DNA from: a virus
IMG/VR virus record: IMGVR_UViG_3300022745_000067
Location: 1 to 42,010 of that record
Strand: one strand, 5' to 3'
DNA length: 42,010 nt
Under the pieces are notes generated by a model, which searched no databases, had not been told where the DNA came from, and saw only the letters and a list, made by a program, of their open reading frames with translations. The translations under genes were made by a program, and so were the position numbers. Numbering within the stretch: position 1 is the stretch's first letter; the number at the start of each line of letters is the position of its first letter. Shown one piece after another: positions 1 to 42,010 of the stretch.

Positions 1-395
1 TCCACCTGGCGTAACAGCCGCAGGGCCTGGATGCTGTCGCGGTGGTCGGGGTTGTGGCCGGCGATCCACTCCAGCGCCCTATCGTCGGTGCTGGTCTTGT
101 CCTCCTCCACCTCGCCCTTCTTGCAGTAGGGGCTCTCCTCCAGGCCTAGCCCCTCCTCCCCATGTAGCCAATTCACTAGTTGCTTAGGGCTATTCCAGTT
201 CACATCCAATCCCCCCGTCCAATGGAGTAGCTCACGACGCAGTGCTTCGGCCCGCTCCCCCATATCCGCTTGTACCTGCAGGAGTACCTGGCGGTCTACG
301 GGGATGCCTGTCCTCTCCATGCTAATCACGGCACGGCCCACGGGGGCTAACAGGTTGGCGTGGTACTCCTTCGCCGTCCATTGCGTCGGGATCAT
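1..395 (-). CDS. DNA polymerase I family polymerase (N-terminal part, cut by window edge)
   Basis: This is the start of a family A DNA polymerase, which would synthesise the phage genome. About 131 residues are visible before the window ends. The segment with NWNSPKQLVNWL, followed by KTSTDDRALEWI and a helix ending LRLLRQV, matches the thumb region of PolA enzymes, where NxNSPKQL and KTKTGKPSTD-type motifs occur. The palm and finger motifs lie beyond base 1. The start codon at 395-393 overlaps the stop of the upstream exonuclease gene as ATGA, so the two are probably translationally coupled. The chain begins directly at the polymerase domain, so the exonuclease domain is a separate polypeptide. 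Family assignment is secure; catalytic residues cannot be checked here. Confidence 0.85.
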   Translation of the reverse strand, partial: MIPTQWTAKEYHANLLAPVGRAVISMERTGIPVDRQVLLQVQADMGERAEALRRELLHWTGGLDVNWNSPKQLVNWLHGEEGLGLEESPYCKKGEVEEDKTSTDDRALEWIAGHNPDHRDSIQALRLLRQV

Positions 396-1171
396 AGGGG
401 CCTCCACTGGTAAGGCAGGGTGCTAGGCTTGCGGTTGCGGATCCAATCAACTAGCTCGATGCCGCGGACGGCATCCATTAGGGAGTACTGGACCCACTCC
501 GCCCAGCGCGGGTGCCCGGGCGCGAAGTCCGCCACGTCATACTTGCCTGGCACAAGCTTTGGCTCTGGGTGGAACCGGCGCCAAGTTACCCGGGTATGTG
601 GCCGCCAGTTGCCTAGGTCGTCTAGGAAGTCGGTGGTTGCCCGGGCACGGCACGGCTTATCGCCACATACGCAGCCCCGCTCTGTGCTGGCTCGGACGAC
701 GACGGCCTCTTTGTCGTAGCTGACCATGTCCTTGAACGACGGACGCGCTGGGTACCCAAGTGCCCATTGCTCCATGTCCTTCAGGCCATAGGCGCGCATC
801 CCCGGGGCAGCCACGCGAGCATACTGCAGGGAATCCTGCATGTTGGCTACCTCGATCCCCTCATTCAACAGGGAATGGTGATCGTGTGGGGAGTTGTGGG
901 CCCACTTTATAATGTGGGGATTGCGGAGTACTGCCCGGATTGCAGGGCAGTCTAGAGCGGCACGGGGAAGGACGCGACCCACACCGATGTGGTACCCGCG
1001 CGGGTGGCGTCCCTCCGTCAATAGCCCGATCGACCAACAGTGGATACGAGCACGGTGCTGTGGGCTAGTCTTGTCGGGCTGCCCAAAGGTCTCCGTGTCC
1101 AGACCAAACTCGCCCGCCTTCTCTAGCGCTGCCGCAAGCAAAGGCCAGCGCGCTGGGTCATCCATCCACAT
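392..1171 (-). CDS. Stand-alone 3'-5' exonuclease (DnaQ/PolA proofreading-type)
   Basis: A 259-residue DEDD-fold exonuclease, probably the proofreading partner of the polymerase encoded next. Exo I is LDTE (D25, E27), Exo II is HNSPHD (N93, D97) and Exo III is YSLMD (Y229, D233), giving the full DEDDy set. Between Exo II and III lies an extra segment of about 100 residues with a CVCGDKPC cluster (C167, C169, C174) that could bind metal. In T7-type and Pol I-type polymerases this domain is fused to the polymerase; here its stop overlaps the polymerase start by four bases. The ATG at 1171 lies three bases after the preceding stop; M3 is an alternative. Proofreading in trans is inferred from gene order. 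Confidence 0.85.
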   Translation of the reverse strand: MWMDDPARWPLLAAALEKAGEFGLDTETFGQPDKTSPQHRARIHCWSIGLLTEGRHPRGYHIGVGRVLPRAALDCPAIRAVLRNPHIIKWAHNSPHDHHSLLNEGIEVANMQDSLQYARVAAPGMRAYGLKDMEQWALGYPARPSFKDMVSYDKEAVVVRASTERGCVCGDKPCRARATTDFLDDLGNWRPHTRVTWRRFHPEPKLVPGKYDVADFAPGHPRWAEWVQYSLMDAVRGIELVDWIRNRKPSTLPYQWRPL

Positions 1172-1173
1172 GA

Positions 1174-1359
1174 CTAGTTCGATTCGCTCGGGATGGGCTC
1201 GCTCTTCCCCGCCTCATCAAGTGCAGCCAGCATTATCCCGGCCGCTTCGTGGGCTTCCGTCTTGTTGCTGTCGTCCTCGTTTAGCGGGGGGTCGCACTCC
1301 ACCGCAATATGCACGCCGTCTTCGTGTGCGTCCTCGACCGTGATAACAATGCGCGTCAT
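1174..1359 (-). CDS. Small hypothetical protein
   Basis: A 61-residue acidic protein that I do not recognise. It begins MTRIVITVEDAHEDGVHIAVE, an alternating hydrophobic pattern typical of a beta hairpin, and continues with a charged helix (NKTEAHEAAGIMLAALDEA). The ATG overlaps the stop of the upstream gene as ATGA, and the stop lies three bases before the exonuclease start, so it is part of the replication operon. The tight coupling supports its being a gene; nothing in the sequence shows a function. Confidence 0.6.
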   Translation of the reverse strand: MTRIVITVEDAHEDGVHIAVECDPPLNEDDSNKTEAHEAAGIMLAALDEAGKSEPIPSESN

Positions 1360-1565
1360 AGGGGGTCTCCACCTGGGTTAATGGGCTGGTTGCGGATGAA
1401 CACGGGCTGCTTTGATAGGCTAATGCTTACCCGCACAACGCTCTCACCGTCGAGCTTGCAAGCGCGCTCTGCCCACCGCTGGCTCTTGTACACCGAGAGC
1501 TTGCCATTGAGTGTCTTTAGGTTGCCCTCTCTATCGACAACCACAAACAGTGCTGGGTTCGCCAT
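1356..1565 (-). CDS. Small hypothetical protein
   Basis: A 69-residue protein starting MANPALFVVVDREG. The open frame continues upstream, but this ATG overlaps the stop of the upstream gene (TAATG), which is the junction style of this operon, so I place the start here. The sequence looks like a small beta-rich fold (VVVDREGNLKTLNGKLSVYKS, then ESVVRVSISL). I see no catalytic motif or known domain. It sits between other tiny genes and the polymerase/exonuclease pair. Confidence 0.55.
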   Translation of the reverse strand: MANPALFVVVDREGNLKTLNGKLSVYKSQRWAERACKLDGESVVRVSISLSKQPVFIRNQPINPGGDPL

Positions 1566-1753
1566 TATGTTTTGCTCAGTAGTTTGTTGAGTCGCTTGGA
1601 GTCTAGGGGGGTTAGGCACCCGTAATCGATTGCGTTGGCCAGGGTCTCGGCGATCTCCACCCAGGGCTCCCCGTAGAATTGAGTGTCACCTAGCCACGCA
1701 GCCAGCGCCTCATTCAGACGACAGGCCAGAACCTCAACACTAGTAAGGGCCAT
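1565..1753 (-). CDS. Small hypothetical protein
   Basis: A 62-residue, mostly helical protein (MALTSVEVLACRLNEALAAWLG at the start). It overlaps the 3' end of the metallophosphoesterase gene by 14 bases and hands over to the next gene through a TAATG junction. I recognise no family. It probably belongs to the same transcript as the replication genes. Confidence 0.55.
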   Translation of the reverse strand: MALTSVEVLACRLNEALAAWLGDTQFYGEPWVEIAETLANAIDYGCLTPLDSKRLNKLLSKT

Positions 1754-2588
1754 ACAATGCAGTACCTCTCATTGCATAGGGTCGGCCGTCCGGTGTTCGC
1801 CGGATCAGGACCTGCTCCACATCAAACACCACATCACCTTGCACGTTCATGAAATGTACAAGGGCGAACCCCTGCTTGTGGCGCTCCGCATGGGGCCCGA
1901 GGAACTTGTCCTGTAGCTCCACGTGGATGTCTCTCATGTGCCCAATCGTCCAAGCGCCGTGGTCAACCGGCTGCCCGTACTTGTAAGTAGGGGTGATGCA
2001 GCTGTCAACCCTATGCGTGTGACCGTATAGGGTGTTCTGACCGGGGTAGTTTGCGAGGACGGCAGAAGCAGAGTGCTTTGAGAGACTGCCTCTCAACCTA
2101 TGCCCATGCGTGACGAGGAGCCGGCCCAGTTTTAGGGCGGTGGATTCCCCGTGCATGTGCCAATGGTCGAATAGGTCCCCATATAGCTCCCACCATTGCG
2201 TGTCCAGGAACCCCGGGTAGTCATCCTGGACCGCGTCCCACCAAGCGCAGTGGTTTCCCGTGAGGCAGTGCAGACCACCGGTTGGTTGGTGCGCTGCTCG
2301 CCGGTTGGACTTCACGATCCCAACGATGGTCCGCAGGATGGGCAATGCTGCGGCCCGCTCAGCGGCGATGGTGCCCTTCCCGTCCCTAAAGTTGCGCGCC
2401 GGGCGTCCGTGCCGGCTAATCCCCGCGCTGTCAAAGGTGTCGCCGATCAGGATGCACCCGTTAACCTGCTGGGTCTCGGCCACCTGCAACATAATCTCTA
2501 GGGCATCGTCATCTTGCTTATCGAAGTGGATATCCCCTGGGATTAGCCAGCAATCGCCCGTGCGCACGGGCACATCGGTGACGATCAC
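1740..2588 (-). CDS. Calcineurin-like metallophosphoesterase
   Basis: A 282-residue binuclear-metal phosphoesterase. The metal-binding motifs come in family order: GDIH (D19, H21), GD (49-50), GNH (111-113), THGH (160-163) and GHTH (189-192). Members hydrolyse phosphodiesters or phosphomonoesters, including DNA ends (SbcD/Mre11), nucleotides and RNA 2',3'-cyclic ends. The substrate cannot be read from sequence. The position between polymerase and helicase genes favours nucleic-acid or nucleotide processing. It starts with GTG in a GTGA overlap with the preceding stop. No nuclease partner of SbcC type lies beside it, so it probably acts alone. Confidence 0.85.
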   Translation of the reverse strand: MIVTDVPVRTGDCWLIPGDIHFDKQDDDALEIMLQVAETQQVNGCILIGDTFDSAGISRHGRPARNFRDGKGTIAAERAAALPILRTIVGIVKSNRRAAHQPTGGLHCLTGNHCAWWDAVQDDYPGFLDTQWWELYGDLFDHWHMHGESTALKLGRLLVTHGHRLRGSLSKHSASAVLANYPGQNTLYGHTHRVDSCITPTYKYGQPVDHGAWTIGHMRDIHVELQDKFLGPHAERHKQGFALVHFMNVQGDVVFDVEQVLIRRTPDGRPYAMRGTALYGPY

Positions 2589-3091
2589 AGTGGCAACTCC
2601 AATTGCTCCGGCTCCACGGGTGCATCTACCGAACCTGCAGCATCTTTAAGGGCGGCCTGCCTGGCCACCTCGGCCTCACCGTCCGCCGCTTGCCTCTCCA
2701 GCTCCTCCTTGGCAGCCATCACCCGCAGGGCAGGCACGTCAACGCCGGCATGGGCCGCCAGCTTCTCCAGTAGCCCCATGATACTGGTGCCCTGGGTCCC
2801 TAGGGGGTACCGGAGTAGTGCAACCAGTGCACAGGTTCCGAACTTGACCATGGTCTCGGCTGCAATCTGGTTGTCGTCCAGTGCCGCAACCAAGTCCATC
2901 GCGGACACCGACAGCATGCCGCGTCCCGGGTGACCCAATAGGCCTGCCTTGCTCTCCAGCACTACGCCAACAGGGGCAGCATGGAGGGTAAGCACGGCCG
3001 TGTTCCGCTTAGGCTTGGGCCCTGTCTTCTGGGGGCGCAGCCGGCGGCCATCCCGCTTGGCCTTTGCCCTGTACACACTAGTGGCGCTCAT
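2585..3091 (-). CDS. Hypothetical protein with C-terminal clamp-binding-like motif
   Basis: A 168-residue protein of unknown family. The N-terminus is strongly basic (about residues 8-30, KAKRDGRRLRPQKTGPKPKR), which suggests nucleic-acid contact. The middle is helical (MDLVAALDDNQIAAETMVKF), followed by a charged helical stretch (about 120-150). The last residues, EQLELPL, match the hexapeptide form of the bacterial sliding-clamp binding motif (QLxLxL, as in Hda QLSLPL), placed at the extreme C-terminus where such motifs are exposed. It is joined by ATGA/GTGA overlaps to the DUF3310 gene and the phosphoesterase. Clamp recruitment is inference; the motif is seen. Confidence 0.6.
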   Translation of the reverse strand: MSATSVYRAKAKRDGRRLRPQKTGPKPKRNTAVLTLHAAPVGVVLESKAGLLGHPGRGMLSVSAMDLVAALDDNQIAAETMVKFGTCALVALLRYPLGTQGTSIMGLLEKLAAHAGVDVPALRVMAAKEELERQAADGEAEVARQAALKDAAGSVDAPVEPEQLELPL

Positions 3092-3294
3092 CGAACCTCC
3101 TTTAGTATTGCCCGCTCCAGGTACCAGATTGCCTTCCGCAGGTCCTCCTCAAACGTGTCCGGGCTCTTGAGCCCCGCCCGTGTGATGTACTTGACCGCGT
3201 TGCCTAGGTGGTAGCCGAGGCCCTTTTCCTCAATAAAGTCGATCGTTTCGATCTGACCCGCCCGGTAATGCGACGGATTAATTTTGTCATCCAT
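3088..3294 (-). CDS. DUF3310-family phage protein
   Basis: A 68-residue protein with the family signature: INPSHYR, IETIDFIE, LGNAVKYITRAGLK, then EDLRKAIWYLER. This family is common in phages and is sometimes annotated as a nucleotide kinase without firm proof. I place the start at the ATG whose codon begins at 3294, because GGAGG lies five bases upstream and the protein then begins just before the conserved domain. The frame stays open back to a GTG at 3393 that overlaps the upstream stop (GTGA), which would add 33 non-conserved, A+T-richer residues; this longer form cannot be excluded. Confidence 0.8.
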   Translation of the reverse strand: MDDKINPSHYRAGQIETIDFIEEKGLGYHLGNAVKYITRAGLKSPDTFEEDLRKAIWYLERAILKEVR

Positions 3295-3389
3295 AGACCC
3301 TCCAGATTCGTCCGCAACAAAAGTCGGTGTACTAGGTGTAGGTGTAGCACCCACATAGGCCATAAAAGCGGGAATAGGAATATAATAGG

Positions 3390-3659
3390 TCACTTGGGCA
3401 CTTGACGCTTCACCCGGAAGAAGTAGCGGCCTGGGCAGTAATTCTCCTCGTAGATCGTGCCGAAGTTCTCCTTAGCCCAGCGCTTGGCCGCCTCTCGCGT
3501 GTGGAACATCTTACCCGGGTAGTTGTACGTCGGACCCAATGGCCCCGACACCACGCGCGTGTCCTCGCGCTTCCAGTCCTGGTAGTCGGACACTGGTTCG
3601 TCGCTGTCGATCGTAGGAATCGTGCCCACTGGTGGGCGTTCGTAGTCATCAGGGTTCAT
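3390..3659 (-). CDS. Hypothetical protein
   Basis: An 89-residue protein beginning MNPDDYERPPVGTIPTID. The start is chosen because its ATG overlaps the helicase stop (ATGA). The N-terminal third is acidic and probably disordered. The C-terminal half has a compact pattern (HTREAAKRWAKENFG ... GRYFFRVKR) reminiscent of small phage proteins that present data-field-like beta-alpha units, but I cannot assign a family. It lies between the helicase and DUF3310 genes. Confidence 0.6.
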   Translation of the reverse strand: MNPDDYERPPVGTIPTIDSDEPVSDYQDWKREDTRVVSGPLGPTYNYPGKMFHTREAAKRWAKENFGTIYEENYCPGRYFFRVKRQVPK

Positions 3660-4555
3660 AGGTTCTCGAATCGTGTCGCTGGGCCATTCCACCCCAGCCG
3701 GACAAAGCCCATAGGGCCGAAGTTAGCCTTAATCACGTGTAACTCTGCCGTATCATCTGCCACCGACTCTCCCCACTCCCTCTGCCACCGTCCCGGCCTA
3801 AACAGGCTCCACACGGCCTTTGTCGACTTCTCCAGCCGGCGACAGTACTCCGTGTCCCCTAGCGACGGCCGGATCCCGTTAATGTCCCGGTTATTCTGCC
3901 ATCGGTCCCTGCCGCGCTGGATCACGTCAGACTTCACCTGGCTGGCGATTACACTGGCCATTCGGTGCTTCACGGCGCGCTTTTGCAGTCCGACACCCAG
4001 CTTGGCAATGTCGTCTTCCAGGTTCCGCGATTCCCCAAATATTTGGGCGTAGTCCCCCAGGAACAGCCTTGCCGGGGTCCCCTCGGTCTCCTCCACCCAC
4101 GTGTCGATCATTGCCAACAGCTCAGCAACGTCGGGGCTCTCGAATTTGGCCTCAATCCTGGACGCCCACCCGGCGGCCTGGGCTGCTGCTAAATCTATGC
4201 GAGCCAGTTCGTCTTGTGACAGGTCCAGCCGGCCCATGTCGTTGGTCGCGACACCCGTATCCCCCGCTAATTGGCGCTCAGCTGTCGCGTCCTCGGGGTC
4301 TTCGCCTAGCACCCATAGCACACTGGCACCCGCCTTTGCCCCCGCCTCTGCCAAATGGCGCAGGAAGGCGCTCTTACCGTCCCCCGTGTGGGCTAGCAGC
4401 TCCGTGGCCAGCCCGATACGGACCCCGCCGAACACCCGATCGATCTCGGTAAACCCGGTGGGGATGTGCGTGAGCACTTGGTTACCCGAAGCCCGGCTTG
4501 CGACGTCCCGGCGTAAATCCAGGGCTCGCTGGCGTAGTGCCTGTGCGTAATTCAT
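3656..4555 (-). CDS. Replicative DNA helicase, DnaB-type RecA core only
   Basis: A 299-residue SF4 helicase that would unwind the phage fork. Visible motifs are the entry strand IPTGFTEIDRVFGG (31-44), Walker A AHTGDGKS (55-62), Walker B LFLGDY (164-169) and the sensor-like SQVKSD (205-210), matching DnaB SQLNR. The DnaB N-terminal helical domain is absent, so the chain is little more than the RecA motor, and no primase is fused. The ATG at 4555 has a GAGGGG ribosome site; it lies 74 bases inside the upstream gene, read in another frame. A GTG at 4477 would avoid the overlap but lacks a ribosome site. Confidence 0.85.
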   Translation of the reverse strand: MNYAQALRQRALDLRRDVASRASGNQVLTHIPTGFTEIDRVFGGVRIGLATELLAHTGDGKSAFLRHLAEAGAKAGASVLWVLGEDPEDATAERQLAGDTGVATNDMGRLDLSQDELARIDLAAAQAAGWASRIEAKFESPDVAELLAMIDTWVEETEGTPARLFLGDYAQIFGESRNLEDDIAKLGVGLQKRAVKHRMASVIASQVKSDVIQRGRDRWQNNRDINGIRPSLGDTEYCRRLEKSTKAVWSLFRPGRWQREWGESVADDTAELHVIKANFGPMGFVRLGWNGPATRFENL

Positions 4556-4955
4556 CGAACCCCTCGGTTATTGATGGCGGCACCTCCGCGACCGCCTTAG
4601 CGTGCCATTGTGGCCATTTCGCTAGCACGTCAATGAGCGTCAGCGTCCCCCGCAACCAGCCCTGGCGGGCTAGCCAGTCGCCCACCACCTTGCATTGCTC
4701 CACGGTTACCTCTAGCTGGGTCGCCGATTTGGACGCCCTCGCATAGCCCATGCCGCTATTAAGCGGTACGACCTTGCCACGGCTCGCTCCAATTAGGGCG
4801 GCCTCCAGAGGGCCGGATGCAATGCCCGTTACGGTAGGCGCTACCAGCTCCGTAAGCTTGGCGGCCACAGAGCGGACGACGGGGGAGGAAGACTGTGCAC
4901 CAACCAACTCCGTTAGTAGTGCGTGCTCCGCTTTGGTTAGCGACAGCTTCCTCAC
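4482..4955 (-). CDS. Hypothetical protein overlapping the helicase gene
   Basis: A 157-residue protein starting with GTG in a GTGA overlap with the zinc-ribbon gene. It begins with a helical hairpin (LTKAEHALLTELVG) and carries a winged-helix-like stretch (VEQCKVVGDWLARQGWLRGTLTLIDVLAKWPQWHAKA, about residues 83-119, here described rather than assigned). The tail is Gly/Pro-rich. Its last 74 bases also encode the start of the helicase in another frame. A helicase loader or replication accessory role would suit the position, but there is no family match I can defend. Confidence 0.6.
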   Translation of the reverse strand: MRKLSLTKAEHALLTELVGAQSSSPVVRSVAAKLTELVAPTVTGIASGPLEAALIGASRGKVVPLNSGMGYARASKSATQLEVTVEQCKVVGDWLARQGWLRGTLTLIDVLAKWPQWHAKAVAEVPPSITEGFDELRTGTTPASPGFTPGRRKPGFG

Positions 4956-5089
4956 TTGACCTCTCGCTTATGACCGTCGCACCCGTCGTGTTGAACCGGG
5001 TACCACGGGCACTCGCGGGAGCCCCAACGCTGGGGCCCTGGCCGGATGCTGACCAGCTTGTCACACTTCGGACAGTACCCCAGCGCCAT
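4952..5089 (-). CDS. Zinc-ribbon peptide (45 aa)
   Basis: A very short gene, MALGYCPKC at the start, then CPWYPVQHDGC and a basic tail ending KREVK. The four cysteines (6, 9, 27 and 37), with nearby histidine, suit a zinc ribbon. The ATG at 5089 lies just after the SSB-like gene stop, and its TGA forms a GTGA junction with the GTG start of the next gene, so it is placed exactly as a coupled gene should be. A nucleic-acid-binding accessory is plausible from position; no specific function is seen. Confidence 0.6.
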   Translation of the reverse strand: MALGYCPKCDKLVSIRPGPQRWGSRECPWYPVQHDGCDGHKREVK

Positions 5090-5091
5090 GA

Positions 5092-5490
5092 CTAGATCCC
5101 GTCTAGTGGCGAAGGGCCAGCGGGTGCCGTGAGGTCGGGGGCGGCGGTCGCCTGCACGTCGTCGGCCTCCTCCTTCTTGGCAAAGAAGCTCGCGCTCTTG
5201 GCCACTTGGAGCAACTTGGCGTACGGCATGTTGTCGTCCTTCACCACCACCCCCGCCTTGTTGGTGTACTCCTCTTGAATGAGCCCGCCACTCACAAAAA
5301 TCTGGTCACCCACCTTGAGGCGCGCCAGCACGTCCAAGTCCTGTCCACTAAAGATGCCGGTAAAGAACCGGTCGACGGCCTTCTTGCCGTACGTCTTATC
5401 CACCAGGCGCACCCGCATCCCGGGGCGCTCGCCCAGCTTGATCGACTCAGGGGCCTTAACAATCGTCGCGACAGTAGAGAAGTTGTTCAT
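5092..5490 (-). CDS. ssb: Single-stranded DNA-binding protein (OB fold)
   Basis: A 132-residue SSB-like protein that would coat ssDNA during replication and recombination. The fold is suggested by strands around MNNFSTVATIVKAPE, the loop-strand GDQIFVSGGLIQEEYTNKAG (typical SSB L45-like hairpin), and KLLQVAKSASFF, then a low-complexity acidic linker and the end SPLDGI, which loosely resembles the acidic SSB tip. I start at M15 of the open frame because AAGGA lies nine bases upstream and the longer form would overlap the preceding stop. It lies directly after the nuclease and annealing genes, forming a three-gene recombination set. Confidence 0.7.
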   Translation of the reverse strand: MNNFSTVATIVKAPESIKLGERPGMRVRLVDKTYGKKAVDRFFTGIFSGQDLDVLARLKVGDQIFVSGGLIQEEYTNKAGVVVKDDNMPYAKLLQVAKSASFFAKKEEADDVQATAAPDLTAPAGPSPLDGI

Positions 5491-5506
5491 TTTGTAGTCC
5501 TTTTCC

Positions 5507-6256
5507 TTACATTCCAGCTTTAGAGCAAACACTTGCAGACGGACAATACTTACACCAGGGACCCGGGCGCTCGACCACCCGGGACGTCATGCGCTTCCAC
5601 GCTTCCTGTAACTCCGACTCAAAACTAAGCAAGGCCAGGGGGCCAACCTTGTACCACAAATTCTCGCGGGTGGGCTCCCTAGACCGCTTGGGCCAGTGGG
5701 TAATCGACAGCTGGCACTCCTCCACCCGGGTCAACTTGGACGCCACCAACCCGTAAAACAGCGTCTGGGGCGTCACAACATCCGGGATTTGCCATCCAGT
5801 TTTGAGGTCATCCACCCAAGCCACGCCAGATGGCAGCACACCCAGCCAATCACACGTGCCAACCACACAAGAAGCAGCTCGAGTATTTTTCCACGCATCC
5901 ATTTCACTTGTGGGCCGATTCGATGGCCCCCGCTCAATCGCACCCGTAGCGCAATCGTAGCTAAGCGCCACCTCGTGGCGACCCAGGTTAGGTGGGTACA
6001 GGTTCACCCTATAAGGGTCCCACATCGACGCAAAGGGCTCGGCCGCCGCCTCCCTGTCGGCCTTGGCTAGGTGCATTGCCGTACCCCAATCGGCTGCCGC
6101 AGTTGGCCCCTCAGGGGGGTCGGTAAGAGGCCGCTTATCATTGTGCAATGACGGCATGTAGCCGTCTGACCACTTTCCGCGATCCAGCCGAGGCAGGTAG
6201 CTAGCGGCCGTACACTCCATGTGGCGATGGAGGCTACTTGCCCGCGCCCAGGGCAT
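5507..6256 (-). CDS. PD-(D/E)XK nuclease, Cas4/RecB-like with Fe-S cysteines
   Basis: A 249-residue nuclease likely to resect double-strand ends for the annealing protein encoded upstream. The core has GTCDW then WVDDLKTG, the D...(D/E)xK metal site with the lysine of motif III. One N-terminal cysteine (C15 in HMECTAASYLPR) and three C-terminal cysteines (C235, C238, C244 in CKYCPSASVC) are the four-cysteine pattern that holds an Fe-S cluster in Cas4 and AddB nucleases. I prefer the ATG at 6256 over a TTG at 6283. It overlaps the 3' end of the ERF gene by 23 bases. Unrelated CRISPR genes are absent, so this is a phage recombination exonuclease rather than a CRISPR component. Confidence 0.8.
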   Translation of the reverse strand: MPWARASSLHRHMECTAASYLPRLDRGKWSDGYMPSLHNDKRPLTDPPEGPTAAADWGTAMHLAKADREAAAEPFASMWDPYRVNLYPPNLGRHEVALSYDCATGAIERGPSNRPTSEMDAWKNTRAASCVVGTCDWLGVLPSGVAWVDDLKTGWQIPDVVTPQTLFYGLVASKLTRVEECQLSITHWPKRSREPTRENLWYKVGPLALLSFESELQEAWKRMTSRVVERPGPWCKYCPSASVCSKAGM

Positions 6257-6902
6257 TCTTGGTCGTCCTGGCGATGTCGCCAATGGCCAGTTGGTCTTCT
6301 GGCTTCATCTCCTTTGCCAGCTTCAGCGCCATCTCCCATTGCGCCATGGTGGTGCTCGCCTTGAAGTGGGCCGTCACCTCGTCTAGCGTAGGCACCCGGA
6401 CCTTGGGGGCCTTACGCACGCCCCCCTTGATGGGCTCACCCTGGTCGTCTGTATCCTCCATGCCACCCGCCAGCAATGCCTGGACAAGAGCTTGCTTAAA
6501 CGCGTAGGTACCAGCCTTGCCGCCGGCTTTGTCCTGACTGTCAGCGCCTTGGCCATAGCCCGCTACATCGATGTAGCTCGCGTCCTCTACGGCCTGGATG
6601 CGGATCCGGACCTGGACCTCCGCCATGGTGCCATGGGAGCCCGGCTTGTTGCCTTCGATGACCTCCCCCTTGCCGACCGACTGGACCGGGTAGATGAGAA
6701 TACCCAGGTCGTTGCAGATGCCACGTAGCCGGTCAACGAGTGTGTCGGCGGACCGGACCTTGAACCGGACCCCGTCCTTTTCAACGGCCTTAAGCACCCC
6801 ACATCGCTTACGTAGCTCAACCATCAAGGCAAGGATGGCGCCGGGGCGACAGGTCATCGGACCATACTCGTCATCGTAAACTATGCCGCGATCGTTAATC
6901 AT
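6234..6902 (-). CDS. ERF-family single-strand annealing protein
   Basis: A 222-residue recombinase of the ERF superfamily, which anneals complementary ssDNA in phage recombination. The diagnostic block is at residues 115-140, GYGQGADSQDKAGGKAGTYA, followed by FKQALVQAL, matching the family pattern G(E)GxDxxDKxxxKAxTYAxKYxL. The N-terminal part (IYPVQSVGK ... EVQVRIRI) is the usual beta-rich half, and the C-terminus is an extended helical tail. It sits immediately before a Cas4/RecB-like nuclease and an SSB-like gene, the same logic as lambda Red or RecET. Its ATG overlaps nothing upstream by frame, but the upstream gene ends in an ATGA junction with it. Confidence 0.85.
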   Translation of the reverse strand: MINDRGIVYDDEYGPMTCRPGAILALMVELRKRCGVLKAVEKDGVRFKVRSADTLVDRLRGICNDLGILIYPVQSVGKGEVIEGNKPGSHGTMAEVQVRIRIQAVEDASYIDVAGYGQGADSQDKAGGKAGTYAFKQALVQALLAGGMEDTDDQGEPIKGGVRKAPKVRVPTLDEVTAHFKASTTMAQWEMALKLAKEMKPEDQLAIGDIARTTKNALGAGK

Positions 6903-7189
6903 TCGTGAACCTCAAACCTATAGGCGCTCAGTTTTGCGAGTGTGACCCGACCATCCGCCGCCTTGAGCTTGACCCCATAATCTTCGTATCCAGACTCAAT
7001 CCAATGGCCAAGAACGGTGCGGACCCACTGTTTTTGCTGGTCAGTACAGGGCAAGGACCCGCACTTGATATAATCCAACAAGAGCCTACACACAACACTC
7101 GGCGTCATTCCATGGACTAAGACGGAGTAGTACCTATCTCTGTCTCCGTCCTCGGACCAGACAGTTAATGTGGCCTCTATGGCTTTCAT
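6899..7189 (-). CDS. Hypothetical protein
   Basis: A 96-residue protein, MKAIEATLTVWSEDGDRDRYY at the start, then helical (VCRLLLDYIKCG) and ending YRFEVHE. It is linked by ATGA overlaps to both neighbours. I do not recognise it. The alternation of a beta start, a two-helix middle and a beta end suggests a small globular protein. Being first before the ERF gene, it may be co-translated with it. Confidence 0.6.
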   Translation of the reverse strand: MKAIEATLTVWSEDGDRDRYYSVLVHGMTPSVVCRLLLDYIKCGSLPCTDQQKQWVRTVLGHWIESGYEDYGVKLKAADGRVTLAKLSAYRFEVHE

Positions 7190-7383
7190 GAGTTGAACTC
7201 CTCCCGCTTGATGTCACTATACTTCAGCTCGCGCACCCTAACACATTTCAGGCCGCCATCCACCACCTCATAGGTCCGTTGGATAGGAATAAATCGGTTC
7301 TCTGTGGTGTGCGCTTCGTACGTAACCAGCCTCACAAATCGGGCCTGGTCGCATCGGTTCTGGGTCAATGTTGCAGTAAGCAT
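7186..7383 (-). CDS. Hypothetical protein
   Basis: A 65-residue protein beginning MLTATLTQNRCDQARFVRLV. I choose this ATG because AAGGAG lies at the right distance upstream and the longer version would run into the previous gene. The chain is beta-rich and basic-acidic mixed (YEVVDGGLKCVRVRELKYSD). No family recognised. It is coupled to the following gene by an ATGA overlap. Confidence 0.55.
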   Translation of the reverse strand: MLTATLTQNRCDQARFVRLVTYEAHTTENRFIPIQRTYEVVDGGLKCVRVRELKYSDIKREEFNS

Positions 7384-7393
7384 GGGTCTCTCC

Positions 7394-7780
7394 TTAGGTT
7401 TCTTGTGCACCGTTGCGAATGTGATCCAATAAGGCAGCCTTCGCTACCGCCACCCTAGCGCACTGTGACATATACGCGGCTCGGGCTGGACCCATGCCAA
7501 TCTGCCAGGTTGCCATGGGGGCGGAACCCGTCAGCTCCGCCAGCATTGCATCCCACAACTCCTTGATGGGTTTGGTGGCTTCCCGGTACTCGTCGGCTAG
7601 TTCGAGGGTGCGCTGAGTGTTGACGTCGGCTGAACCCGGGTAGAGCGTGTCAGAGCCGCAAAGGGGGCAGGTGTCGTCATCATACGCGGCCGCCATCAGT
7701 GACGTCGGCAATGGTGGTACACCCGCAGCAAACTCACGGAACCGGCCCTGGCAGTCCTCCTCGGGGTCATCTAAACTCAC
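7394..7780 (-). CDS. Hypothetical protein with CxxC knuckle
   Basis: A 128-residue protein starting with GTG in a GTGA overlap. A TCPLCGSD knuckle at about residues 37-44 could form half of a zinc site; further cysteines are C10 and C107. The rest is helical (TLELADEYREATKPIKELWDAML; RVAVAKAALLDHI). No known domain is evident. It joins the accessory block on its left to the recombination genes. Confidence 0.55.
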   Translation of the reverse strand: MSLDDPEEDCQGRFREFAAGVPPLPTSLMAAAYDDDTCPLCGSDTLYPGSADVNTQRTLELADEYREATKPIKELWDAMLAELTGSAPMATWQIGMGPARAAYMSQCARVAVAKAALLDHIRNGAQET

Positions 7781-8040
7781 AGCTTACCCGCCGGTCTGCC
7801 GCATCCGGGTTGCCAAGCAGGTTCTCCGTGTACTCGGTACCATCTGCTACTGTAAGCGTCGCCGAGCCAAAACGCCGCGCACAACGCGCCCGCCGTCGCT
7901 AGGTTGTGGCCGAGGATCGACGGCCACACCGTCCACTCGTCGATGATTTCCATGAGATTCTGCGGGTCCCACGCGCGAGACACGTGCATGCCTTTGTGGC
8001 CGTAACCGCGCTCGCAGTTCCGATCGTTGCACCGTCTCAC
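7777..8040 (-). CDS. Small cysteine/histidine-rich hypothetical protein
   Basis: An 87-residue protein. I place the start at a GTG (8040) that overlaps the upstream stop as GTGA; the longer open frame has no better signal. The N-terminus reads VRRCNDRNCERGYGHKGMH, a C-x4-C-x5-H-x3-H-like pattern that could bind zinc. A similar C/H-rich head occurs in the 65-residue protein at 14778-14975, and the five residues CNDRN recur just upstream of the gene at 10110-10575. The C-terminal part has a hydrophobic stretch (ILGHNLATAGALCAAFWLG) that may be a membrane segment. Function unknown. Confidence 0.55.
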   Translation of the reverse strand: MRRCNDRNCERGYGHKGMHVSRAWDPQNLMEIIDEWTVWPSILGHNLATAGALCAAFWLGDAYSSRWYRVHGEPAWQPGCGRPAGKL

Positions 8041-8609
8041 TTGCGCCACCTCCTGCGAATGAGTCGAGCGATCCACGGACCCGAGTAGTCATCGGCCAGG
8101 TTGTCGAGCCACGCCGCGATCCGCTCGGCGGTGTCCTTCTCGACACCAGCGATCAGCTTCTTCTCGTACTCGATGCCATTCCAAGCCTCGCCAAACACGG
8201 CCACGCGCGGGTCTTCGTTCATGCACGCAAGCGTGTAGCCAATGTCGTCTTGTTCCCGTTCGGCAGCCTCAGCTCGGGCGATTGCGGCGTCGCGTTCGTC
8301 TCGCAGAAATTGGTTGTGCTCAATCAAACGCTCTTCACTCGCCGCCAACTTGACGCGTAGCACCTCGATTTCGTCGAGTGCCGCGGGCAATGCGGTGCGG
8401 GCGTAGGCGATGAACGCGGCGTCACGTTGCGCTGCTTGCTCGTCTGTACATCCAGGCTCTGCGGCTGCGGATGATTCGCTATCATGGCCTGGTCCGGTTG
8501 CTCGCCATTCGCTGCCGTCGGTCTCGATCCAGACGGTAACAGGCCACGGCGCAGGCGTCGCCGCGTCACAGATCCGCCGAGCTTCGGCGATGTCAATTGG
8601 GTCAGTCAC
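8037..8609 (-). CDS. Ead/Ea22-like phage protein
   Basis: A 190-residue protein of a type widespread in phage accessory regions. The head, ARRICDAATPAPWPVTVW, and the motif DAAFIAYARTALPAALDEI followed by a coiled coil (EVLRVKLAASEERLIEHNQFL) match the Ead/Ea22-like pattern (ATPGPW ... DAxFIAAARxxLPxLLxEI). Family function is unknown. Codon choice (many TCG, GCG and CGC) and leader style differ from the replication genes, which suggests a more recent arrival. GTG/ATG overlaps tie it to both neighbours. Confidence 0.65.
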   Translation of the reverse strand: MTDPIDIAEARRICDAATPAPWPVTVWIETDGSEWRATGPGHDSESSAAAEPGCTDEQAAQRDAAFIAYARTALPAALDEIEVLRVKLAASEERLIEHNQFLRDERDAAIARAEAAEREQDDIGYTLACMNEDPRVAVFGEAWNGIEYEKKLIAGVEKDTAERIAAWLDNLADDYSGPWIARLIRRRWRK

Positions 8610-8851
8610 GGCTCACCTGCCAGCTTGCGCAGCTTGGTGAAACGCGGGACGTCAGTAGCTACCGGTTGCTGTCTCGGGGCATACGGCACGAGCCGCACGC
8701 GGATCATCGCATGCGCGGTTGTGGCCGGCACGTAGTGGCCGAGTCGTGGCACGACTGCCGTGGTCACAGCGCCACCTATCGTTTCCGCTGCACAAACCAT
8801 CGCCATCACTTGCGCCACACTCCGATACGGACGAGTCGAGCGATCACTCAT
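8606..8851 (-). CDS. Hypothetical protein
   Basis: An 81-residue protein, MSDRSTRPYRSVAQVMAMVC at the start and VPRFTKLRKLAGEP at the end. Its ATG is preceded by GAGATGAGCC, the same GAGCC-ATG leader style seen at the neighbouring genes, and its stop makes a GTGA junction with the next. No recognised domain; a mildly hydrophobic centre (ETIGGAVTTAVVPRLG) is not long enough to call a membrane helix. Confidence 0.5.
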   Translation of the reverse strand: MSDRSTRPYRSVAQVMAMVCAAETIGGAVTTAVVPRLGHYVPATTAHAMIRVRLVPYAPRQQPVATDVPRFTKLRKLAGEP

Positions 8852-9102
8852 GGCTCATCTCCATTCGATTGGCGATGTGGGCATTTCTCTTCGCAAACCT
8901 CGCAGCACTCGTCGAGTGTTTCGCGCAACTCGTCCCGCTTTTGCTCAGCCTTCTCGGCTCGCCCAAGCGCCTCGCGAAGCCCGGCCTCGAGTTCGGCAAT
9001 GCGTTCGGCCTGATCAAGAATCGTTGCGGCGTTGACCATGATTCCCTCCAACTTGGCGTCGTTAGCAATTTGGGTCTCAGTCTTGACGCGGCGCCTAGTC
9101 AT
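8848..9102 (-). CDS. Coiled-coil hypothetical protein with cysteine tail
   Basis: An 84-residue protein. The start at 9102 is favoured by the ribosome site GAGGAGGGG just upstream; a GTG at 9120 is the alternative. Residues about 25-65 form an obvious coiled coil (AERIAELEAGLREALGRAEK). The tail holds CCEVCEEKCPH, a cluster of four cysteines and a histidine that may bind metal. Unknown function; likely an oligomeric adaptor. Part of the accessory block. Confidence 0.55.
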   Translation of the reverse strand: MTRRRVKTETQIANDAKLEGIMVNAATILDQAERIAELEAGLREALGRAEKAEQKRDELRETLDECCEVCEEKCPHRQSNGDEP

Positions 9103-9361
9103 GGCTCCCCTCCTCGACACGTTGCGCGGCCTCTAGCAGCAACCACATGCGATCGTTCGACCAATAGTCAGGGTCGATGTACCCGTTAGTGGCGTGTTCA
9201 GCGTCGGCGGCCAAGTTGCCGATTTTCCACTCAGCGAATGAGTCGTATAGGTTCATCTCCGCGTCGCTAAGCGCGCGGAACGACTGACTTGCCCCCGAGC
9301 AAATCAGATCCGCCGCACATCGCAGAAGCTCGACCACCTGCTCTCGGTCATCATCAGTCAT
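9095..9361 (-). CDS. Hypothetical acidic protein
   Basis: An 88-residue acidic protein, MTDDDREQVVELLRCAADLI at the start, ending RVEEGSHD. Two adjacent ATGs exist; the second (9361) has the better distance to AGGAG. The chain is helical with aromatic residues (DPDYWSNDRMWLLLEAAQRVEE), a pattern common to small phage proteins of unknown role. Its start lies within the last codons of the small membrane peptide gene upstream, so translation is probably coupled. Confidence 0.5.
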   Translation of the reverse strand: MTDDDREQVVELLRCAADLICSGASQSFRALSDAEMNLYDSFAEWKIGNLAADAEHATNGYIDPDYWSNDRMWLLLEAAQRVEEGSHD

Positions 9362-9467
9362 CATGGCTCCTAAATCCCTGGAAAAGGCCAACTATCAAGG
9401 ACACCACCACAAACACGCACCCACCGGCTAGCCCGAACTTGGCCAACGCTGTGGCTAGTTCGCCCAT
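9354..9467 (-). CDS. Single-helix membrane peptide (37 aa)
   Basis: A 37-residue peptide, MGELATALAKFGLAGGCVFV at the start, then VVSLIVGLFQGFRSHDD. Residues about 12-30 form a hydrophobic helix long enough to cross a membrane, with a short polar tail. Its ATG overlaps the lipoprotein stop as TGATG, and its stop lies inside the start of the next gene. The exact junctions on both sides support a real gene. A partner of the neighbouring lipoprotein is plausible; this is inference. Confidence 0.5.
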   Translation of the reverse strand: MGELATALAKFGLAGGCVFVVVSLIVGLFQGFRSHDD

Positions 9468-9766
9468 CACAGGGTCCCCAATGGTGTACAGGTGGTGGCC
9501 TCATACTGGTAACCACTATCGTGGTCATAGCAAGCCCACGTCAAACACTCGCCCGCCCGCGGTGTGCACTCCGGCCGCGACATGTCGGCGTCACATGCCA
9601 GATTGCAGCAAGGGCTCTCGCCCGGGTCCATGGGCACGCCACAATGGTCCGGAGCAATGCATGCCGCATGGGGTGTTTGTGATGTGCAAACGGGTACGCA
9701 GGTAGGCGGGGACGGAGGGGGCTCCACACATCCAATAAGTAGGGCAAGTGATATATATTTCAGCAT
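9467..9766 (-). CDS. Cysteine-rich lipoprotein
   Basis: A 99-residue protein with a type II signal peptide: MLK, a short hydrophobic core, and the lipobox LIGC with lipid-accepting C13. Residue +2 is valine, so outer-membrane sorting is expected in a diderm. The mature part begins with a proline-rich segment (VEPPPSPP) and has eleven further cysteines (23, 27, 36, 42, 53, 54, 58, 67, 74, 79, 93), suggesting a disulfide-knotted extracytoplasmic domain. The start at 9766 overlaps the stop of the small membrane peptide upstream (ATGCTGA). It is not an Rz1 by position or size; the spanins are at 40594-41080. Surface exclusion of other phages is one possibility, not shown. Confidence 0.6.
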   Translation of the reverse strand: MLKYISLALLIGCVEPPPSPPTCVPVCTSQTPHAACIAPDHCGVPMDPGESPCCNLACDADMSRPECTPRAGECLTWACYDHDSGYQYEATTCTPLGTL

Positions 9767-9876
9767 GACAGGTGGTTGGTTTGTGTTAGACAGTAGGCCA
9801 GCAGGGCAACCCCGGCGATGCGGACGAGGATCATGAGGGTGCGGAGTTGCCAGGGGGTGGGGGTGGGGTTCTGCAT
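9760..9876 (-). CDS. Single-helix membrane peptide (38 aa)
   Basis: A 38-residue peptide, MQNPTPTPWQLRTLMILVRI then AGVALLAYCL and a polar end. Residues about 12-30 are hydrophobic with an arginine at each side, typical of a small inner-membrane helix. GGAG lies five bases before the ATG. The stop overlaps the lipoprotein start, so the two should be co-translated. No known family. Confidence 0.5.
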   Translation of the reverse strand: MQNPTPTPWQLRTLMILVRIAGVALLAYCLTQTNHLSC

Positions 9877-9966
9877 AGTTGCTCCGTTCAAGTTGATTTG
9901 TGTCCTTTGAGGGGCGTGTGCCCCGGAAGCTGGTGAGAAGTAGGTGCCCTATTGGGCTCCGGGACG

Positions 9967-10113
9967 TCATTCGTAGATACTGGGGCAACCACGCCGCGCA
10001 GCCCTAATCAGAGCCCACGCCAGCCATTGGTGCCATTTGTTGGCCCACGGCCTGCTATAGCACTCCAGAAACGCGGTTGCAATCTTGAACTTTACTGGGT
10101 CGGGACGGCTCAT
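9967..10113 (-). CDS. Small tryptophan-rich basic protein (48 aa)
   Basis: A 48-residue protein, MSRPDPVKFKIATAFLECYS at the start, then a W-rich helix (WANKWHQWLAWALIRAARRG). It is amphipathic and basic and may sit on a membrane or on nucleic acid. AGGA lies at the right distance, and the ATG overlaps (ATGA) the stop at 10110-10112 of the reading frame that encodes a CRFCGG zinc knuckle, which supports that frame being translated. About 90 bases without a gene follow (9877-9966); they hold only a short GGGGC/GCCCC hairpin at 9911-9924. Confidence 0.5.
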   Translation of the reverse strand: MSRPDPVKFKIATAFLECYSRPWANKWHQWLAWALIRAARRGCPSIYE

Positions 10114-10575
10114 GATGTCCTGTGGGTGGTAAGGGCACCAGCGCATTCGGCCTGGCAGTAGATGGGGCTAGATGGCACGATGCCCATGTATGCAGGCCCA
10201 CCACAAAAGCGACAAGTGTGGGGGGTATTCGGAGGGGGCCCCCTTGTCGGGGGCGGGAGGGGTGCTAACGGGCTTATACCAATAGATGCATGTCGTGAGC
10301 CCCCATACACTAACCTCCATAACTCCAATTGGTACACTGGTTGTACAGAAAACAACGGCCTCCATGCGTGATAGGAGGGGGTGTTGTGGGTCAGGTATTG
10401 AGACAATGGTGCGAGCCGTTGGGTCGAGCCCCATCGAAAAGAAGTCGCCATCGTTTACGCTGACATATAGGCCCCCAATAAGTTTTGATGGGGTAAATAT
10501 ACGCTGAGTAAACAGTTTATGCACTACTAAGGCCAATTCAGCTCTGAACTCAAGCAAGTTGGGAAAGTTCAGCAT
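10110..10575 (-). CDS. Zinc-finger protein, apparent +1 frameshift near the 3' end
   Basis: The main frame (10575 to 10168) encodes MLNFPNLLEFRAELALVVHK and a 135-residue product that ends unremarkably. A second frame, +1 relative to it, ends at 10110 and carries CRFCGGPAYMG ... YCQAECA, a convincing zinc knuckle, but has no start codon of its own. A run of six G on the plus strand (10220-10225; CCCCCC in the message) lies where the frames would join: reading TAC CCC, skipping one C, then CAC ACT TGT gives a continuous protein. The second frame also makes the ATGA junction with the next gene. Upstream, in the main frame but with no start codon, lies CNDRNPTCKCGKKF. Programmed slippage, gene decay or a base-calling error are all possible. 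Confidence 0.45.
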
Positions 10576-10701
10576 AGGGTCATTGAGTGTGAATTTTTTG
10601 CCACACTTGCATGTAGGATTTCTGTCGTTACATTGGGAGAGGGTGCCCCTGGGACCTAAGGGAGAGCGTAGGTGGTAGGGGGCCTAGGGTGGGTTAGGTG
10701 G

Positions 10702-10878
10702 CTAGATAGGAGGTGCCGGTACACAGCTGTGCCACAGCCATACCACGTAGGCTGCTAACTCAGCGGCCAGCACCGCACGATCGCGCTCGTCATCTAGGGC
10801 CAAGCTCTCGTGCTGGGAAAGGAAGGCCCTAAGCAGCCGTTCCAGGTCTTGCAGGGCGGGTTGATGCCTCTTAGCCAC
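10702..10878 (-). CDS. Small helical hypothetical protein (58 aa)
   Basis: A 58-residue protein starting with GTG: MAKRHQPALQDLERLLRAFL, then SLALDDERDRAVLAAELAAY and a W-rich end. It is largely amphipathic helix. The GTG lies eight bases inside the preceding gene's stop region (GTGGCTAA), and GGAG is placed upstream. No family recognised. Between it and the next gene (10576-10701) the message strand is C-rich with no clear gene. Confidence 0.5.
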   Translation of the reverse strand: MAKRHQPALQDLERLLRAFLSQHESLALDDERDRAVLAAELAAYVVWLWHSCVPAPPI

Positions 10879-10963
10879 GGGGGCGCTCCGTCACGCAATG
10901 GACGATGTAGGCCACGGTTGCGAATAGTAACGCAGCAAGGATGGGGTGGATGTCTACAGTCAT
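10871..10963 (-). CDS. Single-helix membrane peptide (30 aa)
   Basis: A 30-residue peptide, MTVDIHPILAALLFATVAYI then VHCVTERPRG. Residues 7-23 form one hydrophobic helix with a basic C-terminus. Its ATG follows the stop of the DUF932-like gene with no spacer (TAGATG), and its own stop overlaps the next start, so coupling is likely. Third single-helix peptide in this cluster. Confidence 0.45.
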   Translation of the reverse strand: MTVDIHPILAALLFATVAYIVHCVTERPRG

Positions 10964-12220
10964 CTATGCCTCCAGCGGGTTGAGAACATTGACGGTCTGG
11001 TACAGAAGAGCGCTCGCCATCTCCTCCGCGTCATCGTCTGCCCACACGGACCTAGACGTGACAGGAGCCATGTGCGCAGCCCGGGTCATGGCGTTGTGCA
11101 CATGCACCTTGCTGTCACCTGGTTCCTCGGCCAGGGCCTCAAGACAGCGGGCAAGCGTGCCGTCTGTACCTTGTCCTGGAATGCGGAACTTGCCGGATTG
11201 GACGATTCGGGCCAATGCGTCGGCGCCCGACAACGTGGCGCGCGAGTACCGCTCGGTATAGTAGGTGTTCCAACCTGACTCCCATGTGCTGGCAAAGGAA
11301 GCCATGAGGGGCTCCACCTCGTCAATGGCGCGCTGCACTAGGTCGCGGAGATTGGACTGGCGATGCGTCCCCCTAAATAGGCTCTTCGAACTGTGTAGCA
11401 ACGTCAGATTGATGCAACGCGCCCGCTCCGCTAGCAAGCTAAGCTTATACCCACCCGTTCCATTGTCAGCCGTTGCGCATCGCAGCACGATTCGGTGCGT
11501 CTCGCCCACACCGCCCGCCGTGGTGCCGTCGCTCAACATGTAGGGATTCTGTAGGATGACGTCAATGCGGGCGCGCGCACCGGTGTAGCGGATGCGTGCC
11601 CTGCTATGGGTCGGTACCACCCTGGTAAGGTCGTCGGCGACCGCGTCAAGGTCATAGTTCACATAGGCTGGAGACACGACCGCGTATAACTCACGGTCCG
11701 CCTTTAGCCCATCACGGGAGGTCGGTAGCTTGCGCGTACGCAATTTAACGTCATGTGGGGTCACCTGTGTCCACCATGCCTGCAGGTCAGACGGGGCGGC
11801 AGCCCCACCGGGGTATTTCGCCAATAGCTGCTTCATGGCCGTTTCCGTTGGGGAAACAACGGTTCCGCGTGCCCCAATCCAGAAGCCACCCCAGGGGCAG
11901 GGGGTCATCTCGCTATCAGCCAGCTTAAGCTCGATGTCAGTCCGGTCCTCGGCCTCCACGGTGTCAGCTAGGCTCTCAAGAGCGCTATGTGCGTCGGGTA
12001 GTGCATTGAAGGCCGTGCGGGCGCGGCGGATTGCGTGCGACTGGATAGCCGTACCTGGCGGAAAGTACGTTTCCCCGGTGTGCAGGCCTAGCTGGGTAAG
12101 CGCGCGATAGTCGGATTCGGCCCGAAGGCGCAAGTCATCCGTGCGCTTGGTTGGCGCTTCCTGCGCAGAAGTGAAGGGGGTGGCGGTTTCGTAGCTGATC
12201 TCGTCATTAAAATTGGTCAT
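10964..12220 (-). CDS. DUF932-like phage/plasmid protein
   Basis: A 418-residue protein resembling the DUF932 family found on phages and plasmids. Typical features are the ELYAVVSPAYVNYDLDAVAD block at about residues 178-200 (family: A-V-S-x-x-Y-x-x-x-D/N), and a later GVGETHRIVLRCATADNGTGGYKLSLL stretch, described in parts. Its biochemical role is unknown. The start at 12220 has AAGGA nine bases upstream; an earlier ATG at 12250 has none. It is preceded by two tandem 18-bp dyads that overlap a candidate promoter, so it seems separately controlled. Confidence 0.6.
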   Translation of the reverse strand: MTNFNDEISYETATPFTSAQEAPTKRTDDLRLRAESDYRALTQLGLHTGETYFPPGTAIQSHAIRRARTAFNALPDAHSALESLADTVEAEDRTDIELKLADSEMTPCPWGGFWIGARGTVVSPTETAMKQLLAKYPGGAAAPSDLQAWWTQVTPHDVKLRTRKLPTSRDGLKADRELYAVVSPAYVNYDLDAVADDLTRVVPTHSRARIRYTGARARIDVILQNPYMLSDGTTAGGVGETHRIVLRCATADNGTGGYKLSLLAERARCINLTLLHSSKSLFRGTHRQSNLRDLVQRAIDEVEPLMASFASTWESGWNTYYTERYSRATLSGADALARIVQSGKFRIPGQGTDGTLARCLEALAEEPGDSKVHVHNAMTRAAHMAPVTSRSVWADDDAEEMASALLYQTVNVLNPLEA

Positions 12221-12269
12221 ATAGACGTCCTTGTACGCAAAATCGGGCATTGGTGGGTTTTTGGGAACA

Positions 12270-12300
12270 ATTATCGATCTAGCGATAAACTTATCGGAAT
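12270..12300 (-). promoter_or_regulatory. Candidate promoter for the DUF932-like gene
   Basis: On the minus strand GATAAT (12275-12270) resembles a -10 box, with a weak -35 region about 17-18 bases upstream (TCCGAT/TTCCGA around 12293-12299). It lies 50 bases before the DUF932-like start. The poor -35 may mean activation or a different sigma factor. Both flanking dyads cover these boxes. Confidence 0.35.
12271..12288. promoter_or_regulatory. Operator-like perfect dyad 1
   Basis: TTATCGATCTAGCGATAA: 6-bp arms TTATCG/CGATAA around ATCTAG. It overlaps the candidate -10 box of the DUF932-like gene. A repressor dimer site is the natural reading; the protein is not identified in this window. Confidence 0.55.
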
Positions 12301-12308
12301 AGCGATGT
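12291..12308. promoter_or_regulatory. Operator-like dyad 2 (tandem copy)
   Basis: TTATCGGAATAGCGATGT: the left half TTATCG and the inner right half CGAT match dyad 1. The start-to-start distance is 20 bp, about two helical turns, which would place two dimers on the same face of DNA. It covers the expected -35 region. Confidence 0.5.
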
Positions 12309-12310
12309 TG

Positions 12311-13135
12311 CTACACAACACGAAGGGCAGTGGACCGCTTGTGTTTGGCGTTGCTACGTGCGCCATGCTCATCTAGGTACACAGAGGCTCGCGTTGCCCT
12401 GTCTTGTGCCCCATTGCAGATGCCGCATTGCTCACACGTAAGGCGCTTAGTTAGACGAGTAGCGGGACACTCAACCATGGCTGCAGCCACGTTCAGTCGT
12501 TGGCCGGGGCGTCGTGCATAGAAGGCGCGCCATCCACTCAGGATTGCAGCTGACAAGTCGGCGCCGCTATCACAGCTAGCCATGAGGTTACGCCGACACC
12601 AATCCATGTGGAGCCATTGGCCCGCTTCCACCGTATTGGTGGCCGCCAGGGACACCGCAACACCTGCGGACATCACAGCCCATTGGTGAGTGTAACCGGT
12701 ATGGATGCGCGGCTTCACGTCATCTATCAGGTTGCGCCACACATCGTATGGGACCGCGGCAGGGTCGCCGTAGCTCCCCAGCCGTAGGCCATGGGCTTGG
12801 GCCGCCTTCGACAGCCGAGCTAGGTGGCTGTGGTAGTTCACGTCGGGCCGGCCAGAACGGTCCCATGCAGCCCACACCGAACGTGGCGCTTGGAAAATGG
12901 TTACATAACAATCACCACCTAGCGAGTGGCGGCGGGGGCATTGGCCACACACTGAGCCGTCTAGGCCCTGCTTAGACGCGTCGGTTGGGGCCGTGTCAGC
13001 GCGCATAATCCACGTTTGGACCATGGGGCCGGTTTTGGTGTTGGTGCTCGATACGGTGGCCAGCACCACAATGGGCGCGTGGTCGAGCACGGAAGGGCCG
13101 TGATAGATGACGATGGGGGTGTGTTGTTTGCTCAT
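12311..13135 (-). CDS. Cysteine-rich conserved phage protein, unknown function
   Basis: A 274-residue protein of a type I associate with phages but cannot assign a function to. Notable blocks are QTWIMRADTAPTDASKQG (about 41-58), SVCGQCPRR then GGDCYVT (a three-cysteine set, about 61-78), LRLGSYGDPAAVPYDVW (about 116-132), TGYTHQWA (about 146-153) and CEQCGICNG (about 234-242). The cysteines suggest one or two metal sites. It is located upstream of the DUF932-like gene, separated by the tandem dyads. The ribosome site is weak. Confidence 0.6.
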   Translation of the reverse strand: MSKQHTPIVIYHGPSVLDHAPIVVLATVSSTNTKTGPMVQTWIMRADTAPTDASKQGLDGSVCGQCPRRHSLGGDCYVTIFQAPRSVWAAWDRSGRPDVNYHSHLARLSKAAQAHGLRLGSYGDPAAVPYDVWRNLIDDVKPRIHTGYTHQWAVMSAGVAVSLAATNTVEAGQWLHMDWCRRNLMASCDSGADLSAAILSGWRAFYARRPGQRLNVAAAMVECPATRLTKRLTCEQCGICNGAQDRATRASVYLDEHGARSNAKHKRSTALRVV

Positions 13136-13150
13136 TGTGACCGTCCGGGG

Positions 13151-13288
13151 CTAGTATTGGCGATGGCGAATGTGTGCAGCCTTGACACCATAAATGGATG
13201 GTGCTGGGTCGAGTGACTCAACAGAAAATGTTTCAACCCGATGGCAACCATGGCAACGGGGCGCGCGCGGGATGTAGGTCTCACTCAC
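13151..13288 (-). CDS. Small CxxC zinc-type protein (45 aa)
   Basis: A 45-residue protein starting with GTG at 13288 in a GTGA overlap with the stop of the upstream gene. It reads MSETYIPRAPRCHGCHRVET, then FSVESLDPAPSIYGVKAAHI and a basic end. CHGCH at residues 12-16 can bind zinc with the histidines near the C-terminus. The overlap and protein-like composition support it over the two other short open frames in the same stretch. Confidence 0.55.
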   Translation of the reverse strand: MSETYIPRAPRCHGCHRVETFSVESLDPAPSIYGVKAAHIRHRQY

Positions 13289-14076
13289 GACTCAACCTCG
13301 ACCATCAACCGTTCGATAATCTCGACAACGTTAGACGATGTCCACGTATGCCATCCTTCGGACGATTCGCCGAGATCAGCCGCAACCTCCCACAATTGAT
13401 CGTCCGTAAGACTCTCCAATCGTGACTCTAGATCCTCACTCAAATCAAACTGATAGATCGTGTGACGTAGGTCTCGCAGGATCTGAGGCAGGTTCTCCAT
13501 AAACGCTTCGTGTTCCAGGTTACAGAAATGATCCTCGTCTAATACAGGGTAGGACTCCAGATCCCGTGCGATTTCTGCCGCAATCGCGGCACATTGTGAA
13601 CCCGGCCGAGTAGCGATCTCCTCGACCCAACCAACGGCAAAATGGCCGTAGTTCAGGACACAATGATCGAGCCCCTCAGGATCGACAGCCTCAAGCCTGG
13701 CAAGCGTAACCTCCCAATTCGACTCGGCGAGCAGCCCCGAATCGCGATGGTGACCAACGGGCCCAGTCTCCCACGCGGAGATATCCTCCGCGATAGAGAC
13801 ATCGCCACGAAACGATCCGTGTTTGAGCGCACCTCGATCTAGGTCTTGCTCGCTGCAGAACGTCTCCCACCAATCCTGGCAAATCTCGCTCGCCAGGGCC
13901 TCATCTGGCATACCATCGGCGAACACCTTCGTGTTACCTTGGCCTGTACTCACAAGGACGTCGGCTTCTGGGTACTGCAGGCGAAGTTGACTGCGCACAT
14001 ATGTTTCGAACAATTCATCAGCATCCGGAAAGTTGTCGCCTTCGTAGGTGGATAGGTACACGTTCAATTTGTGCAT
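13285..14076 (-). CDS. Conserved acidic phage protein, unknown function
   Basis: A 263-residue, strongly acidic protein. The central block LNYGHFAVGWVEEIATRPGS, then AAIAAEIARDLESYPVLDEDHF, is the hallmark of a protein widely seen in phages (GWVExIxVxxGS ... LxxYPVLDExDFS) whose function is unknown. AAGGAG lies seven bases before the ATG, in the leader AAGGAGCCACC. Codon choice differs from the replication genes, so it may be an acquired module. Its stop forms the GTGA junction with the CHGCH protein. Confidence 0.65.
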   Translation of the reverse strand: MHKLNVYLSTYEGDNFPDADELFETYVRSQLRLQYPEADVLVSTGQGNTKVFADGMPDEALASEICQDWWETFCSEQDLDRGALKHGSFRGDVSIAEDISAWETGPVGHHRDSGLLAESNWEVTLARLEAVDPEGLDHCVLNYGHFAVGWVEEIATRPGSQCAAIAAEIARDLESYPVLDEDHFCNLEHEAFMENLPQILRDLRHTIYQFDLSEDLESRLESLTDDQLWEVAADLGESSEGWHTWTSSNVVEIIERLMVEVES

Positions 14077-14085
14077 GGTGGCTCC

Positions 14086-14361
14086 TTAGCGTTGAAGTGA
14101 CTCTTTACGGCCGGAAATAATAGTGTGAGAGCAGACTTTATGTGCCCATTTGGCACCCTCAAGGGCTCGATTGCAGATTTTGACCATTTCAGTGTCGCCA
14201 GCTTGGCCTGCTTCATCGCGCAATTCGAAGATGTCTAAAGTGTCGATGGGCCGGTCGGCATCGCGCATCAACTCGTCCATGCGCTCTGCGGCCACCTTGT
14301 CGTAATCGGTGAGCGAATCCGACAAGCTATCGAAGTCAAAGGACAATTGAGCGTCGGACAT
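14086..14361 (-). CDS. Hypothetical protein with N-terminal QLSFDF motif
   Basis: A 91-residue protein beginning MSDAQLSFDFDSL. QLSFDF at residues 5-10 resembles sliding-clamp binding motifs (QLSLPL in Hda starts at nearly the same position). The rest is helical and charged (KVAAERMDELMRDADRP; FELRDEAGQAGD). It starts in a TAATG overlap with the upstream gene. If the motif binds the host clamp, the protein could act on host replication; this is inference. Confidence 0.55.
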   Translation of the reverse strand: MSDAQLSFDFDSLSDSLTDYDKVAAERMDELMRDADRPIDTLDIFELRDEAGQAGDTEMVKICNRALEGAKWAHKVCSHTIISGRKESLQR

Positions 14362-14546
14362 TAGCGCACCATCCCAGCAACGGAGTCAATACAGCTGGAG
14401 ATGAGTCGGCCGTTGGCCGTGGTGAGCACGGTGGGCTTGCCGTCCTCTGAGCGGCGGTACCACATAGCCGATGCGCCTTCCTGCGTCAGCATCAGAGTGA
14501 GCAGGTTAGCCGCGTGAACGGTGGGGCAAATAACGGTGGTAGACAT
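14361..14546 (-). CDS. Small hypothetical protein, first after the repressible promoter
   Basis: A 61-residue protein beginning MSTTVICPTVHAANLLTLML. The start is chosen for the AAGGA site upstream. The chain looks like a small alpha/beta unit (EDGKPTVLTTANGRLI). It is the first gene after the TTGACA promoter with a dyad over its -10, so it heads a strong, regulated leftward transcript. No family recognised. Confidence 0.55.
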   Translation of the reverse strand: MSTTVICPTVHAANLLTLMLTQEGASAMWYRRSEDGKPTVLTTANGRLISSCIDSVAGMVR

Positions 14547-14590
14547 TTGGTATCCTTCTTGCTTGCAATGGGTTGACGATTCCGAGAGCA

Positions 14591-14608
14591 CCTATAGGTA
14601 TCTATAGG
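14591..14608. promoter_or_regulatory. Perfect operator-like dyad over a -10 region
   Basis: On the message strand, CCTATAGATACCTATAGG: 7-bp arms CCTATAG/CTATAGG around a 4-base spacer. It lies 45 bases before the first gene of the leftward operon and covers the -10 of the promoter at 14599-14626. Its sequence is different from the TTATCG dyads at 12271, so a different regulator is likely. Confidence 0.6.
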
Positions 14609-14626
14609 GGCTGTCGCAAGTGTCAA
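14599..14626 (-). promoter_or_regulatory. Leftward early promoter
   Basis: A consensus -35 TTGACA (14626-14621) and a -10 of TAGATA (14604-14599) at 16 bp, or AGATAC at 17. It points toward the early operon. The dyad covers the -10, so a bound protein would block RNA polymerase. The -35 is a perfect sigma70 match. Confidence 0.6.
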
Positions 14627-14709
14627 TTGCGTTGCACGTCCACCCAATCGGGCCGGATAGCGCATGCTGCATTGGCTAGCGTTTGGCGTATTGGCCGCTA
14701 GTGGCCCTC

Positions 14710-14726
14710 AAGGTCTCCCCGACCTT
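14710..14726. promoter_or_regulatory. Short perfect hairpin/dyad AAGGTC-tcccc-GACCTT
   Basis: A 6-bp inverted repeat with a 5-base loop in the gap after the gene at 14778-14975. No U-tract follows on either strand, so a terminator is unlikely. It may be a further operator or a leader hairpin of the promoter at 14754-14781. Confidence 0.3.
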
Positions 14727-14753
14727 TCTGAAGGGTGGGGTATCCTAGGTCGC

Positions 14754-14781
14754 TACATAACCAAGATTTACGTGGTGTCAA
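14754..14781 (-). promoter_or_regulatory. Candidate second leftward promoter
   Basis: TTGACA (14781-14776) with TATGTA (14759-14754) at 16 bp on the minus strand. The -35 is perfect, the -10 moderate. It overlaps the last codons of the gene at 14778-14975 and would add transcription to the early operon upstream of the operator-controlled promoter. Confidence 0.4.
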
Positions 14782-14975
14782 GCATCTGAAACGCGATCAC
14801 GGGTCGGCCCTCTCGGCGCGGCAACGTTCACAGCTGTGGGTCGCTCGAGGTCGGCGACGCGGGCACGGAGATCGGCCAGTTCGTCGGCAGGCGTGGACAC
14901 CGGTCCGTAATGGCACGGCCCGTCGTGATGCATCTTGTGCCAGCACCTACTGTTATAGCAGCGTGGTGGCGTCAT
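14778..14975 (-). CDS. Cys/His-rich coiled-coil protein (65 aa)
   Basis: A 65-residue protein, MTPPRCYNSRCWHKMHHDGP at the start. C6, C11, and several histidines with C21 form a likely zinc site; then ADELADLRARVADLERP is a short coiled coil, and the tail is basic. The open frame continues far upstream but that part translates G-rich repeats into low-complexity residues, so I start at the ATG with AGGGCAGG upstream. Leftmost gene at the head of the early block; a regulatory role is possible. Confidence 0.45.
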   Translation of the reverse strand: MTPPRCYNSRCWHKMHHDGPCHYGPVSTPADELADLRARVADLERPTAVNVAAPRGPTRDRVSDA

Positions 14976-15105
14976 CCTGCCCTCACACTCTCGAGGTGGT
15001 GCCAGTCGGCGATCGCCATCGTTTGCATGATTAGGAGTAGTGCAGGGCGTGTGCCACGGTTGCGCGTAGTGATTCCAGGGGGTTACGTGGTCGGACCAGG
15101 GCCAA

Positions 15106-15207
15106 GTGGGGGTGCAGTCGCCACCTAGCGGCCAAGTGCCTGAAACCACAGGTGGGGGTGCAGTCCCACCCCGGGGGTTTGGCCCCACTGGCCGGTTGTG
15201 GGTGCAG
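15106..15207. repeat. G-rich direct repeats GTGGGGGTGCAGTC
   Basis: GTGGGGGTGCAGTC occurs at 15106-15119 and 15152-15165, with a shortened copy GTGGGTGCAG at 15198-15207. GTGGGGGTCCAG, one base different, appears on the other strand near 15319-15330. The spacing of the first two copies is 46 bp. Runs of five G could form quadruplex-like structures. Confidence 0.5.
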
Positions 15208-15401
15208 CACCTACATCCTAGCGTGCGAGGGGAGCCGGCACACTAGCGGCGATGTGTGACATGGGCCCCGGGTACAAATCTACCCACCCCCCGGGTACTC
15301 CCCCACCCACCTGGGGCCTGGACCCCCACCCGTCGACCTCTGGGGGATAGTTGGCATGAGGGGCGCAACGGCCTATGTGCCCAATCCCCAAAACCTTTCG
15401 A

Positions 15402-15477
15402 CCAAATCTGTAAGGGATCTAACTAAGAATCGGTCTACTAGTTCCAAATCTGCAACCCACTGTGCCAATATCCGCAA
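15402..15477. repeat. Iteron-like repeats CCAAATCTGyAA
   Basis: CCAAATCTGTAA at 15402-15413, CCAAATCTGCAA at 15444-15455 and a diverged copy CCAATATCCGCAA at 15465-15477, all in the same orientation. They lie in the more A+T-rich part of the control region. Direct repeats of this size next to A+T-rich DNA are typical of initiator-binding iterons; function not shown. Confidence 0.4.
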
Positions 15478-15511
15478 CAACCCCCCTAAAAATCAGCCTC
15501 GCTGGCTAGTT

Positions 15512-15526
15512 TGACGCAGTGCGTCA
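15512..15526. promoter_or_regulatory. Perfect 15-bp dyad TGACGCA-G-TGCGTCA
   Basis: Seven-base arms around a single central G. Non-coding location between divergent operons suggests a dimeric protein site. First of three perfect dyads within 170 bp. Confidence 0.45.
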
Positions 15527-15630
15527 GACCCAGCACGCAAGTAGGGCCCAATTGACGGGATATGCAGGTCAGTTGTCCCGGAGCCCACTAGGGCGACCTT
15601 GTTTATAAAGCTTCCGGGGCACAAACCCCT

Positions 15631-15644
15631 ATCCAGCCCTGGAT
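15631..15644. promoter_or_regulatory. Perfect 14-bp dyad ATCCAG-CC-CTGGAT
   Basis: Six-base arms around CC in the same gap. The arm sequence is unrelated to the neighbouring dyads, so a different ligand or a structural role is implied if functional. Confidence 0.35.
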
Positions 15645-15664
15645 TATGGCGCGTGAGGGCAAAT

Positions 15665-15681
15665 TGTGCCAATTTGGCACA
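15665..15681. promoter_or_regulatory. Perfect 17-bp dyad TGTGCCAA-T-TTGGCACA
   Basis: Eight-base arms around a single T, the longest perfect dyad in the region. It lies about 285 bases upstream of the first rightward gene and 30 bases before TTGTCA (15711), which precedes TATAAA (15737) at a long 20-bp spacing. A regulator site for rightward transcription is plausible. Confidence 0.45.
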
Positions 15682-15726
15682 CCACATGGCGCCTAATGGT
15701 AAATTAGGGCTTGTCAACCCCCTAAA

Positions 15727-15795
15727 GACCTGGCAGTATAAATATCAGCTCTCGATACGCGGCGCGCCCAATCCAAACGGGCCGACCTGGCAGTA
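15727..15795. repeat. Duplicated 12-mer GACCTGGCAGTA
   Basis: Identical copies at 15727-15738 and 15784-15795 in the same orientation. The first is followed by TAAATAT, so it ends in a -10-like TATAAA; the second is followed by GAGGGGG. It may mark a late-promoter or processing element just upstream of the tRNA-like sequence. Confidence 0.35.
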
Positions 15796-15798
15796 GAG

Positions 15799-15877
15799 GG
15801 GGCACTAAGGCTGGAGTGGGAGCAGATCGACGTTCCAACCGTTGATATGCAGGTAGGTTCGACTCCTACCCCGGCCG
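15799..15877 (+). tRNA. tRNA-like element, anticodon CCA (Trp-like), atypical acceptor/D region
   Basis: The 3' half is a convincing tRNA: anticodon arm CGACG-TTCCAAC-CGTTG (15828-15844; five pairs, U33 present, anticodon CCA), an 8-base variable loop, and T arm GTAGG-TTCGACT-CCTAC (15853-15869). Discriminator would be G15877, as in bacterial tRNA-Trp. The 5' half is odd. One fold has D-arm-like GCTG...AGTGGGAG...CAGA, giving normal length but a poor acceptor stem (from 15799). Another pairs GGCTGG (15809-15814) with CCGGCC (15871-15876), giving a good acceptor but no D arm. CCA is not encoded. It may be a degenerate phage tRNA, a tRNA mimic, or the 3' part of a host tRNA kept as an attachment sequence. 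Confidence 0.4.
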
Positions 15878-15965
15878 CTATTACCGACATTTAGACCCTG
15901 CATCGCAACTCCGCTTGTCAATCATGGCGCGGATGGTGGGGTCGCCCAGTCGGGCTAGAGGTTCA

Positions 15966-16424
15966 ATGCTTGCATGCCGCACCTGTCGAGTCGCCCTATC
16001 CGCCGCCCACGGGTGTGTGGTGTGTGACTCCATGCGCAAGCAGCTGGTAGCCGTTGGTGACACCGACGAGGAGCGCCCTAGCTTGGCCCAGGTGAGCGCC
16101 GAGGTTATCGCCGGCATCCGCTCCCAGGTACGCCATTACCGTGCGCTCCTAGACGCCGACAAGACTGATAGCACGTCGCTCAACCGCCTGCTCGCCCTGT
16201 CCAACTCGGCAGCCAAGGTGCTAGAGGCCGCCCGCAAGCTGCAGGCTGATGGTAAGGACGCCGTCGACTCCATGTCGTTTGCCGAGCGCGCCACCCTGTT
16301 TATCGAGTGGTACATGGACCTACCCCCGCCCTACCGCGTCAAGCTACGGGCGCAAATGGACGAGCACGAGACCGCGTTGATGGCCCCTGTGGCCGTACCT
16401 GCCCTGCCGAGGCCCAATGAGTGA
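15966..16424 (+). CDS. Zinc-ribbon protein, possible terminase small subunit
   Basis: A 152-residue protein, first of the rightward genes. The start at 15966 is favoured by GAGG just upstream and gives a chain beginning MLACRTCRVALSAAHGCVVC, a two-knuckle zinc ribbon; an ATG at 15924 is an alternative without a ribosome site. The rest is helical (AEVIAGIRSQVRHYRALLDA; LSNSAAKVLEAARKLQADG), as in DNA-binding small terminase subunits. Two genes separate it from the large terminase. The small-terminase call rests on position and size; no sequence signature proves it. Confidence 0.5.
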   Translation: MLACRTCRVALSAAHGCVVCDSMRKQLVAVGDTDEERPSLAQVSAEVIAGIRSQVRHYRALLDADKTDSTSLNRLLALSNSAAKVLEAARKLQADGKDAVDSMSFAERATLFIEWYMDLPPPYRVKLRAQMDEHETALMAPVAVPALPRPNE

Positions 16425-16851
16425 TCCAGTTCTAGTTAGGCAGCTCGCCCCAGGTGACCTGCCTTACGTATTTAGCACATGGCTACGTGACCTGCGGGAC
16501 GCCGACGCCAGTGCCCTTCCCGATGACCTGTGGTTCGCCGCACACAGGTCCCACATCGAGCGCACGTTAAGTGACCGCCGAGTGGTTGTGCTCGTGGCTG
16601 CTGCTGCTGACGCGCCCGATGAGATCCTGGGCTTCGTCGTCGCATACCCGGAAGAGAGGCTAGTATGGGTTCAGATTCGAAAGGGACTACGCAAGCAAGG
16701 GTTGGCAAAGCGCCTGCTGCTCCAAGCCGGAGTGGGTCCAGGGACGCCAGCCGAGTGGATGACGCCGCTAGGACGTCAGCGCCTGCCGAACCCGCGCCGG
16801 TCGCGCCAGCTGCGCCGAAGCAGATCGCACTCGTTGACGGCCGCCAAGTAG
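16417..16851 (+). CDS. GNAT-like N-acetyltransferase-fold protein
   Basis: A 144-residue protein with GNAT features: the head VRQLAPGDLPYVFSTWLRDL, the beta strand segment EILGFVVAYPEERLVWVQIRKGLRKQGLAKRLLLQ (described in parts; the RxxGLAxRLL part is the acetyl-CoA loop, R/Q-x-x-G-x-A type), then TPAEWMTPLGR. GNAT genes of this type lie just before large terminases in several phages; substrate unknown. Start overlaps the upstream stop by eight bases. The last 187 bases are also read in another frame by the next gene. The C-terminus ends in a basic tail that may be a by-product of that overlap. Confidence 0.65.
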   Translation: MSDPVLVRQLAPGDLPYVFSTWLRDLRDADASALPDDLWFAAHRSHIERTLSDRRVVVLVAAAADAPDEILGFVVAYPEERLVWVQIRKGLRKQGLAKRLLLQAGVGPGTPAEWMTPLGRQRLPNPRRSRQLRRSRSHSLTAAK

Positions 16852-17108
16852 CCGAACTGTACGTCAACCTAAAAGGCGACCCCCACCTCATTACGTGGGA
16901 CAGCGGCACGCACATCTTCACCCGGGTCTACTACTTCAATGGGATCTTCCATTGCGGCGACCGGACTAACAACGTGATTGGTTGTGAATACGTGACGATG
17001 GCCAACTACCAGCCCGAGGTAGGTCTAACACTCTACACCACCCGGTACAAGGTGTTCGTGCCCACTACCTATTGCACGGCCAATTGGTCTAACACCTACA
17101 TAGACTAA
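16665..17108 (+). CDS. Hypothetical protein overprinting the GNAT gene
   Basis: A 147-residue protein. The first 50 residues are a Ser/Ala/Pro-rich, disordered stretch encoded over the GNAT 3' end; the remainder is a compact domain (QIALVDGRQVAELYVNLKGD; YYFNGIFHCGDRTNNVIGC) of unknown family with several aromatic residues. GAGAGG lies at a good distance before the ATG at 16665, inside the GNAT gene, which supports true overlap. A start further downstream is possible, since the linker could be noncoding in this frame. No function is visible. Confidence 0.5.
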   Translation: MGSDSKGTTQARVGKAPAAPSRSGSRDASRVDDAARTSAPAEPAPVAPAAPKQIALVDGRQVAELYVNLKGDPHLITWDSGTHIFTRVYYFNGIFHCGDRTNNVIGCEYVTMANYQPEVGLTLYTTRYKVFVPTTYCTANWSNTYID

Positions 17109-17289
17109 AGGCCCTACCCATTCCTGGATAAGGCCTTGTGGTGTCGCTATCGGAGCCCCTTTAGGTATTAGGAGCCGAGGTCCTTGTGCTCTAACCCTCT
17201 CTCCCTCTGCCCCTTGGGACCCGTCTTCGACAATACAACTCCCAGATCGATTTGTCTACCTGTATATTTTTTGCCACACCTAAGTAGCC
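17109..17289 (+). other. Intergenic gap before the large terminase
   Basis: 180 bases without a gene. It holds alternative short pairings, AAAGGCC with GGCCTT (17107-17113/17132-17137) or CTAAAGG with CCTTTAG (17105-17111/17158-17164), a pyrimidine-rich stretch, and TATATTTTTTG before the terminase start. A processing or attenuation site is possible. I see no clear promoter; the -35 expected for TATATT is missing. Confidence 0.35.
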
Positions 17290-18891
17290 ATGGCCGGTAA
17301 GACCAAGGACCTGCTCCCCCACCTGTTCAGCTCCCTGCGGGCTGCTTCAGTGGCGCGCCGCGTCACGGACAAGTGGCTGGATAAGGCCGCCGTCCTCCGG
17401 TCCCTCCTGATGCCCTCCCAGGCCCGTCTGGAGAAGGACCGCAATCCTCGCGTTGCCGTGCGCTCTGCGCGACGTTGCGGCAAGTCGACGGGCGCCATGT
17501 TCCTGGTCGGAATACGCTGCCTGGAGCGATCTGGTAGCGAATGGGTGGTCATCGGCCTGACCCGCCCCAGCGTCAAGCGCATCTACTGGCTGGCCCTGCA
17601 GCAGCTAAACCAGGCCTTTGAACTGGGGATTAAGTTCCAGCATCAGGAGCTGGTCGCCACGTTCCCCAATGGGTCGCGGGTTTACTTTGTCGGGGCTGAG
17701 AATCGTTCTGAGATCGAGAAGCTCCGCGGCGGCAAATACGACGGCGTGGTGGTGGACGAGTCCAAGTCGTTCAGCCCCGGGGTGTTTGACGAGTTGCTGA
17801 ATGACGTTCTTGAACCAGCGCTGATGGACCGTCGCGGCCAGATGCTGCTGATTGGCACCCCTGGCGACGTCCTGGACGGGCCCTTCTACCTGGCCACCAC
17901 GGATGAGCCGGTCATATTCGACACCCCAAATGGTAAGCGCCAATCCAATGTTTTGTTCGGGTGCGAGAGTCAGCACCCAGCTGTGTGGTCGTTGCACACC
18001 TGGACCCTGCAGGACAACACGACCAAGTTTGTCGATATCCACACGGGGGACGAGTACACCCTGTGGGATGAGGCAGTAAAGCGCAAAGAAAAGAACGGCT
18101 GGTCAGACGATCACCCCACGTGGTGCCGTGAGTACCTCGGCAAGTGGGTCGCTAACCTAAACCGCTTCGTCTATCGCTACCGCTCCTATACCCACGACTA
18201 CCTGCCCTGCCACGATACCCGGTGGGGTCTGCCTGGCGACAAAGACGCTAGCTGGCGGACCTGTATTGGGTGGGACCTAGGCTCTAGGGACGGCACGGCA
18301 GTAGTCGTGTGGGCCTTCTCCCCCACAGAGCCAGGGCTATGGGAGGTCTACAGCGAGCGCCGCGTGTCGACTCCCGAGCGCCCATTGAACGTCCAGGTAA
18401 TCGCAGACTGGTACCACGAATTGGAGGCGGAATATGGCCCGTTCGTTGGGTGGGTGTGCGATCCAGCCGGCTTGGCGACCATGGTCATGGACACGTTGGC
18501 AGCAGAACACCAGGTGTACCTGGAGCCAGCTGAGAAGAAGCAGAAGCTTGACCATATCGAGCTTTTCAATTCCGACCTAGACGCGGGTCTCATCCACATC
18601 CGCCGCGGCTCGGCACTCAGTAAGGAACTGCTAGAGAACCGCTGGCTAGAGAAGTCGATCGGCACGGACCGGCGGGTCGAGGACCCAGCCACTCCCAATG
18701 ACACCTGCGATGCGGCCCTATATGCCTTCCGGTGGTGCCTACATCGCCAATCCCGGGCCCGTACTCCTGCAAAGCCCATGTTCACTCCCGATTGGTATGC
18801 CCAGGTCGCCCGCGAGGAACTGGCCCAGGCGGAGGAGCGCGCTCGGGCACGTAACGCACCCGCAACCCTTGATACTGACTGGTGGTCCTAA
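17290..18891 (+). CDS. terL: Terminase large subunit
   Basis: A 533-residue packaging motor ATPase/nuclease that translocates DNA into the prohead and cuts it. Walker A is SARRCGKST (59-67), Walker B VVVDE (153-157, in YDGVVVDESKS), followed by the coupling motif IGTPGD. The C-terminal RNase H-like nuclease has D in IGWDLGSRDGTAVV (about 325-338), a second Asp in WVCDPAG (about 388-394) and a third in NDTCDAALYAFRW (about 470-482). Length is normal. Stop and next start overlap (TAATG). Confidence 0.95.
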   Translation: MAGKTKDLLPHLFSSLRAASVARRVTDKWLDKAAVLRSLLMPSQARLEKDRNPRVAVRSARRCGKSTGAMFLVGIRCLERSGSEWVVIGLTRPSVKRIYWLALQQLNQAFELGIKFQHQELVATFPNGSRVYFVGAENRSEIEKLRGGKYDGVVVDESKSFSPGVFDELLNDVLEPALMDRRGQMLLIGTPGDVLDGPFYLATTDEPVIFDTPNGKRQSNVLFGCESQHPAVWSLHTWTLQDNTTKFVDIHTGDEYTLWDEAVKRKEKNGWSDDHPTWCREYLGKWVANLNRFVYRYRSYTHDYLPCHDTRWGLPGDKDASWRTCIGWDLGSRDGTAVVVWAFSPTEPGLWEVYSERRVSTPERPLNVQVIADWYHELEAEYGPFVGWVCDPAGLATMVMDTLAAEHQVYLEPAEKKQKLDHIELFNSDLDAGLIHIRRGSALSKELLENRWLEKSIGTDRRVEDPATPNDTCDAALYAFRWCLHRQSRARTPAKPMFTPDWYAQVAREELAQAEERARARNAPATLDTDWWS

Positions 18892-19127
18892 TGAGCCCCG
18901 CAGACTTCGACGCCTACCTGACCGTTGCCCGCCGGCACAATGTGATGTCCCTTGGGCTAGAGGTCCCGGTGGTGGACGCCATCACCAAGGTAACCACGAT
19001 GGCCAAGCTGTCCGTCACCCTTGGGCCCGACATGACGCTGGTGGCCGGTGGGGAGGAGCCGGAGCCGGGTAGCTGGAAAGAGTGGAAGGGCCCCGAGGCG
19101 CTCGACTCCATGGGAGATGACGAGTGA
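18891..19127 (+). CDS. Small hypothetical protein between terminase and portal
   Basis: A 78-residue protein, MSPADFDAYLTVARRHNVMS at the start, acidic C-terminus (PEALDSMGDDE). The start is the ATG in the TAATG junction with the terminase stop; its stop overlaps the portal GTG (GTGA). Small proteins at this place are common in podovirus-like phages; the function is unknown. The N-terminal helix (DFDAYLTVARRHNV) may contact the portal or terminase. Confidence 0.6.
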   Translation: MSPADFDAYLTVARRHNVMSLGLEVPVVDAITKVTTMAKLSVTLGPDMTLVAGGEEPEPGSWKEWKGPEALDSMGDDE

Positions 19128-21013
19128 GCGGCGGCGGCACGAAGCACATGGGCAACTGGGTAGCCCCGACCGACGACACCATCCCCTGGTACGAGGTCGA
19201 CAAGGACGAGCCCGACAAGGTTGCCCGCACGATCATCGAGACGGTGCGCGACATCGAGCAGCGCCAGACCTCCATCTTCGAAGGCAACCGGCGCCACGCC
19301 CGTATCTACGCCGGCTATCTTCCAAATGGGATGGCCTGGTCGTCTGGTCCCGGTACCAATGTGCGTGCCCCCTTTGAGGCGACGAAGGCTGTCATTCGGT
19401 CGGTCTGCGATACGGCCACCGCGCTCATCGTCCGCTCGCGACCCAAGGCGACCATCGTCACTGATGGGGCCGATTGGGATATCCAGCGGCAGGCCAAGGA
19501 CCTAGACCAATTCCTTGTAGGCGGATACGAGCGCTCCAAGATTTACGAGGTCGCCCCCCGCTGCTTCCACGACAGCACAGTGTTCGGCACGGGCGCCTGG
19601 AAGCTAGTCCCGCGCGGGACTGGCGACGATTGGCATGTGGCCTGTGACCGCGTCCTCCCAGACGACCTCGTGGTGGATGAGGATGAGTGCCACGACAACC
19701 TGATGCCAGCGTGCATGTACCACCGCGTCGTGGTGAGCCCCTATTCGCTAATCAAGCGGTATGCCAGCAAGAACCCCGAACTGGCATCCAAGATTCGGGC
19801 AGCTAGCAGCGTCTCCAGCTGGCCCAACCGCTCGATCCCAAAAGGCAAGATTATCCTTGTCGAGGCCTACTTTGTCGACCCCGACGGTGGCAATGGTCGG
19901 CGGGTGCTGTGCGTCGAAGGCGCGGTCATCAAGGACGGTGCGTGGAAGCATCCGTGGCACCCTTTTGTTGTCCTACATTGGGCTCCCCCGATCAGCGGCT
20001 TCTACGGAGACGGGATCGCCTATCGCCAGTATGGTCGGCAGTCCCGCATCACCTACATGTACCGCTGGATCCAGCGCTGCCACGACCTGTTCGCCACCCC
20101 CAAGGCATGGGTCGATCCGGCAGGTGGCACACCCACGCTGCAGATGAGTAATGATATCGGCGCGGTCATCATGACCCGTAAGCCGCCTGTGTTCCAGACC
20201 CAGGCGGTCTGCCCTCCCGAAATTTACCAATGGCTGAATAACCTGGAAGCTGGGGGGTACGAGGACGAGGGTATCTCCCAGACATCTGCCCAGAACCAGT
20301 TGCCCACGGGCATCGAGTCGGCCCCTGCCCAACGCGAGTACAGCTACAAGGAAGGCCAGCGGTTCGCCCCTGTTAGCCAGCGCTGGGAACATGCCGTTGC
20401 AGTGGAGACGGCCGAGAAGATGACGGCTCTGTACCGCGAGCGCGCCGCTGCCTCGGGGTCTAAGACCCTTACCCAGCGATGGGCGGACTGCAACATGATG
20501 CGCCAGATCGAGTGGCCCGACCTAGAGGAGCACGCCTACCTCATCCGGGCTGCCGCTAGCTCCCTGGAGTCGCTGTCCCCTGCGAGCCGTATCCAGGCCG
20601 CCATTGAGTTGCAGCAAACTGGCCTGCTTCGGGCCGGTGAAGGTCGCCGGTTGATGGGTCACCCTGACCTCTTGCGGTCGGACGAGCTGGACAACGCTCC
20701 CATCGCCTACGCCGAGATGGTGCTCCAGCGCATCCTCACCGGCGAGTACGTCGAAGTGGATGACTATGCTGATCTGTCCATCCTTGATTCTACGATCCGT
20801 GCTGGTCGCCTGCTCTCGATTACCAAGGGCGCGCCCCAGCACCTTATTGACGCACTCAGTGACTTCCTAGACAGGATTGACGTCGCGCTCCAGCGCGTCG
20901 CCCAGTCCGCTCAGGCCGCCGCCCAGGCCCAGCAGGGCATCGGCGTCCCGAGTGACCCATCCACGGCATCCCAACAGGGCATGCCACTCCCCTTTAGCTC
21001 AGGACCAGGTTGA
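19124..21013 (+). CDS. Portal protein
   Basis: A 629-residue head-tail connector/portal protein that forms the DNA channel at one capsid vertex. It begins with GTG in a GTGA overlap. Typical features are the N-terminal wing (RHARIYAGYLPNG), the DNA-clip region (FYGDGIAYRQYGRQSRITYM), a conserved glutamine/ser block (ISQTSAQNQLPTGIESAPAQ), and a Gln/Ala-rich C-terminus (QSAQAAAQAQQGIG) as in portal barrels. Its place between terminase and scaffold/capsid genes confirms the role. Confidence 0.85.
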   Translation: MSGGGTKHMGNWVAPTDDTIPWYEVDKDEPDKVARTIIETVRDIEQRQTSIFEGNRRHARIYAGYLPNGMAWSSGPGTNVRAPFEATKAVIRSVCDTATALIVRSRPKATIVTDGADWDIQRQAKDLDQFLVGGYERSKIYEVAPRCFHDSTVFGTGAWKLVPRGTGDDWHVACDRVLPDDLVVDEDECHDNLMPACMYHRVVVSPYSLIKRYASKNPELASKIRAASSVSSWPNRSIPKGKIILVEAYFVDPDGGNGRRVLCVEGAVIKDGAWKHPWHPFVVLHWAPPISGFYGDGIAYRQYGRQSRITYMYRWIQRCHDLFATPKAWVDPAGGTPTLQMSNDIGAVIMTRKPPVFQTQAVCPPEIYQWLNNLEAGGYEDEGISQTSAQNQLPTGIESAPAQREYSYKEGQRFAPVSQRWEHAVAVETAEKMTALYRERAAASGSKTLTQRWADCNMMRQIEWPDLEEHAYLIRAAASSLESLSPASRIQAAIELQQTGLLRAGEGRRLMGHPDLLRSDELDNAPIAYAEMVLQRILTGEYVEVDDYADLSILDSTIRAGRLLSITKGAPQHLIDALSDFLDRIDVALQRVAQSAQAAAQAQQGIGVPSDPSTASQQGMPLPFSSGPG

Positions 21014-21018
21014 TACAA

Positions 21019-21972
21019 ATGTCTATGCCCACTACTAGCGCAGATGGCGCACCTGCCCAGCCCGGCGCAGGATTGAACTTCATTGGCGGCTTCGGCCCCA
21101 GCACCCCCGTGTCGTCTGACCCGGAACCAGCTGCAGAGGCAGCCCCCGAGGCCCCCACTGAAGCGGCACCTGTCCCCGCGCCGGCCCCTGAACCGGAGAA
21201 GCCGACTAAGCTGGCTGAGCTGATTGCGTCCCAGCGTGCGGACCGGCAAGCCAAGGCCCTCGCGGAGAGCCAGGCCAAGACGATTGCAGATGAGAACGCC
21301 CAGCTCAAGGCCCAGATCGCCAAGCTGTCCAGTAAGGACATCGTGTCGGACGCAGTGGGGTGGGCCACTGCCAATGGGCTGACGAAGGAGGAGATGGCCC
21401 TAATTGGCCAGTCATTCCTCTATGACATTGTCCCGGATAAGGCGCCGCCCGATTGGCGCATCCGGCAGTTTGAGGCCAAGACGACGCGTGAGTCGCGCCT
21501 GGCCGATGAGCGGCGAGCCCAGGAGGCCGCGGCATCCGAGCGTCGCCAGTACGAGCAGCAAGTTACCCAATACACGGAGTCCCTCAAGGGATTTGTGACC
21601 TCCGCGGACGAGACGGCAGTGCCGGAGTCTGTGGCGTGGTTCGGCGGGAACCATGACGAATATACCCAGTCGCTATTCGCTACGGCCAACAACTTGGCCC
21701 AAGCGGCAGCGGCTCGCGGTGAGGTAGCGGACCTCAGCCCTAGGGCGGTTGCCGGCGTTCTCGAGGCTGAAATCAAGTCTCGATTGTCCCGGCGCAAGAG
21801 CGCAGCAGCAGGCGCACCCCCAGCACAGATGGCCCCTCGGGCCGGCGGAGTACAGTCCGCGGAACCAACCAGCACACAAGGGCTCGGCGGCGGCGGCGCC
21901 CCGCGAGCCAAGGCGATGACCGAAGCGGAGCGCCTTGAGCGCGCCATGGCCGTCGCATTCAAAACCAAATAA
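21019..21972 (+). CDS. Scaffolding protein
   Basis: A 317-residue scaffold that would guide prohead assembly. I use the ATG at 21019 (MSMPTTSADG), not the TTG at 21010. The N-terminus is a long Pro/Ala/Glu-rich disordered region (about 25-65), then a coiled coil (AELIASQRADRQAKALAES; IADENAQLKAQIAKLSS), a helical middle and a basic, Gly-rich end that usually binds the capsid. Position right before the capsid gene is decisive. Confidence 0.8.
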   Translation: MSMPTTSADGAPAQPGAGLNFIGGFGPSTPVSSDPEPAAEAAPEAPTEAAPVPAPAPEPEKPTKLAELIASQRADRQAKALAESQAKTIADENAQLKAQIAKLSSKDIVSDAVGWATANGLTKEEMALIGQSFLYDIVPDKAPPDWRIRQFEAKTTRESRLADERRAQEAAASERRQYEQQVTQYTESLKGFVTSADETAVPESVAWFGGNHDEYTQSLFATANNLAQAAAARGEVADLSPRAVAGVLEAEIKSRLSRRKSAAAGAPPAQMAPRAGGVQSAEPTSTQGLGGGGAPRAKAMTEAERLERAMAVAFKTK

Positions 21973-21981
21973 GGAATCAAC

Positions 21982-23277
21982 ATGTCTACTGTTTTGGGCG
22001 ACGTTCAATGGAACGCACTACTTAAGGAACTCTACCCTGATGGCCTTCCGGCCGAAATTATGATGCGCAAGCATGTCTTTCTGAGCAAGGTTCAGAAGGA
22101 TGGAGATGCGTACGGTGACCACATGGCAATCCCGGTGGTCTACGACAACCCTGCTGGCCGGTCCGCCACGATTGCACAGGTTCTTGGCTCGACGGATAGC
22201 CCCATTGGACCTACCAAGTCCATCAAGTTCCTGGTCTCTCTGGCAAGCGACTACGCGGCCACGTGGATCAATGAACTGACGATCCGCAAGGCGGCCAATG
22301 ACCGCGGCGCGTTTGTAAACGCCCGGAAGTTCGAGGTTGACGGCCTCCTTCGTCAGCTGGGCAACTCGCTTGCTCATGCCCTATATCGTACAGGGGATGG
22401 CACCATTGGCAGGGGCGATGGTGCCTGGGCCGTTGGGGGTAACGTGGTTACGCTGTCCAACCGGGCCGACACTAAGTTCTTTACCACGGGCATGGTCTGT
22501 GACTTCATTGCCAATGTCGGTGGTGCGCCGTCTGGTGTCGCGAAGAACTCGAGCGTCACGTTTAAGCCGATGGTCACAAAGGTTGATGAGGACGCAGGCA
22601 CGATCACCTTCGGACTCCTCTCGGATGGAACCACGGCAGTTACGGCACTGAACTTGGTGTTTACCTCGCCAGTTGTTGCCAATACGGACTTCATCGCCCC
22701 TGTCGGTGATTATACGACGTCGGCTACCCTGCTCAAGGTCCGGGGCCTCGCGGCCTGGATCCCGCTCACGGCGCCTGTCGGTGGTGACAGCTTCTGGGGT
22801 GTCGACCGCTCGGTGTACCCGACTCGCCTGGCCGGTAACCGCCTGAACGACCCAACGGCTCCGGCCGAGGACTCGATCATGGCATTGGCCGAGGTCATGC
22901 ACGAGCGCGGCGCGTCGCCCGATATGGCGATCGTTAGCCCCCGTCAGTTCACCAAGATCTCCAAGCGCCTCGGCGCCAAGGTGGAGTACGACGGTGCAGG
23001 TGGCAATGCTGCCCACGGGTTCATGACCTTCTCGATCGCCACGTCGGCGGGTCACATCCCGGTCTACGCGGATCCGGACTGCCCCGAGGACCGCGGCTAC
23101 CTCCTCGAGATGAGCACCTGGCGCATCAAGCACCTGGGCCTCCCCGAGATCGTCACCACGGACGGTCTGTCCGCGCTCCGTCGGCCCGGCCTCGACCAGA
23201 TCGAGATCCGCTGCCGCTACTACGCGCAGCTGGTCTGCCTGGCCCCCGGTATGAATGGGGTCTTCGCTGTCAGCTAA
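21982..23277 (+). CDS. Major capsid protein
   Basis: A 431-residue capsid subunit. AAGGA lies well placed before the ATG, as expected for a highly expressed gene. The N-arm (LLKELYPDGLPAEIMMRKHVFL), the E-loop-like segment (SIKFLVSLASDYAATWINEL) and the C-terminal core (SPDMAIVSPRQFTKISKRLG; RPGLDQIEIRCRYY) match HK97-fold capsid proteins of podovirus-like phages. Codon use in the last third is strikingly biased to C/G-ending codons. A structured RNA lies right after the stop. Confidence 0.9.
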   Translation: MSTVLGDVQWNALLKELYPDGLPAEIMMRKHVFLSKVQKDGDAYGDHMAIPVVYDNPAGRSATIAQVLGSTDSPIGPTKSIKFLVSLASDYAATWINELTIRKAANDRGAFVNARKFEVDGLLRQLGNSLAHALYRTGDGTIGRGDGAWAVGGNVVTLSNRADTKFFTTGMVCDFIANVGGAPSGVAKNSSVTFKPMVTKVDEDAGTITFGLLSDGTTAVTALNLVFTSPVVANTDFIAPVGDYTTSATLLKVRGLAAWIPLTAPVGGDSFWGVDRSVYPTRLAGNRLNDPTAPAEDSIMALAEVMHERGASPDMAIVSPRQFTKISKRLGAKVEYDGAGGNAAHGFMTFSIATSAGHIPVYADPDCPEDRGYLLEMSTWRIKHLGLPEIVTTDGLSALRRPGLDQIEIRCRYYAQLVCLAPGMNGVFAVS

Positions 23278-23314
23278 GTAGCTGGCAAGGACTGACTACT
23301 AACCTGGTCGGTCC

Positions 23315-23381
23315 GTTCCTTCGCCCCCTCTTGTGATATGCCGAGGGGGTCAAGGAGCGGATCGGCTCCCTTCCAAGGAAC
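23315..23381 (+). promoter_or_regulatory. Predicted RNA three-way junction enclosing the next gene's ribosome site
   Basis: GTTCCTT (23315-23321) pairs with AAGGAAC (23375-23381), an outer 7-bp helix that includes the AAGGA ribosome site of the gene at 23386. Inside it are two hairpins: CCCCCTC/GAGGGGG (23324-23330/23343-23349, loop 12) and GGAGC/GCTCC (23354-23358/23365-23369, loop 6). Neither hairpin is followed by a U-tract, so termination is unlikely. A translation switch or RNase III-type processing site between capsid and decoration genes would fit. Confidence 0.5.
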
Positions 23382-23385
23382 TACA

Positions 23386-23841
23386 ATGCCTACTAGCCAA
23401 TCTGTTTACGGAAACTATGACCGCCTCGAAATCGAGGGGTCTTTCGACATCGACACTGCAGGCGCGGTGACCAACGTTAGCTTTCCCGCTGGTGTTACGG
23501 CCACGGGACGCGGCGACAATATCTCGGTGTCCAAGACGGGCGCGGGGACCTATGTGGTCACCTACAAGAACTCCTCAGCAGCCAGCGCTCTAGTTGTCCC
23601 GCTCTGGGCTGACGCGTCAGTCGTCCCGCTGGCATTCGGGTCTGGCGCGCTTGGGACGGCCGTGGCTGCCCGTGTGCAGACCCTGACTCAGCCCACCTCC
23701 GGCACCGCCCAGGGTGATATCCAGTTTACTGTTATCACCTCTGCCACTGTTGGTGGCGCGGCGGCCAACAACGGGGTCACTGCGGAGACCATTTGCTTCC
23801 AGGTGATCTTCCAAACCAACCGAATGGGCTTGGCGCTGTGA
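23386..23841 (+). CDS. Virion protein after capsid, possible decoration protein
   Basis: A 151-residue protein, MPTSQSVYGNYDRLEIEGSF at the start, beta-rich throughout (VTNVSFPAGVTATGRGDN; GTYVVTYKNSSAAS). The length, beta content and place immediately after the capsid gene fit a head decoration or minor capsid protein. The ATG at 23386 has AAGGA upstream; a longer frame from 23338 runs through the structured RNA and is rejected. No exact family recognised. Confidence 0.6.
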   Translation: MPTSQSVYGNYDRLEIEGSFDIDTAGAVTNVSFPAGVTATGRGDNISVSKTGAGTYVVTYKNSSAASALVVPLWADASVVPLAFGSGALGTAVAARVQTLTQPTSGTAQGDIQFTVITSATVGGAAANNGVTAETICFQVIFQTNRMGLAL

Positions 23842-24005
23842 CCCCCGGTCGCGTCATCACCACCGCTGGCGTGTCGACTACGCCAGTTAAGGCATCCCGT
23901 CGTGACGCGGTCCGGCTCGTGCGTGAGGCTTTATTCAAGCCTGACGCCACTGATGACGATCGCGACGACGCCCTTGAGGCGCTCGTTGAGCTGAGCAAGG
24001 AATAA
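23838..24005 (+). CDS. Small hypothetical protein (55 aa)
   Basis: A 55-residue protein starting with GTG in a GTGA overlap. It reads MTPGRVITTAGVSTTPVKAS, then a helix (RRDAVRLVREALFKP) and an acidic helix (ALEALVELSKE). Coupled to the adaptor gene that follows four bases later. Function unknown. Confidence 0.5.
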   Translation: MTPGRVITTAGVSTTPVKASRRDAVRLVREALFKPDATDDDRDDALEALVELSKE

Positions 24006-24008
24006 CCC

Positions 24009-24713
24009 ATGGCCAACCCAACCCGCGCTGTCTTGCGTACCCGGGCCCGCATACGAGCGGACCAGGACCTTGGGCAGTACCCCGACGACACGCAGTTTAA
24101 CTACCTGCTAGACGAGTGTGCCATGACGGTGTGGTACGCACTCATTGGGGCGGGTTGGCCAGTCGACTTTACCACTATCAACATTTCGGCAAACGGCGCA
24201 CAGACCTACACAGTCGTGGCCGGTACGGGCCTTGTCCAGGCTGTCTACGCCAATGTGGGTGGCAATCTCCAGCTTATGCAGCGAGTTGAGCAGAGCGATT
24301 TGGCTGCCCTACGCAGCACCAACTCCTCGAACCCATCTAGCTACTATGAAGTCCGCATTAACCCAGCAGCCGGCCTAATCATCGAGTTCTTCCCAAAGCC
24401 GACAAGCGGCACCTACCGAGTCGACTACATTGCGGACCACCCTGGGTTCGCCAATGACGCCGACAAGTGGTATGGCCCTGGTGGGTCCGATGAGATGATC
24501 GTGCTGCTGGCAGCTGCCAAGGCGCTCCGTAAGGAGGGTGAAGTGGCGGATGCGGCTGCACTGGACAAGGAGTACATGGTGCTCGCTGACCAGGTCCTAA
24601 GCCGGTCTAGCTGGATGGACATGCGCAACCCGCCCAAGATCCGGGATGTGCGCCGCGCGGACCTCAAGTTCGGGTTTGACTACCAGGTCGGCAACAACCC
24701 GTTTGACACCTAA
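24009..24713 (+). CDS. Head-tail adaptor protein
   Basis: A 234-residue protein resembling phage adaptor proteins that sit under the portal. The helical N-terminus (VLRTRARIRADQDLGQYPDD; FNYLLDECAMTVWYALIGAG) and the sandwich middle (ISANGAQTYTVVAGTGLVQ; YYEVRINPAAGLIIEFFPKP) follow the usual layout of this group, and YRVDYIADHPGF is a typical strand. Stop and next start overlap (TAATG). Assignment is by pattern and gene order between capsid and tail genes. Confidence 0.7.
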   Translation: MANPTRAVLRTRARIRADQDLGQYPDDTQFNYLLDECAMTVWYALIGAGWPVDFTTINISANGAQTYTVVAGTGLVQAVYANVGGNLQLMQRVEQSDLAALRSTNSSNPSSYYEVRINPAAGLIIEFFPKPTSGTYRVDYIADHPGFANDADKWYGPGGSDEMIVLLAAAKALRKEGEVADAAALDKEYMVLADQVLSRSSWMDMRNPPKIRDVRRADLKFGFDYQVGNNPFDT

Positions 24714-25072
24714 TGCCATCTACAGGGAAACCGATTCGGCTGGGTCCCGTCGCAGACAAGGACGTGGACGCCAACTTTACCCAGGTACGCAAGGCGCTCC
24801 TCGAGCTGTCACCCCTAGCTGGGGAGCACGATCCGGCTACAAATCGGACAACGCTCGGCCTTGGGGATGCGGCGGTCGGGAAGCTCACCCCTCTCACCAC
24901 CCTGGCAGTTGGCGTGAATGCGATCACCCCCACCGTGGCGAGCCCCGTGGGCAGGATTACCGCGTTCCAGTCGGCTGTCAGCAACATCTACGACATTGGG
25001 CTGAATCGGGCCACCGGCAAGTGGGAGGTCAACTCCTCCGCTGTATGCAGTGTCCGGTTCCTTTTCATCTGA
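24713..25072 (+). CDS. Small virion-associated hypothetical protein
   Basis: A 119-residue protein, MPSTGKPIRLGPVADKDVDA at the start. The C-terminal half (RITAFQSAVSNIYDIGLNRA; GKWEVNSSAVCSVRFLFI) has the look of a short appendage domain found beside tail genes. It lies between the adaptor and the large tail protein, six bases before the latter. No catalytic features. Confidence 0.55.
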   Translation: MPSTGKPIRLGPVADKDVDANFTQVRKALLELSPLAGEHDPATNRTTLGLGDAAVGKLTPLTTLAVGVNAITPTVASPVGRITAFQSAVSNIYDIGLNRATGKWEVNSSAVCSVRFLFI

Positions 25073-25078
25073 GGTCCC

Positions 25079-28000
25079 ATGCAAGGTTGGAAGCCACTAA
25101 CGATCCCGCTCGCGTCTGGGCTTGATGAGTCGGGCGACATGGCCGTGGCGTCCATGGATGCCATTGGCTTCCAGCAAATGGACAATGTGGACTTCGGGGT
25201 TAAGGGGTCACTCCGCGGCCGGCCCGGGGTGGTGCGTACAACGGGGTTTGCCATGCAGACCCTCAATACGCAGGGTGGCATCCTCTCTGGGGTCGCCTCC
25301 CCCGTTACCCTTGCGTCCACCGGCTACGCACCCACTACCTTGTCTAGGTATCGGGATCGCCTGGGGGAGCGGCCCCTCCTGCTTACGGCGGGGCGTGCCT
25401 TCACTTACGACCAGACTCATTGGGCTGACCGTGGCGCCTTTGGGTCTACGTCCGTTCTGCGTTCGACCTCCACGTACTCATGGGATCGGGGAAGGTCAGG
25501 GTCTAGCCGACTCGTGACCAATGCAGACTTTGTGGGATGTGCTGACAACTTCGGGCCAGCCAATCTATTAGACAACAACACCAAACAGACTGCAGTGCTG
25601 CTAGACAGCTCTGGGTTTAGAGACCAGCTGTCATCCAGCGTTAGCGTCGACCCTGCTCAGGGTAATAGCGCGCGCTGTGGCGCCGTCACTGCCCTCGTTT
25701 ATGTGGCTCCGGGGTCCACCAATGTAGTCATGGTTCTTCGGACCGGAGACGTGCTTACCAAGGTCACGCTGGCCACTAACGGTCGCGACCCTGGCAGCGT
25801 TGCCGGCGCGATTCCTGTTGTGTGCTCCGACTATGGTGCCACGAACTTCTGGGTTGCCTACATTGATACCTCCGCCATCCCATCCACCCGCATCACAGTA
25901 CTCCGGGTCGACACGACGGGAACTGTCCTAACTACAGGTACCTATACCCCTGGCGGGAATGTGACGTCCGTATGGTGCTGTAACAACGACAATAAGGACC
26001 GGTTAGTCGTTGTGGCGGGGACGTCCACGGGGGTGCACAGTGACGTATACAACGCGACCACCCTGGTAACAACGGCAGTCGCCATCCACCTAACTACCTA
26101 TGTTCCATCGACTGTTGTGTGTGGAGCAGCAGAGAGCAAGGTGGCACCCGGCAACTGCTGGATCGCGTATACCACCGCGGATACGGCTGCCTATGCTGTC
26201 GGTCAGGGCTTCTTTATCTATACCCGTACAGTGACCACTGCCACATCCCAGGTGGCCTTCATCATGCCGTCCACGCGGTATGCCCCCATGTTCTCTACGG
26301 GGGCGGCATTTGGCGTCAATGCGGGTGGCAACCCTGACATTCGTATTGTCCACCAGCCGATCAGCTCCACAGGGGCAACCGGTGGCCGGGTATTGATGAC
26401 GATCTCCTATAGCCCCGGCGTGGTCTATGCAAACACAGTCGGCAACACACTAGGTACATGGGTCACACTAGATCTTACTGACCAATGGCTAGGCTATGGG
26501 AACGTTGTTCTAAGCACCGGATCTCCGTCGGCGGTTGGTACTACCATTACACCTCCGATCGTTGCGCAGGGCCCAATTGACGGCACATATCCCCCGCCTT
26601 TTCCGTCGGCAGCAGTACGTCTATCCGCAAACACCTGGGCGTTCCCCACGCTTGATTGCAATGACATCTCCGCGGCTCCGCCCCAGACAACGCTTTACAC
26701 GGTCTTTGCTACGGATGCAAACAAATCCCCCCTAGTATCTGTTGTAGGCGACGGGGGCTCTATGGCTATGAATGTGTGCACGCTTGGCCCTTGTCAAGTG
26801 GTGTCGGTGGGGGACGCCACGTTTATGGCCGGGTCAGCTATCTCGACCATTTCCGGGGGTACCTGCCGCCCGGCCACCTTCCTTGGCTATCCGGTTATCC
26901 GTTATGCGTCCCACACGGGCGCGTCGGGGTCTAGCGACTCCTACACCCTAATGACCGTCTGGAAGTATACGGATGAGAACGGGAATACCCATCGGTCGGC
27001 CCCCTCCCCGGCCCATACAATAACTGGGCTAAACACGGGAGACACAGCCACCTTCTCCTGTGCGGCGCCTCCTCCCCTACTTGGTAACCTGGGACCCGGC
27101 GGGACCACCTTCATGACTGGGCTAACGGTTATTACGGAGTGGTATGCCACGGACAAGAACCCAGATAACGAAGCCGCGCACTACCTTGTTGGCACCGGGC
27201 CCACATTTACGTTTACTGCCGCTGCTGCCAACACCGCGTCCCCCACCCTATACACGGACGGTGGTGGGTTTATCTCCACACCTGTGGGCGGTGGTGGTGG
27301 TCTAGCTGTCGTTGGGCGCAGGGTATGGACGTCTGACGGGTTACTTGTCTATGCCAGCAAGCTGCTTACCCCCGGTAACGCCCCTGCATGGTCGGATGTA
27401 GGCCCGCTTACAGTTACGCCACCTCAGTCGCACGGCCGGGTAGTGGCCCTGTCTACGCTAGAAGACAAGGTCGTAATCCTGTGTGAACGGGCTGTTTACG
27501 TCACGGCGGGCGAGGGCCCCGATGATGCGGGCAATGGGCCCGACTTTCTGGAGCCGGTAAAGATGGCCGAGGTGGGGTGCGCCGGACCTGCAAGTGTCGT
27601 GCAAACGTCCAAAGGTGTGGTATTCTGGGCTAACCTCCCAGCCAACACCGACGGCAACGTTGGTGGCCTGTGGATCTTGACAGGGCAGGGCCCTGCGGTC
27701 CAGGTCAGCTCCCGTCTAGTCGATGAGGTGGCCTCTAACGTAATCACGGCCCCCATTGTCACGTACGTACGCGAACGTGAGTTGGTCGCAGTGAACCTGA
27801 CCAGTGGCATCTTGGTGTGGGACCTGCGGACTGACACCTGGTCCAAGTGGTCGTACCCCACGGCAGTCGACACGACCCCGTTGTGTATCGGCGGCGTGTC
27901 TGGGGTGCTCTGGGCCTGTAGCGCGGAGCCACTCAAGTTTAGTGGTACCCGCGGCACTGACATCGGGGCGGCCACGGTCGCCTACAACATGTCGTTTAGG

Positions 28001-28342
28001 TCAAATGAGATCCCGGCAAATGGCGCGGACGGCCTGGGGTGGGGTCGGGTTCGCTCGGTGAAGCTCTTGGGATCGATTGACCCGGCCCTCACTCATACGA
28101 TGACGATGGAGTTGACCTACGACTCCGTAAACACGCTGACTACGGGCGTGATCACGGTTGCACCCCCTACAGTCACCACCTGGCCTACAACTAGATATGC
28201 GCCAGAGATTATGCTCGCACAACAAAAGTGCTCGTCGCTGTCTGTATACGCCACGGGTAGCGCCAATGCTGTGTGGACTGCACTAGAGCTACAAGTCAAA
28301 CCCGGCACCGGACGTGCCCCTGCAAAGTGGAGAACAGCATGA
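25079..28342 (+). CDS. Large tail protein (tail nozzle / tubular B-like)
   Basis: A 1087-residue, beta-rich protein. It begins MQGWKPLTIPLASGLDESGD, the head seen in tail tubular B / nozzle-type proteins (FGVKGSLRGRPGV follows), and continues with propeller-like repeats and Thr/Ser/Gly-rich strands (TVDNxxR-type folds are not obvious). The position after the adaptor and before internal proteins matches gp12-like tail proteins in T7-related gene orders. GAGG precedes the ATG. Exact domain limits cannot be drawn by eye. Confidence 0.7.
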   Translation: MQGWKPLTIPLASGLDESGDMAVASMDAIGFQQMDNVDFGVKGSLRGRPGVVRTTGFAMQTLNTQGGILSGVASPVTLASTGYAPTTLSRYRDRLGERPLLLTAGRAFTYDQTHWADRGAFGSTSVLRSTSTYSWDRGRSGSSRLVTNADFVGCADNFGPANLLDNNTKQTAVLLDSSGFRDQLSSSVSVDPAQGNSARCGAVTALVYVAPGSTNVVMVLRTGDVLTKVTLATNGRDPGSVAGAIPVVCSDYGATNFWVAYIDTSAIPSTRITVLRVDTTGTVLTTGTYTPGGNVTSVWCCNNDNKDRLVVVAGTSTGVHSDVYNATTLVTTAVAIHLTTYVPSTVVCGAAESKVAPGNCWIAYTTADTAAYAVGQGFFIYTRTVTTATSQVAFIMPSTRYAPMFSTGAAFGVNAGGNPDIRIVHQPISSTGATGGRVLMTISYSPGVVYANTVGNTLGTWVTLDLTDQWLGYGNVVLSTGSPSAVGTTITPPIVAQGPIDGTYPPPFPSAAVRLSANTWAFPTLDCNDISAAPPQTTLYTVFATDANKSPLVSVVGDGGSMAMNVCTLGPCQVVSVGDATFMAGSAISTISGGTCRPATFLGYPVIRYASHTGASGSSDSYTLMTVWKYTDENGNTHRSAPSPAHTITGLNTGDTATFSCAAPPPLLGNLGPGGTTFMTGLTVITEWYATDKNPDNEAAHYLVGTGPTFTFTAAAANTASPTLYTDGGGFISTPVGGGGGLAVVGRRVWTSDGLLVYASKLLTPGNAPAWSDVGPLTVTPPQSHGRVVALSTLEDKVVILCERAVYVTAGEGPDDAGNGPDFLEPVKMAEVGCAGPASVVQTSKGVVFWANLPANTDGNVGGLWILTGQGPAVQVSSRLVDEVASNVITAPIVTYVRERELVAVNLTSGILVWDLRTDTWSKWSYPTAVDTTPLCIGGVSGVLWACSAEPLKFSGTRGTDIGAATVAYNMSFRSNEIPANGADGLGWGRVRSVKLLGSIDPALTHTMTMELTYDSVNTLTTGVITVAPPTVTTWPTTRYAPEIMLAQQKCSSLSVYATGSANAVWTALELQVKPGTGRAPAKWRTA

Positions 28343-28354
28343 TTGGAGGCATTT

Positions 28355-29050
28355 ATGGGTACCTGGGGTAATGTAGGTAGCGGCGCGGCCCTGGGAGCCA
28401 CTATGGGCACGATGGTGCCAGGTGTTGGCACCCTTGTTGGCGCGGGGGTGGGCGGGGCCTTGGGGCTGGGCGCAAGTGCACTGTCTGCTCTGGGCATTGG
28501 GGGTGGTGATGACACCCCCCAATTGCAGGCCGATCCCTACGCAAAGTACTATAACGATCTGATTGCCCAGCTGCGCTCTAACAATGGGCCCTCGCTGGCT
28601 GCCCAGCAGTACAACCAAGCCAATCAGCAAGCCATCAACAACATGCTGATGATGAGCCACGGGCGTGGCGCGGGTGCTGCTCGCCAGGCCCAAATGGGCA
28701 TGGGGCAAGCAGGTCAAGGCCTAGCCGCGGGGTCCGCCATGGCAGCAACCCGTGAGCGCATGGCCCAACAACAACAACTGCTGGCGGCCATCCAGGCAGC
28801 AAGCGGGAGCCAGTTCCAGCGGGATTCAATAAACCTACAGATGCGCAATGCAGCGCTGAGCCGACCCACCGACTTCCAGCAAGGCATGTCTGTGTTCGGT
28901 CAGGGCCTGCAGGGTGCTGCGATGATTAGTAGGGGGCAGCAGGACGCGGCACGTGCCGACGCGGAATCCCAGGCAAGGATTGATGAGTCCCATGCACGGG
29001 CGGAGGCCTTGCGCAATCAACGCGCTAGCGCCCTAGGGCCGGGTGTCTGA
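28355..29050 (+). CDS. Internal virion protein candidate (Gly/Ala-rich, membrane-active)
   Basis: A 231-residue protein. GGAGG lies five bases before the ATG at 28355. The N-terminus is an extended Gly/Ala hydrophobic region (GAALGATMGTMVPGVGTLVG; GLGASALSALGIGG, about 10-50), like membrane-inserting parts of ejection proteins. The rest is Gln/Met-rich helix (NQANQQAINNMLMM; GRGAGAARQAQMGMGQAG). Its place between the tail protein and two giant proteins fits the first internal virion protein. Stop and next start overlap (TGATG). Confidence 0.6.
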   Translation: MGTWGNVGSGAALGATMGTMVPGVGTLVGAGVGGALGLGASALSALGIGGGDDTPQLQADPYAKYYNDLIAQLRSNNGPSLAAQQYNQANQQAINNMLMMSHGRGAGAARQAQMGMGQAGQGLAAGSAMAATRERMAQQQQLLAAIQAASGSQFQRDSINLQMRNAALSRPTDFQQGMSVFGQGLQGAAMISRGQQDAARADAESQARIDESHARAEALRNQRASALGPGV

Positions 29051-31629
29051 TGCCAGGCCCGCTCGACACCGGCATGGGCCCCCTTGACCCACAAGCACCG
29101 CCCGTCGCCCCCGACGACACCAAGCAGCAAGCCCTAGCCGCGCTGGCGGCGCTTAGTGGCCACATCCCGCTGTTTAACCCTGCAGGCGAGCCCGATCCTG
29201 GCACAGGGTCCGACCCTGGCCTGGCACCCGTCGTGCCTGGCCCCAGTGGGTTCTACAGCGACAGCACCGGGCAGCTCTATGACCCAATGGGCGGATGGGG
29301 CAACTTCAATCCAGCCACGGGGGGCGCGTCCACGGGCATTGTTGACGGCCACTTCGGGCCACCCCCTGGGAGGGGGCTCGCGGAACCCGGAGCGCAAGGG
29401 GCGCCCACTTCTCAACAAGCTTCCGGGTCTCTTCCTCCTCCCTCTGCATCCCCCGCACCACCTGCTCCCCCTCCAGGTGCCGCGCCTGTTGCCCCCGCTG
29501 CGCCTACACCTCCAATGGGCAAGGACGGGTTCCCCGACCGCACGCCAGTTTTACTCCCTGAGCTGTCGCTGGCCGACCTGCCTATCCCTAAGACTGAGGA
29601 AGAGGCCAAGCACAATCAAGACCTGATTGCGGCTAGCGCTGAGAACGCCAAGGAGAACGCCCGTCGGTTAGCAGAGGCCGCAGCCCTGTCCAAGAACGAC
29701 AGGGAGATGGCGGCGATGCAGGCGGATGTAGAGGAGCGCGCGAAGATCGACGCCGAGCACGAGAAAGCTGTAATTGTCGCACACACGTTGGCACAGCAAA
29801 AGACGGCCGAGCAGGTCAAGCAATACGACGCGGCCGTTGCCGCCAAGCCCGACCCAGCCCACTATTTTTCGGGCGAGGGTGGGGGGCTCCGACGCGTTAT
29901 GTGGGGCATGGCGGTTGCGCTCCAGGCAATTGGAAACATGCGGAACCCGGGTGCCACAAACCAGGCCCTGGCCATGCTAGAGCGTGAACTCAACAATGAC
30001 GTTGACCAGCAACTCAAGCAACAGTCGATCCAAATTGACCGTGCGAAGTTCGGGGTTGCCCAGCAGCGCGAGGAGAACCAGTACGAGGAGAGCAATGTAG
30101 AGGCTCGCTACCGAATGGTCCTCCAGCGCCAGCTTAGCCTTGCCGCCTATGCAAAGGCCAAGGCAGACGCACCCGGACCTTTGGATGCCAAAGCAGCGGC
30201 TGCTACGCTCCATGCGGAGTTTGCGACAAAAGCCATGGACACCGTGGCTAAGATGACAGAGGTCGCCACGGCTAAGGAGGTCAAAAAGGTCGACCAAGCC
30301 TTCGATCTCAAGAAGCAGTCGCGTGAGTTTGGCCACTCCGACGCAATGCAGCAGCGTACCTTCGAGCAAGAAGATCGGATGGCTCGGGAACGCCTCGGGC
30401 TGGGTGCCCAGGAGTACGCGGCCAAGAAGGCGATTGACGAAGTAGAGATCGACCCACAAGCCACTGGCCTCTCTATCCGCGATAGGAATGGCAACCTTCA
30501 CCCTGCAGTTGTCGCCGACAAGGAGACACGCCTAAAGATCGGGGCCGACTTAGACACCATGTCGCGGCAATCCGATGCCGCTGCTCGCATCCTTGCCCGT
30601 GTTGACAAGGTGACGAAGTGGAGTGCAGTGCTTGGTAGAGACCCAGAGCTTAGGGGCGCCATCCTCGATTACATTATGCCCCAAATCAAGGACGCGTCGG
30701 GTAAGGCATTCACCAAGGAGGAGGTCAAGAATCACCTCGCTACCATCGGCGTAGCTGGATTTGGCGGACTAGGCAGTGTGTCTGACATATTGGGAGAGCT
30801 GGGTAGGGGCAACTTTACCGCCGACCTATCCCTCCTCAAGCGGAAGATGGCGAGTCAACAGACCGACGCCGAGGCCGCGCTAAAGCAACGGTACAATCTG
30901 AAGCTAAATGGTGGGGAGCTAAATTTCCGTCCACCCCCGCGCACTGCAAAGCTGCCTGATCCGCTGGATGCTGATGGATTTGTAGGGATCCATGGTGGCG
31001 CGGTGCCAGGGGTTGACCCCCTGCCAATGAACGCAACAGATGCCCGGCGCGGCTTCAACCAGGCCGGTGAGCCGATCCGCCAGACCGCTGCCGACTCTGT
31101 CATCAATGACAAGGTGATGGGCCTCTATGGCACCACCGACATGGCCCACCCCGAGCAAGGCAAGATCCTAACGGTAAAGGGAATTGCCGCCGCGGAGCCA
31201 GGTATGCGTCGGGACGTTCTACGCGCCCTCGAGGCGGCCGGGGACTTGACCCCCGAATCCAAGACTCGGGCTATCCAGCACCTCGAGGTGGAGATCGCCA
31301 CGGCCAAACTAAAGTCGGAGGAGACCAGAGCAGACATCGTCAAATCAATCGCGGCCAAGGCCCTGCTAGACATGAAGTTGTCCCATGATGGGCCACCAAG
31401 CACGGGGGAAATCCTCGACAAGGTCCAGGGGGCGATGAACGTGCCGGCAGGTGAGCAGTCAGCCATTGTCCGCGAGGTCCGCGATGCAATCGACCGCCTG
31501 CAGGGAGCCAACGAGCCCATAACGAAGCCGAGCCAATTGCCACAAAGACCAGCAGCGCCATCTAAGCCGGTCATAGTGGATGATGGAGTGGCCACCGGGC
31601 ATCGAGCGGGATTCCAAGCAGCACCATAG
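29050..31629 (+). CDS. Internal virion protein candidate 2
   Basis: An 859-residue protein. The first 180 residues are Pro/Ala-rich and disordered (ASPAPPAPPPGAAPVAPAAP near 130-160), followed by long coiled coils (about 190-300 and 400-480: KENARRLAEAAALSKNDREM; QKTAEQVKQYDAAVAAK). The architecture matches ejection proteins that leave the capsid ahead of DNA. No lytic domain is evident. The next gene starts six bases after the stop. Confidence 0.6.
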   Translation: MPGPLDTGMGPLDPQAPPVAPDDTKQQALAALAALSGHIPLFNPAGEPDPGTGSDPGLAPVVPGPSGFYSDSTGQLYDPMGGWGNFNPATGGASTGIVDGHFGPPPGRGLAEPGAQGAPTSQQASGSLPPPSASPAPPAPPPGAAPVAPAAPTPPMGKDGFPDRTPVLLPELSLADLPIPKTEEEAKHNQDLIAASAENAKENARRLAEAAALSKNDREMAAMQADVEERAKIDAEHEKAVIVAHTLAQQKTAEQVKQYDAAVAAKPDPAHYFSGEGGGLRRVMWGMAVALQAIGNMRNPGATNQALAMLERELNNDVDQQLKQQSIQIDRAKFGVAQQREENQYEESNVEARYRMVLQRQLSLAAYAKAKADAPGPLDAKAAAATLHAEFATKAMDTVAKMTEVATAKEVKKVDQAFDLKKQSREFGHSDAMQQRTFEQEDRMARERLGLGAQEYAAKKAIDEVEIDPQATGLSIRDRNGNLHPAVVADKETRLKIGADLDTMSRQSDAAARILARVDKVTKWSAVLGRDPELRGAILDYIMPQIKDASGKAFTKEEVKNHLATIGVAGFGGLGSVSDILGELGRGNFTADLSLLKRKMASQQTDAEAALKQRYNLKLNGGELNFRPPPRTAKLPDPLDADGFVGIHGGAVPGVDPLPMNATDARRGFNQAGEPIRQTAADSVINDKVMGLYGTTDMAHPEQGKILTVKGIAAAEPGMRRDVLRALEAAGDLTPESKTRAIQHLEVEIATAKLKSEETRADIVKSIAAKALLDMKLSHDGPPSTGEILDKVQGAMNVPAGEQSAIVREVRDAIDRLQGANEPITKPSQLPQRPAAPSKPVIVDDGVATGHRAGFQAAP

Positions 31630-31635
31630 GTTCCT

Positions 31636-34600
31636 ATGCCAGATAATGTAGACAAATCGGCGGCACTACTTAACGCAATTGGACCCCCTGCACCTGTTGC
31701 AGGCGACCCATCTGTGGGTAGTGATACGGATCCCACGGTATTGGTGTGGGACACGTCACTTAAGGCCCCCGTCAACATTGCGGCAAGCCAGTATGACGCT
31801 GCGCTTAAGAGTGGCAATTACGCCCCGATCCCTGGACAGGGCAATGCAAGCCTGAACTACCGGGGTGCTGTCACGTCCCAGCCGGCAGGGATTGCCCCTC
31901 TCAAGCTCGGCGGTGGCACTACGCAAACCAAGGGGGAGCGCGACTATGCTGCCCACTCTAGGCAGGACCGTCGTGACCGGCTAGACAATGCCAGCGGGTG
32001 GGGGCGGACATTCCTCCGCAACCTGACGCACGTAGCCAGCTTTGGGGCGGTTACCGACAATAGCGTGGATGCGGCCATTGAGGATGACGTCAACACATCG
32101 GGTGCGGTTGCTGGTCAGGCCCTCGGCTACTTCCTACCGGGTGCCCTTGAGAAGGTGGGCCTCGGGGCAGCCGCCAAGGCGCTCCCCCTTACACATGCAG
32201 AGCGGGCCCTCGCACGGGCAGCCGAAGCAGCTATCCCAGCAGCCCGAGCCGGGTCAAAAGCAGAACTGCTAACCGTTGCTGCCAGTGGCGCGCTCACCAA
32301 TGCTGGCGTCGTTGCCGGGTCCGAGCTAACCAGCTCCGCGATCAGCAGTCTAACGAGTGACAAGCCCTTCGCTGCTAGCCATGCCACGGATACCCTCGGT
32401 ACCGACCTCATCCTGGGTGGCGCACTCCCGGTTGCGGCCAAGCTACTGGGCAAGGCTGCCGGGGCAAGTGCACGGGCGATGGAGCGCCAGGGCATCCACG
32501 ACCTAGGAAGCGATGCGTCAAAGGAGGCACGTGCCGCGTTCGACGACGCGCTAGATGTCCACTACCGTGCTGTCGAAGAGTACGGGCAGAGGCTGGATAA
32601 GTACCAGGTCTTGGATGCTGACGGACACCTACCTCCGATTAGCAAGGACCTAAACAGCGCGCGGGCCGCGGCGCTCCAGGACGCCAAGAAGGCCCAGGAT
32701 GCCCTCCAGAAGATTGACCTCCATGAAGCGCTGAGCGCTGACGCATCGCCCAAGGACCACCTCAAGGCACGCAAGCTCCTGTCCGACTACCAGGCTAAGG
32801 TGGCAGCGCTTGGTGATGCCATGCGGCCGCATCCACTGGAGTTGCAGACCTGGAATGGGGCGCCCGGTGTGGTGGATGGCCCCGGACCGGCCCCTTCAGC
32901 TGACGTTAAGGTGGGCTCCCCCGAGGCCCCCTATCGTGACCAGCCCAACAAGGCGTGGGCTGATCGGCAAGCTAAAGCCGCTCGCAATCGTGTTATGGAC
33001 GCCATTGAACGTGGCGAGATCCCAAACCCAGAATGGCTGCACGATGCCGGTATGCTGGGGGAGATGGGTGGCGGTAAAAAGGTACCTGACGGCGCCGTTG
33101 TTGGGTCAAAGACCGAACCATTGCCGCCAGAGGGCAGTGTAAGCGACGCTACCAATTCGGGCAGGAAGCCAGTTGCTAAGGAGCCGGCCCCCGCCGGTGG
33201 TGGCGTGCAAGATCCCGCTCTGGCACCTACCATGCCAGACATGCGCCTGGCGGACACGGTGCGCTTACCGGGTATCCCGGAGCACTGGCGCGGGGAAGCA
33301 CATGCGGAAGCTGGCACGGATGGGGCTGGCGCGGCGGAAGCTGGCGCGGCCCAGGACGTCGACCCCCACTACCAGCTACCACGCAGTGAGCTGGATATTA
33401 TCAGAAGCCGGCCTGAGTACCTGGAGGCGCTAAGCCCGGAGCAGACGTCTGCTGGAAAGAAAGCGGGTATACCCAGATCGGGTGACGCAATCACCAGTGA
33501 AATGAAGGTACACACGGTAAGTGCAGAGAGCATTGCAAGGCGCGGCTACTCCGAGCCAGAGGCAGGGTTTGATAGTGGCGTACGGCTTGAGAAGGCTAGG
33601 CAAGCAATTAAGGGGGGACAGCGCGATCCTATACAGATTGCAGTCGGACCCGACGGGTCCCTCGAGGTAATTGATGGTAGGCACCGGCTCCGGGCGGCAA
33701 TTGAGCTGGGTAAGGACGTTAAGGTTGTATACGTAAAGGGGTCTGCTGCCGGTAAAGGGTCGGGCCTTGTGATGCACGGCTCGAAGTCCGTGCCTGGCCT
33801 ACATGAAGGGTCCGGGGGTGAATTGGCCTCGCGGCTAGCTGAGGCCGATGCAGCCGGCATGGAGGCAGAGAGGGCCCGGGATACTGCGTCTAAGCAGCTG
33901 TACAAGGCCGATCAGGTAAAGGCCAACAAAGCTGCTGATAAGGCGGACAAGAAATTTGAGGCAGCCAAGGTCCAGTTTTACCTGGCTGCCGGCGTACCGC
34001 GGCCCCCAAACCCCATGGCGGCTGAGTACATGCGGGCGGCAGAGGCTGACCATCCCGCGTTTAAGGTTGCAGCAGAGACGCAACATGCCGTCGCCCGGCT
34101 CCACAAGGTGGCAGGCGAGCAGATGACCCACGCGTCCGCTCTCGAGGTAGCCGAGGGTCTAGGCGCCAAAATTGGAGACGCGGAATCCGTACTAGCCCAA
34201 AAGGCCGGCCAACTCTGGGCTGTTCGGCAAGTCCCCAGCGTCGTGGCAGAGGCAGCCCGCGGCGCCAAAGTGGGTAAGGATAGCCATGATGGGGTCCGTA
34301 ACCTGCTGGTCCGTCGGTTAGCCGCCCGCGCGGGTGGCAAGGTTGGTGCTGCCGTTTTGGGTGGGCCCGGCTGGATCGTCGGATCGGCCTTGGGCGGCGC
34401 GGGCGGGTTTTCCAGTGCGGTTGCTAAGGCACACAAGGCCCTGGTCAACGTGGCGGCCAAGCTGCTCAACCCGACATCGGCCCGTGTCCTTGCCCGTACG
34501 ATCGCGTCCATGTCGGAGGACAAGGCCTACAGTTACGACGGTACGCCGCCCACCAAGGACGTGGCAGCCCGCATCCAGCAGCTGCACATGATCGCCGCAG

Positions 34601-35184
34601 ACCCCGCTGCGGCCCGTGAACGCATTATGAGCGCGCCCGGGATCCAGTCCCTTATGCACGCGGACCCAGAGGTTGGCGGGTTGGTGGTCGACAACGCACT
34701 CAAGCGGGCACAGTACCTGTCCATCTCAGCGCCCCACTACCTAATGCAGGCGTGGGGGATTACGCCCCCAGCGGCGAGCGAGGTCCGGCGGTTCAAGCTC
34801 AAGGAGCGCTGTGCCAATGACGCCGGGTATGCGCTACACCTACTTGAAAGTGGCGTAGTCACCCCGGACGTAGTTGATACAATTAGGGCTTGCCATCCCG
34901 AAGTGGCCAGCATGCTAAACGAGACGCTGCTAGCCGACCCGGATACCCTGATGTCCTTGCCACGGGCACGGCTCAAACAGATTGAGCTGATCACGGGCGT
35001 CCCGCTGACTCCCACGGCCGACCCTGCAGCCGTGGCCAGGCAGCAAGCCCGGTCCCAATTGAGCGTCGCAAATGCCCAGCTGAAGTCCCAGCCTAGCACC
35101 TCAAGTGGTGGCACCAACCCCCAACCCTTCTCCGGTCCACCCCTACCTAGCCAGGCCATTGGCGGCAGAGCCCCTGGCAACTAG
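31636..35184 (+). CDS. Giant internal/ejection protein with ParB-like domain
   Basis: A 1182-residue protein. Residues about 100-290 are Ala/Gly-rich with membrane-active features, about 300-400 coiled coil, and about 905-930 a hydrophobic Gly-rich segment (VGAAVLGGPGWIVGSALGGA). Inserted at about 618-708 is a ParB/sulfiredoxin-like fold: RQAIKGGQRDPIQIAV, then DGSLEVIDGRHRLRAAIELG and VKVVYVKG. The DGRHRLRAA motif is diagnostic. The insert has lower G+C and more A-ending codons than the surroundings, which suggests later insertion. The C-terminus is helical and Pro/Ser-rich. An 86-base gap with two copies of CTAGCCACC follows. Confidence 0.65.
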   Translation: MPDNVDKSAALLNAIGPPAPVAGDPSVGSDTDPTVLVWDTSLKAPVNIAASQYDAALKSGNYAPIPGQGNASLNYRGAVTSQPAGIAPLKLGGGTTQTKGERDYAAHSRQDRRDRLDNASGWGRTFLRNLTHVASFGAVTDNSVDAAIEDDVNTSGAVAGQALGYFLPGALEKVGLGAAAKALPLTHAERALARAAEAAIPAARAGSKAELLTVAASGALTNAGVVAGSELTSSAISSLTSDKPFAASHATDTLGTDLILGGALPVAAKLLGKAAGASARAMERQGIHDLGSDASKEARAAFDDALDVHYRAVEEYGQRLDKYQVLDADGHLPPISKDLNSARAAALQDAKKAQDALQKIDLHEALSADASPKDHLKARKLLSDYQAKVAALGDAMRPHPLELQTWNGAPGVVDGPGPAPSADVKVGSPEAPYRDQPNKAWADRQAKAARNRVMDAIERGEIPNPEWLHDAGMLGEMGGGKKVPDGAVVGSKTEPLPPEGSVSDATNSGRKPVAKEPAPAGGGVQDPALAPTMPDMRLADTVRLPGIPEHWRGEAHAEAGTDGAGAAEAGAAQDVDPHYQLPRSELDIIRSRPEYLEALSPEQTSAGKKAGIPRSGDAITSEMKVHTVSAESIARRGYSEPEAGFDSGVRLEKARQAIKGGQRDPIQIAVGPDGSLEVIDGRHRLRAAIELGKDVKVVYVKGSAAGKGSGLVMHGSKSVPGLHEGSGGELASRLAEADAAGMEAERARDTASKQLYKADQVKANKAADKADKKFEAAKVQFYLAAGVPRPPNPMAAEYMRAAEADHPAFKVAAETQHAVARLHKVAGEQMTHASALEVAEGLGAKIGDAESVLAQKAGQLWAVRQVPSVVAEAARGAKVGKDSHDGVRNLLVRRLAARAGGKVGAAVLGGPGWIVGSALGGAGGFSSAVAKAHKALVNVAAKLLNPTSARVLARTIASMSEDKAYSYDGTPPTKDVAARIQQLHMIAADPAAARERIMSAPGIQSLMHADPEVGGLVVDNALKRAQYLSISAPHYLMQAWGITPPAASEVRRFKLKERCANDAGYALHLLESGVVTPDVVDTIRACHPEVASMLNETLLADPDTLMSLPRARLKQIELITGVPLTPTADPAAVARQQARSQLSVANAQLKSQPSTSSGGTNPQPFSGPPLPSQAIGGRAPGN

Positions 35185-35270
35185 CCCCCTAGCCACCCTA
35201 GCCACCCTGTGCCCCTTGGGTCCCACTCCCAACATAGTCACCCCGCGTCATAAATCAAGAGGTCCTCAAC

Positions 35271-35678
35271 ATGTCCCAGTTCAATAGCATCCCAACTCGC
35301 ATCTTCGGTGGTGATCCACTCGTCCCAGCCAGCCCCTCTAACCAACGGGTGCCCGAACTGCTGACTGCCACCACAAGCCGCAAAATCAAGGGCCCCCAGA
35401 GGGTGGGCCACTTCTGCTACCACGCGCAGGTGGCCGCAGGGACCACGCCAGTAGGTACGCTGACGGTGTGGTACTCCAACCTACCCAACCCGGACGAGAC
35501 GTCGGATGCCGACTGGGTGCAAGATGCCTCGATCGCATCCCTGGACCTTAGTGTTGTCGCCAATACCTTTATCAACGTGGGTAATGTGTTCGCGGAGTAC
35601 ATCCGGTTCAAGGTGACCCGGACTAGTGGCACGATCAGCCTCATCCTGCACGCCAAGGTGGAGGGCGTGTCGGTGTGA
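35271..35678 (+). CDS. Small tail/appendage protein
   Basis: A 135-residue beta-rich protein, MSQFNSIPTRIFGGDPLVPA at the start. The middle (VGHFCYHAQVAAGTTPVGTL; FINVGNVFAEYIRFKVTRTS) resembles single-domain sandwich proteins found among tail appendage genes. AGAGG lies before the ATG. It is the first of a run of small appendage genes and ends in a GTGA overlap with the next. Confidence 0.5.
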   Translation: MSQFNSIPTRIFGGDPLVPASPSNQRVPELLTATTSRKIKGPQRVGHFCYHAQVAAGTTPVGTLTVWYSNLPNPDETSDADWVQDASIASLDLSVVANTFINVGNVFAEYIRFKVTRTSGTISLILHAKVEGVSV

Positions 35679-36481
35679 TTGGTACCCGATCAGGTAGCTC
35701 CCTATCCATCTATGGGCCTAAGGTGGGGAGCGCGACGGACGACGAAGCGGCCAGCGGCGGTGGGCCTACGGCAACGCGGGATGCCACCTCCAATAGGTTC
35801 ACGCCCCTGACCGCAACGGAGTGGACCAACATCGGCTTGGTCGCCCCCACAGGCCTGTGGCTCTGTCAAGAGGCGTCCGGCAATGCTACCGACGTGATCG
35901 GCGGCCTTGTCTTGACTGCCGCGGGTACGCCCATCTACCAGCAGGCGGCGCCCACGGGATGGTCGCGAGGTGGCTGGGGGTTTAGCCAGATCGCATCCCA
36001 GCGGTTCGCGGCTGCAGCTGCAGTCGGCCCGAACCCGTCCACGACGTCCATCATGTTCTGCGCCTATGTCAATATCAAGGCAGAGGCAGGGACTCGGATG
36101 ATCATGGGCGGCGGAATTAACACCACGGAGATGACGTCAGCGCGTGTGACGATCACGCCGCGAATGCAATGTCTGACCGTCAACGTAGCTTCAACTGGAC
36201 CTGCAGCGGATCCAACCGCGGTGGCTGGGTATCAGCTGATCTACGTCAAATACGACCGTACCAATAGCGCCAGCGTCGTGTACACCGAGCAGGAGAAGCT
36301 GGTCGGCACCTATGCAGCCGGCGCCACGGACGGCCAAAAGGGGTTCGGCGGCGTGCTCGGGAACAGCTTTACGGGCGGCATCTGCCTGGCCTGGATGCGC
36401 ACGGGTGCCAGTGCAGAGATGAGTGACGCAGCAGTCAAGGCTGAGATGCAAACCCTTGGCGCCACTATCCCCTGGACGTGA
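35675..36481 (+). CDS. Tail protein with lectin-like (LamG/concanavalin) fold
   Basis: A 268-residue protein starting with GTG. After a flexible head of about 50 residues, LVAPTGLWLCQEASGNATDV followed by LTAAGTPIYQQAAPTG, and later GYQLIYVKYDRTNSASVVYT with KLVGTYAAG, follow the layout of laminin G / concanavalin A-like domains that bind glycans. Probable role is in host surface binding or fibre decoration. Evidence is pattern-level only. Confidence 0.55.
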   Translation: MIGTRSGSSLSIYGPKVGSATDDEAASGGGPTATRDATSNRFTPLTATEWTNIGLVAPTGLWLCQEASGNATDVIGGLVLTAAGTPIYQQAAPTGWSRGGWGFSQIASQRFAAAAAVGPNPSTTSIMFCAYVNIKAEAGTRMIMGGGINTTEMTSARVTITPRMQCLTVNVASTGPAADPTAVAGYQLIYVKYDRTNSASVVYTEQEKLVGTYAAGATDGQKGFGGVLGNSFTGGICLAWMRTGASAEMSDAAVKAEMQTLGATIPWT

Positions 36482-36484
36482 TTT

Positions 36485-36925
36485 ATGGGCCAAAAAGCCA
36501 ACACCTTCATCAACGACCTACTCAAGCTAATCTTTAACAATACCAACATTGCAAACCTAGGTGACGCAACGGGCGTGCGTGGCAGCACTGCAGCTGGCAA
36601 TCTGTACGTCAGTCTGCACACTGCCGACCCTGGCGTGGGTGGCTCGCAGACCACTTCCGAGGCTGCCTACACGAGCTATGCCCGCGTGGCGGTTGCGCGC
36701 TCCACGGCGGGGTGGACCGTAACTGGACAGACTGTGACCCCCTTTGCTGCCATTACCTTCCCGGCCGGCACGGGCGGTGGCGAGGTCTGTACCTTTGCTG
36801 CTGTCGGCCGCGATGCATCCGGCGCGGGTGAGGTGCTCTATCGAGCGGCCCTCACTCCCTCTATCACCACGGGCAATGGGATCACTCCTAACATCCCGAC
36901 ATCTAGCACAATCACGGAGTCGTAA
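36485..36925 (+). CDS. Conserved small tail protein
   Basis: A 146-residue protein of a type common in phage tail regions. The blocks MGQKANTFINDLLKLIFNNT, then NLYVSLHTADPGVGGSQTTS and YARVAVARSTAGWTVTG are characteristic. Its function in the virion is not established. It lies between lectin-like and other appendage genes. Confidence 0.6.
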   Translation: MGQKANTFINDLLKLIFNNTNIANLGDATGVRGSTAAGNLYVSLHTADPGVGGSQTTSEAAYTSYARVAVARSTAGWTVTGQTVTPFAAITFPAGTGGGEVCTFAAVGRDASGAGEVLYRAALTPSITTGNGITPNIPTSSTITES

Positions 36926-36927
36926 AC

Positions 36928-37488
36928 ATGGGCGTTCAAACGTTTCCCCAGGTCCTTGCCGTCGGTAAAGTCGACGGCCCGACGCTCACCGCTGCCGCTG
37001 CGGCATCCTGTATCCCGACGCCGGAGAAGCTGACGTTACCAAACAACTATTGGTATATCGGCCGGACGTGGCGGCTCACGATGCACGGTCGCATTTCGAC
37101 GGTCATCACGACGCCGGGCACCGCGCGGTTCGATCTGCGCATTGGCGCTGTCGTCGCGTGGGACAGCCAGGCCATCCTACTCGATACTGTGGCCGGCCAC
37201 ACCACAATGCCATGGGTGCTCGAGGTATTGCTCACGTGTCGGGCTGTCGGCACGGGCACGTCGACTCAGCTGTTTGGCGTCGGCAAATGGTCCTGCGAGG
37301 ACATCCTCGGCACGCCGGCTACGTCGCCAAAGGGTTCACTCGTCGCAATGCTGCCATGGAACGCTGCACCGGCGCTCGGCACGGGTTTTGACAACACGGC
37401 GCTGAACACGGTGGATGTGTTTTTCACGCAGACCGCGGCGACCGGATCGCTGACCGTTCATCAGTACCTCCTCGAGGAGCTGACGTAA
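36928..37488 (+). CDS. Appendage/structural protein
   Basis: A 186-residue protein, MGVQTFPQVLAVGKVDGPTL at the start, then beta strands (NNYWYIGRTWRLTMHGRIST; ARFDLRIGAVVAWDSQAILL). Proteins with a similar sequence occur as single structural units near tail fibres of phages. GGAG is present upstream. Codon use changes here, with many TCG/GCG/ACG codons and few CTAG, so this gene and the next may be an acquired pair. Confidence 0.55.
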   Translation: MGVQTFPQVLAVGKVDGPTLTAAAAASCIPTPEKLTLPNNYWYIGRTWRLTMHGRISTVITTPGTARFDLRIGAVVAWDSQAILLDTVAGHTTMPWVLEVLLTCRAVGTGTSTQLFGVGKWSCEDILGTPATSPKGSLVAMLPWNAAPALGTGFDNTALNTVDVFFTQTAATGSLTVHQYLLEELT

Positions 37489-37489
37489 C

Positions 37490-37822
37490 GTGCCCTCGTT
37501 CCCGTTGCAGCTGCAGCGGAGGCCGCCGGGTCGTGCGCCGGGTCGTGCGCCTGGTCGTCTAAGCATCGTCGTAACACCCAAGGGTGCCGCGCAGTTCGTC
37601 GTGTCTGGCCAGTCGGTTGACTCTACCGGGGCGCCGTTGGCGTCGTGCATCGTCAAGCTGTTCCGGGTAGGCGACGATTCGCTTGTCGCAACCTCGACGT
37701 CCGACGGGTCGGGCAACTACTCGTTCACCCTGCCGGCCAACTCGGGAACGTTCTACGTCGTGTCGTTCAATGCTGCGGGCACGCTAGCCGGCTGCACCCT
37801 ACCCGGTATCGTGGCGGTGTAG
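37490..37822 (+). CDS. Ig-like / carboxypeptidase-regulatory-like domain protein
   Basis: A 110-residue protein starting with GTG just after the previous stop. After a short arginine/proline repeat (PPGRAPGRAPGR) it reads SGQSVDSTGAPLASCIVKLF, then SLVATSTSDGSGNYSFTLPA and the closing strands. This is the transthyretin/carboxypeptidase regulatory-like pattern (V-x-D-x-x-G-x-P-L ... T-D-x-x-G-x-Y), often seen in phage surface and fibre proteins, where it may hold sugars. Same compositional style as the gene before it. Confidence 0.6.
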   Translation: MPSFPLQLQRRPPGRAPGRAPGRLSIVVTPKGAAQFVVSGQSVDSTGAPLASCIVKLFRVGDDSLVATSTSDGSGNYSFTLPANSGTFYVVSFNAAGTLAGCTLPGIVAV

Positions 37823-37825
37823 CTT

Positions 37826-40369
37826 ATGGCGAACGTCGTCCTCCGGTCAGGAGAGGCGAACCCGAATAACGTCAAGCTGACCGATGGCACGACGTCGGGT
37901 GGCTCAACGGTCTCGGCTACATTCGCTACCACAGGCGACTCAACTACAAGCTTCGTTGGGTCGGCCGTTGCTACCGGGGTTGCCGTTGCGGCGGGGTCGG
38001 CAGCGGCTGCCTATGCGGGGTCTGCCACCGCAACCGGTGCCTTGGCTAGCGTAGGGGATTCTACTGCCACCTACGTTGGATCAGCTGGAGCAACGGGCGT
38101 GGCTGTGGCGTCAGGGTCAGCATCTACTAGCTACGTAGCAGGCACCACGGCAGCTGGCGCTTACGCGGGGACTGGCGTTGCCACTACAGGCTTCCTGGGC
38201 CTCGCCACCGCGACAAGCACGGCAGTATGGACAGGCGATTCATCGGCCAGCTGGGTTGGTGCGTCAACTGGCGGTAGCACGATTGTTAGTGCAGCAATGC
38301 GGTCCGAGGGGTCCGCCTTCTCCTGGTACACCGGCGAGTCATTAACCACTAACCCAGTAATGGACACAAGCGTGGCAGCAATCATCCGACCCTCCTATTC
38401 CGTTCGCGACAACGGGATCCCTGTGTTTACTGTGCGTGGATGGACGTCTGCCCTTGTGCCCCTTGCGGGCGGGGGTTGGCGGTTCATTACCCAGGCCGCC
38501 GTACTCCACGACCCGAACCCAACGCAATGGACACTTGTCAATCTGGACACGGGCACATACACCACCTGGGAACCTCCCGTCGATGTGATGAACGACAAGT
38601 TGGCAAGTACCTCTACGGCCCGCACCCACCAGGCGCTCACCTACAAGAACCAGCTGCGCGCCAGCAATGGACGCATCTTCTTCCCAGAGACGCAGAACAA
38701 CTTCGCCTACTACGACCCCGCTGATGAGACCATGCATCAGTTGCCGTTTGTGGTGGACCTCCCCAACACTACGGTAATCGGCGGGCTCCACGTCCAAACG
38801 GATGCGGTGTTCTACTCCAATGTGTTTGCCCAGAATGGCAAACTCTATAGCGGCACTCAGTCTAGTCACTACGTGGTAGGCCCTGCCGTTGTAGAGACGG
38901 ACCCGGTCACCCTAGCTCAGCGAGTAGTGGGCCATGTAGGTACTACCCATACACTCAGTCTATCCTATGCCTACGACATGGCTGCCGATACCTTCGACGG
39001 CTGGATCTACGTCGTGGTGGGCCAGTCCCCCTGGGAGCTAGTGGCGCTCAACATCGCCACGGGTGTGCAAACGTCCTTGCACATCAACCCGTCGACAAGC
39101 ATTATCAAGCTGCGCTACTTGCCCGAAGGCATTGTCGCCGACTTCGCGACGGGCGGCGTGGACTCATGGTGGTGCATCAATGGTGTCCTGGCGCAGAAGT
39201 ACGTAAACGGCTACCTGCCGGGGTCGCTCACCTTCACGACCCGCAGCGTCACGCCAGCCAGCAATCCGCTTGTCCTTCCTCCCAACATCGACGACTCCGG
39301 TGGCGTCCCCCAGGTCAAGTGGCAACCCAACGGGTCGGACCCCGTCAACGACCCCTGGACGACGGTGCTCTACACCACGTCCAACCAATCCCCGGCCAAC
39401 ATCGAAAACATCACAGCCATCCCCGGCGGTGATGTCATTGGGACCACGGACCAGTACTCGGGCATCTTCCGTTATAGCCCGGCCACTGACTCCCTTACCT
39501 GGTACGGCGTCCTAAACGGCACGTCCCAGATCTCACAGGGGGCACGGCTGGTCACCCCCGATGGCAACCTATACATGTGCGGCTACCCTAATGGGCGCCT
39601 ACTACGCTTTAATCCCAACGCGGCCTATGTGCCGGGGGTTAACCCTGTCCTGGTCGGTAGCTACACGTCATCCGGCGTCAAATACAACTACCACCTAGCC
39701 TATAGCTGGGCGACCAATCGGCTTTATGCGTCTGGCCGACGGGAGCGTGAGGGCGTGGGGAGCGCGATCGGCTACAACAACGTGGGCACGGGTGTATTTG
39801 CGGGAACCAACACGGGTCTCCAGTTCCTGGACCCAAGCGGGCTGGCGGTACTGGACGGGATTGGCCGTGTAGTTTTGAGCGGCAACCTTAATGGTGGGGT
39901 GGGTCAGCCGTCCGAAGCCCAGCTGGTCATCTACAACCAAGCGCTCACCGAGGTGGACCGCCAAACCGTGGTGCCCGGTATGCAAGATACTGGCTACCTA
40001 TTTACGTGCCAGACCGGAGAACTGGTGTGTGGAATCACGCTATCTGGGTTCATGTACGTCCAAAACATCAGCAAGCGCCAATTAGTCAAGGCGCTGCAAC
40101 TGGATGAAACGGTGGAGCCGTCTCCCTTCTTCGGAGCCAAGGCCGCCTACCAGGACCCACTCGCCCCAGGTGCCCCTATCTACATCGTCATTGGTGGCAA
40201 CATCTGGACTGTGCAGCCGGATTCCCTTGCGATGGAACCTGTCGCACCTTTCCCCACCAGTGGGTATGCACCCGTACCCACCGTGCTGACCGTGAATGAC
40301 AACACCATCTATGGTGTAACCGATACCAACCTATTCAGTCTGTTCCGCCAAGTCCCTCCCCACCTGTGA
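37826..40369 (+). CDS. Tail fibre / receptor-binding protein with tandem repeats and propeller-like domain
   Basis: An 847-residue protein. Residues about 30-155 form degenerate tandem repeats rich in Ala, Gly, Ser and Thr, of the kind GDSTTSFVGSAVATGV, then GDSTATYVGSAGATGV and GDSSASWVGAS, each about 22-45 residues long in register. From about 180 the chain becomes beta-propeller-like: repeated strand-turn units with W and Y (FTVRGWTSALVPLAGGGW; YMCGYPNGRLLRFNP). The layout of a stalk and a propeller head fits a receptor-binding fibre. It is the last large gene before the lysis cassette. Confidence 0.65.
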   Translation: MANVVLRSGEANPNNVKLTDGTTSGGSTVSATFATTGDSTTSFVGSAVATGVAVAAGSAAAAYAGSATATGALASVGDSTATYVGSAGATGVAVASGSASTSYVAGTTAAGAYAGTGVATTGFLGLATATSTAVWTGDSSASWVGASTGGSTIVSAAMRSEGSAFSWYTGESLTTNPVMDTSVAAIIRPSYSVRDNGIPVFTVRGWTSALVPLAGGGWRFITQAAVLHDPNPTQWTLVNLDTGTYTTWEPPVDVMNDKLASTSTARTHQALTYKNQLRASNGRIFFPETQNNFAYYDPADETMHQLPFVVDLPNTTVIGGLHVQTDAVFYSNVFAQNGKLYSGTQSSHYVVGPAVVETDPVTLAQRVVGHVGTTHTLSLSYAYDMAADTFDGWIYVVVGQSPWELVALNIATGVQTSLHINPSTSIIKLRYLPEGIVADFATGGVDSWWCINGVLAQKYVNGYLPGSLTFTTRSVTPASNPLVLPPNIDDSGGVPQVKWQPNGSDPVNDPWTTVLYTTSNQSPANIENITAIPGGDVIGTTDQYSGIFRYSPATDSLTWYGVLNGTSQISQGARLVTPDGNLYMCGYPNGRLLRFNPNAAYVPGVNPVLVGSYTSSGVKYNYHLAYSWATNRLYASGRREREGVGSAIGYNNVGTGVFAGTNTGLQFLDPSGLAVLDGIGRVVLSGNLNGGVGQPSEAQLVIYNQALTEVDRQTVVPGMQDTGYLFTCQTGELVCGITLSGFMYVQNISKRQLVKALQLDETVEPSPFFGAKAAYQDPLAPGAPIYIVIGGNIWTVQPDSLAMEPVAPFPTSGYAPVPTVLTVNDNTIYGVTDTNLFSLFRQVPPHL

Positions 40370-40375
40370 GCCCCC

Positions 40376-40597
40376 GTGGAAATTCCCAACCTTGACCAAT
40401 TGAATGGCCTGTCCGGCATCCTCGGGCTCGTCAACGGCCTTCTCCTGTGGCCCATTGTCCGCTCCCTCAAGGACATGGCGGCGAAGTCGGATAAACGCCA
40501 CGCGGCCACCGAACATAGGGTCCGCCTCCTAGAGGCCAAGGTCCTGCGTCCTCGTAAGGCACCCCGTAAGACCTCCCGCAAGGCACGGACCAAATGA
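40376..40597 (+). CDS. Holin candidate (single membrane segment)
   Basis: A 73-residue protein starting with GTG. Residues about 9-28 form a hydrophobic segment (LNGLSGILGLVNGLLLWPIV), followed by a charged, basic tail (AKSDKRHAATEHRVRLLEAK). Single-segment holin-like proteins with basic ends occur next to spanin genes in podovirus-like phages. It overlaps the Rz-like start by four bases (ATGA). The holin call rests mainly on position. Confidence 0.5.
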   Translation: MEIPNLDQLNGLSGILGLVNGLLLWPIVRSLKDMAAKSDKRHAATEHRVRLLEAKVLRPRKAPRKTSRKARTK

Positions 40598-40968
40598 ACT
40601 GGGCCCCGTGGCTGGCCGCCAGCGTATCTGTGCTTGTAGGCACACTAGCTGCCTTGTACTATAGATGGAGGCTAGGCGTTGTTAGTGGCCAACTGGCTGC
40701 AACCCTTGACGCCCAGACGAAATTGACGGCAGCAACGGATGCGCTGGCGCTACGGGCCACACAGGCCGAGGCTGCCCTAGCTAGGCGCCAATTGCAGGAG
40801 CGCGACAATGATGTACAAGCTACGACTGGCATTACTGGTAATGGGGCTGCTAATTTGCTTAACCAGCTGCACGGAAGTCCAGCGGGTCCCCGTAGTCCTG
40901 CCCCACCTAACGTGCCCACTGCCGCCCCTGGGGCCATTCCCCCCGCTATCGGCTTCCGGCCAAGGTGA
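40594..40968 (+). CDS. i-spanin (Rz-like)
   Basis: A 124-residue inner-membrane protein. Residues about 5-22 form an N-terminal anchor (WLAASVSVLVGTLAALYY), followed by a periplasmic coiled coil (about 30-72: SGQLAATLDAQTKLTAATDA; QAEAALARRQLQERDND) and a Pro-rich end. It is the partner of the embedded lipoprotein gene that starts at 40808 in another frame, as in lambda Rz/Rz1. Together they fuse the two membranes at lysis. Confidence 0.7.
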   Translation: MNWAPWLAASVSVLVGTLAALYYRWRLGVVSGQLAATLDAQTKLTAATDALALRATQAEAALARRQLQERDNDVQATTGITGNGAANLLNQLHGSPAGPRSPAPPNVPTAAPGAIPPAIGFRPR

Positions 40969-41080
40969 CACGGTCGTCCTCCCCGCATCCGAGGCCGCTG
41001 CCGTCTGGCTATGGGTCCGGGATGCACAGCGCTGGATGGAGATGGCCGCCACATGCATCGACTACCAGGACCAGCCGTGA
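40808..41080 (+). CDS. o-spanin lipoprotein (Rz1-like), starting inside the Rz-like gene
   Basis: A 90-residue lipoprotein: MMYKLRLALLVMGLLICLTS then lipid-accepting C21 (lipobox LTSC; +2 Thr, so outer-membrane sorting). The mature part is proline-rich (LPHLTCPLPPLGPFPPLS) like Rz1 proteins. AGGAG lies before the ATG, inside the Rz-like gene, and the frames overlap by 161 bases. An additional cysteine (C36) may form a dimer. The Rz/Rz1 arrangement supports a diderm host. Confidence 0.75.
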   Translation: MMYKLRLALLVMGLLICLTSCTEVQRVPVVLPHLTCPLPPLGPFPPLSASGQGDTVVLPASEAAAVWLWVRDAQRWMEMAATCIDYQDQP

Positions 41081-41595
41081 TCGCCGTCACTCTGCTCCTA
41101 GCCATTACTGAGCCTGAACCCATCGCCCAGTCCAGGCTGGACATTGCCCAGATCGTAGCTGACCTCACATTCCCTGGAATGGAAGTGACGTGGGAGATTG
41201 CGAAGTGCGGGCAGGTCAATGCATACTATCAACCAAAATTGAAGCACCTTGTTGTCTGCAGAGAGCTTGTAGAGTACAGCCCTTGGCTCGCTCGGTTCGC
41301 TGCCGCCCACGAAATGGGGCACGCGATGGTGCGCCAACTGGACCTCCCCATTACCGGGATGGAGGAGATGGCCGCCGACGAGGTGGCCGCTCTGGAGCTA
41401 TGTATATTTAGTGACCACTGCATGGACCTCGCCCGGACGGCCGACTACTTCTACACGTTGGATGGTGAAGAGTTGCCGGCCGACCCCCACCCCTCCGACC
41501 GTCGCCGCGGCATCACCCTTATGCGCCTCTATCTAGACCCAGCCCCGCTCGTCCATACGTGGGGCCGCCTGCTCGGGATCACCGGAGTTAAGTAA
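41077..41595 (+). CDS. Exported HExxH zinc metallopeptidase (DUF4344-like)
   Basis: A 172-residue protein starting with GTG in a GTGA overlap with the o-spanin stop. The beginning, MIAVTLLLAITEPEPIAQSR, looks like a short signal peptide or anchor. The zinc site is HEMGH (78-82) in FAAAHEMGHAMVRQLDLPIT, with a downstream EEMAADEVAALE segment (96-107) holding the likely third ligand; this resembles DUF4344 putative metallopeptidases (HExGHALxxxxxLPVxGxEExAAD). In a lysis cassette it could cut peptidoglycan cross-links or a periplasmic protein. No other endolysin lies in the window. Confidence 0.65.
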   Translation: MIAVTLLLAITEPEPIAQSRLDIAQIVADLTFPGMEVTWEIAKCGQVNAYYQPKLKHLVVCRELVEYSPWLARFAAAHEMGHAMVRQLDLPITGMEEMAADEVAALELCIFSDHCMDLARTADYFYTLDGEELPADPHPSDRRRGITLMRLYLDPAPLVHTWGRLLGITGVK

Positions 41596-41981
41596 TGGCG
41601 TGGTCGCGCGATCGACACCTAGCCCGCTGGGCTGCCTTGTACTCAAACCAGACGCCTGCCGAGGTGGCCATCGAGCCAGCCATCGCGTCGCTGGGTATCC
41701 CCTACCGGACCCAACACCCCATCTGGTCGATCAGCGCCTTCGCCGACTTCGCCCTGCCCACCTTGCGCGTCATCCTGGAGGTGGACGACAAATCCCACAA
41801 TCAGCCGGCCAAGCGCCGGGCCGACGCCGAACGTACAGCCAAGCTCAACCGCCTGGGGTGGCGTGTTGCGCGGTGCACGAACGAGGAGGCAATCCTCGAT
41901 CCCTATAAAGCTCTCTCTTCTATGCTCACTTCTCTAGGAATCAAACACTCAGCCACGCAAGGAGCCACATGCTTACTCTGA
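41595..41981 (+). CDS. DUF559-like PD-(D/E)XK endonuclease
   Basis: A 128-residue nuclease related to the very-short-patch-repair/DUF559 group. Key parts are FADFALP with D51, ILEVDDKSH (E62, D64, K66, the E-x-D-x-K site), and RTAKLNRLGWRVARCTNEEA at about 80-98, the conserved end. It would nick or cut DNA; substrate unknown. It starts by ATG right on the last base of the preceding stop (TAATG) and overlaps the next start by 13 bases. Confidence 0.7.
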   Translation: MAWSRDRHLARWAALYSNQTPAEVAIEPAIASLGIPYRTQHPIWSISAFADFALPTLRVILEVDDKSHNQPAKRRADAERTAKLNRLGWRVARCTNEEAILDPYKALSSMLTSLGIKHSATQGATCLL

Positions 41982-42010
41982 CCAACCTCGCCCTCGTTCT
42001 CTCTGCACTT
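41969..42010 (+). CDS. Start of an unknown gene (cut by window edge)
   Basis: Only MLTLTNLALVLSAL is visible, a hydrophobic start like a signal or membrane segment. AAGGAGCCAC places a good ribosome site before the ATG, inside the nuclease gene. An endolysin or membrane protein could begin here; too little is visible to say. Confidence 0.4.
   Translation, partial: MLTLTNLALVLSAL

Follow-up and report, generated by a model that had tools for sequence, protein, structure and literature searches.

The virus record IMGVR_UViG_3300022745_000067 of IMG/VR, whose 42,010 nt were analysed as a whole (hereafter the window), codes for a run of tiny membrane peptides and a cysteine-rich lipoprotein, which raises the question of whether these genes constitute one phage system and what it might do at the host envelope. 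The minus strand below 14.4 kb carries genes for a DnaB-like helicase, an Erf-like annealing protein, an exonuclease and part of a DNA polymerase, and the plus strand from 15.9 kb those for the terminase, a head-tail adaptor match and other late proteins. The cluster shares its strand with the replication and recombination genes, and the Rz/Rz1-like pair, at 40.6-41.1 kb, lies a long way off. That spanin pair (40594-40968 and 40808-41080, judged from the sequence) is on the plus strand, the side opposite the lipoprotein, and because of it (40594-41080) the host is probably Gram-negative, with an outer membrane; scans of GTDB genomes with the lipoprotein and a capsid alignment gave 0 matches to a host. 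A sequence-only reading had placed the cluster in the early region, far from lysis. Strand and distance bear this out, but strictly early expression of the lipoprotein half is uncertain because its leader element is common to the late operon. This element, present in three sense-strand copies and found ahead of the late operon as well as the lipoprotein sub-operon, is the strongest new fact to emerge from our analysis.

The cluster comprises the following frames, in their order on the minus strand:

10871-10963, minus strand: 30-aa single-transmembrane (TM) peptide MTVDIHPILAALLFATVAYIVHCVTERPRG, with the Shine-Dalgarno (SD) site GGAGG
10702-10878, minus strand: 58-aa protein with a GTG start and without a family, overlapping the 30-mer by 8 nt
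10168-10575, minus strand: 135-aa orphan ORF without an SD site, absent from the sequence-only reading
10110-10310, minus strand: zinc-finger-like frame with CRFC-x15-CQAEC, 66 aa from the GTG at 10310
9967-10113, minus strand: W-rich basic 48-mer MSRPDPVKFKIATAFLECYSRPWANKWHQWLAWALIRAARRGCPSIYE
9760-9876, minus strand: 38-aa single-TM peptide with the SD site GGAG, overlapping the lipoprotein gene by 7 nt
9467-9766, minus strand: 99-aa lipoprotein with a 12-residue signal peptide, a LIGC lipobox and Val at +2
9354-9467, minus strand: 37-aa single-TM peptide MGELATALAKFGLAGGCVFVVVSLIVGLFQGFRSHDD, joined to the lipoprotein gene by a UGAUG coupling
9095-9364, minus strand: 89-aa acidic soluble protein, overlapping the 37-mer by 11 nt

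The 30-, 38- and 37-aa single-helix peptides, the 48-mer, the 58-mer and the lipoprotein, with eleven cysteines beyond that of the lipobox and hence 12 in total, all read as previously described. Between 6.9 and 14.4 kb, three short ORFs of the gene-bearing strand have a strong TM stretch, as against one of the opposite strand. When codon usage was scored against wrong-frame segments, 3-4% of these scored as high as the three TM peptides and the 58-mer, which is mild (weak) support for translation, and about 8-11% as high as the 48-mer and the 135-aa ORF, where the support is weak; for the lipoprotein the figure was 36%, uninformative in a protein of unusual amino acids, and for the zinc-finger frame 55-65%, which lends it no support. 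The claim that the cluster is joined by overlaps holds for the 38TM-lipoprotein-37TM genes, for the 30-mer and 58-mer and for the zinc finger and 48-mer, but the whole is broken by two gaps, one of 126 nt (10576-10701) and the other of 90 nt (9877-9966). The best evidence for the chain of 38TM, lipoprotein and 37TM is the overlaps themselves: with the 89-aa protein these genes follow one another with overlaps of 7, 1 and 11 nt, and three further overlapping genes come after the 89-aa protein.

The upstream half is patchier than this sub-cluster. It opens with a TAGATG coupling, in which the TAG of a 428-aa gene abuts the ATG of the 30-aa TM peptide, and closes with an ATGA shared by the zinc-finger stop and the 48-mer start. 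In the stretch between, the open frame of the 135-aa ORF extends upstream of its ATG with a CKCG motif and has no start codon there, and about 140 nt of the ORF are shared with the zinc-finger frame. The zinc-finger gene had been listed as such; its frame is present and ends at 10110(-), but the start is uncertain, with GTG 10310 the best candidate. At 10110-10683(-), a +1 shift at TACCCCCCACAC would join a Pro-rich linker to the zinc finger; a programmed frameshift, a sequence error or overlapping genes are the candidate accounts of this arrangement. One might suppose that several frames are untranslated or decayed: those of the zinc finger and the 135-aa ORF would be remnants, or parts of one gene that is broken or joined by frameshifting, and the small ORFs by-products of a GC-rich sequence. 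The zinc-finger frame does score like a wrong frame, and the 135-aa ORF, with its missing SD site, its startless upstream extension and its long overlap, fits such decay. Nevertheless, we hold this to be very unlikely in view of the TAGATG, ATGA and UGAUG couplings, the 7-nt overlap, the SD sites of two TM peptides and the sensible zinc-finger motif. The upstream half (30TM, 58-mer, 135-aa ORF, zinc finger and 48-mer) is best explained as a separate run of small accessory genes.

The short proteins had been marked for database searches, and searches of Pfam, PHROGs, phage records and IMG/VR gave no convincing homologue for any cluster protein that was tested. The lipoprotein in particular gave chance matches alone (E = 8-9) in a tblastn search of 50,697 phage records, and IMG/VR scans with the 428-aa neighbour, the lipoprotein and a phrog_2554-like protein recovered 0 relatives. 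IMG/VR does hold a few relatives, with TerL at about 51-63% identity, and two were used for comparison: G003 (46.3 kb, TerL 62% identity) and G004 (26.3 kb). In both, the genes flanking the variable stretch are conserved on either side, and about 6.9-15.9 kb of the window has no credible counterpart; the 428-aa neighbour is missing, too, from the remaining relatives searched, whose records are in several cases fragments. A lack of conservation of the frames in related phages had been named as a refuting outcome, and we found no conservation, although functional look-alikes do occur in one relative and possibly in a second. G003 codes on its early strand for a UGAUG-coupled, 104-aa Cys-rich lipoprotein (MRAVLVVVLAACGSD..., L006:9898-10212(-)) that lies near an amidase-like gene and does not adjoin TM peptides; we take it to recall myxobacterial lipoproteins in style. 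The same genome has, also on the early strand, a UGAUG-coupled 40-aa single-TM peptide (L007:14010-14132(-)) that starts with MGE like a TM peptide of the window. The early region of G004 has a possible 81-aa lipoprotein (MMHILMAMLVSCISC..., L028:10540-10785(+)), picked by eye and failing a stricter lipobox filter. Homology between the Cys-rich lipoproteins of the window and G003 was considered and rejected, as 20% of shuffles score as high. Hence, judging by these sequences, the kind of gene may recur between phages while the sequences do not.

These comparisons give the main rival to a functional module, namely that unrelated small accessory genes for host takeover, anti-defence or membrane effects merely sit side by side in a fast-turnover early operon. 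We deem this nearly as likely as the envelope module proposed below: 6.9-14.4 kb lacks a credible counterpart in G003 and G004 while both flanks are conserved, gaps interrupt the cluster at 10576-10701 and 9877-9966, and the upstream half has no link to the downstream one. Conversely, the chained overlaps of the 38TM-lipoprotein-37TM-89aa genes and the recurrence of the lipoprotein and TM-peptide types in a relative are less readily accounted for by mere adjacency. The best explanation of the wider context is a podovirus-like phage in which the lipoprotein half has been inserted in a hypervariable stretch of the early operon.

Some further features of these genomes deserve mention. An apparent tyrosine integrase in the variable early region of G003 (L007:10945-12003(-), by eye) implies that phages of the group may be temperate, and a 175-nt direct repeat with 99.4% identity at its ends (L005:1-175 and L007:18150-18324) suggests that this genome is complete. 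In the window, an imperfect 54-nt palindrome (78%) at 14573-14626, in the early/late intergenic region, is a possible operator. The site at 15780-15882(+) has a good T-arm (GTAGGTTCGACTCCTAC) and matching acceptor ends (GGCCG/CGGCC); ARAGORN calls no tRNA there and the fold is no better than shuffles, and the site may represent a tRNA in decay or a tRNA end of the attP type. A small zinc-ribbon-like protein (MLACRTCRVALSAAHGCVVC...), kept in the relatives checked and lacking a PHROG match, is encoded at 15963-16424(+), where the late operon starts.

What, then, might the downstream half do? The N-terminal signal/lipobox sequence of the 99-aa protein (MLKYISLALLIGC) carries the lipobox that marks Llp/Cor-type lipoproteins. 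A lipobox scan of the window returned 3 ORFs where shuffles gave 1.1 +/- 0.8: this protein, an antisense frame and the Rz1-like spanin. No other clear lipobox protein was seen in the window besides the Rz1-like one. An AlphaFold model of the lipoprotein, made with no alignment, reached a pLDDT of 48 and was set aside as unusable evidence of fold. The expression, localisation, disulfides and function of the lipoprotein we infer as follows. It would be exported by Sec and lipidated at Cys13. The +2 residue of a lipobox governs the sorting of lipoproteins to the inner or outer membrane; here it is Val, not Asp, and together with the signal peptide and the lipobox it predicts sorting to the outer membrane. 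The high Cys content points to an oxidising compartment, and the protein would acquire disulfides as it folds, either in the periplasm or at the cell surface, with the two coupled TM peptides sitting in the inner membrane. The genes for 38TM, lipoprotein and 37TM might form an accessory envelope module that shields or alters the host envelope. Its most likely role would be superinfection exclusion or receptor/envelope modification, with a likeness to small phage lipoproteins (T5 Llp, T1 Cor) in action, not descent. We favour this reading tentatively, as the best model to hand.

Such an activity has precedent. T5 Llp binds FhuA from the periplasmic side, alters its outer loops and acts in superinfection exclusion, and its investigators suggested that many small phage proteins without a known function may serve exclusion (PMC9586334); among the mEp phages, four sequence types of Lpp are found and the two lipoproteins tested excluded phages (PMC11893012). 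With Llp and the Cor proteins of T1 and phi80 the window protein shares its small size, its presumed outer-membrane location and a gene away from those for lysis; Llp, for its part, is expressed early. The window protein differs in having 12 cysteines where Llp and Cor have one intramolecular disulphide, in being flanked by coupled TM peptides and in lacking any sequence similarity to Llp/Cor members in Pfam, PHROG, NCBIfam or the tblastn search of phage records. The Ltp-type lipoproteins of temperate Streptococcus phages (TP-J34) are likewise surface proteins deployed against incoming phages; their hosts, however, are Gram-positive, and the lipoprotein has no Pfam, PHROG or NCBIfam match to the Ltp/Sie families and no similar phage record. 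Rz1-type spanins are also short phage lipoproteins paired with a membrane protein, but the window already has its Rz/Rz1-like pair, and the present lipoprotein is Cys-rich, lies on the other strand and is not nested in an Rz frame, the 38TM and lipoprotein genes sharing only 7 nt.

The envelope module draws support from the lipobox, the short signal peptide and the tight couplings, from its location on the strand of the helicase, exonuclease, Erf-like annealing protein and DNA polymerase genes, and from G003, with its different Cys-rich lipoprotein and its UGAUG-coupled MGE peptide, along with the possible lipoprotein of G004; receptor-linked exclusion genes tend to be exchanged for non-homologous ones of equivalent function, as the Lpp types of the mEp phages illustrate. 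Against it stand the want of a homologue of known function or a match in relatives, the codon usage, which by itself does not support the lipoprotein frame, the unusable structural model, the disparity in cysteines with Llp/Cor and a timing left open by the leader common to the late operon. Moreover, the G003 look-alike neighbours an amidase-like gene and not TM peptides, and that of G004 fails the strict filter.

The leader in question had gone unmentioned in the sequence-only reading. It occurs as:

9910-9965, minus strand: copy a, 56 nt in the 90-nt gap, 5' of the lipoprotein sub-operon; core 9922-9963
15575-15630, plus strand: copy b, 56 nt in the late-operon leader; core 15577-15618
29386-29427, plus strand: copy c, the 42-nt core only, inside an 859-aa late gene

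The core is an inverted repeat, CCCGGAGC-N25-GCTTCCGGG, with identical spacing in all three copies, each of which is on the transcribed strand. Copies a and b, found by comparison of the window with itself, are equal in length and differ at 14 positions, all outside the predicted pairs; copy c was found by a covariance model and a pattern search, with a chance expectation of 0.00 from shuffles and about 4e-5 from base composition. Folding is better than in shuffles for copies a and b (z about -2) but not for copy c. Two hairpins are predicted for either of the first two, in copy a the CCCGGAGC/GCTTCCGGG repeat plus a second one, and alternative folds compete. Among the repeated inverted repeats listed for the window and its relatives, the element alone stands at two separate places with matching spacing, the G003 terminal repeat excepted; the other matches are single palindromes read on both strands, of which shuffles gave at least as many. 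No copy was seen in the relatives, nor in a pattern scan of IMG/VR, and Rfam gave only two sub-threshold matches, which we take as chance. A sigma-70 promoter was rejected, there being no consensus match just upstream of copy a or b.

The occurrence of one element ahead of both operons, with all 14 differences outside the predicted pairs, could mean that the lipoprotein sub-operon is expressed late, along with the genes for virion and lysis, and that its role is in disrupting the envelope or in release, not in exclusion. The amidase-like neighbour of the G003 lipoprotein is in keeping with this. We nonetheless regard late expression as quite unlikely, given the separate Rz/Rz1-like pair at 40.6-41.1 kb, the early-strand location and the scan that found no sigma-70-like promoter upstream of the element. 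The element itself may act as RNA, in antitermination of the put kind, or equally well as DNA, in the form of an operator with two half-sites. In HK022, two similar RNAs, putL and putR, lie downstream of opposite early promoters; each is about 70 nt long and has two stem-loops (PMC9378689). The window parallels them in having two similar 56-nt elements on oppositely directed operons, with two possible hairpins each (put being about 70 nt), and differs in its third copy inside a late gene, in the position of the early copy far inside an operon and in the lack of a demonstrated shared sequence or Rfam match; the likeness is in layout alone. An RNA of the put type is defined, beyond its layout, by binding to the beta' zinc-binding domain of RNA polymerase and by suppressing termination. 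It is conceivable, if unlikely, that the element is a cis-acting put-like RNA by which polymerase reads through terminators in the lipoprotein sub-operon and the late operon, in a phage group unrelated to lambdoids and with a new Cys-rich exclusion lipoprotein under its control.

Returning to the question raised at the outset, the cluster is real in its parts and overstated as a single system, which conservation cannot verify: it is interrupted, its downstream half has a separate leader element, shared with the late operon, and the set is kept in no related phage. Superinfection exclusion or host-envelope remodelling survives as the most natural guess for such proteins, though not for one composite system. 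Were the element an antitermination RNA, it would extend RNA-only antitermination signals beyond lambdoid phages. If the lipoprotein excludes other phages, the few phage lipoproteins proven to act in exclusion would be joined by a disulfide-rich type, and the idea of a rapid turnover of such genes between related phages would gain support.
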